Assembly: GCA_030690945.1 (NCBI GenBank)
Contig: JAUYFM010000015.1
Location: forward strand, 1-64,000
Length of the DNA stretch: 64,000 nucleotides
Origin: Smithellaceae bacterium
GTDB taxonomy: Bacteria; Desulfobacterota; Syntrophia; Syntrophales; Smithellaceae
Direction of reading: 5' to 3'
Part shown: positions 1 to 64,000 of the stretch, piece by piece
How positions within the stretch are numbered: position 1 is the first letter of the stretch
How the letters are laid out: each line of letters opens with the position of its first letter
Position numbers and translations under genes: made by a program
The notes under the pieces: model-generated
What the model was told of the DNA's origin: nothing
The model's database searches: none
Seen by the model: the letters and a program-made list of their open reading frames with translations, nothing else

Positions 1-1
1 T

Positions 2-166
2 CAACTGGGATGCTTAATCGTGGGCGGATTGATCCTGGTTTCTTTAAAAAGAAAATATAACAAGATGTACACGGCGGAAGTTGTTGGCGCCTTTGCCCTC
101 TACACCATTTTGATGGCGCTGTTTACCAACCCGGTTATTGACGCTGTGAAGAACATTGTGACCTGA
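2..166 (+). CDS. C-terminal end of an integral membrane protein (5' truncated)
   Basis: An open frame enters from the left edge and ends at TGA 164-166, giving the last 54 residues of a protein. It has a hydrophobic stretch, a basic linker (KRKYNK) and a second hydrophobic stretch ending FTNPVIDAVKNIV, so it is membrane-embedded with a short tail. The shape resembles the last two helices of cation antiporters such as the sodium/calcium exchanger family, but there is too little sequence to name it. The AtpZ-like gene starts 51 bases downstream on the same strand and is probably co-transcribed. Confidence is good that it is coding and low on identity. Confidence 0.55.
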   Translation, partial: QLGCLIVGGLILVSLKRKYNKMYTAEVVGAFALYTILMALFTNPVIDAVKNIVT

Positions 167-217
167 TAGAAAGTAGTAAAAAAAAGTAGATAGAAAGCCA
201 AAAAGGAGGAAAAAGCT

Positions 218-457
218 ATGATCGCGACACACAAGACACATTATCAGAAGTATCAGGCTTTCAGCGGAGTGTTAATGTTATCGGCCTGGGGTTTGGCGAT
301 GGTGGTTGCATCCTTCCTGTTCCTCTACATCGGTCACCTCCTGGATGAAATGCTGGGAACTGCACCGAACTTCATGCTGGGATTATTCATGCTGGCAATC
401 TTCATCTGCGTCATGAGACTCTATCAGGAGGCGAAGAATAGAATGAAGGACTTATAG
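218..457 (+). CDS. AtpZ/AtpI-family small membrane protein
   Basis: A 79-residue protein with two predicted transmembrane helices (about residues 19-43 and 51-69). The loop between them reads IGHLLDEMLGTAPNF, matching the AtpZ/AtpI family pattern of G-x-x-LD-x-x-LGT-x-P, and the charged tail is RLYQEAKNRM. Family members usually sit at the head of the F-type ATP synthase operon and have been linked to c-ring assembly or Mg2+/Ca2+ transport. Here no atp genes follow: the gene is last in its transcript and a strong terminator comes 35 bases later. The start is supported by an AAGGAGGA ribosome-binding site. The family call is from pattern recognition only. Confidence 0.65.
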   Translation: MIATHKTHYQKYQAFSGVLMLSAWGLAMVVASFLFLYIGHLLDEMLGTAPNFMLGLFMLAIFICVMRLYQEAKNRMKDL

Positions 458-491
458 CCGCTGCACTAAAAACATGATCTGTGTAATATAG

Positions 492-526
492 CCCCCTCAG
501 GTTCATCAGACTGAGGGGGTTTTTTT
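492..526 (+). terminator. Rho-independent terminator after the AtpZ-like gene
   Basis: A perfect 9-bp stem (CCCCCTCAG 492-500 with CTGAGGGGG 511-519) and a 10-base loop is followed by seven T residues (520-526). It closes the transcript of the upstream membrane protein genes and separates them from the panC leader. Confidence 0.93.
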
Positions 527-540
527 ACTTGACAAAAACT

Positions 541-647
541 AACGTTGTTGTTAGGTTTGCCCCACGCTTGGATCCGAAAGGACTGGGACGGAAGGGAACC
601 TTAGAAGGAATGTTAAACCTCTCGTCTTGCGACAAGGGGTTTTTTTT
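541..647 (+). promoter_or_regulatory. Structured panC leader: bulged-A hairpin plus terminator/RBS hairpin (candidate pan-type riboregulator)
   Basis: Bases 553-575 pair with 580-601 in a long stem capped by a GAAA tetraloop (576-579) and broken by single or paired unpaired adenines at 564, 572, 588 and 592-593. An outer 6-bp stem (541-546 with 609-614) closes it. Directly after, 615-626 pairs with 631-642 (one C-A mismatch, TTGC loop) and runs into eight T residues at 640-647, ending at the panC ATG. The panC Shine-Dalgarno (AAGGGG 634-639) lies in the 3' arm, so this hairpin could terminate transcription and hide the ribosome-binding site. The published pan RNA motif sits before pantothenate genes, including in deltaproteobacteria, and features bulged adenines; whether this one fits its consensus is untested. 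No convincing promoter precedes base 541. Confidence 0.5.
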
Positions 648-1514
648 ATGGAAAAAATGAGAGTCATAGAATCCATCAAAGAAATGCAGGCTCACTGTGA
701 AAGCTTAAGGCTTTCCGGTAAGAAGATATCTTTTGTCCCAACGATGGGCTATTTTCATGAGGGTCATCTTTCTCTGATGAAGGAAGCCCGCAAGACGGCG
801 GACCATGTTGTTGTCAGTATTTATGTTAATCCCACCCAGTTTGGCCCTAAAGAAGATTTTTCCAAATATCCGCGAGATTTTGAACGGGATGCTCAAATGG
901 CGCAGAGTGTGGGCGTCGATGTTATCTTTTTCCCGGCAAATACGGAAATGTATCCAAACGCATATCAAAGCTATGTTGATGTAGGGCAGGTAACGCAAAA
1001 TCTATGCGGTATGTCCAGGCCGGGGCATTTTCGCGGTGTTACGACGGTCTGCTGCAAATTATTTAATATTGTTAAGCCGCATAGCGCAATTTTTGGTAAG
1101 AAAGATTTTCAGCAACTGGCGGCGATTAAACGAATGGTTGCCGATTTGAACCTGGATTTGGAGATCATCGGTTTGCCGACGTTCAGAGAGCCGGATGGCC
1201 TGGCCATGAGTTCACGTAATTTTTACCTGAGTCAAGAGGAACGGTCATCGGCCCTGACGCTGATCGGTGCGCTCAGGCTGGGGCAAAAGCTTTACGCGGG
1301 AGGCGAAAGAAATGCGGCAGTGATGATCAAACAGGCGGAAAAACTTATTAATAGCGCCAAATTTACCGCTATCGATTATATTAAAATCTGCGATGCGGCC
1401 ACTCTGGAAGATGTGAATGAGATAACGGGGGAGGTCGTGATGGCCTTGGCCGTAAAAGTAGGAAAAACCAGGCTGATTGACAATTCCGTTTTGGGTGAAG
1501 AGCTTAAAACGTAA
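648..1514 (+). CDS. panC: Pantothenate synthetase (pantoate-beta-alanine ligase)
   Basis: Joins pantoate and beta-alanine using ATP to make pantothenate, the coenzyme A precursor, in the cytoplasm. The 288-residue protein has the family hallmarks: PTMGYFHEGH at 31-40 (the HxGH nucleotide-binding motif), VNPTQFGPKED at 60-70, FGKKDFQQL, and REPDGLAMSSRN, the KMSKS-like segment. Length matches the usual 280-290. I chose ATG 648 over an in-frame TTG at 627 because the SD AAGGGG (634-639) is spaced 8 bases from 648, and the TTG lies in the loop of the leader hairpin. panD follows 30 bases downstream, so the two last committed pantothenate steps are co-transcribed and probably share control by the leader. 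Confidence 0.97.
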   Translation: MEKMRVIESIKEMQAHCESLRLSGKKISFVPTMGYFHEGHLSLMKEARKTADHVVVSIYVNPTQFGPKEDFSKYPRDFERDAQMAQSVGVDVIFFPANTEMYPNAYQSYVDVGQVTQNLCGMSRPGHFRGVTTVCCKLFNIVKPHSAIFGKKDFQQLAAIKRMVADLNLDLEIIGLPTFREPDGLAMSSRNFYLSQEERSSALTLIGALRLGQKLYAGGERNAAVMIKQAEKLINSAKFTAIDYIKICDAATLEDVNEITGEVVMALAVKVGKTRLIDNSVLGEELKT

Positions 1515-1544
1515 TATTTTACAGACAAGAGAGGAATGATAACC

Positions 1545-1904
1545 ATGCAAAGATTTATGATGAAGTCAAAAATCCATCGCGCCACTGTCACGGACGCGGA
1601 TTTACATTATGAAGGCAGTATTTCCATTGATGAAAAACTTTTGGAAGAAGCCAACATGGTGCCTTATGAAAAAGTGGAAATTTACGATGTTAATAACGGC
1701 GCGCGTTTTTCCACTTATATCATTAAAGGGAAACGTAATTCGGGAACCATTTGTCTTAATGGCGCCGCCGCCCGTATGGTGGCCAAGGGCGATTTAATCA
1801 TTATTGCCACCTTCGTGACGGTTGATGACGCCGAAGCAAAAAAATGGGAACCCATATGCGTTCTGGTGGATGCTAAAAATAAAATTAAAAAAGTATCCAA
1901 ATAG
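1545..1904 (+). CDS. panD: Aspartate 1-decarboxylase proenzyme
   Basis: Makes beta-alanine from aspartate for PanC. It is a pyruvoyl enzyme that self-cleaves between Gly and Ser. With the start at ATG 1545 the cleavage pair in HYEGSIS is Gly24-Ser25, the same numbering as E. coli PanD, and the SD AGAGAGG lies 10 bases upstream. An alternative ATG at 1536 leaves no room for the SD. The family segments [28 protein letters not shown] and NGAAARM are all present. At 119 residues it is slightly shorter than the E. coli protein. Second gene of the panCD operon, followed by a terminator. Confidence 0.97.
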
Positions 1905-1925
1905 GCTTAACAAAATTAGAACAAA

Positions 1926-1960
1926 AGCACTCGCTATTTTTTTTCGTGGGTGCTTTTTTT
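1926..1960 (+). terminator. Terminator of panCD
   Basis: AGCAC 1926-1930 pairs with GTGCT 1950-1954, extended by four further pairs (two G-T wobbles), with an 11-base T-rich loop and a T run at 1954-1960. Confidence 0.8.
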
Positions 1961-1987
1961 ATTTTCCGGAACTTAAGCATAAAGATA

Positions 1988-2016
1988 TTGAACTCATCTT
2001 GGGTGTATGCTATCGG
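1988..2016 (+). promoter_or_regulatory. Possible sigma-70 promoter for ahcY
   Basis: TTGAAC (1988-1993), a 17-base spacer, then TATCGG (2011-2016). The -10 is weak, but position is right: it lies between the panCD terminator and ahcY, about 45 bases before the start codon. Confidence 0.4.
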
Positions 2017-2060
2017 TATCCCAATAATAACTAATCAAGTTTTAAGGATATGGAGGAGAC

Positions 2061-3485
2061 ATGGTCTTTCAGGAAATTGATAAAAATATGAAATATAAAG
2101 TCGCGGATTTATCCCTGGCTGCCTGGGGAAGGAAAGAGTTGAAACTGGCGGAGAACGAAATGCCCGGTTTGATGGCGGTGCGCAAAAAATACGGACGCAA
2201 AAAACCGCTGAAAGGTTTAAAAGTCATGGGCAGTCTGCATATGACTATCCAGACGGCCATGCTGATTGAAACGCTGAAAGAGTTGGGCGCTGATCTTCGC
2301 TGGGCGTCCTGCAATATTTTTTCAACGCAGGATCACGCGGCGGCGGCCATTGCCAAGGCGGGCAGTGCAGCGGTTTTTGCCTGGAAAGGCGAGACACTGG
2401 AAGAATACTGGTGGTGTACTGAACAGGCCTTAACCTGGCCGGACGGATCCGGGCCGGATTTGATCGTGGATGACGGCGGCGATGCTACATTGTTTATTCA
2501 CCATGGCGTTAAAATTGAAAAAAATCCGCAATTGCTCAAACAAAAAGCAGATAATAAGGAATTTGCAATTGTTGTTTCGCGCCTTGAACAATTGTATAAA
2601 AAAAATCCTAAACACTGGCAGAAAGTTGCCGCCGGAATCCGGGGCGTGTCGGAAGAGACGACCACCGGTGTCCATCGCCTCTATCAGATGCAGGCGTCAG
2701 GCGAACTCTTATTTCCGGCCATCAATGTGAACGATTCCGTCACGAAATCAAAATTTGATAATTTGTACGGCTGCCGGGAATCACTGGTGGACGGCATTAA
2801 AAGGGCAACGGACGTCATGATGGCCGGCACGATGGTCGTTGTTTGCGGTTATGGCGATGTCGGAAAAGGCAGCGCCCAGTCGATGCGGGGATTCGGCGCC
2901 CGCGTGGTGGTGACAGAAATTGATCCCATCTGCGCCCTGCAGGCGGAGATGGAGGGGTATGAAGTGAAAACACTCGACGCGGCGGCGCCAATTGCGGATA
3001 TATTCGTATCGGCGACCGGCTGCTGCGATGTCATTACGGGCCGCCACATGGAAATGATGAAGGATGAAGCCATTGTCTGCAATGTCGGTCATTTCGACAG
3101 CGAAATTGATATGCATTACCTCGAAACGAGCAAGTTTTGCCGCAAAGATAACATCAAACCGCAGGTTGATAAATGGACGCTCAAATCGGGTCGTTCGATT
3201 ATCATTCTGGCCGAGGGACGTCTGGTCAATCTGGGGTGTGCCACAGGACATCCGAGCTTTGTCATGAGCAACAGCTTCACGAATCAGACGCTGGCGCAGA
3301 TTGAGCTGGCTACTAAGAAATATGACGTCGGCGTTTATACGCTGCCCAAGAAACTGGACGAAGAAGTAGCTCTCTTGCATCTGGCCAGACTGGATGCCAA
3401 GATTTCAAAGCTGACGAAAAAGCAGGCTCAATATCTGGGTGTGCCGATGGATGGACCATTTAAACCCGATTATTACAGATATTAA
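2061..3485 (+). CDS. ahcY: S-adenosylhomocysteine hydrolase
   Basis: Reversibly splits S-adenosylhomocysteine into adenosine and homocysteine, relieving product inhibition of methyltransferases. The 474-residue protein has the NAD-binding GYGDVGKG at 263-270, the substrate-domain segments [13 protein letters not shown] (from 60) and STQDHAAAA (from 88), the VDDGGD aspartates near 137-141, and the C-terminal lysine/tyrosine segment [11 protein letters not shown]. Start ATG 2061 has a GGAGGAG ribosome-binding site. It is a single-gene unit facing lptG; a long hairpin separates the two. I saw no SAH riboswitch in the 100-base leader. Confidence 0.97.
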
Positions 3486-3498
3486 CTAACCTTTCTCT

Positions 3499-3541
3499 GA
3501 TCAACGCATTCCCCCCCCAAGTCAAGGGGGATGCGTTGATC
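3499..3541. terminator. Long inverted repeat between convergent ahcY and lptG
   Basis: An 11-bp perfect outer stem (3499-3509 with 3531-3541) continues after a one-base bulge into a C5/G5 inner stem. Neither strand has a U-run after it, so it may act as a bidirectional barrier or 3'-end stabiliser more than a classical intrinsic terminator. Confidence 0.6.
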
Positions 3542-3545
3542 TCAA

Positions 3546-4625
3546 TCAAGTTCGTATGCGATAAAACAGGAAAGCGGCAAGGCTGGTAAAAAGGATATTG
3601 GAAGCCCAGGCTGCCACGAAAACGGGTAATATTCCCGACCTTCCCAGAGACATGCTGAATGCGTGGACAATCCAGTAGGAAAAACCGATAAATATTCCAA
3701 GAGCCACACTCTGCATGACGCCGCCGCTTCGTTCCGAGCGTACGGAAAAGGACATGCCGATAAAAACAAGAATCAGGCAAACAAACGGAAAGGCGATTTT
3801 ACCCTGTAAATCAACAAGATATCTGGAAACATCATATCCTTCCGCCTGTATTTTCTGAACATATCGCTTTAACTCGAAATAACCCATTTTTTCCGCGTCC
3901 TTCTGGATAATTTTAAAGTCGTCCGGTCGCTCCGGAATTGGAATGACTTTCTCTTTAGCCCATTCCAGGGAGGGCGCCTTGTTTTCATTAAATGTCGTGA
4001 CCAGCAGGTTAAAAAAAACCCATTGATTGTTTTTCCATTCAGCCCGTTCAGCGTCGATTCGCATCTGCAGCGTGAAACCAGGATTCAGCTTGTTAATGGT
4101 TATGCCGCGTAAAATGTTTTTTTCGACGTCAAACATTTTAAAATTGTAAATTGCGTTCTGAGCGCGATACCAGATTTCATTTTGCTTGAAAAATCCCAGG
4201 GATTTTTGTTTCTGCACATCCACCTTCACAATATATTCCGTCTTCTGGATAGAGGATGGGGTGACCAGTTCAGTGAAAAAGAATAAAAATACGGCTATTA
4301 TCGCCGCCACCGCCAAAACGGGAAGAGCAATGCGGTACAGGCTGATACCGTTGGCTTTCATGGCCGTGATTTCGCTGAATTTGGACAAAAAACTATACGT
4401 CAACAGTGTAGATAGAAGAATTGCCGCAGGCAGCGTCAGCGAAATGATTATGGGGATAGAATACAAAAAATAAGACGCCATTTGAACCGCTGTTGCTTTG
4501 TTGCTCAAGAACATTCGACTTTTTTCGAAAAAATCAATAATCAGGTAAAGCGCAATAAACGTGACACAAGTGATGATGAAAAACCTTAAGAATTCTCTGA
4601 GGATATATTTATCAAGCAGTTTCAA
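3546..4625 (-). CDS. lptG: LPS export ABC transporter permease LptG
   Basis: One of the two inner-membrane permeases of the LptB2FG complex, which extracts lipopolysaccharide and feeds it to the periplasmic bridge. The 359-residue protein opens with the family's MKLLDKYILREFLRFF and has helices near residues 12-35, 50-75 and 95-120. A large periplasmic domain with the WVFFNL strand follows, then three C-terminal helices. Length matches the family (about 360). Paired with lptF 10 bases upstream. LptG rather than LptF is assigned from overall similarity and gene order, so the names could be exchanged, but the pair is certain. Confidence 0.92.
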   Translation of the reverse strand: MKLLDKYILREFLRFFIITCVTFIALYLIIDFFEKSRMFLSNKATAVQMASYFLYSIPIIISLTLPAAILLSTLLTYSFLSKFSEITAMKANGISLYRIALPVLAVAAIIAVFLFFFTELVTPSSIQKTEYIVKVDVQKQKSLGFFKQNEIWYRAQNAIYNFKMFDVEKNILRGITINKLNPGFTLQMRIDAERAEWKNNQWVFFNLLVTTFNENKAPSLEWAKEKVIPIPERPDDFKIIQKDAEKMGYFELKRYVQKIQAEGYDVSRYLVDLQGKIAFPFVCLILVFIGMSFSVRSERSGGVMQSVALGIFIGFSYWIVHAFSMSLGRSGILPVFVAAWASNILFTSLAAFLFYRIRT

Positions 4626-4635
4626 TGGTTTATCC

Positions 4636-5793
4636 TCAACCTTTCAACTTGTTCTTCCAAAAATACGCATAAGCGATTCGGAAAAGAGAAATCTCTTTGT
4701 TGGCCATATAAAACAGATAAACACCCAGCAGGGCAAATACAAAATTCGGTGTCCAGACGCCGATGAATGGAGCAAGCCGACCGGTTTCCACCAGCGCTTC
4801 ACCGCCGACACGTAAAAGGTAATAGGCGGCGACAATCATAATGCCGACGGCAAAACCACGGGATTTAACCGCACGGTGGCTGGTGATGCCTAACGGCAAG
4901 GCCAGCAGGCCAAAAAAAATACAGGATAAGGGGATGGAAAATTTTTTATGCACTTCGATGGCCAGTTCACGAACGGCCGCGCCATCCAACCCCGGTTTTT
5001 TCATTCGCTCCAGGAGTTCGGTCATGGTCATTTCAGTACTGGACTTGGATGCATCGGTTAAAGCAGCCAGCGCTGTGGATAGATCAAGATTGACATCGTA
5101 GCTTTTAAAATCAACTTTCCGATAGTTTTTGAGATCAGAACTGACGGTATGAATCGAGCCGTCTTCCATTCGTAGTTTTATGATCATCAATTTCGGATCG
5201 GCAACCAGAAAAGCTTTTTTTGCCAGAATGGTATTTTGTTTGCCGATGATGCGGTTGTCGGAAATGATGACACCTTCCATGTATTCACCGTCCGCCGGAA
5301 CTTTATCGGCGTACAAAAGCAGGTCCTTAAAATCCGAGTTAAATACTTTTTCCTTGATGCCAATACTGGCATTTTGTGAGGCCAGTTTAAAAAGGAGTCT
5401 CTTGGTGGCGAAATTGCTTTGAGGCACAAGGAAATATCCGATGACTATGGCACAAACAAAAGCCAGTAAAGAGGCGATGGCTACGGGATAATAAATCTGA
5501 ATTAAACTGACGCCGGATGCTTTGAGGGCCGTAATTTCATTGTCGGCGGAAAGTCTGCCCATAGCAATGAGGATAGAGATTAAAAGCGCTATGGGAATTG
5601 TAAATAGCATAAAATTGGGCATGATCAGGATAATCAGATGGCCGATGTCCAAAACACGGATGCCTTTATTGACCATCAAATCCATAATTTGAAGGATTTT
5701 CCCCATCAACAGGACAAAGGTCAAGACGAAAAGGATAATGAGAAAAGGGACGGCAATTTCCCGAAATATGTAACGGCTGATAATTTTATTCAT
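4636..5793 (-). CDS. lptF: LPS export ABC transporter permease LptF
   Basis: Partner permease of LptG (385 residues). It starts MNKIISRYIFREIAVPFLIIL, has an N-terminal block of three helices, a periplasmic domain (about 125-270, including DGSIHTVSS) and the C-terminal helices with FGLLALPLGI and KSRGFAVGI. It is first in the lptF-lptG transcript. The 185-base gap upstream is shared with the divergent LPS-modification operon. The neighbouring lipid A aminoarabinose genes make an envelope cluster plausible, though transport and modification are separate operons. Confidence 0.93.
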   Translation of the reverse strand: MNKIISRYIFREIAVPFLIILFVLTFVLLMGKILQIMDLMVNKGIRVLDIGHLIILIMPNFMLFTIPIALLISILIAMGRLSADNEITALKASGVSLIQIYYPVAIASLLAFVCAIVIGYFLVPQSNFATKRLLFKLASQNASIGIKEKVFNSDFKDLLLYADKVPADGEYMEGVIISDNRIIGKQNTILAKKAFLVADPKLMIIKLRMEDGSIHTVSSDLKNYRKVDFKSYDVNLDLSTALAALTDASKSSTEMTMTELLERMKKPGLDGAAVRELAIEVHKKFSIPLSCIFFGLLALPLGITSHRAVKSRGFAVGIMIVAAYYLLRVGGEALVETGRLAPFIGVWTPNFVFALLGVYLFYMANKEISLFRIAYAYFWKNKLKG

Positions 5794-5900
5794 ATTGTCA
5801 TCAAAAGTTTTTTAAAAACTATCATGTATCGATGATTTTGCACAAGTAAAACATCACGAATTCGCGAAATAGGTTTTGCCGGCCGGATTGTATTGTTTTG

Positions 5901-5929
5901 TTGACAGTCGAATGCATTTTGCCTATATT
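5901..5929 (+). promoter_or_regulatory. Strong sigma-70 promoter of the arn operon
   Basis: TTGACA (5901-5906), a 17-base spacer, TATATT (5924-5929): 11 of 12 consensus bases. The predicted start is near 5936, giving a leader of about 43 bases before the first gene. No other good promoter is seen inside the following nine genes. Confidence 0.8.
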
Positions 5930-5978
5930 CCAGTCACATTTTAAATAACTTGCCTGTTGAAAGGGAATTTAGCACATC

Positions 5979-7208
5979 ATGAAAGTTGATACTATGCGCC
6001 GGATAGATTATTATGTTGGCGTTCCCCTTTGTTTTATTGGCACCATCCTCTGTAAATTATGCCGTCTATTCTGCAAACCTGATCGAAAGGCGCCTCATAA
6101 TGTTTTATTCGTCGAATTATCGGAAATGGGCAGCGCCATCCTTGTTGACCCCGCCATGAGAAAGTTGCGGCGGGAAACAGGGGCTACGATTCATTTTGCA
6201 ATATTCAAGAAGAATAAACCAAGTCTGGAACTGCTTAAGACCGTGCCGGCCGAAAATATTTACACCATCCGGGAAGACAGCATGCTGTTCTTTGTCTTCG
6301 ATACGTTGAAATTATTTTTATGGACACGAACGAGAAAGATCGATGCCGTAATCGATCTGGAGCTTTTTTCTCGCTTTACGGCACTGCTTACCGGGTTTTC
6401 CGGTGCGGCGGCAAGAGTCGGTTTTCATGCTTACTATAATGAAGGCCTTTACCGCGGGGATTTTTTAACGCATAAGGTTGCCTATAATCCTCACATGCAT
6501 ATTGCGGCAAACTTCATTGCCCTCGTCAATGCCCTGAAATCGGACAGAGAAGAAATTCCTTATTCCAAGACAAAGGTTTCCGACGAAGATCTCATTCTGG
6601 CCAAAGTTTCGATATCGCCTATTGAACAAAGCGTTATTTTAAAGATTATCCGGGATTGTTTTGCCGGTTTTGATCCACAAAAAAATAAGATAGTCCTGAT
6701 CAATCCCAATGCCAGCGAACTGCTGATTCAAAGACGCTGGCCTCAGCCATATTATGTCCGGTTGATCAAAATGATTCTGGACAAATGCCCACGGGCGCTT
6801 GTTTTGATCACCGGCGATCCTCGTGAACGCGAGGAGGCGCGACAGCTCAAAGAAGAGGTGGCCAATGACCGGTGCGTTAATTTTGCGGGAAAGGTCAGCT
6901 TCGCGCAGTTGCCCCCTCTGTACAGCGTTTGTGAGTTTATGGTGACGAACGATTCGGGGCCGGGGCATTTTGCAGCCGTGACGGACATGCCGACGTTTGT
7001 TATTTTTGGTCCGGAAACTCCTGCGCTCTATGGATCGCTGGGCAAATCAACGCCGATTTTTGCAGGATTGGCCTGTTCTCCCTGCGTCAACGCGTCCAAT
7101 CATCGCAAAACAGCCTGTAAGGACAATATTTGTCTGCAAGTCATTCATCCCGAAACAGTGTTCAATACTATCTTGCCTAATCTGGGAGAGATCAATGCCC
7201 AAAGCTGA
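5979..7208 (+). CDS. Glycosyltransferase family 9 (heptosyltransferase-like)
   Basis: A 409-residue GT-B glycosyltransferase related to WaaC/WaaF/WaaQ, enzymes that add heptose from ADP-heptose to the LPS core on the cytoplasmic face. Seen in sequence: an N-terminal amphipathic/hydrophobic segment (VGVPLCFIGTILCKLCRLF), a first Rossmann half (HNVLFVELSEMGSAILVDP), and the family's C-terminal nucleotide-sugar site NDSGPGHFAAV near residue 323-333, followed by FGPETP. The C-terminus has several cysteines (ACSPCVN, TACKDNIC), as often seen in this family. First gene of the LPS-modification operon; it overlaps the next gene by 14 bases. An in-frame ATG at 5994 is an alternative start, since neither has a strong SD. 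Sugar specificity is unknown. Confidence 0.82.
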   Translation: MKVDTMRRIDYYVGVPLCFIGTILCKLCRLFCKPDRKAPHNVLFVELSEMGSAILVDPAMRKLRRETGATIHFAIFKKNKPSLELLKTVPAENIYTIREDSMLFFVFDTLKLFLWTRTRKIDAVIDLELFSRFTALLTGFSGAAARVGFHAYYNEGLYRGDFLTHKVAYNPHMHIAANFIALVNALKSDREEIPYSKTKVSDEDLILAKVSISPIEQSVILKIIRDCFAGFDPQKNKIVLINPNASELLIQRRWPQPYYVRLIKMILDKCPRALVLITGDPREREEARQLKEEVANDRCVNFAGKVSFAQLPPLYSVCEFMVTNDSGPGHFAAVTDMPTFVIFGPETPALYGSLGKSTPIFAGLACSPCVNASNHRKTACKDNICLQVIHPETVFNTILPNLGEINAQS

Positions 7209-8640
7209 AAAACGGATATTTATTCTGATATTGTTGTTTTCTTTGATTCGCCTGCTGGTGGCGCCATTTTTCGGTCTTGGCGTTGATGAGGCCCATTATG
7301 TGTTATACGCGAAGTATCTTGACTGGAGTTACCTGGATCATCCGCCTCTTGTGGGTTGGCTGCATGCGCCTTTTTTATATATTTTCGGCGCCAGTGAATT
7401 TCTCGCCCGCCTGCCGGCTATTTTGCTTTTTGCCGCCACGTCCTATTGCGGCTATGTGTTTATTCTCAGGGTTACTCAATCCATCCGCCTAGCGTTAGTG
7501 TCCGTTCTGGCGTTGAACTGCTCATTTATGTTCAATGCCCTGGGCATCATGCTTTTGCCCGATTCCATATTGCTTCTGTTGGTTTTTCTGCTGATCTTTG
7601 TTGGGGAAAGACTTGCCCGCAGTAAAAGACCGCTGGATTTTGTTTTTCTGGGTATTATCCTGGGTTTAATGGGATTGGCCAAATATACGGCGATCCTGCT
7701 TGTGCCGCCTCTGATCGTCTTCTTCCTCATGAAAAAAAGATATGATGTTATTTTTTCGCCGTATATTTTTTTAGCGGCATTTATTGCGTTTTTGCTGGTT
7801 ATGCCGGTGATCTATTGGAATATCACGCATGACTTTATCAGTTTTCGGTATCAGGGTTCTCACGTTTTCGGATCATGGGCATCGAGTTTTAAATATTTCT
7901 TCGAATCGCTGGCGGCGCAGTTCGGCGCTTACAGTCCATTTTTATTTGCTGTTGCGGTCTATGGTTTCTTCAAAGTCGTACGTAATAAGGACGATTATCT
8001 GCGCCTGGCCGTTTTATTCGGCGGCACCATTATGGTGTTTTTTCTGGTCACATCGGTTTATGAACGGACGCTTCCCCATTGGCCCTCTATTTTCTATCTC
8101 TTGTTTATCCCCGTCGGATCATATCATTTGTATACGTCGCAGAAAAAATGGCAGAGAACCTTTTTGTATATTGCCGTCGGATTCAGCCTGATCGCTATGC
8201 TGCTTGCTTATGCGGAGCTGGCTGGAAAATTTGTTACATTCCCCGAGTACAAATCTCCTTTCCGTGATATTTACGGATACCGGGAGATGGCGGCGCAGGC
8301 GGACGAGGTCATCAAAAGAAATCCATCGTCCCGGCCCAAGGCTATCGCCGTGACCAACTGGACGATGGGCAGCCGGGTAATGTACTACAATATGCCCTAT
8401 GGATATGATGTTTTTGTAATGGATAAACGGCAGGATCAGTTTGACGTCTGGCAGAAGAAATCACCACGGGGCTATGATATGCTGTTTTTCAATACAAAGT
8501 TTGAAAATATTGATGTGGCCCGATTACTGCGGTGCGATCATGTCGATGTTGCCGATAAGATGGATTTGAAGCTCAATGGTTCAAATGTGAATAGCGTGGA
8601 ATATGTCTGGTGTTATAATTATCAGGGAGTAAAAAAATGA
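7195..8640 (+). CDS. GT-C glycosyltransferase, PMT_2/ArnT-like membrane protein
   Basis: A 481-residue polytopic membrane protein (about 10-12 helices) of the GT39/GT83 group that uses polyprenyl-phosphate sugars in the periplasm. The first periplasmic loop has the catalytic acid pair (GVDEAHY, D31-E32) and the following DHPPL (48-52). The frame is open back to 6997, but ATG 7195 is preceded by GGGAGAG and gives a normal N-terminal signal-anchor helix, so the longer version is rejected. Overlaps the previous gene by 14 bases and the PAP2 gene by 4. It is distinct from the ArnT homologue at 9267, so a second lipid-linked sugar may be transferred. Confidence 0.85.
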   Translation: MPKAEKRIFILILLFSLIRLLVAPFFGLGVDEAHYVLYAKYLDWSYLDHPPLVGWLHAPFLYIFGASEFLARLPAILLFAATSYCGYVFILRVTQSIRLALVSVLALNCSFMFNALGIMLLPDSILLLLVFLLIFVGERLARSKRPLDFVFLGIILGLMGLAKYTAILLVPPLIVFFLMKKRYDVIFSPYIFLAAFIAFLLVMPVIYWNITHDFISFRYQGSHVFGSWASSFKYFFESLAAQFGAYSPFLFAVAVYGFFKVVRNKDDYLRLAVLFGGTIMVFFLVTSVYERTLPHWPSIFYLLFIPVGSYHLYTSQKKWQRTFLYIAVGFSLIAMLLAYAELAGKFVTFPEYKSPFRDIYGYREMAAQADEVIKRNPSSRPKAIAVTNWTMGSRVMYYNMPYGYDVFVMDKRQDQFDVWQKKSPRGYDMLFFNTKFENIDVARLLRCDHVDVADKMDLKLNGSNVNSVEYVWCYNYQGVKK

Positions 8641-9266
8641 AAAAAAGATGGATAGCGCTCCTGCTGATGATACCGGGCGTCTTTTTGACTTACGTTGCCT
8701 ATACCCAGTGGGATATTTCGGTCGCTTACACCTGCCGCGGTTTGAGCCGGCCTGTTCTTGATATTGCCGAAATCATAACGAACGCCGGAGATTCCAAATG
8801 GTATTTTATTTTGTTTGTGCCGGCTTTCTTGATTTTTCATTTTATTTTGAAAAACAAGAACTGGTCGATGAAGATGCTGTTTCTCGTTATCGCCATATCT
8901 GCGTCCGGATTGATCAATATACTGATCAAATGGATCACCGGAAGAAACAGGCCGATTAATCTGTTTAACCACGGGTTATTCGGATTCGATTATTTTAAAG
9001 CGAGTTATGAATTAAATTCCTTTCCTTCGGGGCACTCTGTCACAGCGTTTTCCCTGGCGGCCGCCCTGAGCATATTGTTTCCTCGTTTTGGCGTTTTGGC
9101 TTTCATCCCGGCAACAGCCATTGCGCTGAGCAGAGTGATCATTACGTCGCACTATGTCAGCGATGTTATCGCCGGCGCCGCAATCGGCACCGTCTGCACG
9201 CTGGCGGTCAAATATTATTTTGACCGTTTTAAAATTGAACTGGCGCCCCGGTCAGAGGTGTCTTAA
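8637..9266 (+). CDS. PAP2-family membrane lipid phosphatase
   Basis: A 209-residue membrane phosphatase with the full three-part acid-phosphatase signature: KWITGRNRP (98-106), PSGH (130-133) and SRVIITSHYVSD (165-176), plus about six helices. Family members dephosphorylate undecaprenyl pyrophosphate, phosphatidylglycerophosphate or lipid A (LpxE/LpxF). Its place between two GT-C transferases in an arn operon suggests it either recycles the undecaprenyl carrier or trims a lipid A phosphate; sequence alone does not decide. It overlaps the upstream gene (ATGA) and is directly followed by the next ATG (TAAATG). Confidence 0.88.
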   Translation: MKKRWIALLLMIPGVFLTYVAYTQWDISVAYTCRGLSRPVLDIAEIITNAGDSKWYFILFVPAFLIFHFILKNKNWSMKMLFLVIAISASGLINILIKWITGRNRPINLFNHGLFGFDYFKASYELNSFPSGHSVTAFSLAAALSILFPRFGVLAFIPATAIALSRVIITSHYVSDVIAGAAIGTVCTLAVKYYFDRFKIELAPRSEVS

Positions 9267-10934
9267 ATGAAGAAAAGATATATTCTGCTTTTGATGCCAT
9301 TTCTTCTCTATATCGCGCTGCTGGGTGTTATGCCGCAGATGGAACCGGATGAATCCCGCTATAGTCTGATTCCCAGCGCGATGAACGAGACAGGCAACTA
9401 TGTTACACCCCATATAAAAAATACCATTTATCTGGAAAAACCGCCGCTGGCTTCCTGGGGGACGGCAGTGTCCTTTAAAATCTTCGGAGAAAACGACTTC
9501 TCCGCACGGTTATTTACAGGTCTTTGCGCCTGGGGCTGTATCCTGCTCACATTTTTTATCGGACGGCGTTTTCGCGATGAAAAGACCGGCCTGTATGCCG
9601 CAGCTGTTCTCACCATATCCGTGTTTCCCTTTATTCTGGGAAGAATTAATATTCTGGATATGCCTCTGACATTTTTTCTGTGTCTGTCCATATGGCTGGG
9701 CTATTTATCTTTAACCTCGGAAAAGAAACGATACCGACCCTATTTATTCTATTTTACCTGTGCCTTGGCTTTTTTGACCAAGGGGATTATCGGAGTCGTT
9801 TTCCCATTTGCCATTTTAGTTATTTGGCTCATTTGGGTCGGGCGCTGGCGCGAAATGGGGCGGCTGATTTCGCCTGTGGGAATTGTAATTTTCATGATCG
9901 TTGTTTGTCCGTGGCTTTATCTGGCGCAGAAAGAGAATACGGATTTCCTCTGGTTCTTCTTTGTGCGTGAACACTTCCTGCGTTTTACAACACAGATGCA
10001 TGGCAAGACGGAGCCGTTTTATTACTTTCTGCCGATTATTATCGGCGGCATGCTTCCCTGGCTTGTTTATTTAATTCGCGCCGGGCAGCAAAAAAACAGC
10101 AAAGCCTGTCTGTTCCAAAAGGATGACAATAAACTATTGGTCGTTTGGTTTTTATTTATTTTCATTTTTTACACGATTTCTTCATCAAAACTCGCACCAT
10201 ACATTGCTCCGGTGTTTTTGCCGATCGCTCTTTTTGCCGGCCGGATATTTCGAAACCATGAAGATGAACTGCCGGATCTGCTCGGCAAAAGAAAGATCCT
10301 TTACCGCCTTGCCTTATATATTCAATCAACGATGATATTAATTGCTCTCCTCCTGCCGCCGATTTTGAAACAATATTCTGATCCCGCCAAAGGACTGGTC
10401 GTTATGACCTCCGATTATTGGTGGGTATATATCATTCCCGTGCTGATTGCGGCTGCTTTGCTGACTTTTCTGCCTGATCTCATTGCCCGTAAAGTTCGTG
10501 CGGGCTGGTTTGTAACGATCTATCTGCTTTGTTGTTTGCTTTTAGCGGGGATGATTTTTCCGCTCAATGATTTTCTGTTTCCGTATCGCAGCGCACTGGT
10601 TGCCAAGGATGCGATTGCCCGGTATGTGCCGTCGGGGCAACTTTTATATCAGTATCGCGTCAATTTTTACGGAATTGATTTTTATAACAAGATCCGAACA
10701 CCGATTATCGAAGATTTCGGTGAGTTGGGAGACGGCATCGTGAAAATGCCGCAGCAGGAAAGAAAGAAATATTTTCTATCGGTCAATGATTTCTTTGAAA
10801 AAATTGAGCAGGAAAAGGAAATTTACTGTATCACACAGCATCTGGATAAGCTGACACAGCTGCGATCGAAATATTCCCATGTCGATATTCTTTGGGACAA
10901 TGGTGCATTTTATCTTTTACGTATTAAAAATTGA
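9267..10934 (+). CDS. arnT: Lipid A 4-amino-4-deoxy-L-arabinose transferase, ArnT family
   Basis: A 555-residue GT83 membrane enzyme that would transfer L-Ara4N from undecaprenyl phosphate to lipid A phosphates on the periplasmic side, lowering negative charge and polymyxin binding. Seen: EPDESRY at 26-32 (the conserved acidic loop; E. coli has DETRY), NYVTPHIK then YLEKPPL at 55-61 (E. coli YFEKP), about 12 helices and a soluble C-terminal domain. Length is close to E. coli ArnT (550). All six other arn activities except flippase and UDP-glucose dehydrogenase are in the same operon, which supports the specific name. Confidence 0.88.
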   Translation: MKKRYILLLMPFLLYIALLGVMPQMEPDESRYSLIPSAMNETGNYVTPHIKNTIYLEKPPLASWGTAVSFKIFGENDFSARLFTGLCAWGCILLTFFIGRRFRDEKTGLYAAAVLTISVFPFILGRINILDMPLTFFLCLSIWLGYLSLTSEKKRYRPYLFYFTCALAFLTKGIIGVVFPFAILVIWLIWVGRWREMGRLISPVGIVIFMIVVCPWLYLAQKENTDFLWFFFVREHFLRFTTQMHGKTEPFYYFLPIIIGGMLPWLVYLIRAGQQKNSKACLFQKDDNKLLVVWFLFIFIFYTISSSKLAPYIAPVFLPIALFAGRIFRNHEDELPDLLGKRKILYRLALYIQSTMILIALLLPPILKQYSDPAKGLVVMTSDYWWVYIIPVLIAAALLTFLPDLIARKVRAGWFVTIYLLCCLLLAGMIFPLNDFLFPYRSALVAKDAIARYVPSGQLLYQYRVNFYGIDFYNKIRTPIIEDFGELGDGIVKMPQQERKKYFLSVNDFFEKIEQEKEIYCITQHLDKLTQLRSKYSHVDILWDNGAFYLLRIKN

Positions 10935-10946
10935 ATGGAGGACTGA

Positions 10947-12104
10947 ATGTCAATGAAGATAAGAAAAGATTTCTTACCCTTCAGCCGCCCATCCATCGGT
11001 GAGACTGAGATAAACAGCGTTGTCGCCTGTCTGAAATCAGGTTGGATCACCACGGGCGCCCTTTGCAAGGAGTTTGAAGATAAGTTCTGCGGACTGACCG
11101 GTGCCAGGCAGGCCGTCACACTGAACTCGGCTACCGCCGGCATGCACTTGATGCTGACCGCTCTGAACCTTCAGCCCGGAGATGAGGTGATCACACCTTC
11201 CATGACGTTTGCCTCAACGATCAACATGATTGCCATGCGTCAGGCAAAACCCGTGTTTGTCGATATTGATTATGATACGCTCAATATCAATTGTGATTTG
11301 ATCGAAGCGAGCCTGACCTCCAGAACAAAGGTGATTATTCCGGTTCATTTTGCCGGGGCTCCTGCGGATATGGATAAAATCAATGAGCTTGCCCGCAAAT
11401 ATTCTTTCGTCGTTTTAGAGGACGCGGCACACGCGGTGGGCACTTACTATAAGGGTATTCATGCCGGTGGTTTCGGCCATGCCGCTATTTTTTCTTTTCA
11501 TCCGATAAAAAATATCACAACCGGCGAGGGCGGGATGATCACGCTCAATGATGCCGATTTAGAAAAGAAATTGCGTTTGCTGAGATTCCATGGAATAGAA
11601 AGGGACGCTTGGAAAAGGTATGGCAAAGGCGGTGATCCTTCCTACGATATTATGGAGCCGGGCTATAAATATAATATGCCCGATTTGCTGGCCGCGTTGG
11701 GGATTGCGCAGCTCGAACGATGGAAAGAATTGAATGGACGTCGTCAAACCTTAGCCCGGCTTTATCTTGCGGGCCTGCAAGGAATAGACGGACTGGATTT
11801 ACCAAAAGCGCCGCAATATGATCACATCCATGCCTGGCATTTGTTCATCATTAAATTAAAAGATTATTTCCGGGATGAGTTTATGCAAAAGCTGGCGGAA
11901 TATAATATTGGTTATGGCCTGCATTTTCCTCCCGCACATACATTGTCCTATGTCAACAGCAAATATAACGGAAGCAGTATGCCACTTCAGGAAACAAACC
12001 GGGCTGCAGATAAAATATTATCTTTGCCTTTATTTCCTGATATGACGGAAGATGACGTTCAATACGTTTGCGCGGCAATAAAGGAGATTTTGAAAAATGG
12101 CTAA
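10947..12104 (+). CDS. arnB: UDP-4-amino-4-deoxy-L-arabinose oxoglutarate aminotransferase
   Basis: PLP enzyme of the DegT/DnrJ/EryC1 family that aminates UDP-4-keto-pentose to UDP-L-Ara4N with glutamate. The 385-residue protein tracks E. coli ArnB along its length: DFLPFSRPSIG near the start, SGWITTG (31-37), NSATAGMH, EDAAHAVGTYYKG (158-170), and the PLP lysine K188 in SFHPIKNIT. GYKYNMPDL and HAWHLF follow. A GGAGGA site precedes ATG 10947; the ATG two codons on (10953) is an alternative. It overlaps arnC by 8 bases. Confidence 0.96.
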   Translation: MSMKIRKDFLPFSRPSIGETEINSVVACLKSGWITTGALCKEFEDKFCGLTGARQAVTLNSATAGMHLMLTALNLQPGDEVITPSMTFASTINMIAMRQAKPVFVDIDYDTLNINCDLIEASLTSRTKVIIPVHFAGAPADMDKINELARKYSFVVLEDAAHAVGTYYKGIHAGGFGHAAIFSFHPIKNITTGEGGMITLNDADLEKKLRLLRFHGIERDAWKRYGKGGDPSYDIMEPGYKYNMPDLLAALGIAQLERWKELNGRRQTLARLYLAGLQGIDGLDLPKAPQYDHIHAWHLFIIKLKDYFRDEFMQKLAEYNIGYGLHFPPAHTLSYVNSKYNGSSMPLQETNRAADKILSLPLFPDMTEDDVQYVCAAIKEILKNG

Positions 12105-13053
12105 GGTGCAGGTCTCAGTGGTCATACCGGTGTATAATGAAGAAGCCAATCTGGCGGCTTTGATGAGTAGGCTGATGCCGGTCATGAAGGATATGGGGAA
12201 AAGCTTTGAGATCATCCTGATTGATGACGGAAGTCGTGACAACTCACTTACACTACTTAAGGGATTTGTGTCGGATCCTTTTGTGCGGGTTGTGGAACTG
12301 ACCAGGAATTATGGACAACACGCGGCCATCATGGCGGGATTTTCGGTGGTGCAGGGCGATGTTGTTATCACGATGGATGCAGATTTGCAGAATCCTCCGG
12401 AAGAAATACCGAACCTGTTTTCCGTGATGGAAGAGGGGAGTTATGACGTTGTCGGCACCATCAGAAAAGGTCGCAAGGATTCTTTTTTGCGTATCTTTCC
12501 ATCTAAAATTATTAATATGATCGCGCGCAAAATTACCGGTGTCAGCATGCGCGACTGGGGGTGCATGCTGCGTGCCTATAGTCGTCCGGTTGTGGAACGA
12601 ATGATCGCCTGTCACGAGCAGGCGACTTTTATTCCCGCATTGGCGACTGTCTTTGCCAAACGCGTTACGGAAATAGAAGTGGTTCATGAAGAACGATTTG
12701 GCGGTAAATCGAACTATCCTTTGAGAAAACTCATTAACCTTCAGTTCGATTTGGTGGCGTCTTTTTCGGATTTGCCCATGAAGTTGATCATGTACGGTGG
12801 TATTTTAATGTCTTTGCTGGGTGTGTGCTTTGGCGCTTTGCTGGCCATTGCCCGTCTGGTTTACGGTGTACGCTGGGCGGCTGAGGGCATTTTTACGCTA
12901 TTTGCCATTTTGTTTGTTTTTGTTGGTTTGCAGTTTTTTGCTCTAGGGGTCATCGGAGAATATATCGGCAGAATTTTCCGCGAAGTCCGCAAACGGCCCG
13001 AATACGTAATTGAGAATATCTATGGCGCAAAAGGGAATGGCGAAATAAATTGA
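12097..13053 (+). CDS. arnC: Undecaprenyl-phosphate 4-deoxy-4-formamido-L-arabinose transferase
   Basis: GT2 glycosyltransferase that loads formylated Ara4N onto undecaprenyl phosphate. In 318 residues it has the GT-A fold marks VVIPVYNEE (8-16), LIDDGS (41-46) and DADLQNPPEE (94-103). Also present are NYGQHAAIMAGF, the ArnC-like DWGCMLRAY, and two C-terminal membrane helices (about 230-290) ending GEYIGRIFREVRKRPEY. These segments match E. coli ArnC closely. Its stop overlaps the TTG start of the next gene. Confidence 0.95.
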   Translation: MAKVQVSVVIPVYNEEANLAALMSRLMPVMKDMGKSFEIILIDDGSRDNSLTLLKGFVSDPFVRVVELTRNYGQHAAIMAGFSVVQGDVVITMDADLQNPPEEIPNLFSVMEEGSYDVVGTIRKGRKDSFLRIFPSKIINMIARKITGVSMRDWGCMLRAYSRPVVERMIACHEQATFIPALATVFAKRVTEIEVVHEERFGGKSNYPLRKLINLQFDLVASFSDLPMKLIMYGGILMSLLGVCFGALLAIARLVYGVRWAAEGIFTLFAILFVFVGLQFFALGVIGEYIGRIFREVRKRPEYVIENIYGAKGNGEIN

Positions 13054-13970
13054 AAACCATTGCTTTAGCCTATCACAATATGGGAATCGCGGGTCTTGAT
13101 GCGCTTTTTCGGCATGGTTTTGATATTGCCGCCGTTTTTACCCATGAAGACGATCCCCAGGAAAACTGCTGGTTCGGTTCTGTGAGAGACTGGGCGTTGA
13201 AGCATGACATTCCTTATTACATAACAGAGAATATTAATACGGAGCAATGGATAGCAGAAATATTGAAATTCAAGCCGGATATAATATTTTCTTTTTATTA
13301 CCGGAAAATGATTTGCAAAGAGATTCTGGAAATTCCCAGACTCGGCGCTCTAAATTTACACGGATCACTGCTGCCGGCCTACCGCGGAAGGTGTCCGGTA
13401 AACTGGGTGTTGGTTAAAGGTGAAAATCAGACGGGCGTGACGCTTCATTTCATGGTTGACAAGCCGGATGCCGGTGATATCGTCGGACAGAAGGAAGTAA
13501 ACATTGATTTTAATGATACAGCGCGGTCGCTCTATGATAAACTCTGCGAGGCAGCAGGCCTTTTGCTGAATGATTTGCTGCCGGTGATCAAAACCGGACA
13601 AATTCCGCGCAGAAAACAAAATTTGGGCCAGGGCAGTTATTACGGCGGCAGGCGTCCGGAGGATGGTCGTATCGACTGGACGCAATCAGCCAGTGATATT
13701 TATAATCTGATCCGCGCTGTGACAGACCCGTATCCTGGGGCGTATGCAATGCTGGAAAATGGCGAAAAGATCATTATCTGGTGGGCAGAGCCTTCCGCCG
13801 TGCATTTTATGGCGGAGCCGGGCGATGTAAAAATATCCGATCAAGATGTTCTTGTGAAAACAGGCAAGGATGCTATAAGGCTTTTGAATGTTGAAATAGA
13901 TGGGAAAAGCATGAAGAATTTGCAGATCAGCGAATATTTTAGAACCGGAAAGGTGATTAAACTTAAATGA
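13050..13970 (+). CDS. arnA: UDP-L-Ara4N formyltransferase (stand-alone ArnA N-terminal domain)
   Basis: Formylates UDP-L-Ara4N using 10-formyl-tetrahydrofolate. The 306-residue protein equals the N-terminal half of E. coli ArnA: AYHNMG, IIFSFYYR, then LNLHGSLLPAYRGR with N102 and H104, and D140 in KPDAGDIVG. All three catalytic residues fall at the same numbers as in E. coli. It starts at TTG 13050, overlapping the arnC stop (ATTGA), and no ATG fits better. In E. coli this domain is fused to the decarboxylase; here that is a separate gene overlapping by ATGA. Confidence 0.94.
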   Translation: MKTIALAYHNMGIAGLDALFRHGFDIAAVFTHEDDPQENCWFGSVRDWALKHDIPYYITENINTEQWIAEILKFKPDIIFSFYYRKMICKEILEIPRLGALNLHGSLLPAYRGRCPVNWVLVKGENQTGVTLHFMVDKPDAGDIVGQKEVNIDFNDTARSLYDKLCEAAGLLLNDLLPVIKTGQIPRRKQNLGQGSYYGGRRPEDGRIDWTQSASDIYNLIRAVTDPYPGAYAMLENGEKIIIWWAEPSAVHFMAEPGDVKISDQDVLVKTGKDAIRLLNVEIDGKSMKNLQISEYFRTGKVIKLK

Positions 13971-15001
13971 AGATATTAATACTGGGCGTAAACGGTTTTA
14001 TCGGCCATCATCTGGTCAATAGAATCCTGGCCGAGAAGCCCGATTGGCAGGTATTCGGAATGGATTTAGGTACAGAGCGGATTGGCGCGGCTCTGAATAA
14101 TCCGCGCTTCAATTTCCTGGAAGGCGATATTTCCATCAACAAGGAATGGATCGAATATCATATCAAAAAATGCGATGTGATTATGCCGCTCGTGGCCATT
14201 GCTACTCCGAAAGCTTACGTGGAAGATCCCATCGGTGTTTATAATCTGGATTTTGAAATGAATATCCAGATTGTTAAACAATGCGTGAAGTATCATAAGC
14301 GCGTTGTTTTTCCTTCCACCTCAGAGGTCTATGGGGCCTGCAATGATCCGGAATTCAAGGAAGACGAAAGCTACCTGGTCGTCGGTCCCATACAAAAAGA
14401 ACGCTGGATTTACTCCTGCTGCAAGCAGCTTCTGGATCGCGTTATTTACGGATACGGCACGCGGGGACAACTGGAATTCACACTGTTTCGGCCGTTTAAC
14501 TGGGTCGGGCCCAGACTGGATTCTCTGGATACGGCCAAGGAGGGCAGCTCCCGCGTCGTCACGCAATTCATTGCTGAATTACTCCTGAAGCGTCCGATTA
14601 ATCTAGTTGATGGCGGTCAGCAGAAGCGCTGTTTCACTTATGTCGATGACGGCATTGCCGCGCTCATGAAGATTCTGGAAAACAAAAATGACATCTGCAA
14701 GAATCAAATCATCAATATCGGTAATCCGGACAATGAGTGTTCGGTAAAGGAACTGGCGGACATTCTCAAAAAATTATTTAAAGAGCATCCCGACCATAAA
14801 AATGATTCGACTTATTCGGACATCATTGAGGTTCCCGCGGACACATTTTACGGCAAAGGCTATCAGGATATTTACACACGTAAACCAAGCATCGAGAAGG
14901 CCAGAAATCTTCTTCACTGGGAACCGACGGTCGACTTGCAGGAATCCATGCGGCTGACGCTCAATTCGTTCTTGGAAGAAAATAAGACGATAACACTATA
15001 A
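13967..15001 (+). CDS. arnA: UDP-glucuronic acid oxidative decarboxylase (stand-alone ArnA C-terminal domain)
   Basis: NAD-dependent short-chain dehydrogenase that oxidises and decarboxylates UDP-glucuronate to the UDP-4-keto-pentose used by ArnB. 344 residues: GVNGFIG at 7-13 (Rossmann glycines), FLEGDIS, CDVIMPLVAIATP, PSTSEVYG (catalytic Ser/Glu in ArnA), RWIYSCCKQLLDR, FRPFNWVGPRLD and the C-terminal RKPSIEKARNLLHWEP containing the conserved arginine. All are near-identical in pattern to the E. coli ArnA C-terminal domain. It overlaps the formyltransferase gene by 4 bases, so co-translation of the two halves is likely. Confidence 0.95.
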   Translation: MKILILGVNGFIGHHLVNRILAEKPDWQVFGMDLGTERIGAALNNPRFNFLEGDISINKEWIEYHIKKCDVIMPLVAIATPKAYVEDPIGVYNLDFEMNIQIVKQCVKYHKRVVFPSTSEVYGACNDPEFKEDESYLVVGPIQKERWIYSCCKQLLDRVIYGYGTRGQLEFTLFRPFNWVGPRLDSLDTAKEGSSRVVTQFIAELLLKRPINLVDGGQQKRCFTYVDDGIAALMKILENKNDICKNQIINIGNPDNECSVKELADILKKLFKEHPDHKNDSTYSDIIEVPADTFYGKGYQDIYTRKPSIEKARNLLHWEPTVDLQESMRLTLNSFLEENKTITL

Positions 15002-15023
15002 CCGGCCTGAAACGGAATGCTTT

Positions 15024-15881
15024 ATGGGAATGCTCGGATTAAAGATTGACGTGGATACGTACTGGGGCATGAAAAACGGCGTTCCCCGTCTTTTACGGGT
15101 ATTGAAAGATTTCCAGGTAAGGGGGACTTTTTTCTTAAGCATCGGACCCGATAACTCCGGGCGTGCCGCATTGCAGCTCATTAAAAATCCACTTTTCTTA
15201 AAAAAGATGTTGCGGACCAAAGCGGCCAGTCTTTACGGCTGGAAAACCGCTCTTTATGGCACGCTTTTGCCTGCGCCGATGATCGCTTTATCCTTCCCTG
15301 AACTTGTCAATCAAATCATGGCTGAAGGCCACGATGTGCAGTTTCACGCCTGGGATCACCGCCGATGGCAGGATGAATTGCCGGAAAAATCAGTACAATG
15401 GATAGAACGGTGGTTTGAAGCGGGGATGGGAGGTTTTGAAAAACTGACAGGACGAAAACCCACCGCATTCGGCGCGCCATCCTGGCTGATTGACGATCGT
15501 GTTTTAAACATTATTCAGAAGTATCATTTTGAATATCTCAGCTGCACGCGGGCCAAGGCGCCTTTTATCCACGAAGAACTCAATATTCCGGAAATACCTT
15601 CCGATTTGCCATGTTTTGAAGAAATTGATCCTCAAAAAGACGTATCCATTATAAGCAGCTTGATAAACGATGGGGGCAACCACGTACTTCCGGTTCATGC
15701 TGAAGTTGAAGGGGGGATTTATGAAGATAAGTTCAGGGAAGTATTGAGAAACGCTTTGACAATAGGAATAAATGTTGTGGGATTGGATCACATGAAGGCT
15801 GATTTAGACGCATATCTTATTCCAAAGCGAAAGTATAAAATGGATTTGCTACCCGGCAGGCATTCTCCTTGCGCCGTATAG
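15024..15881 (+). CDS. arnD: 4-deoxy-4-formamido-L-arabinose-phosphoundecaprenol deformylase
   Basis: Removes the formyl group from the lipid-linked sugar so that ArnT can use it. A polysaccharide-deacetylase-fold protein of 285 residues with LGLKIDVDTYWGMKNGVPRLL (ArnD: [20 protein letters not shown]; the DVD aspartates bind metal), FFLSIGPDNSGR, ASLYGW and the metal-binding FHAWDHRRW. Last gene of the operon, 22 bases after the dehydrogenase gene. No intrinsic terminator was seen in the 168 bases that follow. Confidence 0.93.
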   Translation: MGMLGLKIDVDTYWGMKNGVPRLLRVLKDFQVRGTFFLSIGPDNSGRAALQLIKNPLFLKKMLRTKAASLYGWKTALYGTLLPAPMIALSFPELVNQIMAEGHDVQFHAWDHRRWQDELPEKSVQWIERWFEAGMGGFEKLTGRKPTAFGAPSWLIDDRVLNIIQKYHFEYLSCTRAKAPFIHEELNIPEIPSDLPCFEEIDPQKDVSIISSLINDGGNHVLPVHAEVEGGIYEDKFREVLRNALTIGINVVGLDHMKADLDAYLIPKRKYKMDLLPGRHSPCAV

Positions 15882-16049
15882 GGATTATTGTGCTATAAGT
15901 ATAAAATTAGTGAAATTTATTAACGGTTAGTGCCTAATTGACGATACTTATTTCAGTGACTTATGCTTGACTTTGATTTTTCCCTGTGTTAGCTATCGCA
16001 ACTCGTAGCGCTTGACATTTATTTTGTAGTTTCATTTTCTAGGGGGAAG

Positions 16050-16955
16050 ATGTCGGATAATTTCTTTACACTGATGATTATACCTCGTAGAAAGAGCGCG
16101 GTAACTAAGATTTCTCTTTCGAGTAATTTGGTTCGTGGTCTTTTTATTGGTTCAATCCTGGCAGTTCTTTTAACCCTGTATGTTATTTACGATTACGCCG
16201 GTATTCAAAGAGATCGCGCAGAACTCTCACGCCTCAGACAACAAACAGCCCAACAATCAAAAGAAATTATTGATTTAGCCGTAAAAGTCGATGAATTTGC
16301 CGATCGCATGGAAGAATTCAAACAATTCGATAAAAAAATAAGAATACTGGCAACGAATCAAGCCGGACGAGATAAAAAAATCCCGCTGGGTATCGGAGGT
16401 TCAAACAGCGAGCAGATTCGATTAAACGAGTTGATTGGCCAGGATCAGGAAAAGCTCGTTTCCGGTATGCGTAAAAGTATCAGCCAGTTAAATGATGATG
16501 CTAACGAAAGAGAGTTGAGTTTTAACGAACTTTTAAAGTTTCTTCGGGAGCAGAAGTCTCTTTTGGCGGCTACGCCTTCCATCTGGCCGGTCAGAGGGTG
16601 GGTAACCTCCGAGTTTGGTTCACGGGACAATCCTTTTGCGAGGGGAGTTGAATTTCATAGAGGCATAGACATCGCAACAAGAATGGGAAAAGAAGTCAGG
16701 GCCCCGGCGGATGGGCTTGTTGTTGAGGTTGCCTATCGTTCTGATGATGGTCATATTGTCAGGATTGATCATGGGTATGGTGTTTCCACCAGTTATGCGC
16801 ATTTATCAAAGTCAGTCGCAAAACAAGGGATTCGGGTTAAAAGAGATGACTTGATTGGATATGTCGGCGATACCGGGCGGAGTACCGGAGCGCATCTGCA
16901 TTATGGTGTCTATGTAAATGATGTTCCGGTCAATCCAAGAAAATACATGAAATAA
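16050..16955 (+). CDS. M23 (LytM/NlpD-type) murein endopeptidase with membrane anchor
   Basis: A 301-residue inner-membrane-anchored peptidase: cytoplasmic basic stretch, one helix (about 30-50), coiled coil (about 51-100) and a C-terminal LytM domain (about 180-301). Zinc ligands are intact: H203 and D207 in HRGID, and H284 with H282 in HLHYG, so it should be an active glycyl or D,D-endopeptidase rather than an EnvC-like activator. The layout matches MepM/YebA-type cell-wall enzymes, often found next to secA in this lineage. The likely SD is AGGGGGAAG, about 6-8 bases before ATG 16050. Exact cell-wall bond cleaved is unknown. Confidence 0.88.
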   Translation: MSDNFFTLMIIPRRKSAVTKISLSSNLVRGLFIGSILAVLLTLYVIYDYAGIQRDRAELSRLRQQTAQQSKEIIDLAVKVDEFADRMEEFKQFDKKIRILATNQAGRDKKIPLGIGGSNSEQIRLNELIGQDQEKLVSGMRKSISQLNDDANERELSFNELLKFLREQKSLLAATPSIWPVRGWVTSEFGSRDNPFARGVEFHRGIDIATRMGKEVRAPADGLVVEVAYRSDDGHIVRIDHGYGVSTSYAHLSKSVAKQGIRVKRDDLIGYVGDTGRSTGAHLHYGVYVNDVPVNPRKYMK

Positions 16956-17084
16956 TCAAAGGATCTGCATTAACATTTCAAGAGCGTCAGTCCCGGGCGG
17001 GTAACTGGATCGTTCCAATATACGGATAAATTATTCCCCCAATAAATATGGGTTTTTATTAAATGGTTAAATGTGTTAAAGTCA

Positions 17085-17108
17085 ACCGGTAAAAATACCG
17101 GTTTTTTT
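17085..17108 (+). terminator. Terminator-like hairpin directly before secA
   Basis: ACCGGT (17085-17090), six-base loop, ACCGGT (17097-17102), then a seven-base T run (17102-17108). It ends 11 bases before the secA ATG, so it lies in the secA leader as well as after the peptidase gene. It may simply end the upstream message or may limit readthrough into secA. Confidence 0.7.
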
Positions 17109-17119
17109 GAAGGTGACCA

Positions 17120-19639
17120 ATGCTGGGTGTAATTCTCAAAAAAATAGTAGGAACAAAAAATGATCGAGAATTAAAGCGATTATCCATACTGTTAAACGAA
17201 GTTAACGGCTTTGAAACAAACCTGATGTCGCTCAGTGATGCGCAATTAATGGAAAAGACGTCCTATTTTAAGGAAAAGCTTAAAAGCGGATTAACGCTTG
17301 ATGATATCCTGTCAGAGGCGTTTGCGGTGGCCAGAGAAGCGTCCCGCAGGACGCTAATGATGCGTCCTTTCGATGTGCAGGTTATCGGCGGGATTGTTTT
17401 GCATGAAGGCAAAATAGCGGAAATGAAGACCGGAGAAGGTAAAACGCTCGCCGCAACGATGCCGTTATATCTAAACGCTTTGGAAGGCAAAGGTTGCCAT
17501 GTCGTTACGGTCAATGATTATCTCGCCCGCCGCGACGCGGACTGGATGGGCCCTATTTATCATTTTCTGGGATTAACGGTTGGCGTCATTGTGCATGGCA
17601 TGGATGACGACGAGCGCCGAAAGGCTTATGGTGAGGATATCACCTATGGTACCAATAACGAATTCGGCTTTGATTATCTTCGCGACAATATGAAATTCAG
17701 TCTCGAAGATTATGTTCAGCGGGAATTCAATTTCGCGATCGTCGATGAAGTTGATAGTATTCTGATTGATGAGGCCCGCACCCCGCTCATTATTTCCGGG
17801 GCTTCGGAAGAATCAACGGATAAATATTATAAAATAAACCAGATTATTCCGCGTTTAAAAAAAGACCAAGATTACACCATTGAAGAAAAAAGCAAAACAG
17901 TTGTCATGACCGAAGAAGGTGTGGCTAGTGTTGAAAAATATTTAAATATCCAGAATCTATACGAGCCGAAAAACATTGAAATTGTTCATCACGTCAATCA
18001 GGCCCTGCGCGCTCACACATTATTTAAATGTGATGTGGATTATCTGGTCAAAGATGGCCAGGTGATTATCGTCGATGAATTCACCGGGCGAGTCATGCCG
18101 GGCAGGCGTTACAGCGATGGTCTGCATCAGGCGCTCGAAGCAAAAGAGAAAGTAAAGATCGAAAAAGAAAATCAAACACTCGCATCCATTACGTTCCAGA
18201 ATTATTTTAGAATGTATAAAAAGCTGGCGGGGATGACGGGTACTGCCGATACCGAAGCCGCCGAGTTCAAGAAAATTTACAATCTTGAAGTTTTGGTCAT
18301 GCCGACCAATATGCCGATGATCCGTCAGGATCATAATGACTTGATTTATAAGACGGAGCAGGAAAAAATCAAAGCCGTCATTGAAGAAGTGAAGACTTTA
18401 AACAAAGCCAAACGTCCCGTCCTGATCGGCACCATTTCCATTGAGAAATCTGAACTCTTGGGTAAGCATCTTACTCGGGCAGGGGTAAAGCATCATGTTC
18501 TGAACGCAAAAAATCATGAAAGAGAGGCAGAAATCGTCGCCCAGGCAGGGCAACCTGGTCAGGTCACTATCTCCACAAATATGGCCGGCCGCGGTACGGA
18601 TATTAAGCTTGGTGAAAATGTCGCCGAATTGGGCGGCCTGCATATTTTGGGAACAGAAAGGCATGAAAGCCGCCGCATTGACAATCAGTTAAGGGGAAGA
18701 GCAGGTCGTCAGGGAGACAACGGATCGTCGCGTTTCTATCTTTCCCTGGAAGATGATTTACTGCGGGTCTTCGGAGCCGACAGAATCTCCTCCGTCATGG
18801 ATACAGTCGGGATTGAAGAAGGTCAGCCTATCGAACATAAATACATTTCGCGCGCGATTGAAAACGCTCAGAAGCGGGTGGAAGGCCAGAATTTTGATAT
18901 CCGAAAACATCTGCTCGACTATGACGACGTGATGAACAACCAAAGAAAAGTTGTCTATGAGCAGCGGAAAAAAGTATTGCGAGGAGATAACTTATGGTCT
19001 GATGTTGAAGAGATGGTTGAAGAAATTACCGGCGATCTTTTATTGGAGTTTGCGGAAGATAAAAATCACCCTACTGATTGGAATCTCAAATCTCTTGATG
19101 ATGCATTATTCAAACAATTTAATTTACGTTTGGATGTCGTGAATGCAAAAGATATGAATTCCGTCGAAGCCATCCGTGATTTCATTCTGCAGAATGTTCA
19201 GCAATATCTGCGTGATAAAGAAAAAGAATTTGGTCCGGACATGACGACTTATCTTATGAAAGTCATCATGTTGCAGGCCATTGATACCCATTGGAAAGAA
19301 CATTTGCTGTCCATGGATCATTTAAGGGAAGGCATCGGTTTACGCGGTTACGGCCAGAAAGATCCGGTAAGAGAATATCAGCGTGAAGGATATGCCATGT
19401 TTATGGAGATGATCAGCCGCATTAAAATGGATACGCTCGAAAAACTTTGCATGGTCAGAATACAAAAAGAGGAAGAAATCGAAGAAATAAGACAGAAGCA
19501 GAAACAGGATTACGTCCTGAGTCGCGGTGAAGACACACCGATGAATCAAACCGTCAAGCGGGAGAGTGAGAAGGTTGGCCGGAACGATCCTTGTCCTTGC
19601 GGCAGCGGCAAAAAATACAAAAAATGTTGCGGTGCTTAA
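17120..19639 (+). CDS. secA: Protein translocase ATPase SecA
   Basis: Motor that drives preproteins through SecYEG. 839 residues with N-terminal Walker A TGEGKT (around 103-108), [11 protein letters not shown] (around 208-218), the preprotein cross-linking domain, second motor half with [15 protein letters not shown] and [10 protein letters not shown], helical scaffold ([12 protein letters not shown]), and the C-terminal zinc module [14 protein letters not shown] that binds SecB and ribosomes. The ribosome-binding site AAGGTG lies 4 bases from ATG. Followed by argJ after only about 20 bases. Confidence 0.98.
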
Positions 19640-19660
19640 GTCTTTAGAGGAGTGGCAGTG

Positions 19661-20860
19661 ATGGTGAAATCGACGCTTAAAATTAGTGTTCCCGGTTTTT
19701 TAGCCAATGGAGTTTCCGTAGGCATTAAAGGTGGCGACCAAAAGGATTTGGGGCTGATCTATTCCACAGTTCCGGCAAAGGTAGCCGCGCTATTTACGAA
19801 AAATACTTTCAAGGCCGCACCGGTTTTAATTGATGCGGAGAGGGTCAAAAGAGGAATAGCGCAAGCAATTATCACCAACAGCGGCTGTGCCAACGCGGCG
19901 ACCGGAAAAGAGGGCATGGTGGACGCATTGGCTGTCTCTTCGGCTGCGGCCAGGCAATTAAAAATTCCCGAAGAGCATCTTCTGGTTTGTTCGACGGGGG
20001 TGATCGGTAAAAGGCTTCCTGTTAAGAAAATTGAAAACGGCATCGGCAAGCTGGTCAAGGGTCTCAACGAATTGGGTATCGAAGATGCCGAAGCGGCCAT
20101 GATGACAACGGATAAGTATCCCAAAATAGCCATTCGCAAAGGCATTGTTGGCGCGAAGGATATCACGATTTGCGGGATTGCCAAAGGCGCCGGCATGATT
20201 GAACCGAATATGGCAACGTTGCTGACTTACGTGATGACTGACGCATTAATTGACGCCAAGGCGCTCAATACAGTATTTCATCAGGTGATTGATTCCACAT
20301 TCAACGCCATCAGCGTTGATGGCTGTATGAGCACCAATGACACGGCCATAATTCTAGCCAACGGTCTGGCCGGAAACAATCCGTTGGAGAGGGCTCAGGC
20401 GCGCCTCCAGAGGTTTCGAGAAATGCTGACGGATGTCTTGTCCGAACTGTCTTGTGCCGTAGTTAAAGATGGCGAGGGTGCTACAAAATTTATAACCATT
20501 GTGGTTGACGGCGCTAAATCAAAATCCGATGCGAGGCGTGTCGCCTATGCGGTTGCCAATTCTAACCTTGTCAAAACAGCTTTTTTTGGTGAAGACCCCA
20601 ACTGGGGCAGAATTATTGCCGCTATTGGCTCTTCGGGAATACCGTTGGAAAAAGAAAAGATTAGTTTATCAATTGGGAATATGACTGTATTTTCACAGGA
20701 TTCACCTGCCAATATCTCGCTTTCTAAATTGAAAGAAATCTTTCAAGGTGGCAAAATTGATATCCGCGTCGGTCTGGGAGGCGGCGATAAATCCTATTCG
20801 GTTTGTACATCGGATCTTTCATACGATTATGTTAAAATCAACGCTGATTATTCAACATGA
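19661..20860 (+). CDS. argJ: Bifunctional glutamate N-acetyltransferase / amino-acid N-acetyltransferase
   Basis: Transfers acetyl from N-acetylornithine to glutamate, closing the cyclic arginine pathway, and in many species also makes N-acetylglutamate from acetyl-CoA. The precursor self-cleaves before the nucleophilic threonine in the ATLLTY motif (T186 here), giving alpha and beta chains. Also seen: TNSGCANA, CSTGVIG, KGAGMI and DPNWGRI. Start: ATG 19661 has an AGAGGAG site 8 bases away; upstream in-frame GTGs (19652, 19658) are closer to or inside it. 399 residues, normal length. Tightly follows secA, with no other arg gene nearby. Confidence 0.95.
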   Translation: MVKSTLKISVPGFLANGVSVGIKGGDQKDLGLIYSTVPAKVAALFTKNTFKAAPVLIDAERVKRGIAQAIITNSGCANAATGKEGMVDALAVSSAAARQLKIPEEHLLVCSTGVIGKRLPVKKIENGIGKLVKGLNELGIEDAEAAMMTTDKYPKIAIRKGIVGAKDITICGIAKGAGMIEPNMATLLTYVMTDALIDAKALNTVFHQVIDSTFNAISVDGCMSTNDTAIILANGLAGNNPLERAQARLQRFREMLTDVLSELSCAVVKDGEGATKFITIVVDGAKSKSDARRVAYAVANSNLVKTAFFGEDPNWGRIIAAIGSSGIPLEKEKISLSIGNMTVFSQDSPANISLSKLKEIFQGGKIDIRVGLGGGDKSYSVCTSDLSYDYVKINADYST

Positions 20861-21041
20861 GAAAATGAATAAAATATACTAATTTTATTGCCGAAAAAGT
20901 TATTTTATCTTGAACAATTCGATTATTTGTGGTAATTCCCGCAAAATTTCACACATCCTCTGATTGACGGCATGTTGCTTAGAAATTAAGTGTGTCGCGC
21001 AAGATGATGGGGGTGGCGGAAAAAAACAAAGGAGAAAAAAT

Positions 21042-21854
21042 ATGTCAGCAATTTCAATGAAACTGTTACTCGAGGCCGGTGTCCATTTCGGGCATCAAAC
21101 CAACAAATGGAACCCCAAGATGAAACCCTATATCTTCGGGGCGCGCAACAACATCTACATTATTGACTTACAGCAAACCGTTGGTATGTTTCAGACGGCC
21201 TATAACTTTGTTGTAGACACGGTCAGCCAGGGGAAAGAAATTCTTTTTGTCGGAACCAAGAAACAATCGCAGGAAGCAATCCGGGAAGAAGCGTTGCGCT
21301 GCGGCATGCCGTTTGTCAATCAGCGGTGGCTGGGGGGTATGTTGACCAATTTTGTCACCATTAAAAAAAGCATTGATCGCTTAAACAGTTTAAACAAGAT
21401 GTTTGCCGACGATTCCATCAAGGCTTTCCCCAAAAAAGAAATCACCAAACTGCAAAAGGAAATGGATAAAATGGAAAATGTTTTAGGTGGTATCAAAAAC
21501 ATGAAATCCCATCCTGCAGCAGTTTTCATTGTTGATCCCAACCGGGAACACATTACCGTCCTGGAAGCGAAGAAATTGAAAGTTCCGTTGGTCGCTATTG
21601 TCGATACCAATTGCGATCCGACGGATATTGATTATATCATTCCGGGAAATGATGATGCCATTCGGGCCATAAAATTGTTTGCCTCGAAATTTGCTGATGC
21701 GGTTTTAGAAGGCAAAAAGCGATTCGAAGAGAAGCTGACTGCCGAATCCAACAAAGAAGCAGGGGTAGCTGTGGTGGAAAATAAAGATGCCGAAGCGGAT
21801 ATTCCAGAAAGCGTCGAGATGGAAAATGTTTCTTCTGCCGGAACGGACAAGTAG
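21042..21854 (+). CDS. rpsB: 30S ribosomal protein S2
   Basis: 270 residues beginning [26 protein letters not shown], the S2 signature, with [26 protein letters not shown] and [19 protein letters not shown]. Start ATG 21042 has an AAAGGAG site; the frame is open upstream but lacks S2 similarity. The 181-base gap before it holds several partial promoter matches (for example TTGACG 20964-20969) but none clear enough to call. First gene of the conserved rpsB-tsf-pyrH-frr block. Confidence 0.98.
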
Positions 21855-21910
21855 TGAACTCGCAAGACTTGGGACAAAAGTATAGTTAAGGAATAGAATT
21901 TTAGGAGGAT

Positions 21911-23247
<1,337 letters not shown>

Positions 23248-23249
23248 TC

Positions 23250-23807
23250 ATGAAAGAGCAGATTTTTCAGAAATTCAAGGATGAGATGGAAAAAACAATA
23301 TCTTCTCTGGAAAAATCATTCAGCAGAGTAAGAACTGGTCGAGCGTCTGTTTCACTGCTGGATGGCATCAAGGTTGATTATTATGGAGCACCAACCCCGA
23401 TTGCCCAGGTGGCTACTCTTTCGGTGCCGGAAAGCCGCCTCATCGTGATTGCGCCCTGGGATGCGACCGCCATCGGTGCGATTGAAAAAGCGATTCAGAA
23501 GTCCGATTTGGGTTTGATGCCTTCCAGCGACGGCAAGATCATTCGCCTGTCCATTCCGCAATTAACGGAGGAGAGGCGCAAGGAACTTGTGAAAGTTGTT
23601 AAAAAAATGGCGGAGGAAGGTAAAGTTAAATTGCGCAACGAACGTCGCGATGCCAACGAAGCGTTAAAAGATTTAAAAAAGAATAATAAAATGGCTGAGG
23701 ACGAACTTTTCAGCGCTCAGGATGAAGTTCAAAAATTAACGGACCGCTATATTGAAAAGACAGATAAGATTCTGGCGGCCAAAGAAAAAGAAATCATGGA
23801 GATTTAA
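23250..23807 (+). CDS. frr: Ribosome recycling factor
   Basis: Splits post-termination ribosomes together with EF-G. Exactly 185 residues, as in E. coli, when started at ATG 23250, which has TAGGAG 7 bases upstream; an ATG at 23244 would sit on the SD. Signature segments: [52 protein letters not shown] and VRNxRRDAN-like [13 protein letters not shown]. The cognate EF-G genes are also in this window (45431, 51948). Confidence 0.98.
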
Positions 23808-23830
23808 ATCCAATCGCAGAAATACATCAC

Positions 23831-23862
23831 AATGGGGAGTCAAAAGCTCCCCATTTGTTTTT
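23831..23862 (+). terminator. Terminator of the rpsB-tsf-pyrH-frr operon
   Basis: Perfect 9-bp stem AATGGGGAG (23831-23839) with CTCCCCATT (23847-23855), 7-base loop, then TTTGTTTTT. Confidence 0.92.
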
Positions 23863-23881
23863 GAGGATATATTGAATCGAA

Positions 23882-24619
23882 ATGTTAAAAATTGATCAAA
23901 ATAACTTACCCCGACACATAGCAATTATTATGGACGGTAATGGGCGTTGGGCAAAACAGCACACGATGGGACGAATTCGAGGCCATAAAAAAGGGGCTCA
24001 GGCCGTCAAGACAACAGTGACAGCGTGTCGTGAAATTGGGATTCAATGCTTGACTCTATTTGCTTTCTCCTCTGAAAACTGGGGCAGGCCCAACGAGGAA
24101 GTTAACGCCTTAATGTCTTTGCTTGCAGACTATTTGGACAAAGAAGCGCCAACACTTCAAAAACAGGAAATCATGCTGACGACCATCGGAGATGTTGAAC
24201 GACTCTATCCTTCGGTGAAAAAAAAGCTTCTTGAGGTGAAAAAACTAACCGAAAAAAATCGTAAAATGGTATTGAATCTGGCATTAAGTTACGGTAGCCG
24301 GGATGAGATTATTTTTGCTGTCAAAAAGATGATTTCAGATAACCGGGAAGGAAAACTTAATGTCGATGATATAGACAATGATACGGTTGGATCTTATTTA
24401 TATACGAACAACATTCCTGATCCCGATCTGTTAATTCGGACCAGCGGCGAATATCGTATCAGTAATTTTCTTCTCTGGCAGCTGGCTTACTCGGAACTTT
24501 ATTTTACGGATGTCTTATGGCCTGATTTTAAAAAGGACGATTTGTTAACGGCGATTGCTGTTTACCAGAGCCGCGAACGACGTTTCGGATTAACGAGCGA
24601 GCAAATCAACGACAAATAG
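23882..24619 (+). CDS. uppS: Undecaprenyl (ditrans,polycis) diphosphate synthase
   Basis: Adds isoprene units from IPP to farnesyl-PP to build the C55 carrier lipid of peptidoglycan and LPS synthesis. 245 residues with HIAIIMDGNGRWAKQ (catalytic D18), FAFSSENWGRP, and the C-terminal RTSGEYRISNFLLWQLAYSE. First of a five-gene run uppS-cdsA-dxr-rseP-tsaB after the frr terminator. The same carrier lipid is used by the arn operon in this window. Confidence 0.97.
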   Translation: MLKIDQNNLPRHIAIIMDGNGRWAKQHTMGRIRGHKKGAQAVKTTVTACREIGIQCLTLFAFSSENWGRPNEEVNALMSLLADYLDKEAPTLQKQEIMLTTIGDVERLYPSVKKKLLEVKKLTEKNRKMVLNLALSYGSRDEIIFAVKKMISDNREGKLNVDDIDNDTVGSYLYTNNIPDPDLLIRTSGEYRISNFLLWQLAYSELYFTDVLWPDFKKDDLLTAIAVYQSRERRFGLTSEQINDK

Positions 24620-24640
24620 TTTTTTATACAAAGGGCAAAA

Positions 24641-25456
24641 ATGGTTATACAAAATTCGAATCTGCAAAGATGGCTGACCGGTATTATTTTAGCTGTGGCA
24701 TTGCTTCTGGTTATCGTATTTGGCCCTTTGGAATTATTGGCTGCGGTGATTACACTGTGTATTATCGGCGGTGTTTGGGAATATAACGGCATTGTTTTTG
24801 GCCATGGCTTTCTGAAAGAAAAAGTTGAAAGCCTGCTGTTTGCAATTCTCATTCCCGGGGTTGTGCTCTTCGGGGATGCCCAATTGTTAGTTGCCCTCCT
24901 TGTTTTTGCGATTATTGCCGTATTTATTGTTTTTCTCTGGAAAGTCAATGAAACCAACTTTGATGTGTCTTCTGTGGCTAAAGTTATTTTTGGGATGGTT
25001 TATATTCCGTTACTGACGTCGCATTTTATCCTGCTTCGAAAACTGGACAGCGGCATCTACTGGATCTTACTGGTGCTGGTCATTGCAATTGTTGGTGATA
25101 CTGTGGCGCTTTATGTGGGTAAGTCCTTCGGTAAAAGAAAGCTGATTCCATTGGTAAGTCCGGGTAAAACTGTCGAAGGCACTATCGGACTTATTGTGGG
25201 CGGCACAATAGCTGCCTGCATATTTGGATACTATTTGATGCCCCGGATCTCATTAATCCACTTTCTGATTCTCGGTTGTGTGGCCGGTATCATCGGACAG
25301 TTGGGCGACCTTTGCGAATCCGCCATCAAAAGAAATTATGGCAGAAAGGACGCCAGTTCGCTGTTGCCCGGGCACGGGGGACTGATGGACCGGATGGACA
25401 GTCTGATCTTCGTGGCTCCCTTTGTTTATTATTACCGGATTTTTGTGATCGGCTAA
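24641..25456 (+). CDS. cdsA: Phosphatidate cytidylyltransferase (CDP-diacylglycerol synthase)
   Basis: Activates phosphatidic acid with CTP for phospholipid synthesis. 271 residues, seven to eight membrane helices. The signature spans about residues 222-250: SAIKRNYGRKDASSLLPGHGG followed by LMDRMDSL, with the metal-binding aspartates intact, preceded by SPGKTVEG. Its stop overlaps the dxr start (TAATG). Confidence 0.96.
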   Translation: MVIQNSNLQRWLTGIILAVALLLVIVFGPLELLAAVITLCIIGGVWEYNGIVFGHGFLKEKVESLLFAILIPGVVLFGDAQLLVALLVFAIIAVFIVFLWKVNETNFDVSSVAKVIFGMVYIPLLTSHFILLRKLDSGIYWILLVLVIAIVGDTVALYVGKSFGKRKLIPLVSPGKTVEGTIGLIVGGTIAACIFGYYLMPRISLIHFLILGCVAGIIGQLGDLCESAIKRNYGRKDASSLLPGHGGLMDRMDSLIFVAPFVYYYRIFVIG

Positions 25457-26622
25457 TGAAGAAAATAACTCTTTTAGGATCGACAGGGTCCATCGGTGTC
25501 AGCGCGCTGGATGTTATCGAGAAAAATCCCAAAAAATTTAAAGTCATGGCGCTTGCGGCAGGCCAAAATATTCGACTTCTGGCCAAACAGGTTTTAAAAT
25601 TTCAGCCTGAGATCGTTGCGGTTCGAGCCAGACAAGACGCTGAGCGATTACGCCAAATCCTGGGCCTTAAGAATAATATTCCAATCCTTTACGATGAAAC
25701 GGGGGTTGAAGAAGTTGCTTCCTATCCACCTTCCGATATGGTTATTTCAGCCATTTCCGGCGCAGCAGGCCTGAAACCAACACTGGCGGCGATAGAAGCG
25801 GGGAAAGACATTGCATTGGCGAATAAAGAAACCATGGTAGTCGCAGGGCTACTCGTTACAAAAAAAGCTAAGGTAAAAAAGATTAACATTTTTCCCGTGG
25901 ATAGTGAGCACAGCGCGATATTTCAATGTTTGGAAGGACAGAAGCCGCAATCATTGCGCCGGATTATTTTAACGGCATCCGGCGGCCCTTTTTTTAATTT
26001 CTCTAAGGATGATCTGAAGAAAGTGACATTGGAACAGGCGCTCAAGCATCCGCGCTGGAAAATGGGCCGAAAAATCACGATTGATTCGGCATCCCTGATG
26101 AATAAAGGACTGGAAGTTATTGAGGCAAAATGGTTGTTTAATCTGGACATCGGCCATATCGATGTTTTAATTCATCCGCAGAGTGTGGTTCATTCGCTGA
26201 TTGAACTTCTTGACGGATCAGTTTTAGCGCAACTGGGTATTGCTGATATGAGAATACCGATTGCGTATGCTTTGACCTATCCGGATCGTATGATAAATGA
26301 CCTGCCAAGATTAAATCTGGCGAAGACAGGCCATCTGGAATTTTATCCACCGGATATGAAGAAATTTCCGTGCCTGGGGCTTGCGTATGAGGCCGGACGC
26401 ATAGGAGAAACGGCTCCTGCGGCATTGAATGCAGCCAACGAAGTTGCCGTTGCCGCGTTTATTGAAAATAAAATTTGCTTTAATGATCTCCCCAAAGTAA
26501 TAGAAAAAGTATTGGATAAGCACCAGACACAACGCAATCCATCTCTGGAAGATATCCTTGATGTCGATAGCGAAGCCAGAATACAAGCGGAAAACATTAT
26601 TAAAAAGTTAAAGAAAGGATGA
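25456..26622 (+). CDS. dxr: 1-deoxy-D-xylulose-5-phosphate reductoisomerase
   Basis: Second step of the MEP isoprenoid pathway, making 2-C-methylerythritol 4-phosphate with NADPH. 388 residues: GSTGSIG at 8-14 (NADPH site), LANKETMV, VDSEHSAIFQCL (metal-binding DSEH), SASLMNKGLEVIEAKWLF and HPQSVVHSLI. The frame is open further upstream inside cdsA, but ATG 25456 overlapping the cdsA stop gives the correct N-terminus. It supplies precursors for UppS two genes upstream. Confidence 0.97.
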   Translation: MKKITLLGSTGSIGVSALDVIEKNPKKFKVMALAAGQNIRLLAKQVLKFQPEIVAVRARQDAERLRQILGLKNNIPILYDETGVEEVASYPPSDMVISAISGAAGLKPTLAAIEAGKDIALANKETMVVAGLLVTKKAKVKKINIFPVDSEHSAIFQCLEGQKPQSLRRIILTASGGPFFNFSKDDLKKVTLEQALKHPRWKMGRKITIDSASLMNKGLEVIEAKWLFNLDIGHIDVLIHPQSVVHSLIELLDGSVLAQLGIADMRIPIAYALTYPDRMINDLPRLNLAKTGHLEFYPPDMKKFPCLGLAYEAGRIGETAPAALNAANEVAVAAFIENKICFNDLPKVIEKVLDKHQTQRNPSLEDILDVDSEARIQAENIIKKLKKG

Positions 26623-26626
26623 TAGT

Positions 26627-27718
26627 TTGGTTACCTTAATTTCATTTATCGTTTTGCTGGGCATTTTGATTTTTGTTCATGAGCTGGGCCATTTTCTGGC
26701 CGCACGCATCGGGGGAGTAGGGGTTCTTAAATTTTCCCTGGGCTTTGGACCTAAAATTGTTGGAAAAAAAATAGGGGAGACAGAGTATGTCCTTTCCTGG
26801 ATACCCTTGGGTGGATATGTCAAACTGTTGGGTGAATCCGGTACGGAAGAATTGCTGCCGGAAGATAAGGAAAGGTCGTTTTTTAAACAACCAACCTGGA
26901 AGCGCTTACTCATTGTGCTGGCGGGGCCGGTTTTTAATTTTCTCCTGGCCATTGTCATTTTCTTTATTGTTTTTATGTATGGACTACCTAACCTCATTCC
27001 CGTCATCGGACAGATGTCACCGGGGTCTTCTGCCTTGGAGGCAGGCCTTGTCACCGGTGATAAGATTCTAGCGCTAAATGATGAAAAGATAACTTATTGG
27101 GAAGAGATAAAACCAATTATAACAAAGAGTAAAGGTATTGATATTAAAGTAGTCGTTCAACGTGGGAATGAGGAGAAGATTTTCACCGTAAAACCGAAAT
27201 TGTCCAAGGCAAAGAATATTTTCGGTGAAGAAGAATCGACCTACCTGATAGGTGTCTCGCCTGCAGGCAATGTGGTCATTGAAAGAAAAAATCCTCTGAT
27301 GGCCATTGTTTCTTCAGTCGGTAAGACATGGGAAATAAGCAAGTTGACGGTTATTTCCGTCGTAAAAATGATTGAAGGGGTTATATCACCCAGGACGCTG
27401 GGCGGACCCATTTTTATTGCACAGGTGGCGGGAGCTCAGGTCAAAGAAGGTCTTGTCCCGTTTATTCTTTTTATGGCCATCCTTTCGATTAACCTGGGGG
27501 TAATTAATTTGTTCCCCATCCCTGTTTTGGATGGAGGGCATATATTCTTTTATCTCATCGAGATGGTGACCCGAAGAGAAATTCCAATTAAAATTAAAGA
27601 AATATCTCAGCAAATCGGTTTTGTCATATTATTGATGCTAATGATTTTTGTCATCATGATCGATATTGAACGGCTCAATATCAAACCGATCAATGATGTT
27701 TTGAAATTTTTTAAGTAA
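26627..27718 (+). CDS. rseP: Site-2 intramembrane metalloprotease RseP
   Basis: Membrane zinc protease that cuts anti-sigma factors and leftover signal peptides within the bilayer. 363 residues, four helices, HELGH at 17-21 (zinc and catalytic Glu), FSLGFGPK after it, one PDZ domain (about 105-190; E. coli RseP has two), and the C-terminal NLFPIPVLDGGH with the third zinc ligand. It starts at TTG 26627 with AAAGGA upstream; the following codon GTT is not a start. Gap to dxr is 4 bases. Confidence 0.95.
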   Translation: MVTLISFIVLLGILIFVHELGHFLAARIGGVGVLKFSLGFGPKIVGKKIGETEYVLSWIPLGGYVKLLGESGTEELLPEDKERSFFKQPTWKRLLIVLAGPVFNFLLAIVIFFIVFMYGLPNLIPVIGQMSPGSSALEAGLVTGDKILALNDEKITYWEEIKPIITKSKGIDIKVVVQRGNEEKIFTVKPKLSKAKNIFGEEESTYLIGVSPAGNVVIERKNPLMAIVSSVGKTWEISKLTVISVVKMIEGVISPRTLGGPIFIAQVAGAQVKEGLVPFILFMAILSINLGVINLFPIPVLDGGHIFFYLIEMVTRREIPIKIKEISQQIGFVILLMLMIFVIMIDIERLNIKPINDVLKFFK

Positions 27719-27719
27719 T

Positions 27720-28409
27720 ATGTTGACATTAGCTTTTGATACCTCTTCGAAAACAGCCTCAGTCTCCCTGTTACGGGATAAAACTGTTTTATATGATACG
27801 ATTATCAATAAAGGTCTGAACCATTCTGAAGTACTTCTTCCGGCCATTGACGAAGCATGCCTTCTCACGGGTATTCAATTGCCTGAAATTGATTTGTTCG
27901 CCTGCACACTGGGTCCCGGATCATTTACCGGTTTACGCATTGGCGTCAGCACTCTCAAGGGATTAATGCTGTCAACGGGAAAACCGGCGGCGGGTATTTC
28001 AACACTTGCCGCGCTGGCTCTCAATGTGCAAAAAAAAGAAAATATTATCTGTTCGATGATGGATGCCGGTCGCGGGCAAGTGTATCTTGCTTACTACCAA
28101 TATGACAAAGATGGTATTTTAAGGCAGCTTGAAGCCGCAAGAACCCTTGATCCGCAAAGCATTTCTTATTCCTATGAAGAGGACGTGATATATGTCGGTG
28201 ACGGTGCAATTAAATATGCCGACTTGATCAGTTCTTTTTCAACTAAAAATAAAATAGCCTCTGCGGAACAACAATTTATATGCGCTTCAGCCGTGGGAGT
28301 TCTGGCGATAGAAAAATATCGTCGCAATGATTTGCTTGATTTGGCAACATCTGTCCCTGTTTATTTACGTTCGGCCGATGCCGAACTGAAAAAAGGAACT
28401 TTACCTTAG
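27720..28409 (+). CDS. tsaB: tRNA threonylcarbamoyladenosine biosynthesis protein TsaB
   Basis: Non-catalytic partner of TsaD needed for t6A37 modification of ANN-decoding tRNAs. 229 residues of ASKHA fold: LAFDTSSKTASVSL, LNHSEVLLPAID, and GPGSFTGLRIGVSTLKGL. It starts one base after the rseP stop, so it is in the same transcript. The rest of the Tsa machinery is outside the window. Confidence 0.95.
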   Translation: MLTLAFDTSSKTASVSLLRDKTVLYDTIINKGLNHSEVLLPAIDEACLLTGIQLPEIDLFACTLGPGSFTGLRIGVSTLKGLMLSTGKPAAGISTLAALALNVQKKENIICSMMDAGRGQVYLAYYQYDKDGILRQLEAARTLDPQSISYSYEEDVIYVGDGAIKYADLISSFSTKNKIASAEQQFICASAVGVLAIEKYRRNDLLDLATSVPVYLRSADAELKKGTLP

Positions 28410-28488
28410 AGATATTATCACCTAACCATTCTATTTTATTTAAGATCATATTTTTATACAGCAAAACAAAAAGCAGGCGGTATTTAAG

Positions 28489-29358
28489 ATGAATGTCTTA
28501 ATTTTTCGAAAAAAAATTCGATCAGGAACAGGAAAATGGTCGGGAATATTCATATCGCAAGTAACGGTTTTCTTTTTAATGGCATTTATAGTATGGCCAT
28601 ATCCGATCCATTCGGAAGATATACTGCAGCGACAGTTTAAGCTCTCACCCTTATTGAAAACTAGGGCTCCAATCGCGTCTGTTGATGTTAAAAACACTTA
28701 TCCTCACGATACCGGGGCATTCACACAAGGATTGTTTTTTCATCAGGGCTGTTTTTATGAATCAACCGGCCTTAACGGGAAATCTTCTTTATCCAGAAAA
28801 GAAGTGAAAACCGGAAAAAGTTTGCAAGAAGTCAAAATAGCCGAGGAGTATTTTGGCGAGGGAATTGCCTTGCTGAAGGAAAAAATTTATCAGCTGACAT
28901 GGCAGAATGAAACGCTTCTGATTTATGATGCACGGTCTTTCAAGGAAATCAGGAAAATAGGCTATCGGGGAGAAGGTTGGGGGTTAACCTCTGACGGTAA
29001 ACATTTGCTGAAGAGCAACGGGTCATCAACTATCACGTTTCATGATCCGGATTCGTTCAAGGTGGTTAGGGAAATTCGTGTCCTTGACGGCGATACTCCT
29101 GTTGGCCATCTCAATGAACTGGAGTTCATTAAAGGGGAAATATGGGCGAATATTTTCGCGGAAGACATGATTGTCCGGATTTCCCCCGAAAACGGTAAGG
29201 TGACGGGCTGGATTAATTTGTCATCACTTCGTTCTTATCTTCCCCGGAATGCACAGGTAGATGTGCCAAACGGCATAGCCTATGATGCGAAGAGAGATCG
29301 TATTTTTGTGACAGGCAAATACTGGCCTAAATTATTTGAAGTCCAACTATCAAAGTAA
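28489..29358 (+). CDS. Glutaminyl-peptide cyclotransferase, plant/bacterial type
   Basis: A 289-residue exported protein of the five-bladed beta-propeller glutamine cyclotransferase family, which converts N-terminal Gln to pyroglutamate. An N-terminal hydrophobic segment (about 24-42) is a signal peptide or anchor. Propeller marks: YPHDTGAFTQGLFF, FYESTGLNGKSSL, YFGEGIALL, QLTWQNE, GEGWGLTSDG, NELEFIKGEIWANIF and PNGIAYDAKRDRIFVTGKYWP. These match the family consensus through the whole domain. It is 79 bases after tsaB and followed by a separate adk promoter. The natural substrate in bacteria is not known. Confidence 0.9.
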   Translation: MNVLIFRKKIRSGTGKWSGIFISQVTVFFLMAFIVWPYPIHSEDILQRQFKLSPLLKTRAPIASVDVKNTYPHDTGAFTQGLFFHQGCFYESTGLNGKSSLSRKEVKTGKSLQEVKIAEEYFGEGIALLKEKIYQLTWQNETLLIYDARSFKEIRKIGYRGEGWGLTSDGKHLLKSNGSSTITFHDPDSFKVVREIRVLDGDTPVGHLNELEFIKGEIWANIFAEDMIVRISPENGKVTGWINLSSLRSYLPRNAQVDVPNGIAYDAKRDRIFVTGKYWPKLFEVQLSK

Positions 29359-29380
29359 ATGGTTTAAAACCTTAATTAAC

Positions 29381-29409
29381 TTGACCGCATATATTTTTTG
29401 CATTATAAG
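29381..29409 (+). promoter_or_regulatory. Sigma-70 promoter of adk
   Basis: TTGACC (29381-29386), a 17-base spacer, TATAAG (29404-29409): 10 of 12 consensus bases. Predicted start near 29416, 38 bases before the adk ATG. Confidence 0.75.
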
Positions 29410-29453
29410 CCCCGCAGTTTAAAACATCGGATATTTAATCCTGGAGGAAAAAA

Positions 29454-30101
29454 ATGAGACTAATATTATTAGGCGCGCCGGGCGCCGGCAAGGGTACAGT
29501 GGCAAAATTATTGACGGAATTTGATGGTTCCGTGCAGATATCCACAGGCGATATTTTACGCTCCGCCGTAAAAGAAGGAACTGCCTTGGGCAAAAAAGCC
29601 AAGGACTATATGGATCGGGGAGACCTTGTGCCTGATTCACTGATTATGGAAATTATGGAAGCACGGCTTCAGGAGCCGGATTGTCAGAAGGGATTCATTC
29701 TGGACGGTTTTCCCCGAACGATTCCACAGGCGGAAGATCTGGCCAAACTACTCGCCAAGCTGAATATTAAACTGGACTTTGTTGCCAATCTGGATGTGCC
29801 GCGTGACGTCATTTTGGATCGTCTGACGACGCGCAGAACCTGCTCGAACCCGACCTGTCAGGCGATTTATAATATCAAAAGCAATCCGCCGAAAGAAGAC
29901 GGCACTTGCACGCTGTGCGATCATCAGACTATTCAGCGTGATGACGAAACAGAAGAGGCCATAACCAATCGTCTGGAAACATACAACCTGAAAACCGCGC
30001 CACTGATCGGTTTTTATGGAAAAATAGGCATGCTGAAAACTTTCCTGTCACTCAGCTCCAAAGATACGGTTGCCGATATTAAAAAAGCCTTGAAGGCTTG
30101 A
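29454..30101 (+). CDS. adk: Adenylate kinase with zinc-binding lid
   Basis: Interconverts AMP + ATP and 2 ADP. 215 residues: GAPGAGKGT at 8-16, GDILR, GFILDGFPRT at 80-89. The LID domain holds four cysteines, C130-x4-C135 and C152-x2-C155, the zinc-ligand set of Gram-positive and many deltaproteobacterial enzymes that E. coli Adk lacks. A GGAGG site precedes the ATG. The helicase gene starts 15 bases after the stop. Confidence 0.97.
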   Translation: MRLILLGAPGAGKGTVAKLLTEFDGSVQISTGDILRSAVKEGTALGKKAKDYMDRGDLVPDSLIMEIMEARLQEPDCQKGFILDGFPRTIPQAEDLAKLLAKLNIKLDFVANLDVPRDVILDRLTTRRTCSNPTCQAIYNIKSNPPKEDGTCTLCDHQTIQRDDETEEAITNRLETYNLKTAPLIGFYGKIGMLKTFLSLSSKDTVADIKKALKA

Positions 30102-30116
30102 ATCCTCAATAACTAA

Positions 30117-32084
30117 ATGATTGAGTATGAAAAAGAGCTGAATCCGGAACAGTATCGCGTTGTCACAGAAGAAGGCGGGCCGCTTCTTGTTCTTGCAGGA
30201 GCAGGAAGCGGTAAAACGCGGACACTGATCTATCGGGTGGCCCATCTGCTGGAATCCGGTGTCTGCCCCGAAAATATTCTGCTTGCGACCTTCACCAATA
30301 AAGCTTCCCATTCCATGCTGAATCGTGTGGAAAGTCTTCTTCAGTCTTACACCGGAAAAATTATGGGCGGGACGTTTCATTCCATCGCCCATCGATTTCT
30401 CAGAAGCTACGCTTTTCGTCTGGGCTACAACAATAGTTTCTCCATCGTTGATAGCGAGGATGCCCGCCAAGTTATTGCGTCAGCGATGACCGACTTAAAG
30501 ATCGACACCAAGCTCACTAAATTCCCCAAAAATAATATTCTCGCGGAAATGATCAGCTTGACGATGAATACTCAAAGCACATTGGAAGAGGTGATCTTTA
30601 ACCGATACCCGTTCTTTATGCACTTAAGCCCGGAAATACATCAGATTGCCAGTCTCTATCAGCAGAAAAAGAAAGATCTCAACGTGATGGACTTTGATGA
30701 TCTGCTTAACAACTGCCGTCGCTTGCTTCATGAAAATCCCGATATTCTGCAAACGCTTTCCCAGCGATTTCATCACGTTCTGGTGGATGAATATCAGGAC
30801 ACAAATATCATTCAAGCCGATATCGTTGATCTGCTGGCCTCCGGCCATCGTAACTTGATGGTTGTGGGGGATGATTCGCAAAGCATTTATGCTTTCCGCG
30901 GCGCCAATTTCAGCAACATCATCCATTTTCCGGAGCGCTATCCCGACTGTAAAATATTCAAACTGGAGACCAACTATCGCAGTACGCCGGAAATACTGCA
31001 CTTGGCCAACCTGAGTATCAATAATAATGAAAATCAGTTTCCCAAAGAGCTGAAAGCAGTTCGCAACAAGGGGATGAGGCCGGTCATTGTTTCCGCGCAA
31101 AATGTTTTAAAACAGGCGGACTTTGTTGCACAGCGGATTACTGAATTGACCCGCAGCGGCGTGCCTTACAGCGAAATAGCGGTGCTTTACCGGGCGCATT
31201 ATCATTCGATGGAAGTGCAGATGGAATTTGTAAGGCGTGATATTCCTTTCGACATCCGCTCCGGCATCCGCTTTTTTGAGCAGGCGCATATCAAAGATGT
31301 AACATCTTACATGCGAGTATTGGTCAACCCGCAAGATGAACTGGCCTGGCGCAGGCTTTTGATGATGTATCCCAAGGTGGGCAAAGTCACGTTTGAAAAA
31401 CTATGGCGCTATCTGGTCAAGCAGGATAATCCGCTCGAAGCGATATTGACCAATGAGTTTCTCAAAGCCGTGCCCAAGTCGGCGCAGGCAGGTATTCAAC
31501 AATGTCAAAAGACGTTGCTCTTTTTGCTTGAACTTGATCTTCCCGATCGAATACCGGAAAGAATTATAGAGATATTATTGAACGAAGGTGATTACCGGAC
31601 TTACATGCAGGATAATTATTCCGACGCATCCGCCCGTGAAGATGACTTGATTCAGTTGGGAAACTTTGCAGCCAAGTTTGAGCGGATGGATGACTTTCTA
31701 AACGAACTGGCTTTGCTCACTAACATGTCCAAAGAGGAAGAAAAAGAAGACCGTCAAGAAGACAAGGTAATCTTAAGCACGATTCATCAGGCTAAAGGCC
31801 TGGAATGGTCTTATGTCTTTCTGATCTGGTGCGCTGACGGCATGATTCCCCTGCAGCGGGCGCTTAAGGAACCGGGCGGCGAAGAAGAAGAAAGAAGGCT
31901 TTTTTATGTGGCCGTGACCCGCGCTAAGGATCAACTTTATCTTAGTTACCCCATACTTGATTATTCGCGGTCCTCAGGCACGCTTACGCTCAACCCGTCG
32001 CGCTTCATCAGCGAAATAGCGCCGCTGTCTCTAAAAGACGAACAGCGCCCATTTGAACAATGGACGCTGTTTGATGATTATTAA
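30117..32084 (+). CDS. UvrD/PcrA/Rep-family superfamily 1 DNA helicase
   Basis: A 3'-5' DNA helicase of 655 residues. Motifs in order: LNPEQYRVV (Q motif), AGAGSGKT (27-34), TFTNKAS, GTFHSIAHR, DEYQDTN (about 224-230), GDDSQSIYAFRGA, LETNYRS, TIHQAKGLEW, VAVTRAKDQLYL. It lacks the Tudor-like C-terminal tail of PcrA/UvrD that contacts RNA polymerase, so it is closer in length to Rep or the short deltaproteobacterial UvrD-type helicases. No SD is visible; it is probably coupled to adk. Convergent with aspS 18 bases away. Confidence 0.93.
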   Translation: MIEYEKELNPEQYRVVTEEGGPLLVLAGAGSGKTRTLIYRVAHLLESGVCPENILLATFTNKASHSMLNRVESLLQSYTGKIMGGTFHSIAHRFLRSYAFRLGYNNSFSIVDSEDARQVIASAMTDLKIDTKLTKFPKNNILAEMISLTMNTQSTLEEVIFNRYPFFMHLSPEIHQIASLYQQKKKDLNVMDFDDLLNNCRRLLHENPDILQTLSQRFHHVLVDEYQDTNIIQADIVDLLASGHRNLMVVGDDSQSIYAFRGANFSNIIHFPERYPDCKIFKLETNYRSTPEILHLANLSINNNENQFPKELKAVRNKGMRPVIVSAQNVLKQADFVAQRITELTRSGVPYSEIAVLYRAHYHSMEVQMEFVRRDIPFDIRSGIRFFEQAHIKDVTSYMRVLVNPQDELAWRRLLMMYPKVGKVTFEKLWRYLVKQDNPLEAILTNEFLKAVPKSAQAGIQQCQKTLLFLLELDLPDRIPERIIEILLNEGDYRTYMQDNYSDASAREDDLIQLGNFAAKFERMDDFLNELALLTNMSKEEEKEDRQEDKVILSTIHQAKGLEWSYVFLIWCADGMIPLQRALKEPGGEEEERRLFYVAVTRAKDQLYLSYPILDYSRSSGTLTLNPSRFISEIAPLSLKDEQRPFEQWTLFDDY

Positions 32085-32102
32085 GATACGTTTCGCCCGA
32101 CT

Positions 32103-33878
32103 TTAGACAATAATCTTTAAAGATAGTTCCATCAACTGCTCGATACTGACCTTCGACGGCGCATCGGACAACAGACAGGCTGCTTTTTGTGTTTTCGGGA
32201 AAGCAATCACGTCACGAATCGATTCCGTCTTTGTCATAATCATGGTGAGCCGATCCAGACCGAAGGCCAGGCCTCCGTGCGGGGGCGCCCCGTATTCGAG
32301 AGCATCCAGCAGAAAACCAAATTTCAGCTTAGCTTCATCGTCGCTCAATCCCAGCGCGCTGAAGACTTGCGCCTGCACGTCTTTGCGATGAATACGAATA
32401 CTACCGCCTCCGATCTCCGAGCCGTTGAGCACCAGGTCGTAGGCTTTGGCTCTCACTTTTCCGGGATCGGTGGTCATCAGAGGCAGGTCTTCGATAAACG
32501 GCGATGTGAAGGGGTGATGCGTGGAAACAAAACGTTTGTCCGTTTCCGAATATTCCATCAGCGGAAATTCTGTAATCCAGGTGAAGGCCAGAGCTTCAGG
32601 ATCAATCAAATTAAGCTTCTTGGCCAGATTGATGCGTAGATTGCCCAACGAGTCATGAACAACCTTTGCTGTGTCTGCGACAAAGAAAATAACATCGCCT
32701 TCTTTAGCATCCATCGTCTGACCGATTGCGGAAACTTCGGCAGGTTGGAGGAATTTAAAAATGGGGGACGTCCAATCGGTCGCGTTGACTTTTGCCCAGG
32801 CCAGTCCTTTAGCACCGTAAATGGCGACAAAATCTTTCAGACCATCAAGATCCTTTCGTGACAGGCTTGCGGCGTTTTCGGCCTTGATGGCTTTAATAAG
32901 TCCGCCGGAAGCTGCGACTTCCGCAAACAGTTTGAAACCGGAGTCTTTCACGATTGCGGTGAGATCCACAATTTCCATGCCGAAACGCACGTCGGGGTTA
33001 TCTTTGCCGTAACGGCTGATCGCGTCGGCGTAGGTCAGTCTGGGCAAGGGAAGCGAAAGCTCCCTGCCCATGCAGGCTCTGAATATTGTTGCCATCAGGC
33101 CTTCCATCATTTTCATAATATCTTCTTCCGTGATGAAGGACATCTCAACATCAATCTGTGTGAATTCGGGTTGGCGGTCGGCGCGCAAATCTTCGTCGCG
33201 GAAGCATTTTACAATTTGAAAATAGCGGTCGAATCCGGAAACCATCAGCAGTTGCTTGAATATCTGCGGGGACTGGGGCAGGGCGTAAAACATGCCTTTG
33301 GATACGCGGCTGGGTACCAGATAGTCACGCGCGCCTTCCGGGGTGCTTTTCGTGAGAAAAGGCGTTTCGACTTCGATAAATCCATTATCTTCAAAATAAT
33401 GACGGGTTGCCGAAGCCAGACGACTGCGCAGAAACAGGTTCTGCTGAATGGCCGGACGGCGTAAATCCAGGTAGCGATATTTGAGTCGGATATTTTCCGA
33501 GATTTCTTCATCATCGAAGGAGAAGGGTGGTGTTTTGGATTCGTTCAAGATTTCCAATTCGGAAATGACGACTTCCACCTGGCCGGTAGCAAGCGCCGGA
33601 TTGTCCATCCCTTCCGGTCTTTTGCGTACTTTGCCTTTTACCGCCAGGACGTACTCGCTGCGGATTTTATGCGCTTCACCGTGAACGGTTTCGCCCGCTT
33701 CCGGATTGAAAACAATCTGGACAATTCCTTCGCGATCGCGCAGATCGACGAAAATCACGCCGCCATGGTCGCGCCGGCGATGCGCCCAGCCCATTAAAAT
33801 TACTTCTTTGCCGTCATCGACACTGGTTAAGCTCCCGCAATAATGCGTTCTTTTGTCTTTTGTAATAAATTGGCTCAC
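32103..33878 (-). CDS. aspS: Aspartyl-tRNA synthetase
   Basis: Class II synthetase, 591 residues, bacterial type with GAD insertion. N-terminal OB-fold anticodon domain ([20 protein letters not shown]), motif 2 [18 protein letters not shown] and motif 3 [13 protein letters not shown]. Length suits the bacterial AspRS/AsxRS type. Whether it is discriminating or also charges tRNA-Asn cannot be told without an asnS/gatCAB search. Second gene after hisS (7-base gap). Confidence 0.97.
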
Positions 33879-33885
33879 AAAACGA

Positions 33886-35148
33886 TTACCTCTCTTTTAA
33901 AATATTCGTAACAGCCTCAAGCAGATGATCCAGAGGCAGGCTTTGCTGATTTTTTGTGCTCATGTTGCGTAACTCGGCACGATTCTCTTCTATTTCCTTG
34001 TCTCCGAAAATCAATGTGTAGGCGCTGTTTAATCGATCAGCACGTTTCATCTGACTTTTCAGACTTTTATCGGCGTAGTCCATCGCAGCGCAAATCCCCG
34101 TGTGGCGCAACTTCTGAGTCAGGCCAAAGGCGATTTTCTGCGCACGCAAACCTAGTGCGGCAATGTATAGATCGGTTCGATACGGATTTTTATCGGTTGG
34201 CGGAAGGCAGGCAATGAGTCGTTCCATCCCGATGCCAAAGCCGATGCCGGGGACGTCGGGGCCGCCCAGAAAACTGACCAGGCCGTCGTAGCGACCTCCA
34301 CCCGCCAGGGAGTTCTGCGCGCCCAGCGCGCCTGATTTCACTTCAAAGGCGGTCTTAGTGTAGTAATCAAGTCCCCGCACCATTTTCGGGTTAACCGAAT
34401 ACGTTAAATTAAGATCGTCCAGACAGGATTTAACTGCGGAAAAATGATCTTCACATTCGGCGCAAAGGTAATTTAATATTTGAGGTGCACCGGCAATTAT
34501 AGAAGAACAGGATTCTACCTTGCAATCAAAAACACGCAGCGGGTTGGTTTTGATGCGCCTCTGACAGTCCGGGCAAAGCGATTGATCTACGTCCTTTAAA
34601 TAATCCACAACCGCGCTTGAAAACAAAGGACGGCAGGCCTTGCAGCCCAGGGAATTTATTTCCAGAGATAATTCGTTAAGCCCCGCAGAGGTTAGAAAAT
34701 GCATCAGCATGAAGATAACTTCCGCATCGGACTGTGGCTTATCATCCCCGAATAATTCTACGTCAATCTGATGAAACTGGCGGAAACGGCCTTTCTGCGG
34801 TCTCTCCCGGCGGAACATGGGCCCAAAGGTAAAAAGTTTGGTGACCGGATCGGATGCCGACAGATTGTGCTCAATATAAGCACGGATGACGGATGCTGTG
34901 GCTTCCGGGCGCAACGTCAGAAGTTCGTCATCACGATCGCGGAAGGTGTACATTTCCTTTTCGACGATATCGGTGGTTTCCCCGATACTGCGCTGGAATA
35001 ACGCCGTTTTTTCCATAATCGGCACGCGAATTTCGCAAAAACCGAAGCATTCAAAAATTTTGCGCGCCGTTAATTCCACCCGATGCCAGATTGGCGTGTC
35101 CTGGGGTAGAATATCTTTAATGCCTTTGATGGCTGTAATTTTTTCCAT
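33886..35148 (-). CDS. hisS: Histidyl-tRNA synthetase
   Basis: Class II synthetase of 420 residues: [35 protein letters not shown] (motif 2 region: [19 protein letters not shown]), histidine-A motif [14 protein letters not shown], and [16 protein letters not shown] set the start at 35148: AGGA lies 7 bases upstream, whereas ATG 35154 is only 1 base from it. Two CxxC pairs around residues 169-197 ([15 protein letters not shown]) and another CAEC suggest a zinc-binding insertion, as seen in some HisRS. First gene of hisS-aspS. Confidence 0.96.
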
Positions 35149-35173
35149 AGTCATATCCTAAACAAATCGGTAT

Positions 35174-35202
35174 TTTCTAACACATCGGCCGATGGTTGGC
35201 AA
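35174..35202 (-). promoter_or_regulatory. Sigma-70 promoter of hisS-aspS
   Basis: On the minus strand TTGCCA (35197-35202), a 17-base spacer, TAGAAA (35174-35179). It fits in the 61-base gap after comEC, so the synthetase genes need not depend on comEC transcription. Confidence 0.6.
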
Positions 35203-35209
35203 TTAAATA

Positions 35210-37708
35210 TTATTGTGGATGACGATTAGGGGTCGGTCTTTCCAGCCAGGGGGTGATGTTTATTGTTTTACCATCCGAATATACGGAAATCGCTCCATTC
35301 TGATCTGTCCGGAAAATATCGACTCCGGCGGATGTGTAACGATCAAGGACAGCGGGATGCGGGTGACGGAAGACATTATTTTTGCCGGCGCTGATTATTG
35401 CAAAACGGCAGGAAACGGCGCGGATGAAATCCATGGAACTGGAATGGATGGAGCCGTGATGCGGCACGAAAAGAAGATCGCTTTTCAAGTTTTGCCCGGA
35501 CCTGATCAGAAGAGCTTCAACACGGGCGGCAATATCACCTGTTAGAAGAAAGCTCCTGGTTCCATAGGTTATTTTCATAACCAGAGAAGAATCATTGGTT
35601 TCATCATAGGACGTTCCCTGATTATTTTGAGCCGGTGGAAGTAAAGGCCACAGACATTGGAGATAAACATCGGAAATATTTTCAGGCGTCGATTGCGCGG
35701 ACAGATGCTTTATTTTTATCTTACGATCGGAGATTGTTTTTTCCCAAAGCAGGTACAGATCATCATCCGTTTTCAAACCGGTGCACCATACTTCTTTGAC
35801 ATTAAAGTTATTGATAATGTGAAGCAGTCCCTGAAGATGGTCCGGGTGAGGATGTGTCAGCACGACAATATCAATTTCCCCGATTCTTTGGGAATAAAGA
35901 AACGGCGCGATAACAGATTTGCCCATATCGAATGAACTGTCATGAAAGCCGCCGCCGTCAATCAGCATGTTCGTTCCATGAGGCAATTGAATAAGCGTGG
36001 CTGAGCCCTGTCCGACATCGATAGCCGTTATTTTCAGATCGGTGGAATATTTGTCTTTCACGACAAGATAAGCGGCATCAGCAAGAATCAAGGCCACGGA
36101 AATTAGAAGAGCAGATTTGATCAATAATGGATGACGTGACAGGAAGCCCTTTCGATTATTTTTGTCGCCGGGCGTGATCACCTCAATCAGAAGAAAAATA
36201 AAAATATAGCAAAGCATTATTTCAGCCATATTTGGTTTTGTGAAGTTAAAAGTCGACCAGGATAGGCCCGCCAGCCAGTTGATGATCTCGACGGTGATAC
36301 CGGTAAAAAACGAAGAGGCCTGAATAAGAAAACCGGCAAGCCAAGGTGAGAACAGGGCCGTCAGAATAAAAAACATCGCCAGAGCTAATGTCAGCATGCC
36401 CAGAAGGGGTACCGCGATAAGATTGGCAATTAAGGTTACGGCGGAGACACGGTTAAAGTAAAAGACAATGATGGGCAGCGTTCCCAATGTGGCGGCGGTG
36501 GACACCAGGATAAAAATATAAATCCAGCGAATAAGCGTTTGCAGCCAATGGGGAGCTGACGACAGAAAACCAAATGTTGTGTTGCTGAATTTTGGCACAA
36601 TATACAGAATGGCGAAAACCGCGCTGAAGGATAATTGAAAGGAAATTTCAAAAAGGGATTCGGGGGCAACGATCAGAATGATCAAAGCCGCGCCAAAGAG
36701 CGTATTATAAAGGTCTCTTTGTTTTCCGATCAGTAACGCAAGCAGAAAGGCCAGAGCCATAAGCATTGAACGAAGAACGGTCGTTCCCATTCCGGCGATC
36801 AGGGCGTAAACGATAACCGGAACAAAGGCCGCGGCAGTTGCCATTTTGATGATATTAAATTTGAGCATCAGATATTCTGAAGATTTCAGCAGAAGCAATA
36901 TCAGAAGAAAACTGCCCGCCGCCACCATGCCGATATGCAGTCCGGAAATGGACAGAATGTGAGAGGTGCCGGTTTTGGCGAAATTGTCGCGCACGTCGGG
37001 CGGAATAGCTTTTTGGTTGCCGATGGTCATGGCTTCAATGATTTCTCTTTGAGGGGACGGAGCATTGGCATAAATTAAACGTTTTAAATATAACCGAAAA
37101 GTTTCCAGTTTCAGTTTGATGCCGCTGGCTGCATTGTGCCGAATCAGAACAATACCGGCGCCGTTGGCCACAAAGCCCGAAACATGAATGCCCTGGCGTT
37201 TGAGATAGCGCTCATAGTCGAAGCTTCCCGGATTATGAAAACTCTGGATATTTTTTATTTTAGAATGAAAGCGGATAAAGTCGCCGTATTGGAAACTGAG
37301 ATCGGCTGGAATAACAAGACGGATATTTCCTGTCACAGGGATATAGGAATTATTTTTAATCATTCTTTGGCAATGGACCACCAGAGCATTGTTCGCCGGG
37401 GAAATTTGGTCGTTCGTGAGGACAATGCCCTCAACCGTCAATCGGCCTTGTTCAGCCTGGTGAACAATATGTTGATCGTTATGGACCAGGTATGGTTGTC
37501 TTTGAATATTAAACAATCCGACGACCACCATGAGGCAGAGGATTAAGAGGAAAGAGGCAATATTCCATTTTTGCCGGAGGCTGAACAGTAAGATAAGCAG
37601 GATCGCCAGTGTCCCGCCCAACAAAAGATAGCAGGGCAGGGCGAAAAAATCGCCGATGATGATACCGGCCATCAGAGCGATGAGGGGATACAATAAAGGT
37701 CTGCGCAT
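35210..37708 (-). CDS. comEC: DNA internalization competence protein ComEC/Rec2
   Basis: Inner-membrane channel that takes up single-stranded DNA in transformation. 832 residues in the full three-part layout: N-terminal helices plus DUF4131 OB-like domain (about 1-190), polytopic Competence domain (about 210-510, with GTSHILSISGLHIGM), and a C-terminal metallo-beta-lactamase domain (about 550-800) with DVGQGSATLI, DGGGFHDSSFDMG and THPHPDHLQGL. The lactamase metal ligands look intact, which fits a nuclease role. No other competence genes are nearby, but the PilS/PilR-like pair diverges from the same 109-base gap. Confidence 0.93.
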   Translation of the reverse strand: MRRPLLYPLIALMAGIIIGDFFALPCYLLLGGTLAILLILLFSLRQKWNIASFLLILCLMVVVGLFNIQRQPYLVHNDQHIVHQAEQGRLTVEGIVLTNDQISPANNALVVHCQRMIKNNSYIPVTGNIRLVIPADLSFQYGDFIRFHSKIKNIQSFHNPGSFDYERYLKRQGIHVSGFVANGAGIVLIRHNAASGIKLKLETFRLYLKRLIYANAPSPQREIIEAMTIGNQKAIPPDVRDNFAKTGTSHILSISGLHIGMVAAGSFLLILLLLKSSEYLMLKFNIIKMATAAAFVPVIVYALIAGMGTTVLRSMLMALAFLLALLIGKQRDLYNTLFGAALIILIVAPESLFEISFQLSFSAVFAILYIVPKFSNTTFGFLSSAPHWLQTLIRWIYIFILVSTAATLGTLPIIVFYFNRVSAVTLIANLIAVPLLGMLTLALAMFFILTALFSPWLAGFLIQASSFFTGITVEIINWLAGLSWSTFNFTKPNMAEIMLCYIFIFLLIEVITPGDKNNRKGFLSRHPLLIKSALLISVALILADAAYLVVKDKYSTDLKITAIDVGQGSATLIQLPHGTNMLIDGGGFHDSSFDMGKSVIAPFLYSQRIGEIDIVVLTHPHPDHLQGLLHIINNFNVKEVWCTGLKTDDDLYLLWEKTISDRKIKIKHLSAQSTPENISDVYLQCLWPLLPPAQNNQGTSYDETNDSSLVMKITYGTRSFLLTGDIAARVEALLIRSGQNLKSDLLFVPHHGSIHSSSMDFIRAVSCRFAIISAGKNNVFRHPHPAVLDRYTSAGVDIFRTDQNGAISVYSDGKTINITPWLERPTPNRHPQ

Positions 37709-37817
37709 AAGCAGTACGTCATCTTCATGAAAAAGTTTTCAAATGATTAGCTAAAAAAAATAAAATATTATAAAATCAAAAATAAAGATCAAATCCAAAA
37801 TTATTCGGAAACAAGCT

Positions 37818-39476
37818 ATGCATCAAACCATAGAACAAGACGAAAGAACCTGGCAGAGACTCAAACTGCTGATCTTCAGCAGACTGATTATCCTCTCCAT
37901 ATTTTTACTGGTTACTTTTTTTCTGGGCACGATGAGACCGGTACTCCCCGTTTCGCCGGTGCTCCTGCATTTAATTTATGCTGTTATTATTATGATGTAT
38001 TTTCTGTCGTTAGTTTATACACTGCTTTTAAGAAAAGAAAAGTATTTTAGATATAATATTTATACCCAGTTAATTGCCGATATTTGTCTGATTTCTTTTT
38101 TGGTTTATCTGACAGGCAGTATTGGCAGCAACTATTCACTGCTCTATACATTGGTTATTATCTATTCCGCGATATTTCTGGGCCGAAGAGGCGCTTTGAT
38201 CATTGCCTCCGCTTCCAGCATAGCCTACGGGTTGGTGTTGGATCTTGAATATTTCAACATCATTCCTACCCTTTATTCCACCGGCCGTGATTATTCTGTT
38301 GAAGCAGGCGACGTTTTTGTGAGAATCATCGTTCACATTTTATCGTTTTATATTGTGGCCCTTCTGGCCAGTATTGTTGTCGAACAGGAAAAGAAAACAA
38401 GGTCATTATTGGAAGAAAGAGAGTCGGCTTTTAATCAACTGGATCTCATTTTCCGCAGCATCATTGAATCGGTGGATACCGGTGTCATGACGACCACGCT
38501 ACAGGGTCGGATTAAAACTTTCAATCGGGCGGCTGAGGCAATTACCGGTTTCCAGCTCAAAGCAATAGAAAACCGTCAGATCCAGGAAGTCTTTCCCGCG
38601 TTTAATGTTTTTTTTGACTCTGACACGTTTGATTTTATCAAAAGCAGAAAAGAAGTGAAAATCACCATCAGGGAAGGTGCACAGATTCATTTGGGTTGTT
38701 CGTTTTCACCGTTGAAAGACAAATATGGTAAACAAATCGGCCATATTTTGAACTTTCAGGATTTGACGGAAATCAAGCGCATGGAGGAAAATCTTGAAAA
38801 AAGTAAAAGGCTGGCTTTGATTGGTGAAATGGCCGCCGGTCTTGCCCACGAAATGAGAAATCCTCTGGCGTCGATTACCGGTTCCATCCAGTTGCTGGGA
38901 CAGACCGCAAGGATGGAGGAGACGGACAAGCGGTTGATGCAGATCATTATACGGGGCAAGGATCAGTTGGATAACTTCGTGCGTGATTTTCTCATGCTCG
39001 CCCGTCCTGTTCCAGAAATCAGAGAACCAGTTAACGTTAATGAAGTCATCGAGGATGCTGTGGAAAATATAAAAATATCGAATGAATGGACGGAAGACAT
39101 CAAAATAGTCAGAACATTTTCCGGGCAAAACAAAGCCTGCGCTAATAAAGAACAAATCCGTCAAATTATTCAAAATCTGATGATGAATGCCCTGCAAGCC
39201 ATGGAAGGAACAGGAAATTTATCACTTGAAATCAAAACCGTAAACTTGGAAGATAGAAAAGACTATACCGCAATTAAAGTAACGGATGACGGATGTGGGA
39301 TTGAAGAAAAAGATTTAAAAAATGTCTTTGAACCTTTTTTTACCAATAAGGATAAAGGAACCGGTTTAGGTTTGGCCATCGTCAGCCGTATTGTTGACGG
39401 TTATGGCGGCAAAATAAAAATTGAAAGTCAGATCAATCAGGGCACGTCCATTACGGTTTGGCTGCCCTGTAACTAA
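37818..39476 (+). CDS. PilS-like membrane sensor histidine kinase
   Basis: 552 residues: six helices in the first ~190 residues (32-52, 58-78, 90-112, 118-132, 140-160, 175-195), PAS domain (about 215-310), HisKA with phospho-accepting His in GLAHEMRNPLASI near 345, and HATPase with NLMMNALQAM, DDGCGIEE and GTGLGLAIVSRI. This architecture matches PilS of type IV pilus control and NtrB-like kinases. The response regulator begins 31 bases later. Signal sensed is unknown; in Pseudomonas PilS senses pilin in the membrane. No pil structural genes are in the window. Confidence 0.88.
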   Translation: MHQTIEQDERTWQRLKLLIFSRLIILSIFLLVTFFLGTMRPVLPVSPVLLHLIYAVIIMMYFLSLVYTLLLRKEKYFRYNIYTQLIADICLISFLVYLTGSIGSNYSLLYTLVIIYSAIFLGRRGALIIASASSIAYGLVLDLEYFNIIPTLYSTGRDYSVEAGDVFVRIIVHILSFYIVALLASIVVEQEKKTRSLLEERESAFNQLDLIFRSIIESVDTGVMTTTLQGRIKTFNRAAEAITGFQLKAIENRQIQEVFPAFNVFFDSDTFDFIKSRKEVKITIREGAQIHLGCSFSPLKDKYGKQIGHILNFQDLTEIKRMEENLEKSKRLALIGEMAAGLAHEMRNPLASITGSIQLLGQTARMEETDKRLMQIIIRGKDQLDNFVRDFLMLARPVPEIREPVNVNEVIEDAVENIKISNEWTEDIKIVRTFSGQNKACANKEQIRQIIQNLMMNALQAMEGTGNLSLEIKTVNLEDRKDYTAIKVTDDGCGIEEKDLKNVFEPFFTNKDKGTGLGLAIVSRIVDGYGGKIKIESQINQGTSITVWLPCN

Positions 39477-39507
39477 GGTCGAGTGTCGATAAAAAAGGAG
39501 TAACAGC

Positions 39508-40845
39508 ATGGCGAAAATTCTGGTTCTGGATGACGATCAAGGCATGAGAGAAGTTATGGAAATCATGTTGACCAAAGAAGGATATGACGTCACAACCTCC
39601 GATAGCCCCGTGAAGGCGATCAATCTCTGTCGCAAAACAGCGTATGATTTAGTCATCACCGATTTGAAAATGCCCAAAATCGACGGCATTGAATTTCTGA
39701 AAACCATCAAGGATCATCGGCTGGAAACGGTCGTAATTTTAATTACCGCCTATGCTTCGGGTGAAACAGCCATCAATGCGATGAAAGAAGGCGCTTATGA
39801 CTACGTGGAAAAAGGCAACATCGAAGAAATTAAGCAGGTCGTTCGTCAGGCTTTGTTAAAAAATGGTCTGGTCAGTGAGAATCAGATTACAAAGAACGAA
39901 ACAGCTGAAGAATCTTTTTGCGGCATGATCGGAACCAGCAGGGAAATGGCCAAGGTTTTTACGACGATTCAAAAGGTGGCCAATACACCGGCAAATATTC
40001 TAATCCTGGGAGAAAGCGGTACCGGCAAGGAACTGGTTGCCCGCGCCATTCATGCTAATTCTTCCCGTTCCAAAATGCCGTTTATGGCCATTAACAGCGG
40101 CGGCATTCCGGAGAACCTGCTGGAGAGTGAACTGTTCGGTTACATGAAGGGGTCATTTACCGGCGCTTATGCCGATCGGGCGGGACTTTTCGAGTTGGCC
40201 AAGGGCGGCACGGTTTTTCTCGATGAAATCGGTGAATTGCCGCCGGTCCTGCAGGTTAAGCTCCTGAGAGTCGTGCAGGAAAAAACGTTCCGCCGCATTG
40301 GAGGGGGTGAAGATATTAAAGTTGATGTGCGTATTATCTCCGCCACCAACCAGAACCTGAAGGAAAAAGTAAAAAAAGGTGAATTCCGCGAAGATCTCTA
40401 TTTTCGTTTGAATGTTATTCCCGTTCAGATGCCGCCGCTTAGGCAAAGAAAAGAAGATATCCCGCTTTTAACCAAACATTTCATTGAAAAATATGCCCGA
40501 GAATTTAATAAAGAAGTGAGGACGATTTCCTCTTACGCGATGGAATTGCTGATGGGATACGCGTTCCCCGGCAATATTCGTGAACTGGAAAATATCATTG
40601 AACGCGGCGTAGCAATGGAAACATCCAATATTATTTTACCCGAGAGCCTGGTGTTGTCAACCGAGATTTATCTGGATATTCCTGACCAGGGCATCGATTT
40701 AAACACTGAACTGGAAAAGATCGAAAGAAAAGCGATAGAGAAAGCTCTTCAAAAAACAAAAGGGGTAAAAACAAAGGCTGCCGAACTGCTCGGTGTTACC
40801 CTTGATTCCTTGAAATATCGCATCGAGAAACTTGGGGTGGCGTGA
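39508..40845 (+). CDS. PilR/NtrC-family sigma-54-dependent response regulator
   Basis: 445 residues: receiver domain (phospho-acceptor D52 in VITDLKMPK), sigma-54 AAA+ domain (about 135-370) with GESGTGKE, the sigma-54-contact loop as GSFTGA (215-220; common variant of GAFTGA), DEIGELPP, RLNVIPVQMPPLR, and a C-terminal Fis-type helix-turn-helix (TKAAELLGVTLDSLKYRIEKL). It would activate sigma-54 promoters elsewhere after phosphorylation by the kinase upstream. SD AAAAGGAG precedes the ATG. The pair resembles PilSR most in layout; symbols are withheld because target genes are not visible. Confidence 0.9.
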   Translation: MAKILVLDDDQGMREVMEIMLTKEGYDVTTSDSPVKAINLCRKTAYDLVITDLKMPKIDGIEFLKTIKDHRLETVVILITAYASGETAINAMKEGAYDYVEKGNIEEIKQVVRQALLKNGLVSENQITKNETAEESFCGMIGTSREMAKVFTTIQKVANTPANILILGESGTGKELVARAIHANSSRSKMPFMAINSGGIPENLLESELFGYMKGSFTGAYADRAGLFELAKGGTVFLDEIGELPPVLQVKLLRVVQEKTFRRIGGGEDIKVDVRIISATNQNLKEKVKKGEFREDLYFRLNVIPVQMPPLRQRKEDIPLLTKHFIEKYAREFNKEVRTISSYAMELLMGYAFPGNIRELENIIERGVAMETSNIILPESLVLSTEIYLDIPDQGIDLNTELEKIERKAIEKALQKTKGVKTKAAELLGVTLDSLKYRIEKLGVA

Positions 40846-40876
40846 AGTTCCAGGGGGCACTTTCGGGATGGGATGG

Positions 40877-41152
40877 TCACGAACAGGAAATATTGAAACC
40901 CCGTAAGTTTCCCGTGTAAGGTTCTTTTATAAATTCCACATGGTCAACACGGGCTGCGGGTGGACCTGTTTTGCACCAGGCGATCATTTTATCCACGTCA
41001 GTATCTTCTCCCTCCAACAGAGCTTCCACACGGCCGTCTGACATGTTGCGCACCCAGCCGGTTAGTTTAAGATTCATCGCGGTTCGTTGCGTTTCAGACC
41101 GAAAGCAAACACCTTGAACTCTGCCGCTGACATAGATGTGCACTCTCTTCAT
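40877..41152 (-). CDS. acyP: Acylphosphatase
   Basis: Small (91-residue) enzyme hydrolysing carboxyl-phosphate bonds such as acetyl phosphate or carbamoyl phosphate. Signature VSGRVQGVCFRSET with catalytic R18, and GWVRNMSDGRVEA with catalytic N36. Last gene of the minus-strand unit small protein-ligA-acyP, 8 bases after ligA. Confidence 0.94.
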   Translation of the reverse strand: MKRVHIYVSGRVQGVCFRSETQRTAMNLKLTGWVRNMSDGRVEALLEGEDTDVDKMIAWCKTGPPAARVDHVEFIKEPYTGNLRGFNISCS

Positions 41153-41160
41153 GTGATGGT

Positions 41161-43448
<2,288 letters not shown>

Positions 43449-43455
43449 GGTTTGA

Positions 43456-43484
43456 ATTTTAACTTGCCTTGCTTCCAAAGTCAA
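43456..43484 (-). promoter_or_regulatory. Promoter of the small protein-ligA-acyP operon (leaderless geometry)
   Basis: Minus strand TTGACT (43479-43484), a 17-base spacer, TAAAAT (43456-43461): 10 of 12 consensus bases. The -10 ends only 7 bases before ATG 43448. Confidence 0.75.
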
Positions 43485-43524
43485 ATTAAAAGCTTTTTTA
43501 AGGAAAAAGATCAATAAATAACAC

Positions 43525-43553
43525 TTGTATTTTTTTAATCTTACCGTTAATAA
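43525..43553 (+). promoter_or_regulatory. Promoter of the phosphodiesterase gene (near-leaderless geometry)
   Basis: TTGTAT (43525-43530), a 17-base spacer, TAATAA (43548-43553). The ATG at 43564 is 10 bases after the -10, so the predicted leader is 0-4 bases. Confidence 0.5.
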
Positions 43554-43563
43554 TCCGCCAAAG

Positions 43564-44061
43564 ATGATGAACAAAAATAAAGTCAAAATAGGCGTGTTGT
43601 CTGATACGCATATTTCCGGGTATGACGAGAACTTAAAGAAAATTATTGAGGAACACTTTTTTGATGTTGACCTGATCTTTCATGCCGGAGATTTAGTTGA
43701 TTTGTCAGTCCTAACGCTTTTCGGTGATAAAGAGGTTCGAGCGGTCTGCGGCAATATGGACAACCACCGCGTGAGAGAGGAACTGCCTCAGCAGTTGCTG
43801 ATGGACATCAACGGATTTAAAATCGGGCTGATTCATGGCTGGGGCGAACCTTCAGGGATGGTGAGAAGACTGCTGGACAAACTGGGTAAGCTCGATTGCA
43901 TTGTGTTCGGCCATACACATTATCCGGAAAACAGGACCATCGACGGCGTTTACTTTTTTAATCCGGGTTCGGCAGTCGATAAACGCTTCGCAAAATCCAG
44001 AAGCATCGGAATACTGGAAGTAGGCCCGGATTTAAAAGGCAGGATTATAACTATAAAATAA
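43564..44061 (+). CDS. YfcE/MJ0936-family metallophosphoesterase
   Basis: A 165-residue calcineurin-like phosphodiesterase. Metal-binding motifs: GVLSDTHISG (D-x-H), HAGDLVDL (GD), GNMDNHRV (GNxD), LIHGWGEP and FGHTHYPE (GHTH). The family hydrolyses phosphodiester model substrates; its physiological role is unsettled. Tandem ATGs at 43564 and 43567 have no SD, and the extension to TTG 43525 would be the promoter -35, so it is rejected. HIT gene follows after 30 bases. Confidence 0.9.
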   Translation: MMNKNKVKIGVLSDTHISGYDENLKKIIEEHFFDVDLIFHAGDLVDLSVLTLFGDKEVRAVCGNMDNHRVREELPQQLLMDINGFKIGLIHGWGEPSGMVRRLLDKLGKLDCIVFGHTHYPENRTIDGVYFFNPGSAVDKRFAKSRSIGILEVGPDLKGRIITIK

Positions 44062-44091
44062 TGGGGTCAACAATCATCGGGTGTTGGAAAT

Positions 44092-44577
44092 ATGGAAACA
44101 ATGTTTGCTCCCTGGCGGATGGAGTATCTCGTGGGTGAAAAACAAGACGGATGTGTGTTTTGTAAATGCTCAACTCGATGCGATGATTATGTCGTGTTTG
44201 AAGGAAAGACCTGTTTTGTAATGTTGAACCGGTATCCCTATGTCGGCGGCCACCTTATGATTATTCCGCAGAGACATCTGGGCGGCATTGAAGAACTCAC
44301 ATCCGAAGAACGCATGGAAATATTCGCCCTAATGGATAAAGCCGTCAAAGTACTGAAAGAAGCCATGAATCCGCATGGTTTTAATATCGGCATGAATTTG
44401 GGCAAGGCAGCCGGCGCCGGCATTGCCGAACATGTTCATGTCCATATCATCCCGCGCTGGGACGGTGATACCAATTTTATGAGTGTGGTCGGCAATGTCC
44501 GCGTAATCCCGGAGGATCTGGTGACAACCGCCGCAAAACTGGCGCCTCTTTTTAAAAAATATTCGCAGGAGGTTTAA
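44092..44577 (+). CDS. HIT-family nucleotide hydrolase/phosphorylase
   Basis: 161 residues with the histidine triad EHVHVHIIPRW (H114, H116, H118) and NRYPYVGGHLMIIPQRH, typical of the Ap4A-phosphorylase-like branch of the HIT family that acts on dinucleoside polyphosphates or AMP derivatives. An N-terminal CVFCKCSTRC cluster (C21, C24, C26, C30) could bind zinc, as in some family members. The likely start has no strong SD. Confidence 0.92.
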   Translation: METMFAPWRMEYLVGEKQDGCVFCKCSTRCDDYVVFEGKTCFVMLNRYPYVGGHLMIIPQRHLGGIEELTSEERMEIFALMDKAVKVLKEAMNPHGFNIGMNLGKAAGAGIAEHVHVHIIPRWDGDTNFMSVVGNVRVIPEDLVTTAAKLAPLFKKYSQEV

Positions 44578-44582
44578 ACTCG

Positions 44583-44942
44583 ATGAAAATATTTTATTTA
44601 ATTCTCACCATCATTTTCGCTTTTTTTATTGTTACCTTTTCACAATTCAATTCCGCGCTTGTAACCATAAAGTACTACTCCATACAGGATATTGTTGTTC
44701 CGGCTTATATGCTTATTTTTGTTGCCTTGCTGGTGGGTGTCATCATTACGGGGTTGTTAGGCGTGATGGAGAGGTTTCGCCTGAATCGCACGATAAGCCG
44801 TCTGAATAAAACGATCAGAGATTTGCGCAAGGAACTACGGGAGAATGAAGCGCCACCGATGATTGAAGACCGAAAAAAAGATATCCAATCCCTCATCATG
44901 AATGAAGAACCAAGATCCATGACCGACCGTTCCCTACAATGA
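44583..44942 (+). CDS. LapA-domain (DUF1049) membrane protein
   Basis: 119 residues with two helices (about 3-22 and 40-62) and a cytoplasmic coiled coil (about 65-95), the layout of LapA/YciS-type proteins, which work with LapB in controlling LPS synthesis through LpxC turnover. The family's N-F-NS-x-x-VTI-like segment reads FNSALVTIKYY. Lies 5 bases after the HIT gene with an AGGAGG site. Its last 9 bases overlap the end of mogA on the other strand. LapA role is by family only; no lapB is visible. Confidence 0.82.
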   Translation: MKIFYLILTIIFAFFIVTFSQFNSALVTIKYYSIQDIVVPAYMLIFVALLVGVIITGLLGVMERFRLNRTISRLNKTIRDLRKELRENEAPPMIEDRKKDIQSLIMNEEPRSMTDRSLQ

Positions 44943-45428
44943 CGTTGCGCAGTCGCGGTTATCGCCTCTGATTTTTTCGATGGCATGTTGAAGCGCGGGT
45001 AAAATGGCGGCCAGGTTTTCTTGGGCGCCTTTTGGGCTTCCGGGGAGATTGATAATCAGACAGCGGCCGCGAATGCCCACGATCGCGCGGGAAATCATGG
45101 CATGCGGGGTGACCTTGCTGCTGGCGATGCGCATGGCTTCGGCCATGCCGGGAACTTCCTTATCAATGACTTTCAGCGTGGCGTCCGGCGTGAGATCACG
45201 CGGGCTGACCCCCGTGCCGCCCGTGGTCAGAATCACATCCAGTTTTTCCACATCGGCGAATTGAATAATCGCTTTTTGTATCTGGTCAACTTCGTCAGGA
45301 ATGATGAGGGTATGTTTTATATCAATAGCGGCGCCCGCAAGCATTTCTGCTATTGCGGGGCCGCTTTTATCTTCCCGTTTGCCCTGCGAGCCTTTATCGC
45401 TCACCGTGATGATTCCGGCGTTGAACAT
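44934..45428 (-). CDS. mogA: Molybdopterin adenylyltransferase (MogA/MoaB family)
   Basis: Adenylylates molybdopterin before molybdenum insertion. 164 residues: GIITVSDKGSQGKREDKSGP, DVILTTGGTGVSPRDLTPDAT and CLIINLPGSPKGAQENL are the family motifs. It starts 2 bases after the stop of the EF-G paralogue, so the two share a transcript. MogA and MoaB are hard to separate by eye; other moa/moe genes are not in the window. Confidence 0.92.
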   Translation of the reverse strand: MFNAGIITVSDKGSQGKREDKSGPAIAEMLAGAAIDIKHTLIIPDEVDQIQKAIIQFADVEKLDVILTTGGTGVSPRDLTPDATLKVIDKEVPGMAEAMRIASSKVTPHAMISRAIVGIRGRCLIINLPGSPKGAQENLAAILPALQHAIEKIRGDNRDCATSL

Positions 45429-45430
45429 TA

Positions 45431-47509
45431 TTAGTCTTCTTCTTTTTTCGATTCGGCAATAATTTTGTCCGCGATATAGGAGGGAACTTCTTCATAATGC
45501 GAATCGGTATAGGTGAAGTTTCCGCGTCCGCTGGTCATGGAGCGCAGATCGGGAGCATACTTTAATATTTCCGCCATAGGCACCTGACCTTTAATCACCT
45601 GATTGGTGCCACTGGTGTCCATGCCCAGAACGCGTCCCCGGCGGCTGTTGAGATCACCGATAACATCGCCCATGTATTCATCAGGAACTTCAATGGCAAT
45701 ATTGACAATGGGCTCCAGCAGGATTGGCTGACACTCCATGACGCCTTTTTGAAAGGCCATGGAACCGGCAATTTTAAAGGCCATTTCCGAAGAATCTACG
45801 GTATGATAGGAACCGAAAACAAGGGATATCCTGAAATCCACCACAGGATAACCGGCCAGAACGCCTTTGGCGGCAGCTTCCACAATACCTTTGTCTACGG
45901 CCGGGCGGTATTGCCCCGGAATAACGCCACCAACGATTTTATCCAGGAATTCATAGCCTCCGCCGCGTGGCATGGGCTCAATGTCGATTGTACAATCACC
46001 GAACTGGCCGCGTCCGCCGGACTGCTTCTTGTATCGGCCCTGAACGTTGGTTTTTCCTTTAATGGTTTCAAAATAGGGGACTTTCGGTGTGTTCAGATTG
46101 ACTTCGACACCGAATTTTCTTTTCATCTTCTCAATGTTGACTTCAATATGCACCTGACCCATGCCGGAGAGGATCATTTCTTTGGTCTGAACGTTGCGGG
46201 AGAAGACAATGGTTGGATCTTCCTCCGTAAGACGGTGAATGGTGGAGGCGATCTTGTCTTCATCGCCTCTGGATTTCGGTTCAACGGCAAAAGACATGAT
46301 CGGGGGCGGGACAGCGACTTTGGCAAAGATGATGGGGGACTTTTCGTGGCTCAGTGTATCACCGGTGACGGTTTCCTTCAGTTTGGCGACGCCGGCAATG
46401 TCACCGGGAATTAGAACTTCCGCCTGTTTCTGATTTTTGCCTTCCAGAAAGAAAATATGCCCGAATTTCTCCGTAATTTTTTTTGAAGAGTTGTAAACGG
46501 CAGTATCGGAATTAAGTTTTCCTGAATAGACACGGAATAATGTCAACCGGCCCGCGTAAGGATCGGCAATGGTTTTGAAGACAATTGCGGAAAAAGGAGC
46601 ATCTTCCGAAGGCTGTCTTTCTTCTGTTTTATCTGTGCCCGGTTTTGTGCCTTTAACCGGTCCACGGTCAACAGGTGATGCGAAAGAACTGACGGCTATA
46701 TCCATCAGCATGGTGATGCCGATGCCTTTGACGGCTGAACCGCAAATGACGGGGATAATACTTCCTGACGTCACGCCTTTTTTTAAACCGGACTTGAGTT
46801 CTTCCGCGGAAAGTTCGCCGGCTTCCAGGTATTTGTTCATCAGTTCGTCGTCCGCTTCCGCGATGTCTTCGACCATGGAACCGCGCATCATGCTGGCTTC
46901 ATCCATCAGGTCCTCCGGAATGTCAGACGCCTTGCCAACGCCTTTGTTGTCGGCAAAAGTATAAGCCTTCATGGTGATCAAATCAATTATACCTTGAAAT
47001 TTATCTTCCGCCCCGATAGGCAGGCAGATCGGGGTTGCTTTTTTCTTAAGTTTTGTTTTGATGCTTTCCAGCACTTTGTTGAAATCAGCTCTTTCGCGAT
47101 CCATTCGATTGATGAAAATCATGCGGGGGAGGGAATATTCGTCAGCCAGCTCCCAGACTTTTTGTGTCTGGAATTCAACGCCGCCAACCGAGTCAATAAT
47201 CACGACCGCGTTATCCACAATGCTCATCGAGCACTTAATATCAAAGGTAAAGTTAGAGTCGCCCGGCGTGTCCACGATATTGATTTTATGTTTGTCCCAT
47301 TCGACAAAATTGGCTGCCGATGAGATTGAAACATGCTTTTTTTGTTCTTCCGGTTCATAATCCATAGTGGACGAGCCGTCATCAACACGGCCCAGCCGTT
47401 CATTTTTTCCGGAAACATATAAAAGTGATTCACAAAGAGAGGTTTTACCTGTGCCGCCGTGACCGATGACGGCCATATTTCTGAGAGATTTGGATTCGTA
47501 CTTTGCCAT
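45431..47509 (-). CDS. Divergent EF-G paralogue (EF-G II/FusA2-like) with altered catalytic site
   Basis: A 692-residue five-domain EF-G-like GTPase. G1 is GHGGTGKTS (16-24) rather than AHIDAGKTT, the switch I segment KKHVSISSAA lacks the usual RGITI, and G3 is DTPGDSN with D84 in place of the catalytic histidine of DTPGH. The G4 motif NRMD is normal. Domain IV has QSGGRGQFGDC. These changes match the EF-G II type, whose members hydrolyse GTP poorly and whose role is unclear. Start ATG 47509 has AAAGGAG; the frame to 47566 lacks support. mogA follows. Confidence 0.92.
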   Translation of the reverse strand: MAKYESKSLRNMAVIGHGGTGKTSLCESLLYVSGKNERLGRVDDGSSTMDYEPEEQKKHVSISSAANFVEWDKHKINIVDTPGDSNFTFDIKCSMSIVDNAVVIIDSVGGVEFQTQKVWELADEYSLPRMIFINRMDRERADFNKVLESIKTKLKKKATPICLPIGAEDKFQGIIDLITMKAYTFADNKGVGKASDIPEDLMDEASMMRGSMVEDIAEADDELMNKYLEAGELSAEELKSGLKKGVTSGSIIPVICGSAVKGIGITMLMDIAVSSFASPVDRGPVKGTKPGTDKTEERQPSEDAPFSAIVFKTIADPYAGRLTLFRVYSGKLNSDTAVYNSSKKITEKFGHIFFLEGKNQKQAEVLIPGDIAGVAKLKETVTGDTLSHEKSPIIFAKVAVPPPIMSFAVEPKSRGDEDKIASTIHRLTEEDPTIVFSRNVQTKEMILSGMGQVHIEVNIEKMKRKFGVEVNLNTPKVPYFETIKGKTNVQGRYKKQSGGRGQFGDCTIDIEPMPRGGGYEFLDKIVGGVIPGQYRPAVDKGIVEAAAKGVLAGYPVVDFRISLVFGSYHTVDSSEMAFKIAGSMAFQKGVMECQPILLEPIVNIAIEVPDEYMGDVIGDLNSRRGRVLGMDTSGTNQVIKGQVPMAEILKYAPDLRSMTSGRGNFTYTDSHYEEVPSYIADKIIAESKKEED

Positions 47510-47580
47510 GAAAACTCCTTTCAATATCTCAACAAGATCCTCAAAAGATCTGATGAAACGGGTCATTCAGAATGCGGGGA

Positions 47581-47609
47581 TGTTTAGCCTATCCGGCAAC
47601 TAAAATCAA
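47581..47609 (-). promoter_or_regulatory. Probable promoter of the EF-G paralogue-mogA operon
   Basis: Minus strand TTGATT (47604-47609), 17-base spacer, TAAACA (47581-47586). Leader would be about 65 bases. Confidence 0.45.
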
Positions 47610-47686
47610 GATAATTTTCAACTTCTGACGATTTCCGGAGCTTCTTTTGCCTGATGATGCCGGCATTTAAACAGGCAGAGAGGCGT

Positions 47687-49384
47687 TTATCTTTTCTGCA
47701 GATTTTTTTCACCCAGCTTCATGGGATAAAATACTGCAAAAACGCAAAGAAACAACGCAAAAGCGAAGGAAAGGGCAAACCAGAGAATTTGTATCCAGGA
47801 AAAGCCGTAACCGTGAATTCTGGATGTAAATATTTTATAAACCGGGCCTGCTTCCAGGATAATGACCAAAGCAATCAGACCAAAACTAAGCAGCATAAAA
47901 AGCACGCCCCCGAAACTGGTCACCGATAGTGCCGGATTTTCCGATTTAAAATCAGGATAACGGGCGCCCAGTCCTACGGCGAGCGCGACGACAGCGGGAA
48001 CAAGACAAAATATTGTCAGGACGGATAAAAACATCATAAACGGCGTAACCCCAAGCAAAATATTGGAAACGACAATCAGGAATTCCGATAGAATAAGCAG
48101 CGGTGTGTAGTAGAGAAAAAACTTAATCCAGAGGAATGTTTTAATGGAAACAGGCGCTGATTGAATAATCCAGAAAGCTTCCCCTTCCATGCTGACGGCC
48201 GGAAAAACAAAACGGGCGGCGATGGCCGAAAGCACAAAAGCGGCCAGCCCCACATTCAAAAAAGAAAAGACATTTTGGAGATAGACCGTTTTGATGGGCG
48301 ATCGATCCAGCGGCAGGACAGAGAAATTATACAGATAAACAACAATCAACGCGCAGATTAAAAACAATTGCGGCCATTGTGTGGAATCGCGAAAGAAGGA
48401 GCGAATTTCCTTAATGGCGAAAGCTTTTGCCGGACGCGAAAGAAAATTCAACAGTCCTTCCCAATGGTGTCCACGGAATTTAACCGGTGCGAAAAGCCTT
48501 TTGGCTGTTGTCTGAGCGCGGGAGAAGCCGCGAAAGTAGATGGCGCTTGCGGCCATTTCATTTAAAAAAATAAGGAAAAAAACACAGCTGGCCGAAAGAG
48601 ACAGGTTAAATAACGAATTTGTCCATTCACTTTTCAAGGCAAAACGCACAGCATCCGTTATCCAAGTGGTGGGCAGAAACGGTAAATTGAGCGTCTGCAT
48701 TGAATTCAAATAAAGGACAACTGAGGCAAAACTGTCAGGATTGACAAGTTGTTCCGGCCGGATCATCCTCAAAACAATCACAAGCAACAGCGCCAGCAAA
48801 ACGCCCAGGATGACAAAAAGGGTGCGAATTTTTCCCGCAGGCAGCACAGCCGCACCCAATAAGACAAGAAGACTGCTTGCGGCCGAGGCCATCAGGCACA
48901 GGCACACAATCGCGCAAAGCGCAATCAGATAAAAAACGATGCCGGCCTGGTAGACCAGCCCGTAAGACATAAAAACGGGAAGACTGAAAGCCACTACCAT
49001 CCAGGAGGAATCAAAGGCGCTGCTAAGCCAGCGAGAAAAGAAAATATCCTTGATCGCAACCGGCAGAGAATGCAGTAAAGATAAGTCGCGGCTCAGATAC
49101 AGGTGAGACAGGATGTTGATAATGCTGCTGAACAGTAAAAGGGTGAAGAAGGTGATGATCATCATGGAAAGAAGTTTCATGGCCAGGATGTCGCCAAAAT
49201 CCTGCACACTCTGAAAGTAAGTCAAAACACGGTAAAATATTAAAAAGGCGCCTATCCAGAAAGTGAGGCCGATAAACGTGAACAGGAAAAGCCGCGGACG
49301 GCGATTATTTTGCGTACCCGGCCTCAATCCATTTCCGGCAGAAAGCAGCCGTGGTCTCAATAGGGTTAACAATACATTCTTCAT
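47687..49384 (-). CDS. ABC exporter permease, ABC-2-like, about 12 helices
   Basis: A 565-residue membrane protein with many hydrophobic helices across its length and two similar halves (for example SRDLSLLHSLPVAIKDIFFSRW and SMEGEAFWIIQSAPVSIKTFLWIKF). This pattern is known from large putative ABC exporter permeases: the short loop before a helix carries an amphipathic coupling segment. It follows its ATPase partner by 4 bases and the two surely form one transporter. Substrate is unknown. Third gene after a transglutaminase-domain protein. Confidence 0.82.
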   Translation of the reverse strand: MKNVLLTLLRPRLLSAGNGLRPGTQNNRRPRLFLFTFIGLTFWIGAFLIFYRVLTYFQSVQDFGDILAMKLLSMMIITFFTLLLFSSIINILSHLYLSRDLSLLHSLPVAIKDIFFSRWLSSAFDSSWMVVAFSLPVFMSYGLVYQAGIVFYLIALCAIVCLCLMASAASSLLVLLGAAVLPAGKIRTLFVILGVLLALLLVIVLRMIRPEQLVNPDSFASVVLYLNSMQTLNLPFLPTTWITDAVRFALKSEWTNSLFNLSLSASCVFFLIFLNEMAASAIYFRGFSRAQTTAKRLFAPVKFRGHHWEGLLNFLSRPAKAFAIKEIRSFFRDSTQWPQLFLICALIVVYLYNFSVLPLDRSPIKTVYLQNVFSFLNVGLAAFVLSAIAARFVFPAVSMEGEAFWIIQSAPVSIKTFLWIKFFLYYTPLLILSEFLIVVSNILLGVTPFMMFLSVLTIFCLVPAVVALAVGLGARYPDFKSENPALSVTSFGGVLFMLLSFGLIALVIILEAGPVYKIFTSRIHGYGFSWIQILWFALSFAFALFLCVFAVFYPMKLGEKNLQKR

Positions 49385-49388
49385 GAGC

Positions 49389-50114
49389 TTATGCTTCCCG
49401 AACTAACGTTAAAAACACTTCTTCCAGTCTGGCTTCGCCGGTTTTAGCGACAAGATTTAACTCAGCGATGGTGCCTTGTGCTAAAAGCGTTCCTTTATGG
49501 ATAACGCCGATTCTATCGCACAGATCCTCGGCGAGACTCAGCGTATGCGTAGAGACAAAGACGGTTACGTTTTGCGCGGCCAGTTCTTTAAGAATATCCT
49601 TGACCATACGTACGGCCTCGGGATCAAGGCCGACCATCGGCTCGTCAATGATCATCACTTTCGGATCATGGAGCAGTGCCGCGGCAATAATCAATCTTTG
49701 CTTCATGCCGTGAGAATAAGCCTCAATGATTTCGTTCGCCCATTCCCAAAGCGCAAATTGTTTTAAAAGCTCCTCCGATTTTCGTAAGAGACCTTGAGTC
49801 TCAACATTATATAAATCAGCAATGAATTTAAGAAACTCCATGCCGGTGAGTTTTTCATAAAGAAACGGTCTGTCCGGCACAAAGCCGATAATCTTTTTTG
49901 CTGTAACCGGGTTTTTTTTTAGATCGATCCCGGCAATAATAATACTTCCGGCTGTCGGCTCGATAATGCCACCCATCATCCGGATGGTTGTGGTTTTGCC
50001 CGCGCCGTTGGGTCCGATGAATCCATAAATTTCTCCGGCGGCCACATTCAAGCTCAAATGGTTCACGGCCAGTGTTGTTCCGTAATCTTTGGTCAGGTTT
50101 GTAAGTTCAATCAT
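49389..50114 (-). CDS. ABC transporter ATPase subunit
   Basis: 241 residues with Walker A GPNGAGKT (34-41), Q-loop region, Walker B VMIIDEP (about 155-161), D-loop GLDPE and the switch STHTL. The signature reads YSHGMKQR in place of LSGGQ, usual in the ABC-2 exporter branch (NatA/CcmA type). Overlaps the transglutaminase gene by 8 bases, and the permease gene follows by 4 bases. Confidence 0.93.
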   Translation of the reverse strand: MIELTNLTKDYGTTLAVNHLSLNVAAGEIYGFIGPNGAGKTTTIRMMGGIIEPTAGSIIIAGIDLKKNPVTAKKIIGFVPDRPFLYEKLTGMEFLKFIADLYNVETQGLLRKSEELLKQFALWEWANEIIEAYSHGMKQRLIIAAALLHDPKVMIIDEPMVGLDPEAVRMVKDILKELAAQNVTVFVSTHTLSLAEDLCDRIGVIHKGTLLAQGTIAELNLVAKTGEARLEEVFLTLVREA

Positions 50115-51573
50115 TTTTTGTGGATGTGACCTCCAGTTTTATTTTACCCATGACGCCCAGTAAATCCAGTTGTTCGCCGCCTTCGCCGCGTGCCAGCCGG
50201 ATATGCGTGACGTCGGCCGGAATCTGGTTAAAAACAGCGTCAGCGGTAACCCATTGTCCAATATAGGCCAGATTCCAGGCATGATAATAGAAGCGGCCAT
50301 TGAGATAAACCAATCCGGTTTCAATCTGCGCGGGAATACCCGCGGCGCGAAGCAGTGCGGCGGTTAAAACCGCATGTTCATTACAATCACCTTGCTTGTT
50401 TTTTAAAACTTCCAACGCGTTGGGCACGGACAACACCGGTTTCTTTTCTATCGAGCGATAAACCCATTGAACGATTTTTTGAAGCTTGATCTGTGGACTG
50501 TCCGTGTGAAAAACAATTTTTTCCACCTGCGTTTTTATTTGCGGGGCGTGGGATTGAACAAGCGGTGACGGATGTAAATACTTCTGAAAGACTGCGGGTA
50601 TGTTGTTTTCTGACGCTACATAAGGATATGGCTCTTTGGTAATCGTTAAAATATCCTGATGGAATTTTTGCCGGCCGCCTTGAAGAAGGAGCGCCGAATT
50701 ATGAATGCCGTCAATTTTGATTTCTATGCCCGTTAATTTTGATGGATTGGCGATATTTCGATTGGAGGGAATCGAAGCGATTTGCGTAAAATCAACACCA
50801 CCAGCTGCGATTCCTTCCCGCGCTTGCTCGGCGCTGACCTTTTCCATGGAAAGCCCCAGTATTCCTGTTTCTTTTAATACTTCGCCATCTTTTGCCAACC
50901 AGGCACAATTTTTAGCGCCCATAAAATCGGCGCAGAATTTTTGTGTCAAAACGCGTTTTTCCATAGTCAGGATAATCTCATCCGCGTTGCGGGTGACGGA
51001 TATTTTGCGTATGCCAAGAGTGGACGGATCAAAAATACTGAAGTCGCGGGTTTTATCTTTTTCCAGACCGGCAGAGAATGCCGCCTCGTAAATATTGCCG
51101 CTAATATGGGGAATTTCTTTAATCGGGACAACAGTTTTTTCCTCGGCAGGGGGAAGACCGGTATATAAAGTAAGTTTATCTTTGTTCACATAGCCTCTGG
51201 CAATAAACCGAAACAAACTGGAATTAAGCTCGAAATTGAAAGAAGAAAAGGACATATCGGGATTAAGCTCTGTCTCAGTAGATAAATTGAGCGCTTGCAC
51301 GACGCCCATCGTGTTAATCTGCATGGTGACAGATTCCTCGGTCTGGAAGCGGCCATTTCCCAGTGTGTTGAACTTGCGATGTATTACACCGATTTTTTTC
51401 TTATTTTGATAAATATTCATCCAGGATTCGGGCGAACGTGAAATTTCAACCTTTTGACGAACCGGGTTGTCCTCTGGTTTTTCTTTGAACAACTCCAGGC
51501 GCACGACCAGCAGACTAAGAAAAACCAGAGTAATTACAATGCCCCAGACTATGTTCCATTTTATCTTTGCCAT
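50107..51573 (-). CDS. Membrane-anchored transglutaminase-like cysteine peptidase-fold protein
   Basis: 488 residues: an N-terminal helix (about 8-27, signal anchor), a beta-rich periplasmic region (about 45-330) and a transglutaminase-core domain near the C-terminus. The Cys-His-Asp triad is intact: GDCNEHA (C about 395), YYHAW (H about 430) and TADAVF (D about 445). Function may be peptide cleavage, cross-linking or amidation; not determined. The start is ATG 51573, since the promoter TATAAT lies at 51620-51625. First gene of the operon with the ABC transporter, so it may act on the exported product or on the cell wall. Confidence 0.85.
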   Translation of the reverse strand: MAKIKWNIVWGIVITLVFLSLLVVRLELFKEKPEDNPVRQKVEISRSPESWMNIYQNKKKIGVIHRKFNTLGNGRFQTEESVTMQINTMGVVQALNLSTETELNPDMSFSSFNFELNSSLFRFIARGYVNKDKLTLYTGLPPAEEKTVVPIKEIPHISGNIYEAAFSAGLEKDKTRDFSIFDPSTLGIRKISVTRNADEIILTMEKRVLTQKFCADFMGAKNCAWLAKDGEVLKETGILGLSMEKVSAEQAREGIAAGGVDFTQIASIPSNRNIANPSKLTGIEIKIDGIHNSALLLQGGRQKFHQDILTITKEPYPYVASENNIPAVFQKYLHPSPLVQSHAPQIKTQVEKIVFHTDSPQIKLQKIVQWVYRSIEKKPVLSVPNALEVLKNKQGDCNEHAVLTAALLRAAGIPAQIETGLVYLNGRFYYHAWNLAYIGQWVTADAVFNQIPADVTHIRLARGEGGEQLDLLGVMGKIKLEVTSTKND

Positions 51574-51619
51574 GTTCGCCAATCTTTCTGAAATATTAGA
51601 GTGAATGACTATGGCTTGG

Positions 51620-51648
51620 ATTATAGCGGCAGGATTGCCTCCGGTCAA
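51620..51648 (-). promoter_or_regulatory. Strong sigma-70 promoter of the transglutaminase-ABC operon
   Basis: Minus strand TTGACC (51643-51648), 17-base spacer, TATAAT (51620-51625): 11 of 12 consensus bases. Leader of about 40 bases. Confidence 0.85.
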
Positions 51649-51688
51649 CAGGCAGTATTGGAATATGTGATTATATCAAAACATTAGC

Positions 51689-51717
51689 TTGACAAATTCC
51701 GTCTAAGAATATAGAAA
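51689..51717 (+). promoter_or_regulatory. Sigma-70 promoter reading toward EF-G
   Basis: TTGACA (51689-51694), 17-base spacer, TAGAAA (51712-51717); an overlapping TATAGA (51710-51715) gives a 15-base spacer. Predicted start near 51724, divergent from the transglutaminase promoter. Confidence 0.65.
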
Positions 51718-51753
51718 ACCAAACTCTTATTACTAAGGCTCGATTACGGTGGA

Positions 51754-51796
51754 TCCCCCATCTGGCAGAGACTCTTCCAAATGCGGGGTTTTTTTT
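51754..51796 (+). terminator. Terminator hairpin 30 bases after the EF-G promoter (attenuator or sRNA end)
   Basis: CCC (51755-51757), CAT (51759-51761) and TGG (51763-51765) pair with CCA, ATG and GGG (51777-51787) around two mismatches, with an inner AGA/TCT. A T run follows at 51789-51796. Transcripts from the promoter at 51689 would be about 73 bases if they stop here. Confidence 0.7.
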
Positions 51797-51947
51797 ATAG
51801 TGAGACCCGAGTTTCAGAAACGAAGTGCGCTGAAACGCGCAGGTCGAACTATCCCGCGAGCGAAGCGAGTAGAGGTAATAGACACCTCACGTGAGGCGTG
51901 CAGTATGATAAATAAAGATTGGTGTTTTTTTAGGAGAGGAAAGTAAA
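51797..51947 (+). promoter_or_regulatory. EF-G leader with mutually exclusive hairpins
   Basis: GTTTCAG (51811-51817) can pair with CTGAAAC (51830-51836), while TGCGC (51826-51830) can pair with GCGCA (51837-51841); both cannot form at once. A perfect 12-base palindrome CCTCACGTGAGG lies at 51885-51896, and the EF-G SD (AGGAGAGG) at 51932-51939. No open reading frame of note. Function is inferred from structure only. Confidence 0.4.
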
Positions 51948-54035
51948 ATGAAGTTCGACGATCAAAAAATACGCAACATCGGAATCAGCGCGCATATCGA
52001 TTCCGGTAAAACCACGCTTACCGAAAGAATTCTTTTTTACACAAAGAGAATTCACGCCATCCATGATGTGAAAGGCAAAGACGGCGTGGGTGCAACCATG
52101 GATTCCATGGACCTGGAAAAAGAAAGAGGAATTACCATTGCCTCGGCGGCTACCTATTGCGAATGGAAAGGGTATGAAGTCAATATCATTGACACGCCCG
52201 GCCACGTCGATTTCACCATTGAAGTGGAAAGATCACTGCGCGTTCTGGACGGCGCGATTCTTGTTTTGTGTTCGGTCGGCGGCGTTCAGTCGCAGTCCAT
52301 CACCGTTGATCAGCAAATGAAGAGATATAAAGTTCCGTGTATTGCGTTCATCAATAAATGCGACCGCAGCGGCGCCAATCCTTTCCGTGTCATCGCTCAG
52401 TTGCGCACCAAGTTGGGGCATAATGCCGTAGCCATGCAGATTCCTATTGGCCTGGAAACAGAACTACAGGGTGTGGTGGATTTGGTGGCCATGAAAGCAA
52501 TGTATTTTGATGGTGATAATGGCGAAGATATCCGAATCGAGGCCATACCACAAAGTCTTCTGGAAGAGGCCAGCGCCAAAAGAGAAGAGCTTATCGACGC
52601 CGCATCGATATTTTCCGATGAACTGACGGAAGCCATTCTGGAAGAAAAAGAAATTACACCGGAACTACTTTACGCCGCAGTTCGCAAGGGAACATTGAAA
52701 AGAGAAATTACGCCTGTGTATATGGGATCGGCCTATAAAAATAAAGCCGTCCAGCCCCTGCTCGACGGCGTGACCTATTTATTGCCCAAGCCTTCCGAAG
52801 TGGAAAATATCGCGCTCGATATGAATAATAATGAAGAGCCGGTTATCTTGAACAGTGATCCGGAAAAACCCATTATCGCGCTGGCCTTTAAATTGGAAGA
52901 CGGCCAGTACGGGCAGTTAACCTATATTCGTGTTTATCAGGGCACCGTTGAAAAAGGATCCACCATCGTCAACGTCCGCAATGGTAAGAAAGTCAAAGTA
53001 GGGCGCGTTGTTCGGATGCACGCCGATCAGATGGAAGATGTTGAAGCTCTGTGTTCGGGATACATCGGCGCTTTATTCGGTATCGAATGCTCTTCCGGCG
53101 ATACATTTGTTTCTCCCGGCATCAATATGACGATGACCTCCATGTTTGTACCCAAGCCGGTTATTTCACTGGCCATTGTGCCGAAAGATAACAAGTCGCA
53201 AATGGCCATGTCCAAAGCGCTTAATCGATTCTCCAAGGAAGACCCGACATTCAAAACACATGTCGATCCGGAAACCAACGAAACCATCATTGAAGGCATG
53301 GGCGAGTTGCATCTGGATATTTACGTAGAAAGAATGAAGCGTGAATATAATGCCGAAGTTTCCACAGGCAATCCCCGCGTAGCCTATCGTGAAACCATTA
53401 CCCAGCGCGCAGACTTCAATTACACACACAGAAAGCAAACCGGTGGTTCCGGACAGTTTGGGCGCATCGCCGGATATATCGAACCGATTTCCGATGCCGA
53501 ATTTGTTTTTGAAAATAAAATATTCGGTGGTTCGATTCCTACGCAATATATAGCAGCTTGCGAAAAGGGTTTTAAACAAAGCATGGCCAAAGGGCCGAAA
53601 TTGGAATTTCCGATTACCGGCGTGAAAGTACTCATTAACGACGGTTCTTCCCATGCGGTGGATTCTTCCGATATGGCCTTCCAGGCAGCGGCCCGTGGCG
53701 CTTTTCGGGAAGCCTATCTACGCGCCAAGCCGGTTGTTCATGAGCCGATTATGAAAGTCGTTGTGGAATCTCCGGTGGAATTTCAAGGGCCGGTCATGGG
53801 ACTTCTCAATCAACGACGCGGTATGATTATCGGCTCGCAGGATGAAGGGGTCATGTGCGTGATCGAATCCCAGGTGCCGCTGGCGGAGATGTTCGGTTTC
53901 TCGACAATTCTACGTTCAGCTACTCAGGGCAAGGCGCAGTTTACTATGGAATTTGCCATGTATCGTCAGGTGCCGCAGCCCATTGCAGAAAAGATCGCCC
54001 TGGAAGCTGCTCAGAACAAGAAGACGGCAGCATAG
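51948..54035 (+). CDS. fusA: Elongation factor G, spd/mitochondrial EF-G1-like
   Basis: Ribosomal translocase of 695 residues with an intact G domain: [13 protein letters not shown] (15-27), EKERGITI (57-64), DTPGHVDF (82-89, catalytic H86), NKCD, and all five domains including [11 protein letters not shown]. The segments [26 protein letters not shown] and [20 protein letters not shown] resemble mitochondrial EF-G1 more than E. coli FusA, as known for the spdEFG1 group of spirochaetes, planctomycetes and deltaproteobacteria. It is not in a str operon (no rpsL, rpsG or tuf). SD AGGAGAGG. Whether it is the cell's only translocase is unknown. Confidence 0.93.
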
Positions 54036-54062
54036 AAAGACTGACCCCTTTGGGGGGGCGCG

Positions 54063-54085
54063 AGGCTGAAGACCGAAGGCTGAAG
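54063..54085. repeat. Short direct repeat after EF-G
   Basis: AGGCTGAAG occurs at 54063-54071 and 54077-54085, followed by a third partial copy. Looks like a small low-complexity intergenic repeat. Confidence 0.5.
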
Positions 54086-54165
54086 GCTAAAAAAAGACGA
54101 TGGTGGTTGGCAAGGCGTTAAGACGGAAAGACAATGTTATTCATTTACCTTATGAGGTTATTATC

Positions 54166-54858
54166 ATGATCAAAAAAGAAATCATCCAACGTAATCCGCT
54201 TCTTAATCTTGGATACGACCACGAATATATTTTACCCACTGGCGGTTTTGGGGCTGTTTTAGCCTATGCCGGAGTAGGCAAGACCGCCCTTCTGGTTCAG
54301 ATGGCGTTACATGCCATGATGAACGAACAGCCCGTATTGCATGTCAGCTTAAATGACGCAGTCAGCAAAGTGAATGTTTGGTATCGGGAATTATTTCACG
54401 ATATGGCCGCAAAATATGATTCCGTGGAATCCAATGAGTTTTGGGAAAAAATTCTCATTTATCGTTTCATTATGACCTTCCGTGTGGAAGGTTTCAGCGT
54501 GCCGAAGTTGGAGGAGCGTCTGACCGATTTGATGCAGCAAAATATATTTAAGCCGCACACCGTGATTATCGATGGCTTGAAATTTGATGAATCCGGTCGC
54601 GGGTTGCTTCTGCAATTACGGGAATTAGCCAAAAAGTATTCTATGCGCATCTGGTTTACCGTTCATACGCACCGCCATGAACCCCCCAAAGAAAACGGCT
54701 TACCTCTTTCTTTCCTGCATGTAGCCGACCTTTTTGACGTGCTGGTGCAGCTTGCCGCCAAAGGGCCGGAAGTTTATATCAAAGCCCTCAAAGGCCAGTC
54801 CCCCGACGCAAAGCAGGATGCCTTGCTCCTCGATCCGGCGACAATGCTGATTAAATAA
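54166..54858 (+). CDS. RecA-fold P-loop ATPase of unknown function
   Basis: 230 residues with Walker A AYAGVGKT (33-40) and a Walker B-like TVIIDGLKF (about 124-132), then LRELAKKYSMRIWFTVHTHRH, a sensor-like segment after a beta strand. The core looks like a single RecA/KaiC-type domain with no DNA-binding or membrane part. I do not recognise a named family. Start at ATG 54166 (TGAGGT upstream) rather than at 54100, whose extra residues come from the repeat-rich gap. It is followed by a strong terminator, so it is a single-gene unit or the end of the EF-G transcript. Confidence 0.75.
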   Translation: MIKKEIIQRNPLLNLGYDHEYILPTGGFGAVLAYAGVGKTALLVQMALHAMMNEQPVLHVSLNDAVSKVNVWYRELFHDMAAKYDSVESNEFWEKILIYRFIMTFRVEGFSVPKLEERLTDLMQQNIFKPHTVIIDGLKFDESGRGLLLQLRELAKKYSMRIWFTVHTHRHEPPKENGLPLSFLHVADLFDVLVQLAAKGPEVYIKALKGQSPDAKQDALLLDPATMLIK

Positions 54859-54859
54859 C

Positions 54860-54898
54860 AAACATAGAGACAGGTCTCAGACCTGTCTCTATGTTTTT
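54860..54898 (+). terminator. Strong terminator after the RecA-fold ATPase
   Basis: A perfect 16-bp stem (54861-54876 with 54880-54895), three-base loop TCA, extended by one A-T pair, and ending in a T run (54894-54898). Confidence 0.92.
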
Positions 54899-54987
54899 AA
54901 TTACCACACCCGACGATAGCTCAATCTATCATTAACAACCCATTTGAATCCTACAGTTCCAAAGAGCCGGGTAATTGCAGAAGATGC

Positions 54988-55045
54988 GGCGCGTTTGGAA
55001 AACGCGCCCTACGTCATGATGTAGGGACTGTTCCCCGAACAGTCC
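54988..55045. repeat. Pair of perfect 9-bp hairpins (palindromic intergenic repeat)
   Basis: GGCGCGTTT/AAACGCGCC (54988-55008) and GGACTGTTC/GAACAGTCC (55025-55045), separated by CTACGTCATGATGTAG. Each has a three-base loop and no T run, unlike a terminator. The arrangement resembles REP-type repeats spread through some genomes; copy number cannot be seen from this window. Confidence 0.6.
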
Positions 55046-55075
55046 GAATGCATTTAAAAACGCAATGGGGAAAAT

Positions 55076-57157
55076 ATGTCATATAATCGATTGCAAAACG
55101 AAAAAAGCCCTTATCTGTTGCAACATGCGAAAAATCCGGTGGACTGGTATCCTTGGGGCGAGGAGGCTTTTGAAAAAGCTCGTCGAGAGGACAAACCTAT
55201 TTTTCTGTCAATCGGTTATTCCACCTGTCACTGGTGTCATGTGATGGAGCGTGAATCGTTCGAGGATGAAGAAGTCGCCCGGCTTCTGAATGAAACGTTT
55301 GTGAACATTAAAATTGATCGCGAAGAGCGTCCCGATATTGACGCGGTCTATATGAAGATATGCCAGATAATGACGCAAAGCGGCGGCTGGCCTTTGACGA
55401 TTATGATGACGCCCGATAAAAAACCATTCTTTGCCGCGACCTACATTCCCAGGGAAACAAGATATGGCCATGTCGGCCTGCTGGAGATGATTCCGGAAGT
55501 CAAATCCCTCTGGCAGACGAAACGCGCGGATGTCATTTCAGTCTCATCGGAAATAACGCAGACTCTGCGGCGACCGACAAGCGGCAAGGCAGAGGATATC
55601 GGCGAAGAAACGCTGCATCGTTCCTATCGGTCTTTCTCAGCGAGCTTTGACAAGACGTTCGGCGGCTTTGGCCAGGCGCCGAAATTCCCTTCACCACACA
55701 ATTTCTTTTTTCTGCTGCGCTACTGGAGGCGAACAGGTGAAGCTCAGGCTTTACACATGGTGGAGCAGACGCTGCAAAACATGCGGCACGGCGGAATTTA
55801 CGATCAGATTGGTTTTGGCTTTCACCGCTATTCGACAGACGCCCGCTGGATCGTGCCGCACTTTGAAAAGATGCTCTACGATCAGGCGCTTATGGCGATG
55901 GCGTACATTGAACTATTTCAGGCTACAGGGAAAAAAGAATACGAAACTTCAGCCCGTGAAATATTTTCCTATGTTTTGCGGGATTTGACGGATGTGAAGG
56001 GCGGTTTTTACTGCGCCGAAGACGCGGACAGCGAAGGTGTCGAAGGGAAATTCTATCTGTGGACCCAGGAGGAAATCCGCAGCGTTCTGACAAAAGCCGA
56101 GTCGGATTTGTTTTTGTCTCACTACAGGCACGATAGTGACATATCCGCGCAGGGTATGCAGGAAATACCCGCCGGTCACTTTATCCCGCATCTCAAACCG
56201 CCATCAGGTGGCGATGCGGGGGATAGTTTGACGGAACTGTCCGACAAAATGGCTGGCATCCGAAAAAAGCTTTTCGCGGTTCGGGAAAAACGAGTGCACC
56301 CGCATAAAGACGACAAGATTCTGAGCGATTGGAATGGCCTGATGATTGCGGCGCTGGCCCGCGGGGCGCAGGTCTTTGATGAACCGGCCTATGCTAAAGC
56401 TGCCCTCCGGGCGATGGATTTTATTTTTCGATCTCTGCAAACCAAAGAAGGCCGGCTGTTACACCGGTTTCGGGACGGTCAGGGCGCAATTGCCGCGAAT
56501 ATCGACGATTATTCGTTTATCGTCTGGGCGCTTTTGGAACTCTACGAGGCAACGTTTGACACACAACATCTGTTCAAAGCGCTGGAGTATCAGTCTCATT
56601 TATTTGGATACTTCCGGGATGATCAGGATGGCGGATTCTTTTTTACACCCAATGATGCGGAAGAGCTTTTGACGCGTCCGAAAGAACTCTATGACGGCGC
56701 CATCCCGTCGGGCAATTCATTGGCGTTTATAAATACACTGCGACTGTCCCGAATTACCGGGGACGCCGAGATGGATGAAAGAGCGCACGAAATTTACAGA
56801 GCTTTTTGTGCAGAGGTGGATGCGATGCCGACTGCTTTCACGCAATTTCTCTGTGGTCTGGACTTTGCTATCGGTCCGGCAAGCGAAGTGATCATTGCCG
56901 GGACTATGGATCATTCAGACACGAAGGCGCTGCTTACGGCTTTGAGAAAAAGCTTTGTGCCGAATACGATCGTCATTTTCCGTCCCGAGGAAAGTTCAGC
57001 ACATCCGGATATTGAAATCATCGCACCGCATGTGCAACCGCATCAAAGCATCAACGGCAAAGCGACAGCCTATGTCTGCTCGAATTTCACTTGTTCGCTG
57101 CCGACGAATGACCCGGAACAAATGATTAAACTTCTAAGCATGAAGCATAAAAAGTAG
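55076..57157 (+). CDS. DUF255 thioredoxin-domain protein (YyaL/SPATA20 family)
   Basis: 693 residues. The N-terminal thioredoxin-fold domain (DUF255) starts [20 protein letters not shown] and has a CHWC active-site motif (C51-C54) in [16 protein letters not shown]. The rest is an (alpha/alpha)6 barrel resembling N-acylglucosamine 2-epimerases and glycosidases ([47 protein letters not shown]). Length fits the family (about 680-700). Function is unknown; the fold and CxxC suggest a redox or sugar-related role. Preceded by palindromic repeats and by GGGGAAA before the ATG. Convergent with the DUF2845 gene across a cloverleaf-like repeat. Confidence 0.92.
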
Positions 57158-57256
57158 GGAATGGTCTTGCCACCCGCATAACCTAAAGGTTACACGTGGG
57201 TGGTCGCGATAGCCTAACCACCTAAAGGTGGCGCGAGGTCACAAGCCGTTCCCTAC
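57154..57256. repeat. Cloverleaf-like inverted repeat element, 103 bases
   Basis: A 15-bp outer stem (57154-57169 with 57242-57256, one bulged T at 57165 and one G-T pair) encloses two arms. Arm 1 (57170-57203) has CCACCC/GGGTGG and an inner TAACC/GGTTA with TAAA loop. Arm 2 (57204-57236) has TCGCG/CGCGA and CCACC/GGTGG with the same TAAA loop. Both arms carry ACCTAAAGGT. It lies between convergent genes and overlaps the last bases of the DUF255 stop. Confidence 0.75.
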
Positions 57257-57265
57257 ATCTGACGG

Positions 57266-57628
57266 TTATTTCCCCAAACAGTCGGATTTACCTTTTCCCC
57301 GTCCTTCGTTTGATTCTTTGATTAATTTGCCGTTTGCAAAAGTCAGAGCATAGATATAATCATTGTCGCCGCAGTTATAATACCAGATGTCAACTTTGTT
57401 GGCACATTTTTTATATTTTTTTACTTTCCCGTCTTTGTCAGTGCGGGTGGATGTCTGACGTCCTTCACAGGCCTTTTCTTTAGACGTTGGCTTACCGCAT
57501 GTAACAGTGACCTGCATCTTTGTATCACCGCTTGTAACCAGACCGGTTCCGCAGCGAAAGGCAAATCCGTTAGTGCTGAAAAAGAACAAAATGACAAAAC
57601 TGACCAAAACGATTTTGATTGCTTTCAT
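57266..57628 (-). CDS. Secreted six-cysteine DUF2845 protein
   Basis: 120 residues: signal peptide (about 1-23, cleavage after GFA) and a small mature domain with six cysteines (26, 44, 54, 75, 86, 117). The segments FRCGTGLVTSGDTKMQV and CGKPTSKE match DUF2845. Lysine-rich. Function unknown. It starts 3 bases after the methyltransferase gene, in an operon led by a VKOR-DsbA fusion, so the even number of cysteines may be paired as disulfides by that enzyme (inference). Confidence 0.82.
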   Translation of the reverse strand: MKAIKIVLVSFVILFFFSTNGFAFRCGTGLVTSGDTKMQVTVTCGKPTSKEKACEGRQTSTRTDKDGKVKKYKKCANKVDIWYYNCGDNDYIYALTFANGKLIKESNEGRGKGKSDCLGK

Positions 57629-57631
57629 TTC

Positions 57632-58576
57632 TTATCCTTTCTTTTGCGAATCTTTAATAAGCACAAGATATTCATACTTGTAAAGATCATAAACAAACTG
57701 CTGGATGATTTCCTGCTCGTCGGTAAGCGGTGTGGGCGATCGCAAGGCGGCCTTTACTTTCTCATTGAAGTCGATGGGCAGGATGTAGACATATTGACCC
57801 CGGAAGACTTTATAATGGAAAGCACGGGCTATCGTCTGCAAATGAGAAAATTTGATGGTGAACTCAGCGTGACCCTGAAGTGATATTCTTTCAGGAGTTC
57901 CGGGCGCTGTAAAATTCAGATGAGGGAATTGCGGATTGTTTAGTGACGCTTCGCAACTGTGTTCACTTAAATAAATGTAGGGGATGGCTGCACCGCATAG
58001 TTTTTCCACAACCTCCAGGGCTCCGATATTAATATTTTCAGTGGGGGTAAATTCGAGAGAGTATTCTTTCTGGTAATCCGCAATTCTGTTTAAAGAGCGA
58101 ATTGTGTCAGGATCATTTTGTTCCGGGTGGTTTTGCTGAAAAACCAGCGTGGGAAAATCGCCAAGATTTTCATTCAGAATAGCCAGGTCAAAGGATCGAA
58201 GGTCGGATATGGGCATCTTTGAAAAATCCATTTCCCGAAAATTCACGGGAAATTCGGTTAACGTTTCCCTCTGCTTTTGCAGCAAAAGAGGTGAAATGTC
58301 CAACATGGTTGCCTGAAGGTGAGGGGCAAGGGTCAGAAAATCCTTCATGACATATCCCAGACCGCCGCCAACTTCCAAAACGGTTTTTAAGTGTTCAAAC
58401 GGAATCTTGTCTCCCAGAAAATGAAATAGTTGTGTGCCGAAAGATTCGTTGTATCGAAGCGCGAGCCGGCAGGGACTGTTCTCCGGATGAAGAGCGTTCA
58501 CGACGGTCAGCTCCCAGCCCAGAGACGTCAGCGTGCGAACATGATAATCATCCGTGGTATTTAAAAAATAGCCCAT
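57632..58576 (-). CDS. Putative SAM-dependent methyltransferase
   Basis: 314 residues. Motif I VLEVGGGLGYVMKDFL begins near residue 66, followed by LDISPLLLQKQ (acidic motif II position) and FDLAILNENLGDF. It is a class I Rossmann methyltransferase; the C-terminal part (EYSLEFTPTENINIGALEVVEKLC, FTIKFSHLQTIAR) does not let me assign a substrate. Remote similarity to the SAM-dependent DUF185/MidA group is possible but unproven. Middle gene of the disulfide operon. Confidence 0.7.
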   Translation of the reverse strand: MGYFLNTTDDYHVRTLTSLGWELTVVNALHPENSPCRLALRYNESFGTQLFHFLGDKIPFEHLKTVLEVGGGLGYVMKDFLTLAPHLQATMLDISPLLLQKQRETLTEFPVNFREMDFSKMPISDLRSFDLAILNENLGDFPTLVFQQNHPEQNDPDTIRSLNRIADYQKEYSLEFTPTENINIGALEVVEKLCGAAIPYIYLSEHSCEASLNNPQFPHLNFTAPGTPERISLQGHAEFTIKFSHLQTIARAFHYKVFRGQYVYILPIDFNEKVKAALRSPTPLTDEQEIIQQFVYDLYKYEYLVLIKDSQKKG

Positions 58577-58638
58577 ACACTTAATATTTTATCAGTCTTG
58601 TGAAAATAAAGATAACGCTTGCTTTAGAAATGGAAATA

Positions 58639-59682
58639 CTACTTGCTCTTCCTTTGGGGAAACCTTTTCTGAAGCTCAGGAATAAGCTCTTTGCTAATAC
58701 TTTCCGAACCAATGTACTTTCGGGTATAGGTGCTCGAGAAACGTAATAAACACGTTGGCGTTTGATCAATTTCATAGCGTTTGATCAACGCCATCCATTC
58801 TTTATACAGGGGCGTAGGATCAATGATGGTTAATACAATTCCCTGATATTTCAGGAAGTCAGCCAGAGCATTTTCCTGATTAATTTTTTTCTGCTTGGCG
58901 AGAGAAAAAAGAATATTTCTCGTTTTCGTGATATTTTGATAGCCTTTATTCGCTGCGACGGCGTAAAGGAAATATTTTGCATAGAGTGTGGAGTCCTTGC
59001 CATGACCCGGATAATCCACAAAAGTAATTTTTACATCCCCTCTGGCCAGAAGCCTTTCCAACTCCGGCTCCAGGTTTTTCTCGACGGACTGGCAGGGCGG
59101 ACAAAAGTAATCCGTGAAGATAATGAGTTCCCAGGAACCATTGCCGTAAGAAGGGATAGTCGTATTGTCGGCGGCATAGGCCGGCGTTGCCGATCCGGAA
59201 AAGGAAAAGCTGACAAATATATAACCGATGATCATCATCGCCAACAGGGGCAGCCGTTGATTATCGGTGAAAGGAATTTTCGCGTCGCCGAAAAAATATA
59301 TCAATTTCTGATGCCACTTATTCGTCATGCCGGATCTTTCATAATTAATAAGATACATCAATATAACCATTATGCCAAAAGCCAGACAAAAAGGGCAGAA
59401 AACATTAATCGACACTTGAAAAGAAACAAGAAACACTTCAACACCGATACCTGATGCGACCAGCATGCGTAATAAATCAGCCTGCTTTAAAAATGCAAGT
59501 ATGATGATGGCCGTCATATATCCATAACCGACGTACTTCAGATCAATTCCGAAAATATCTCCCTTGAGAAAGGAACAGGACGTATCGCAAATGGCGTAGA
59601 AGGCCACAATACCAATGCCGATCACGGCTAGGACAATGGTGATAAGCAGGCGGTGTTGAACAAGTAAACGGTAAAATTGCAT
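58639..59682 (-). CDS. VKOR-DsbA fusion (vitamin K epoxide reductase-like plus thioredoxin domain)
   Basis: 347 residues that would make disulfides in the periplasm. The N-terminal part (about 1-160) is a four- to five-helix VKOR domain with a cysteine pair C32/C36, the FGIDLKYVGYGYM segment and the quinone-site CPFC (C96/C99). It is joined to a periplasmic thioredoxin/DsbA domain with CPPC (C194-C197). VKOR replaces DsbB, oxidising the thioredoxin domain with quinone. Start ATG 59682: a perfect promoter at 59717-59745 rules out the longer frame from 59781. The first gene of a three-gene unit. Confidence 0.88.
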   Translation of the reverse strand: MQFYRLLVQHRLLITIVLAVIGIGIVAFYAICDTSCSFLKGDIFGIDLKYVGYGYMTAIIILAFLKQADLLRMLVASGIGVEVFLVSFQVSINVFCPFCLAFGIMVILMYLINYERSGMTNKWHQKLIYFFGDAKIPFTDNQRLPLLAMMIIGYIFVSFSFSGSATPAYAADNTTIPSYGNGSWELIIFTDYFCPPCQSVEKNLEPELERLLARGDVKITFVDYPGHGKDSTLYAKYFLYAVAANKGYQNITKTRNILFSLAKQKKINQENALADFLKYQGIVLTIIDPTPLYKEWMALIKRYEIDQTPTCLLRFSSTYTRKYIGSESISKELIPELQKRFPQRKSK

Positions 59683-59716
59683 CTTTTTTATTTTTCCTGA
59701 TAAGCATTTTGCGGGG

Positions 59717-59745
59717 ATTATAAGTATTGAAAATGGCAATGTCAA
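59717..59745 (-). promoter_or_regulatory. Consensus sigma-70 promoter of the VKOR-DsbA operon
   Basis: Minus strand TTGACA (59740-59745), 17-base spacer, TATAAT (59717-59722): a 12/12 match. Leader of about 28 bases with AGGA before ATG 59682. Confidence 0.9.
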
Positions 59746-60088
59746 TATAATATTGAAGCTCTCCGGAGAATCTCCGATCATTAAGGAAGAATTATTTTAA
59801 ACAAGATGCGTTCGCTTACCCTTCAGCAAGTTGCGGGGAATGCGCTTACGCCCGGATTCAAAGAAAAAATAATAGTCTTGACAAGGATTACACGCTTATT
59901 CATAGTCCTTTCGGGAAGGGTCATTAAAGCAGATGATGAATTCTGGAAAGCGCTTGGAAATGGAATGGGAAAACCCATATAGGTCTGCACATTATTTCAA
60001 TCGCTGTGGAAGAAGATAGAACACAAATTGGTTTTGTGAGCCAGAGGGTAACAGTAAAAAACAACATTGATGCTCATCGGGATACAAT
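59746..60088. other. Gap between the VKOR-DsbA and addAB promoters
   Basis: This stretch has a short palindrome (CGGAG-AAT-CTCCG near 59764-59776), the addB promoter candidate at 59878-59906 and about 180 bases of addB leader. A 58-codon frame (59806-59982) has no SD and no recognisable protein. I see nothing else in it. Confidence 0.5.
59878..59906 (+). promoter_or_regulatory. Probable promoter of addB-addA
   Basis: TTGACA (59878-59883), 17-base spacer, CATAGT (59901-59906). It leaves a leader of about 175 bases. Confidence 0.5.
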
Positions 60089-62476
60089 ATGGCACAATAT
60101 TCGAAAAAGTTAATCGAGTTTCTGCGCAGTGACCATCCCGATCTTTCCGGTTGGACAATAATTTGTTCAAGCGACAGGGCCGTAGACCCTGTGCAGCATC
60201 TTATACACAGCGAGTTGGGCGGCATTCTTCCGAAAGTCGAAGGCCTTAATTCCTATGCAACTAAGAAGATCGGTGCGAGTTTAAATCTTCAGCCGCTGCT
60301 TGGTGATGAGCGGCTCCTTTACTTTACCCAGTTCATAGCAGAAAAACTTCCTGATGAGACGTATCCCGCGCGCCGTGCCTCAGCCCTTCTTCCTGTGATT
60401 GCTAAACTTTCAGAATATAACATCAGGAAGGATACTATTTCAGGTGCGGAACGGTTTACCGAGAATGAATGGAACCGGCTTGAAGAATACCTTGAAACTG
60501 CACAGGCTTTTCGCGCGTGGCTATCCAGAATAAATCTCTTCATGCCGGAACTTGAAACAGCACGTCTTGATGAAATCATGCCGGGCGAAAAGGAAATATT
60601 TATCGGACTTCCCGAGATAACGCCGGTGACCGGGCTGTTCTATAAAAAAATAAGAGGAGAACGGTTATTCATTGACAAGCCACTTTTTGGGGTTGAGCTG
60701 GCAGGGCCTGATAAGCTGCCGTTCGATTCGGCAAAAAATCTTGTTGGGTCATTCGGCGGCGGGGCTGAACCTTCAGAAGGCGCAGACATCGAATTGGTCA
60801 AACTTGCCGGGCTTCATGCCATCGTTGATCTTATCACGTTGGAGGTTTCAAATTTCCTTAAAGAACGGTCGGGGACTGATCAACTGATGATATATCTGCT
60901 TGATGAGTCACTCACAGCATTGCTCTGGAACAGATCGCTTCGCTTGTTCGGGAATGCCGTTAATCTTGCTGTCTGGCTGCCATTTTCGACAACATCGGCG
61001 GGAAGAAGGCTTCTGGCTGAAATAGAAAGAGCTGAGGATTCAGGTCTGATACCTGATTTTAAGAGATATGCCACAGCCTGTGCGGTGGAATTGTCAAAAA
61101 ATAGAGAAAATTATGTCCGTGAGGAGTGCGAGGCACTTGAGGCGGCCGTCTCTTTTTCCACTCTCCTCGACGATTGGAAAGTGAGGCTGGGGAATAATCT
61201 AACTGATGCTGCGAAAATGCTTCTCCAAACTAAAAAATTTCGTGTCACGGGTAGCAGGTCGGCACCGATACAGGTTGTCGGTTTCGGCCATGTTTCGGGA
61301 GAGAAATTCAGCCGGGGATTGATACTTCCTCTGGACAGCGGCATCCTGCCGACACAGCCTTTTGAAGGTCCTTTCATAAATCCGGTGCATGTCCCGCAGC
61401 TGCGAAAAAGTGTATTTGAATACGAAGACCTTATTTTCCGGCAGATTCTGGCACAGGGTGGCAAAATTAAAATAGCGGCTGTCGACGACAAAATTAGGGA
61501 AAGAACGCCGAGCTATTACATGAGCCTTATTTCGCAGGAGTTTGGAAAACCAATTACTGCCATAGCATTTAAAGAGTCGCTGTCGGAAAGGCAACGCAGT
61601 GAAAAACCTGTGATACTCATTGATGATAATCTGCGGAACAGGCTTAAAGAATTTACATATTCTTTTTCGAGCCTTCAAAAGATCCTGGCGTGTTCGTTTT
61701 TATTCTACCATCAATACATACTCAGGATTGAACCCCCATCATTTTTGGATGATGATGAAAAAATAAACAGGCAGATGGGAACTTTTATTCATAAATTCCT
61801 TCAACAGCTCTCAACTGACAGAAAGGATCTGCTGAATAACTGGGAGATGCTTTTTGATGAACTCTGGGAGAGCGATGATAACGCAGAAATAAGAGATATT
61901 GACGGGATAAATATCTACATGCTTAACGCAAAAATCTTACTAAAGGAAATATATGAAGACGAGCTGGAATCGGGCCGGAGAATAATATTTGCCGATAATG
62001 CCATATCGTGCGAGGAAAAATTCAGCGGCAAGATCGCCGGGTGCTATAAGATAACCGGACGGTCGGACAGGCTGGCAAAGATATCGGGGCGTACCGAGGT
62101 TGTCGATTTCAAGTATTCGAAAAAGCACGACAGGTTCAAAATCCCCGCAAGAAAAACTGTGCTGGAGCGTTTCAAGGAAAAAGATATTCTACACCCTGTG
62201 GCGCAGCTCATGATCTACCAGTACTTTAATAAAGACGTTGAAGGGGCCCGCTTTTATTTTCTTAAAGAATCATCAAAAGATCGGGACATGGTTCTTCCTC
62301 CAGAGCAGAGTGCTGAGGTGGATGAGCTTATGTCTGCCGTCAAGGAGCGCCTTGACGAAATAATCGGCGGAAGCGAGCTTGCGCCTGATCACGGCTCTCA
62401 GGAGTGCGAATTCTGCCTGTTTCAGTCATTGTGCGGAAGAGAAAGCTATTATAAGGCTTCACGGAGGGATAACTGA
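60089..62476 (+). CDS. addB: AddB-like nuclease subunit with iron-sulfur cluster
   Basis: 795 residues. The C-terminal PD-(D/E)XK nuclease is intact: GTFIHKFLQ, ITGRSDRLA (D near 660) and EVVDFKYSKK (E670-D673-K675). Four cysteines (about C535 and C773-x2-C776-x5-C782) reproduce the AddB 4Fe-4S spacing. The N-terminal helicase-like half lacks a Walker A motif (the segment is WTIICSSDRAVD), so this subunit cannot be an ATPase. Shorter than B. subtilis AddB (1166). It is coupled to the next gene (ATGA overlap) and together they would resect double-strand breaks for RecA. Confidence 0.85.
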   Translation: MAQYSKKLIEFLRSDHPDLSGWTIICSSDRAVDPVQHLIHSELGGILPKVEGLNSYATKKIGASLNLQPLLGDERLLYFTQFIAEKLPDETYPARRASALLPVIAKLSEYNIRKDTISGAERFTENEWNRLEEYLETAQAFRAWLSRINLFMPELETARLDEIMPGEKEIFIGLPEITPVTGLFYKKIRGERLFIDKPLFGVELAGPDKLPFDSAKNLVGSFGGGAEPSEGADIELVKLAGLHAIVDLITLEVSNFLKERSGTDQLMIYLLDESLTALLWNRSLRLFGNAVNLAVWLPFSTTSAGRRLLAEIERAEDSGLIPDFKRYATACAVELSKNRENYVREECEALEAAVSFSTLLDDWKVRLGNNLTDAAKMLLQTKKFRVTGSRSAPIQVVGFGHVSGEKFSRGLILPLDSGILPTQPFEGPFINPVHVPQLRKSVFEYEDLIFRQILAQGGKIKIAAVDDKIRERTPSYYMSLISQEFGKPITAIAFKESLSERQRSEKPVILIDDNLRNRLKEFTYSFSSLQKILACSFLFYHQYILRIEPPSFLDDDEKINRQMGTFIHKFLQQLSTDRKDLLNNWEMLFDELWESDDNAEIRDIDGINIYMLNAKILLKEIYEDELESGRRIIFADNAISCEEKFSGKIAGCYKITGRSDRLAKISGRTEVVDFKYSKKHDRFKIPARKTVLERFKEKDILHPVAQLMIYQYFNKDVEGARFYFLKESSKDRDMVLPPEQSAEVDELMSAVKERLDEIIGGSELAPDHGSQECEFCLFQSLCGRESYYKASRRDN

Positions 62477-64000
62477 TGCAAAGCATCCTTCTGAAAGCGT
62501 CGGCAGGTTCGGGGAAAACAACAAGGCTCACCGATGAGGTGTTTGACAGGATATCCGCTGGCGGGAAATTCATCTCCGCGCTCACATTTACACGTGCCGC
62601 CACTGCCGAAATGCGCTCCCGCATCATGGGAAAGATAGCGTCAAATAAAGAGATGCCCCTGCTCGCCAGGCTGACACTTATCATGGAGGCGGGGCGGGTC
62701 GGGTACTCGACGATAGACTCATTCTTTTACAGGCTATTTGCTGCATCCGGCTATGCACCAAAAATGGCTAACGAGAAGGCACAGATAGAACTGGCAGGCG
62801 AAATTGAAAGCCTTTTTCGCGACAGCGTGATGCGAAGCGGCAAGGGAAACAAGCTGATCATCGCCGCCAGAATATTGAAAACAGATATTGGTGCGCTCTG
62901 GAGCCCCCTTGCGGAGGAACAAACTCTCGAGCGCTGCCTGATGGATATGGGCAGGCTTGAAGATCTTGACGATCTTATGAAAGAGAACGGCATATTATCC
63001 AATGAGCTTGAATCGCTGAGCAAAAAGGCAAACAGTCTATCAGCGCTGGTTTCGGCTCGTGTTAATAGTTGGGTTATAAATGCGTTGACAGATTATGACA
63101 GTTTTATTTCCAAAGTAGTTGCCGCCCACTCCGATCTGGAGACTTACACGAGCCTTGGCAAAAAGATAATGTGGGATCAGAGTCCCTACTCAGATCTCAC
63201 CAGGATTTTCAAGGATTACAGAAAGACTGCCGAGAAGCTGTCGATTAACAAGGCTCTCCTCAGGGAGCTTGCCGTTGCCTTTCTTTGCGACCTCTATCTT
63301 GATGCGGCGGATAAAGTTAAAAAGGAAAAAGGAGTGATATTTTTCTCCGATGTGCGGAAATCCCTTCTTGCTCTTGATGGAACGGCATCGAGTGAAAGAC
63401 CGAAGCTCATGAGCAACTACTTTTCCCTCGGCCTTGACAGAACCGAACATCTTCTGGTTGACGAATTCCAGGACACATCAATGGGCGATATTGCGATACT
63501 GCTGCCCCTCATTGACGAGATTTTATCCGGTCCTGGCGAGCGGGGCGAAAGATCGTTCTTTGCCGTGGGTGATTGGAAACAGATGATATACGGATGGCGC
63601 GGCGCCAACCGCGAGGCGCTGGAGACGGCCATTGGGAGCTATGTAGAAAACGGCGTAATTGCTGAAAACTCACTTGAAAACAACTTCAGAAGCACGCCGC
63701 TTCTGATATCTTTCTTTAATAAGCTCGTGGAAAATCTTTTTACCGGGAAAGAGAGAACAGAAACACAGAAACCACCGGGAAAAACTGACGGGTTTGAAGG
63801 TGTGACAGAGGTGAATCTCGTCAAGCTTGAAAAAGACGGCATGTCGGAAGCCCCTTTCTATACCGCAATAATTGATGTCCTGAAGGAGAAAAAATCGGAG
63901 TACGGCTGTGAGTGGGGAGACATGGCCGTGCTTGCGGCTACCAACAACCATGTCCAGAAAATAACATCTGAGCTTTTCAAGGAAGAAATCGGTTTTTCGG
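62476..64000 (+). CDS. addA: AddA-like UvrD-family helicase subunit, 3' truncated by window
   Basis: Open to the right edge (508 codons seen). Motifs: ASAGSGKTT (8-16), TFTRAATAEM, YSTIDSFFYRL, LLVDEFQDTS, FFAVGDWKQMIYGWRGAN, ENNFRSTP. The order follows the UvrD/AddA/RecB helicase family, with the family's large insertion (about 100-270). The ATG overlaps the addB stop. The C-terminal nuclease expected in AddA lies beyond 64000, so the name rests on the AddB partner. Confidence 0.85.
   Translation, partial: MQSILLKASAGSGKTTRLTDEVFDRISAGGKFISALTFTRAATAEMRSRIMGKIASNKEMPLLARLTLIMEAGRVGYSTIDSFFYRLFAASGYAPKMANEKAQIELAGEIESLFRDSVMRSGKGNKLIIAARILKTDIGALWSPLAEEQTLERCLMDMGRLEDLDDLMKENGILSNELESLSKKANSLSALVSARVNSWVINALTDYDSFISKVVAAHSDLETYTSLGKKIMWDQSPYSDLTRIFKDYRKTAEKLSINKALLRELAVAFLCDLYLDAADKVKKEKGVIFFSDVRKSLLALDGTASSERPKLMSNYFSLGLDRTEHLLVDEFQDTSMGDIAILLPLIDEILSGPGERGERSFFAVGDWKQMIYGWRGANREALETAIGSYVENGVIAENSLENNFRSTPLLISFFNKLVENLFTGKERTETQKPPGKTDGFEGVTEVNLVKLEKDGMSEAPFYTAIIDVLKEKKSEYGCEWGDMAVLAATNNHVQKITSELFKEEIGFS

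Follow-up and report, generated by a model that had tools for sequence, protein, structure and literature searches.

A single-hairpin pan RNA and its predicted antiterminator in the panC leader of a Smithellaceae bacterium

The leader of the panC-panD operon in the window, a stretch of 64,000 nucleotides from the genome of a Smithellaceae bacterium (contig JAUYFM010000015.1 of assembly GCA_030690945.1), carries an element that comparison across leaders identifies as a pan RNA with one hairpin only, which corresponds to the second half of the tandem model of Rfam. This hairpin is likely to be the basis of a transcription attenuator, in which bound pan would act as an anti-antiterminator and panC-panD would be off with effector. 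The pan motif, described as a stem in which two bulged A's are conserved, lies upstream of panB, panC and panD genes and is known from Chloroflexi, Firmicutes and delta-Proteobacteria, with most copies in tandem, a wording that implies single copies too (Weinberg et al. 2010, PMC2864571). Within the literature that could be searched, we found no paper on a pan mechanism, ligand or effector beyond that study. What appears to be new here is a single-hairpin attenuator with a defined antiterminator together with a wider regulon. For a control RNA that has been an orphan since 2010, a compact leader of ~85 nt with a defined antiterminator offers a directly testable switch. The elements of the leader and operon, as annotated from sequence, folding and comparison, are:

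492 to 526, + strand: terminator of an upstream AtpI-like gene
529 to 534, + strand: promoter -35 element, TTGACA
549 to 557, + strand: extended -10 element, TG-T-TAGGTT
565 to 590, + strand: single pan hairpin
585 to 595, + strand: predicted antiterminator, 5' strand
615 to 647, + strand: intrinsic terminator
618 to 628, + strand: predicted antiterminator, 3' strand, coinciding with the terminator 5' arm (CCUCUCGUCUU)
634 to 639, + strand: panC Shine-Dalgarno (SD) sequence, AAGGGG
648 to 1514, + strand: panC, pantoate--beta-alanine ligase (PF02569, 363 bits; TIGR00018)
1545 to 1904, + strand: panD, aspartate 1-decarboxylase, second gene of the operon (PF02261, TIGR00223), with ahcY located after panC-panD

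The original prediction, made from the letters of the window, had drawn a bulged-adenine hairpin with a GAAA loop, and this hairpin is real at 565-590. Sequence and folding (CG-CUUGG-A-UCC-GAAA-GGA-CUGGG-A-CG) define two outer pairs (565-566/589-590), a 5-bp stem (567-571/583-587), bulged A572 and A588, and an upper stem (573-575/580-582) that closes the GAAA loop. Its folding energy is ordinary for a lone sequence (z = -1.91 for 535-665 and -0.54 for 563-648), and its reality rests on comparative evidence and not on the single-sequence fold. One such hairpin is found in 104 of the ~109 panC leaders of the order Syntrophales, nearly all with a terminator, and alignment of these related leaders revealed compensatory changes in its pairs. 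A set of 23 distinct hairpins without their loops showed pairing in 99% of cells and changes on both sides in 17 cells, compared with 4.4 +/- 2.6 after shuffling (0/500 as many); the set came partly from a scanner tolerating one mispair only and consequently favors paired cells. For the outermost pair, CG, GC, AU, UA and UG are all observed. Bulged A572 and A588 are invariant in the alignment of the order, and the outer G-C is near-invariant. So is the U.G wobble at the center of the 5-bp stem, which is present in 49/49 hairpins and also in the Rfam hairpin 2 consensus and in Listeria.

The relationship to pan is seen most directly in the cmscan alignment, where hairpin 2 of RF01749 fits 563-595 almost letter for letter, and its sequence (CCUgGAUC...GACcGGGACaGAaGG), including the U.G wobble in the 5-bp stem, is present in the window. 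A search of the window at the Rfam cut-off returned no match, and the E-value search scored RF01749 at 22.7 bits, below the gathering cut-off of 36.2. The low score arises because RF01749 joins two unlike bulged-A hairpins in tandem and its hairpin 1 is forced onto the terminator at 492-526, which lies outside the switch with the panC promoter right behind it. A score below the cut-off of a model that demands two hairpins does not overturn the pan reading. The suggestion that the leader holds a pan variant can therefore be kept as to kinship, given the fit of hairpin 2, and amended as to form: this is the standard hairpin in single copy, the tandem arrangement being absent from the window, where the predicted start falls at the single hairpin. 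Identity with the PyrR site (RF00515) was rejected as a forced alignment (29.4 bits against a cut-off of 54). Weak matches to other Rfam families, among them the L10 leader and ncr1175, were likewise rejected, being under cut-off and for the most part on the upstream terminator.

The single copy is the rule in this group. A second hairpin was found in none of the ~109 panC leaders of the order that were examined, and the same hairpin stands upstream of panB in 21/30 panB loci. We built a single-hairpin covariance model from 49 hairpins, the window included, so that its score of 45.7 bits for the window holds by construction. This model has exactly two good sites in the source genome, the panC leader and a DUF2520-panB operon on contig C58, and it matches 144/154 Syntrophales genomes in 52/53 genera and 200/395 genomes of the phylum (E <= 0.05 per genome, so that ~20 could be chance). 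The Rfam cut-off is passed by 9/155 genomes of the order, which carry the same single hairpin, and by 21/395 of the phylum; the single-hairpin model thus recovers ~10x more genomes of the phylum. The tandem model RF01749 is poorly suited to Desulfobacterota, and the hairpin itself is conserved near letter for letter across 52/53 genera of the order and half the phylum. The RF01749 matches above cut-off that we inspected (e.g., L003 and L358) consisted for the most part of a single hairpin, hairpin 1 of the model being aligned to unrelated sequence upstream. Note that statements on tandem pan rest here on Listeria and on one tandem-type leader of the order (L006).

Upstream of the hairpin, promoter elements are recurrent. 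An exact TTGACA lies 17-18 nt from TGnTA in 81/90 panC leaders of the order, compared with 0.2% in shuffles, and in the window the extended -10 follows the -35 by 17 nt. TGnTA at that distance occurs in 90/104 panC leaders but in only 14/312 control windows, and it is present in 22/22 panB-operon leaders. A simple sigma-70 scan called no promoter in the window because TAGGTT falls under its threshold. The predicted transcription start is ~563-564, right at the base of the pan hairpin. The concern raised earlier, that TTGACA would place the start inside the structure, is borne out insofar as the start is predicted beyond 560; the core hairpin at 565-590 nevertheless stays intact, and a start just before it does not overturn the reading.

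Downstream, the second hairpin and the eight T residues at the panC ATG were confirmed by sequence and folds. The stem 615-626/631-642 has 11 pairs and one C.A mismatch around a loop at 627-630, and the U-run (640-647) abuts ATG 648. A terminator with U-run follows pan in 194/208 leaders, mostly within ~20-50 nt. The SD had also been placed correctly in the 3' arm of this hairpin, an arrangement that recurs in 10/12 leaders of the genus and clearly in 20/103 of the order; in the order's other leaders the SD lies behind the U-run (52/103) or its position is unclear (31/103). Given these proportions, dual control of transcription and translation is predicted to be mainly a trait of the window's genus, while the predicted transcription attenuation is general.

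The original prediction saw a riboswitch-like expression platform in these two hairpins. Mutually exclusive structures are indeed supported by comparison across leaders, but the element that makes the leader a switch, the antiterminator, had been missed. Its 5' strand (585-595) comprises the end of pan and the conserved flank GAAGG, and in the window it can form ten pairs and one A.C mismatch with 618-628. The terminator 5' arm reads CCUCYCGUC before panC and CCUUCCG-like before the panB operon in the order, and CCUUCUG in many other groups, and these arms are complementary to the pan end and flank, GACGGAAGG. In 188 leaders, the native duplex has a mean of -13.4 kcal/mol compared with -12.5 when partners are permuted among leaders (0/5000 as good), an effect that is significant but small and in which counts overstate independence because the leaders are kin. 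Shuffling either strand brings the duplex to about -8.2 to -9.0 kcal/mol (n=188). Furthermore, the terminator 5' arm is better conserved than the 3' arm (0.43 vs 1.02 bits per position), as expected for an arm with a second partner.

Clade swaps point the same way. One family has a GGGG-type flank and a CCCC-type arm with native energies of -9.4 to -14.0, and exchanging partners between this family and the CCUUCUG group yields -7.7 and -5.2. Both strands are altered together in L366 (GAGACCAGAA/UUCUGGUCUU, -24.0), and the tandem-type leader L006 has the strands AGGGUAG/CUAUCCU (-19.9). The minimum-energy fold contains the antiterminator in 88/103 leaders before the 3' arm is transcribed, and pan plus terminator in 83/103 once that arm is present. 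The antiterminator competes with a bulged A and two outer pairs, which are the most conserved part of pan. Taken alone, the duplex in the window does not surpass its shuffles, of which 22% are as good; the panB-operon leader of the source genome has a weak antiterminator only (-7.0). In the pre-terminator fold, forcing pan is on average slightly more stable than blocking its 5' strand, so that the default state is not certain. An early antiterminator candidate pairing 555-560 with 615-620 was discarded, 555-560 being the -10 region of the promoter.

The hairpin, promoter, terminator, antiterminator complementarity, SD position and gene association are thus supported by comparison, and together they suggest the following course of events. 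The RNA would begin at ~563-564, with pan as the first structure formed. Without effector, 585-595 would pair with 618-628 once that arm has been transcribed. This antiterminator would open the base of pan (A588 and the outer C-G pairs), prevent the terminator and expose the SD, leaving panC-panD on. An effector bound to the bulged-A hairpin would instead keep the base shut, so that 618-628 would pair with 631-642; the terminator would then form and cover the SD, and the operon would be off. We infer an effector that would signal that the pantothenate/CoA pathway is satisfied, and an off-with-effector direction. In two members of the window's genus (G060 and G064) pan has been lost at both panC and panB with promoters kept, as would follow if a single signal acted through the two sites. 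The panC leaders of these two genomes (L378 and L379) keep promoter and terminator and share a different stretch, GTCCAnGCAGGCCCGGACAAAACTGGAC, in place of pan; this stretch was not found elsewhere in the family and matched no Rfam family.

The effector is probably a protein rather than a metabolite, since the only invariant unpaired bases are two A's and the loop is free. The same attenuator could respond instead to direct binding of a small molecule by the 26-nt hairpin, which would then be a very small riboswitch; candidates are pantothenate, pantoate, ketopantoate and CoA species. One hairpin suffices in Desulfobacterota, position and targets fit a feedback switch, and the bulged A's, U.G wobble and outer G-C are near-invariant, yet we regard this as rather unlikely, given just two conserved unpaired bases beside a free loop and the view that the tandem copies of other bacteria form a site for a dimeric protein (PMC2864571).

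A reversed switch, in which effector binding promotes read-through, for instance through a stabilized antiterminator or a blocked terminator, would draw on the near-equal energies of pan-forced and pan-blocked folds before the terminator is complete, the direction of control being itself part of our interpretation. We judge it improbable because the most conserved bases of pan are those lost in the antiterminator, and binding to pan should accordingly oppose that structure. It is more doubtful still that the leader is unregulated, with a 5' hairpin that stabilizes the message and a leaky terminator giving a constant level of output: the ordinary single-sequence folding energy would agree with this, but near-letter conservation in 52/53 genera and half of the phylum, the specific gene association and the loss of pan from panC and panB together in G060 and G064 would not. 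Finally, the outer 6-bp stem from 553 that had been proposed to close the structure appears in the minimum-energy fold of 535-665, but such an extended fold is hardly credible, since the stem overlaps the -10 box upstream of the predicted start and would be untranscribed promoter DNA, and its 5' half is unconserved in most relatives.

The proposed anti-antiterminator has a close parallel in pyr leaders, where PyrR binds an upstream hairpin and prevents the antiterminator so that the terminator forms. The logic is alike, and the hairpin and target genes differ from those of the PyrR site. RAT elements, bound by dimeric proteins of the BglG/LicT/SacY type, are also bulged hairpins of ~30 nt before a terminator. 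RAT, however, overlaps the terminator and is itself the antiterminator, whereas pan lies ~25 nt upstream and would oppose a separate antiterminator. Compared with RF01749 pan, the window shares the bulged-A stem and the position before pan genes, and differs in its single hairpin at the transcription start, its sub-cut-off score and its predicted terminator-based output with antiterminator. In the tandem pan of Listeria (L275, 603-705; 64.3 bits), hairpin 2 has GACGAAAAGGAG as its conserved 3' flank, and these bases are the panB SD itself; no terminator intervenes. The output that the same conserved flank bases of pan serve thus seems to be SD-based in some cases and terminator-based in others.

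Loci sampled across the phylum extend the set of genes under pan. Directly downstream of pan in 60/60 loci was a pantothenate gene (panB/C/D operons), hxlB or the gene of an aldehyde:ferredoxin oxidoreductase (AOR). Targets include panB, panC, panD, DUF2520-panB, and panB followed by panE (L395). In L270, pan precedes an operon of AOR, ThiS-like, panB, panC and panD genes; L269 has a related arrangement, with pan before an AOR gene with panB, and AOR was also observed in L181 and L220. In eight genomes of three families (L266, L267, L268, L271, L272, L384, L385 and L386), pan stands before a 6-phospho-3-hexuloisomerase (PHI)-like gene (TIGR03127) followed by a hexulose-6-phosphate synthase (HPS)/RraA fusion.

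Among seven genomes that have this PHI/HPS-RraA operon or belong to the same genus, panB (PF02548) was found in 0/7 and panC in 6/7. The absence of panB suggests its non-orthologous replacement. We tentatively propose, as a possibility and on chemical reasoning, that pan marks a ketopantoate-to-pantothenate regulon in which the PHI-like and HPS/RraA proteins would make ketopantoate without tetrahydrofolate, the RraA-like aldolase domain joining 2-oxoisovalerate with formaldehyde that is released from hexulose 6-phosphate. Our literature search found nothing that links hexulose-6-phosphate synthase with ketopantoate. Genes related to formaldehyde and aldehydes appear as co-regulated members of the enlarged regulon, which also hints at a possible PanB substitute not previously known. 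In L266, a 2-dehydropantoate 2-reductase (panE-like) gene follows the PHI/HPS-RraA operon on the same strand.

The second pan of the source genome (L002, L203) lies outside the window at C58:26394-26433, with a terminator, before an operon of a Rossmann/DUF2520 gene and panB. An Rfam match on this contig first seemed to be chance, and a real pan hairpin is present there on the strand encoding the DUF2520-panB operon. A ketopantoate-reductase-like function is possible for the DUF2520 protein, although the genome has an ApbA_C/PanE-type gene as well.
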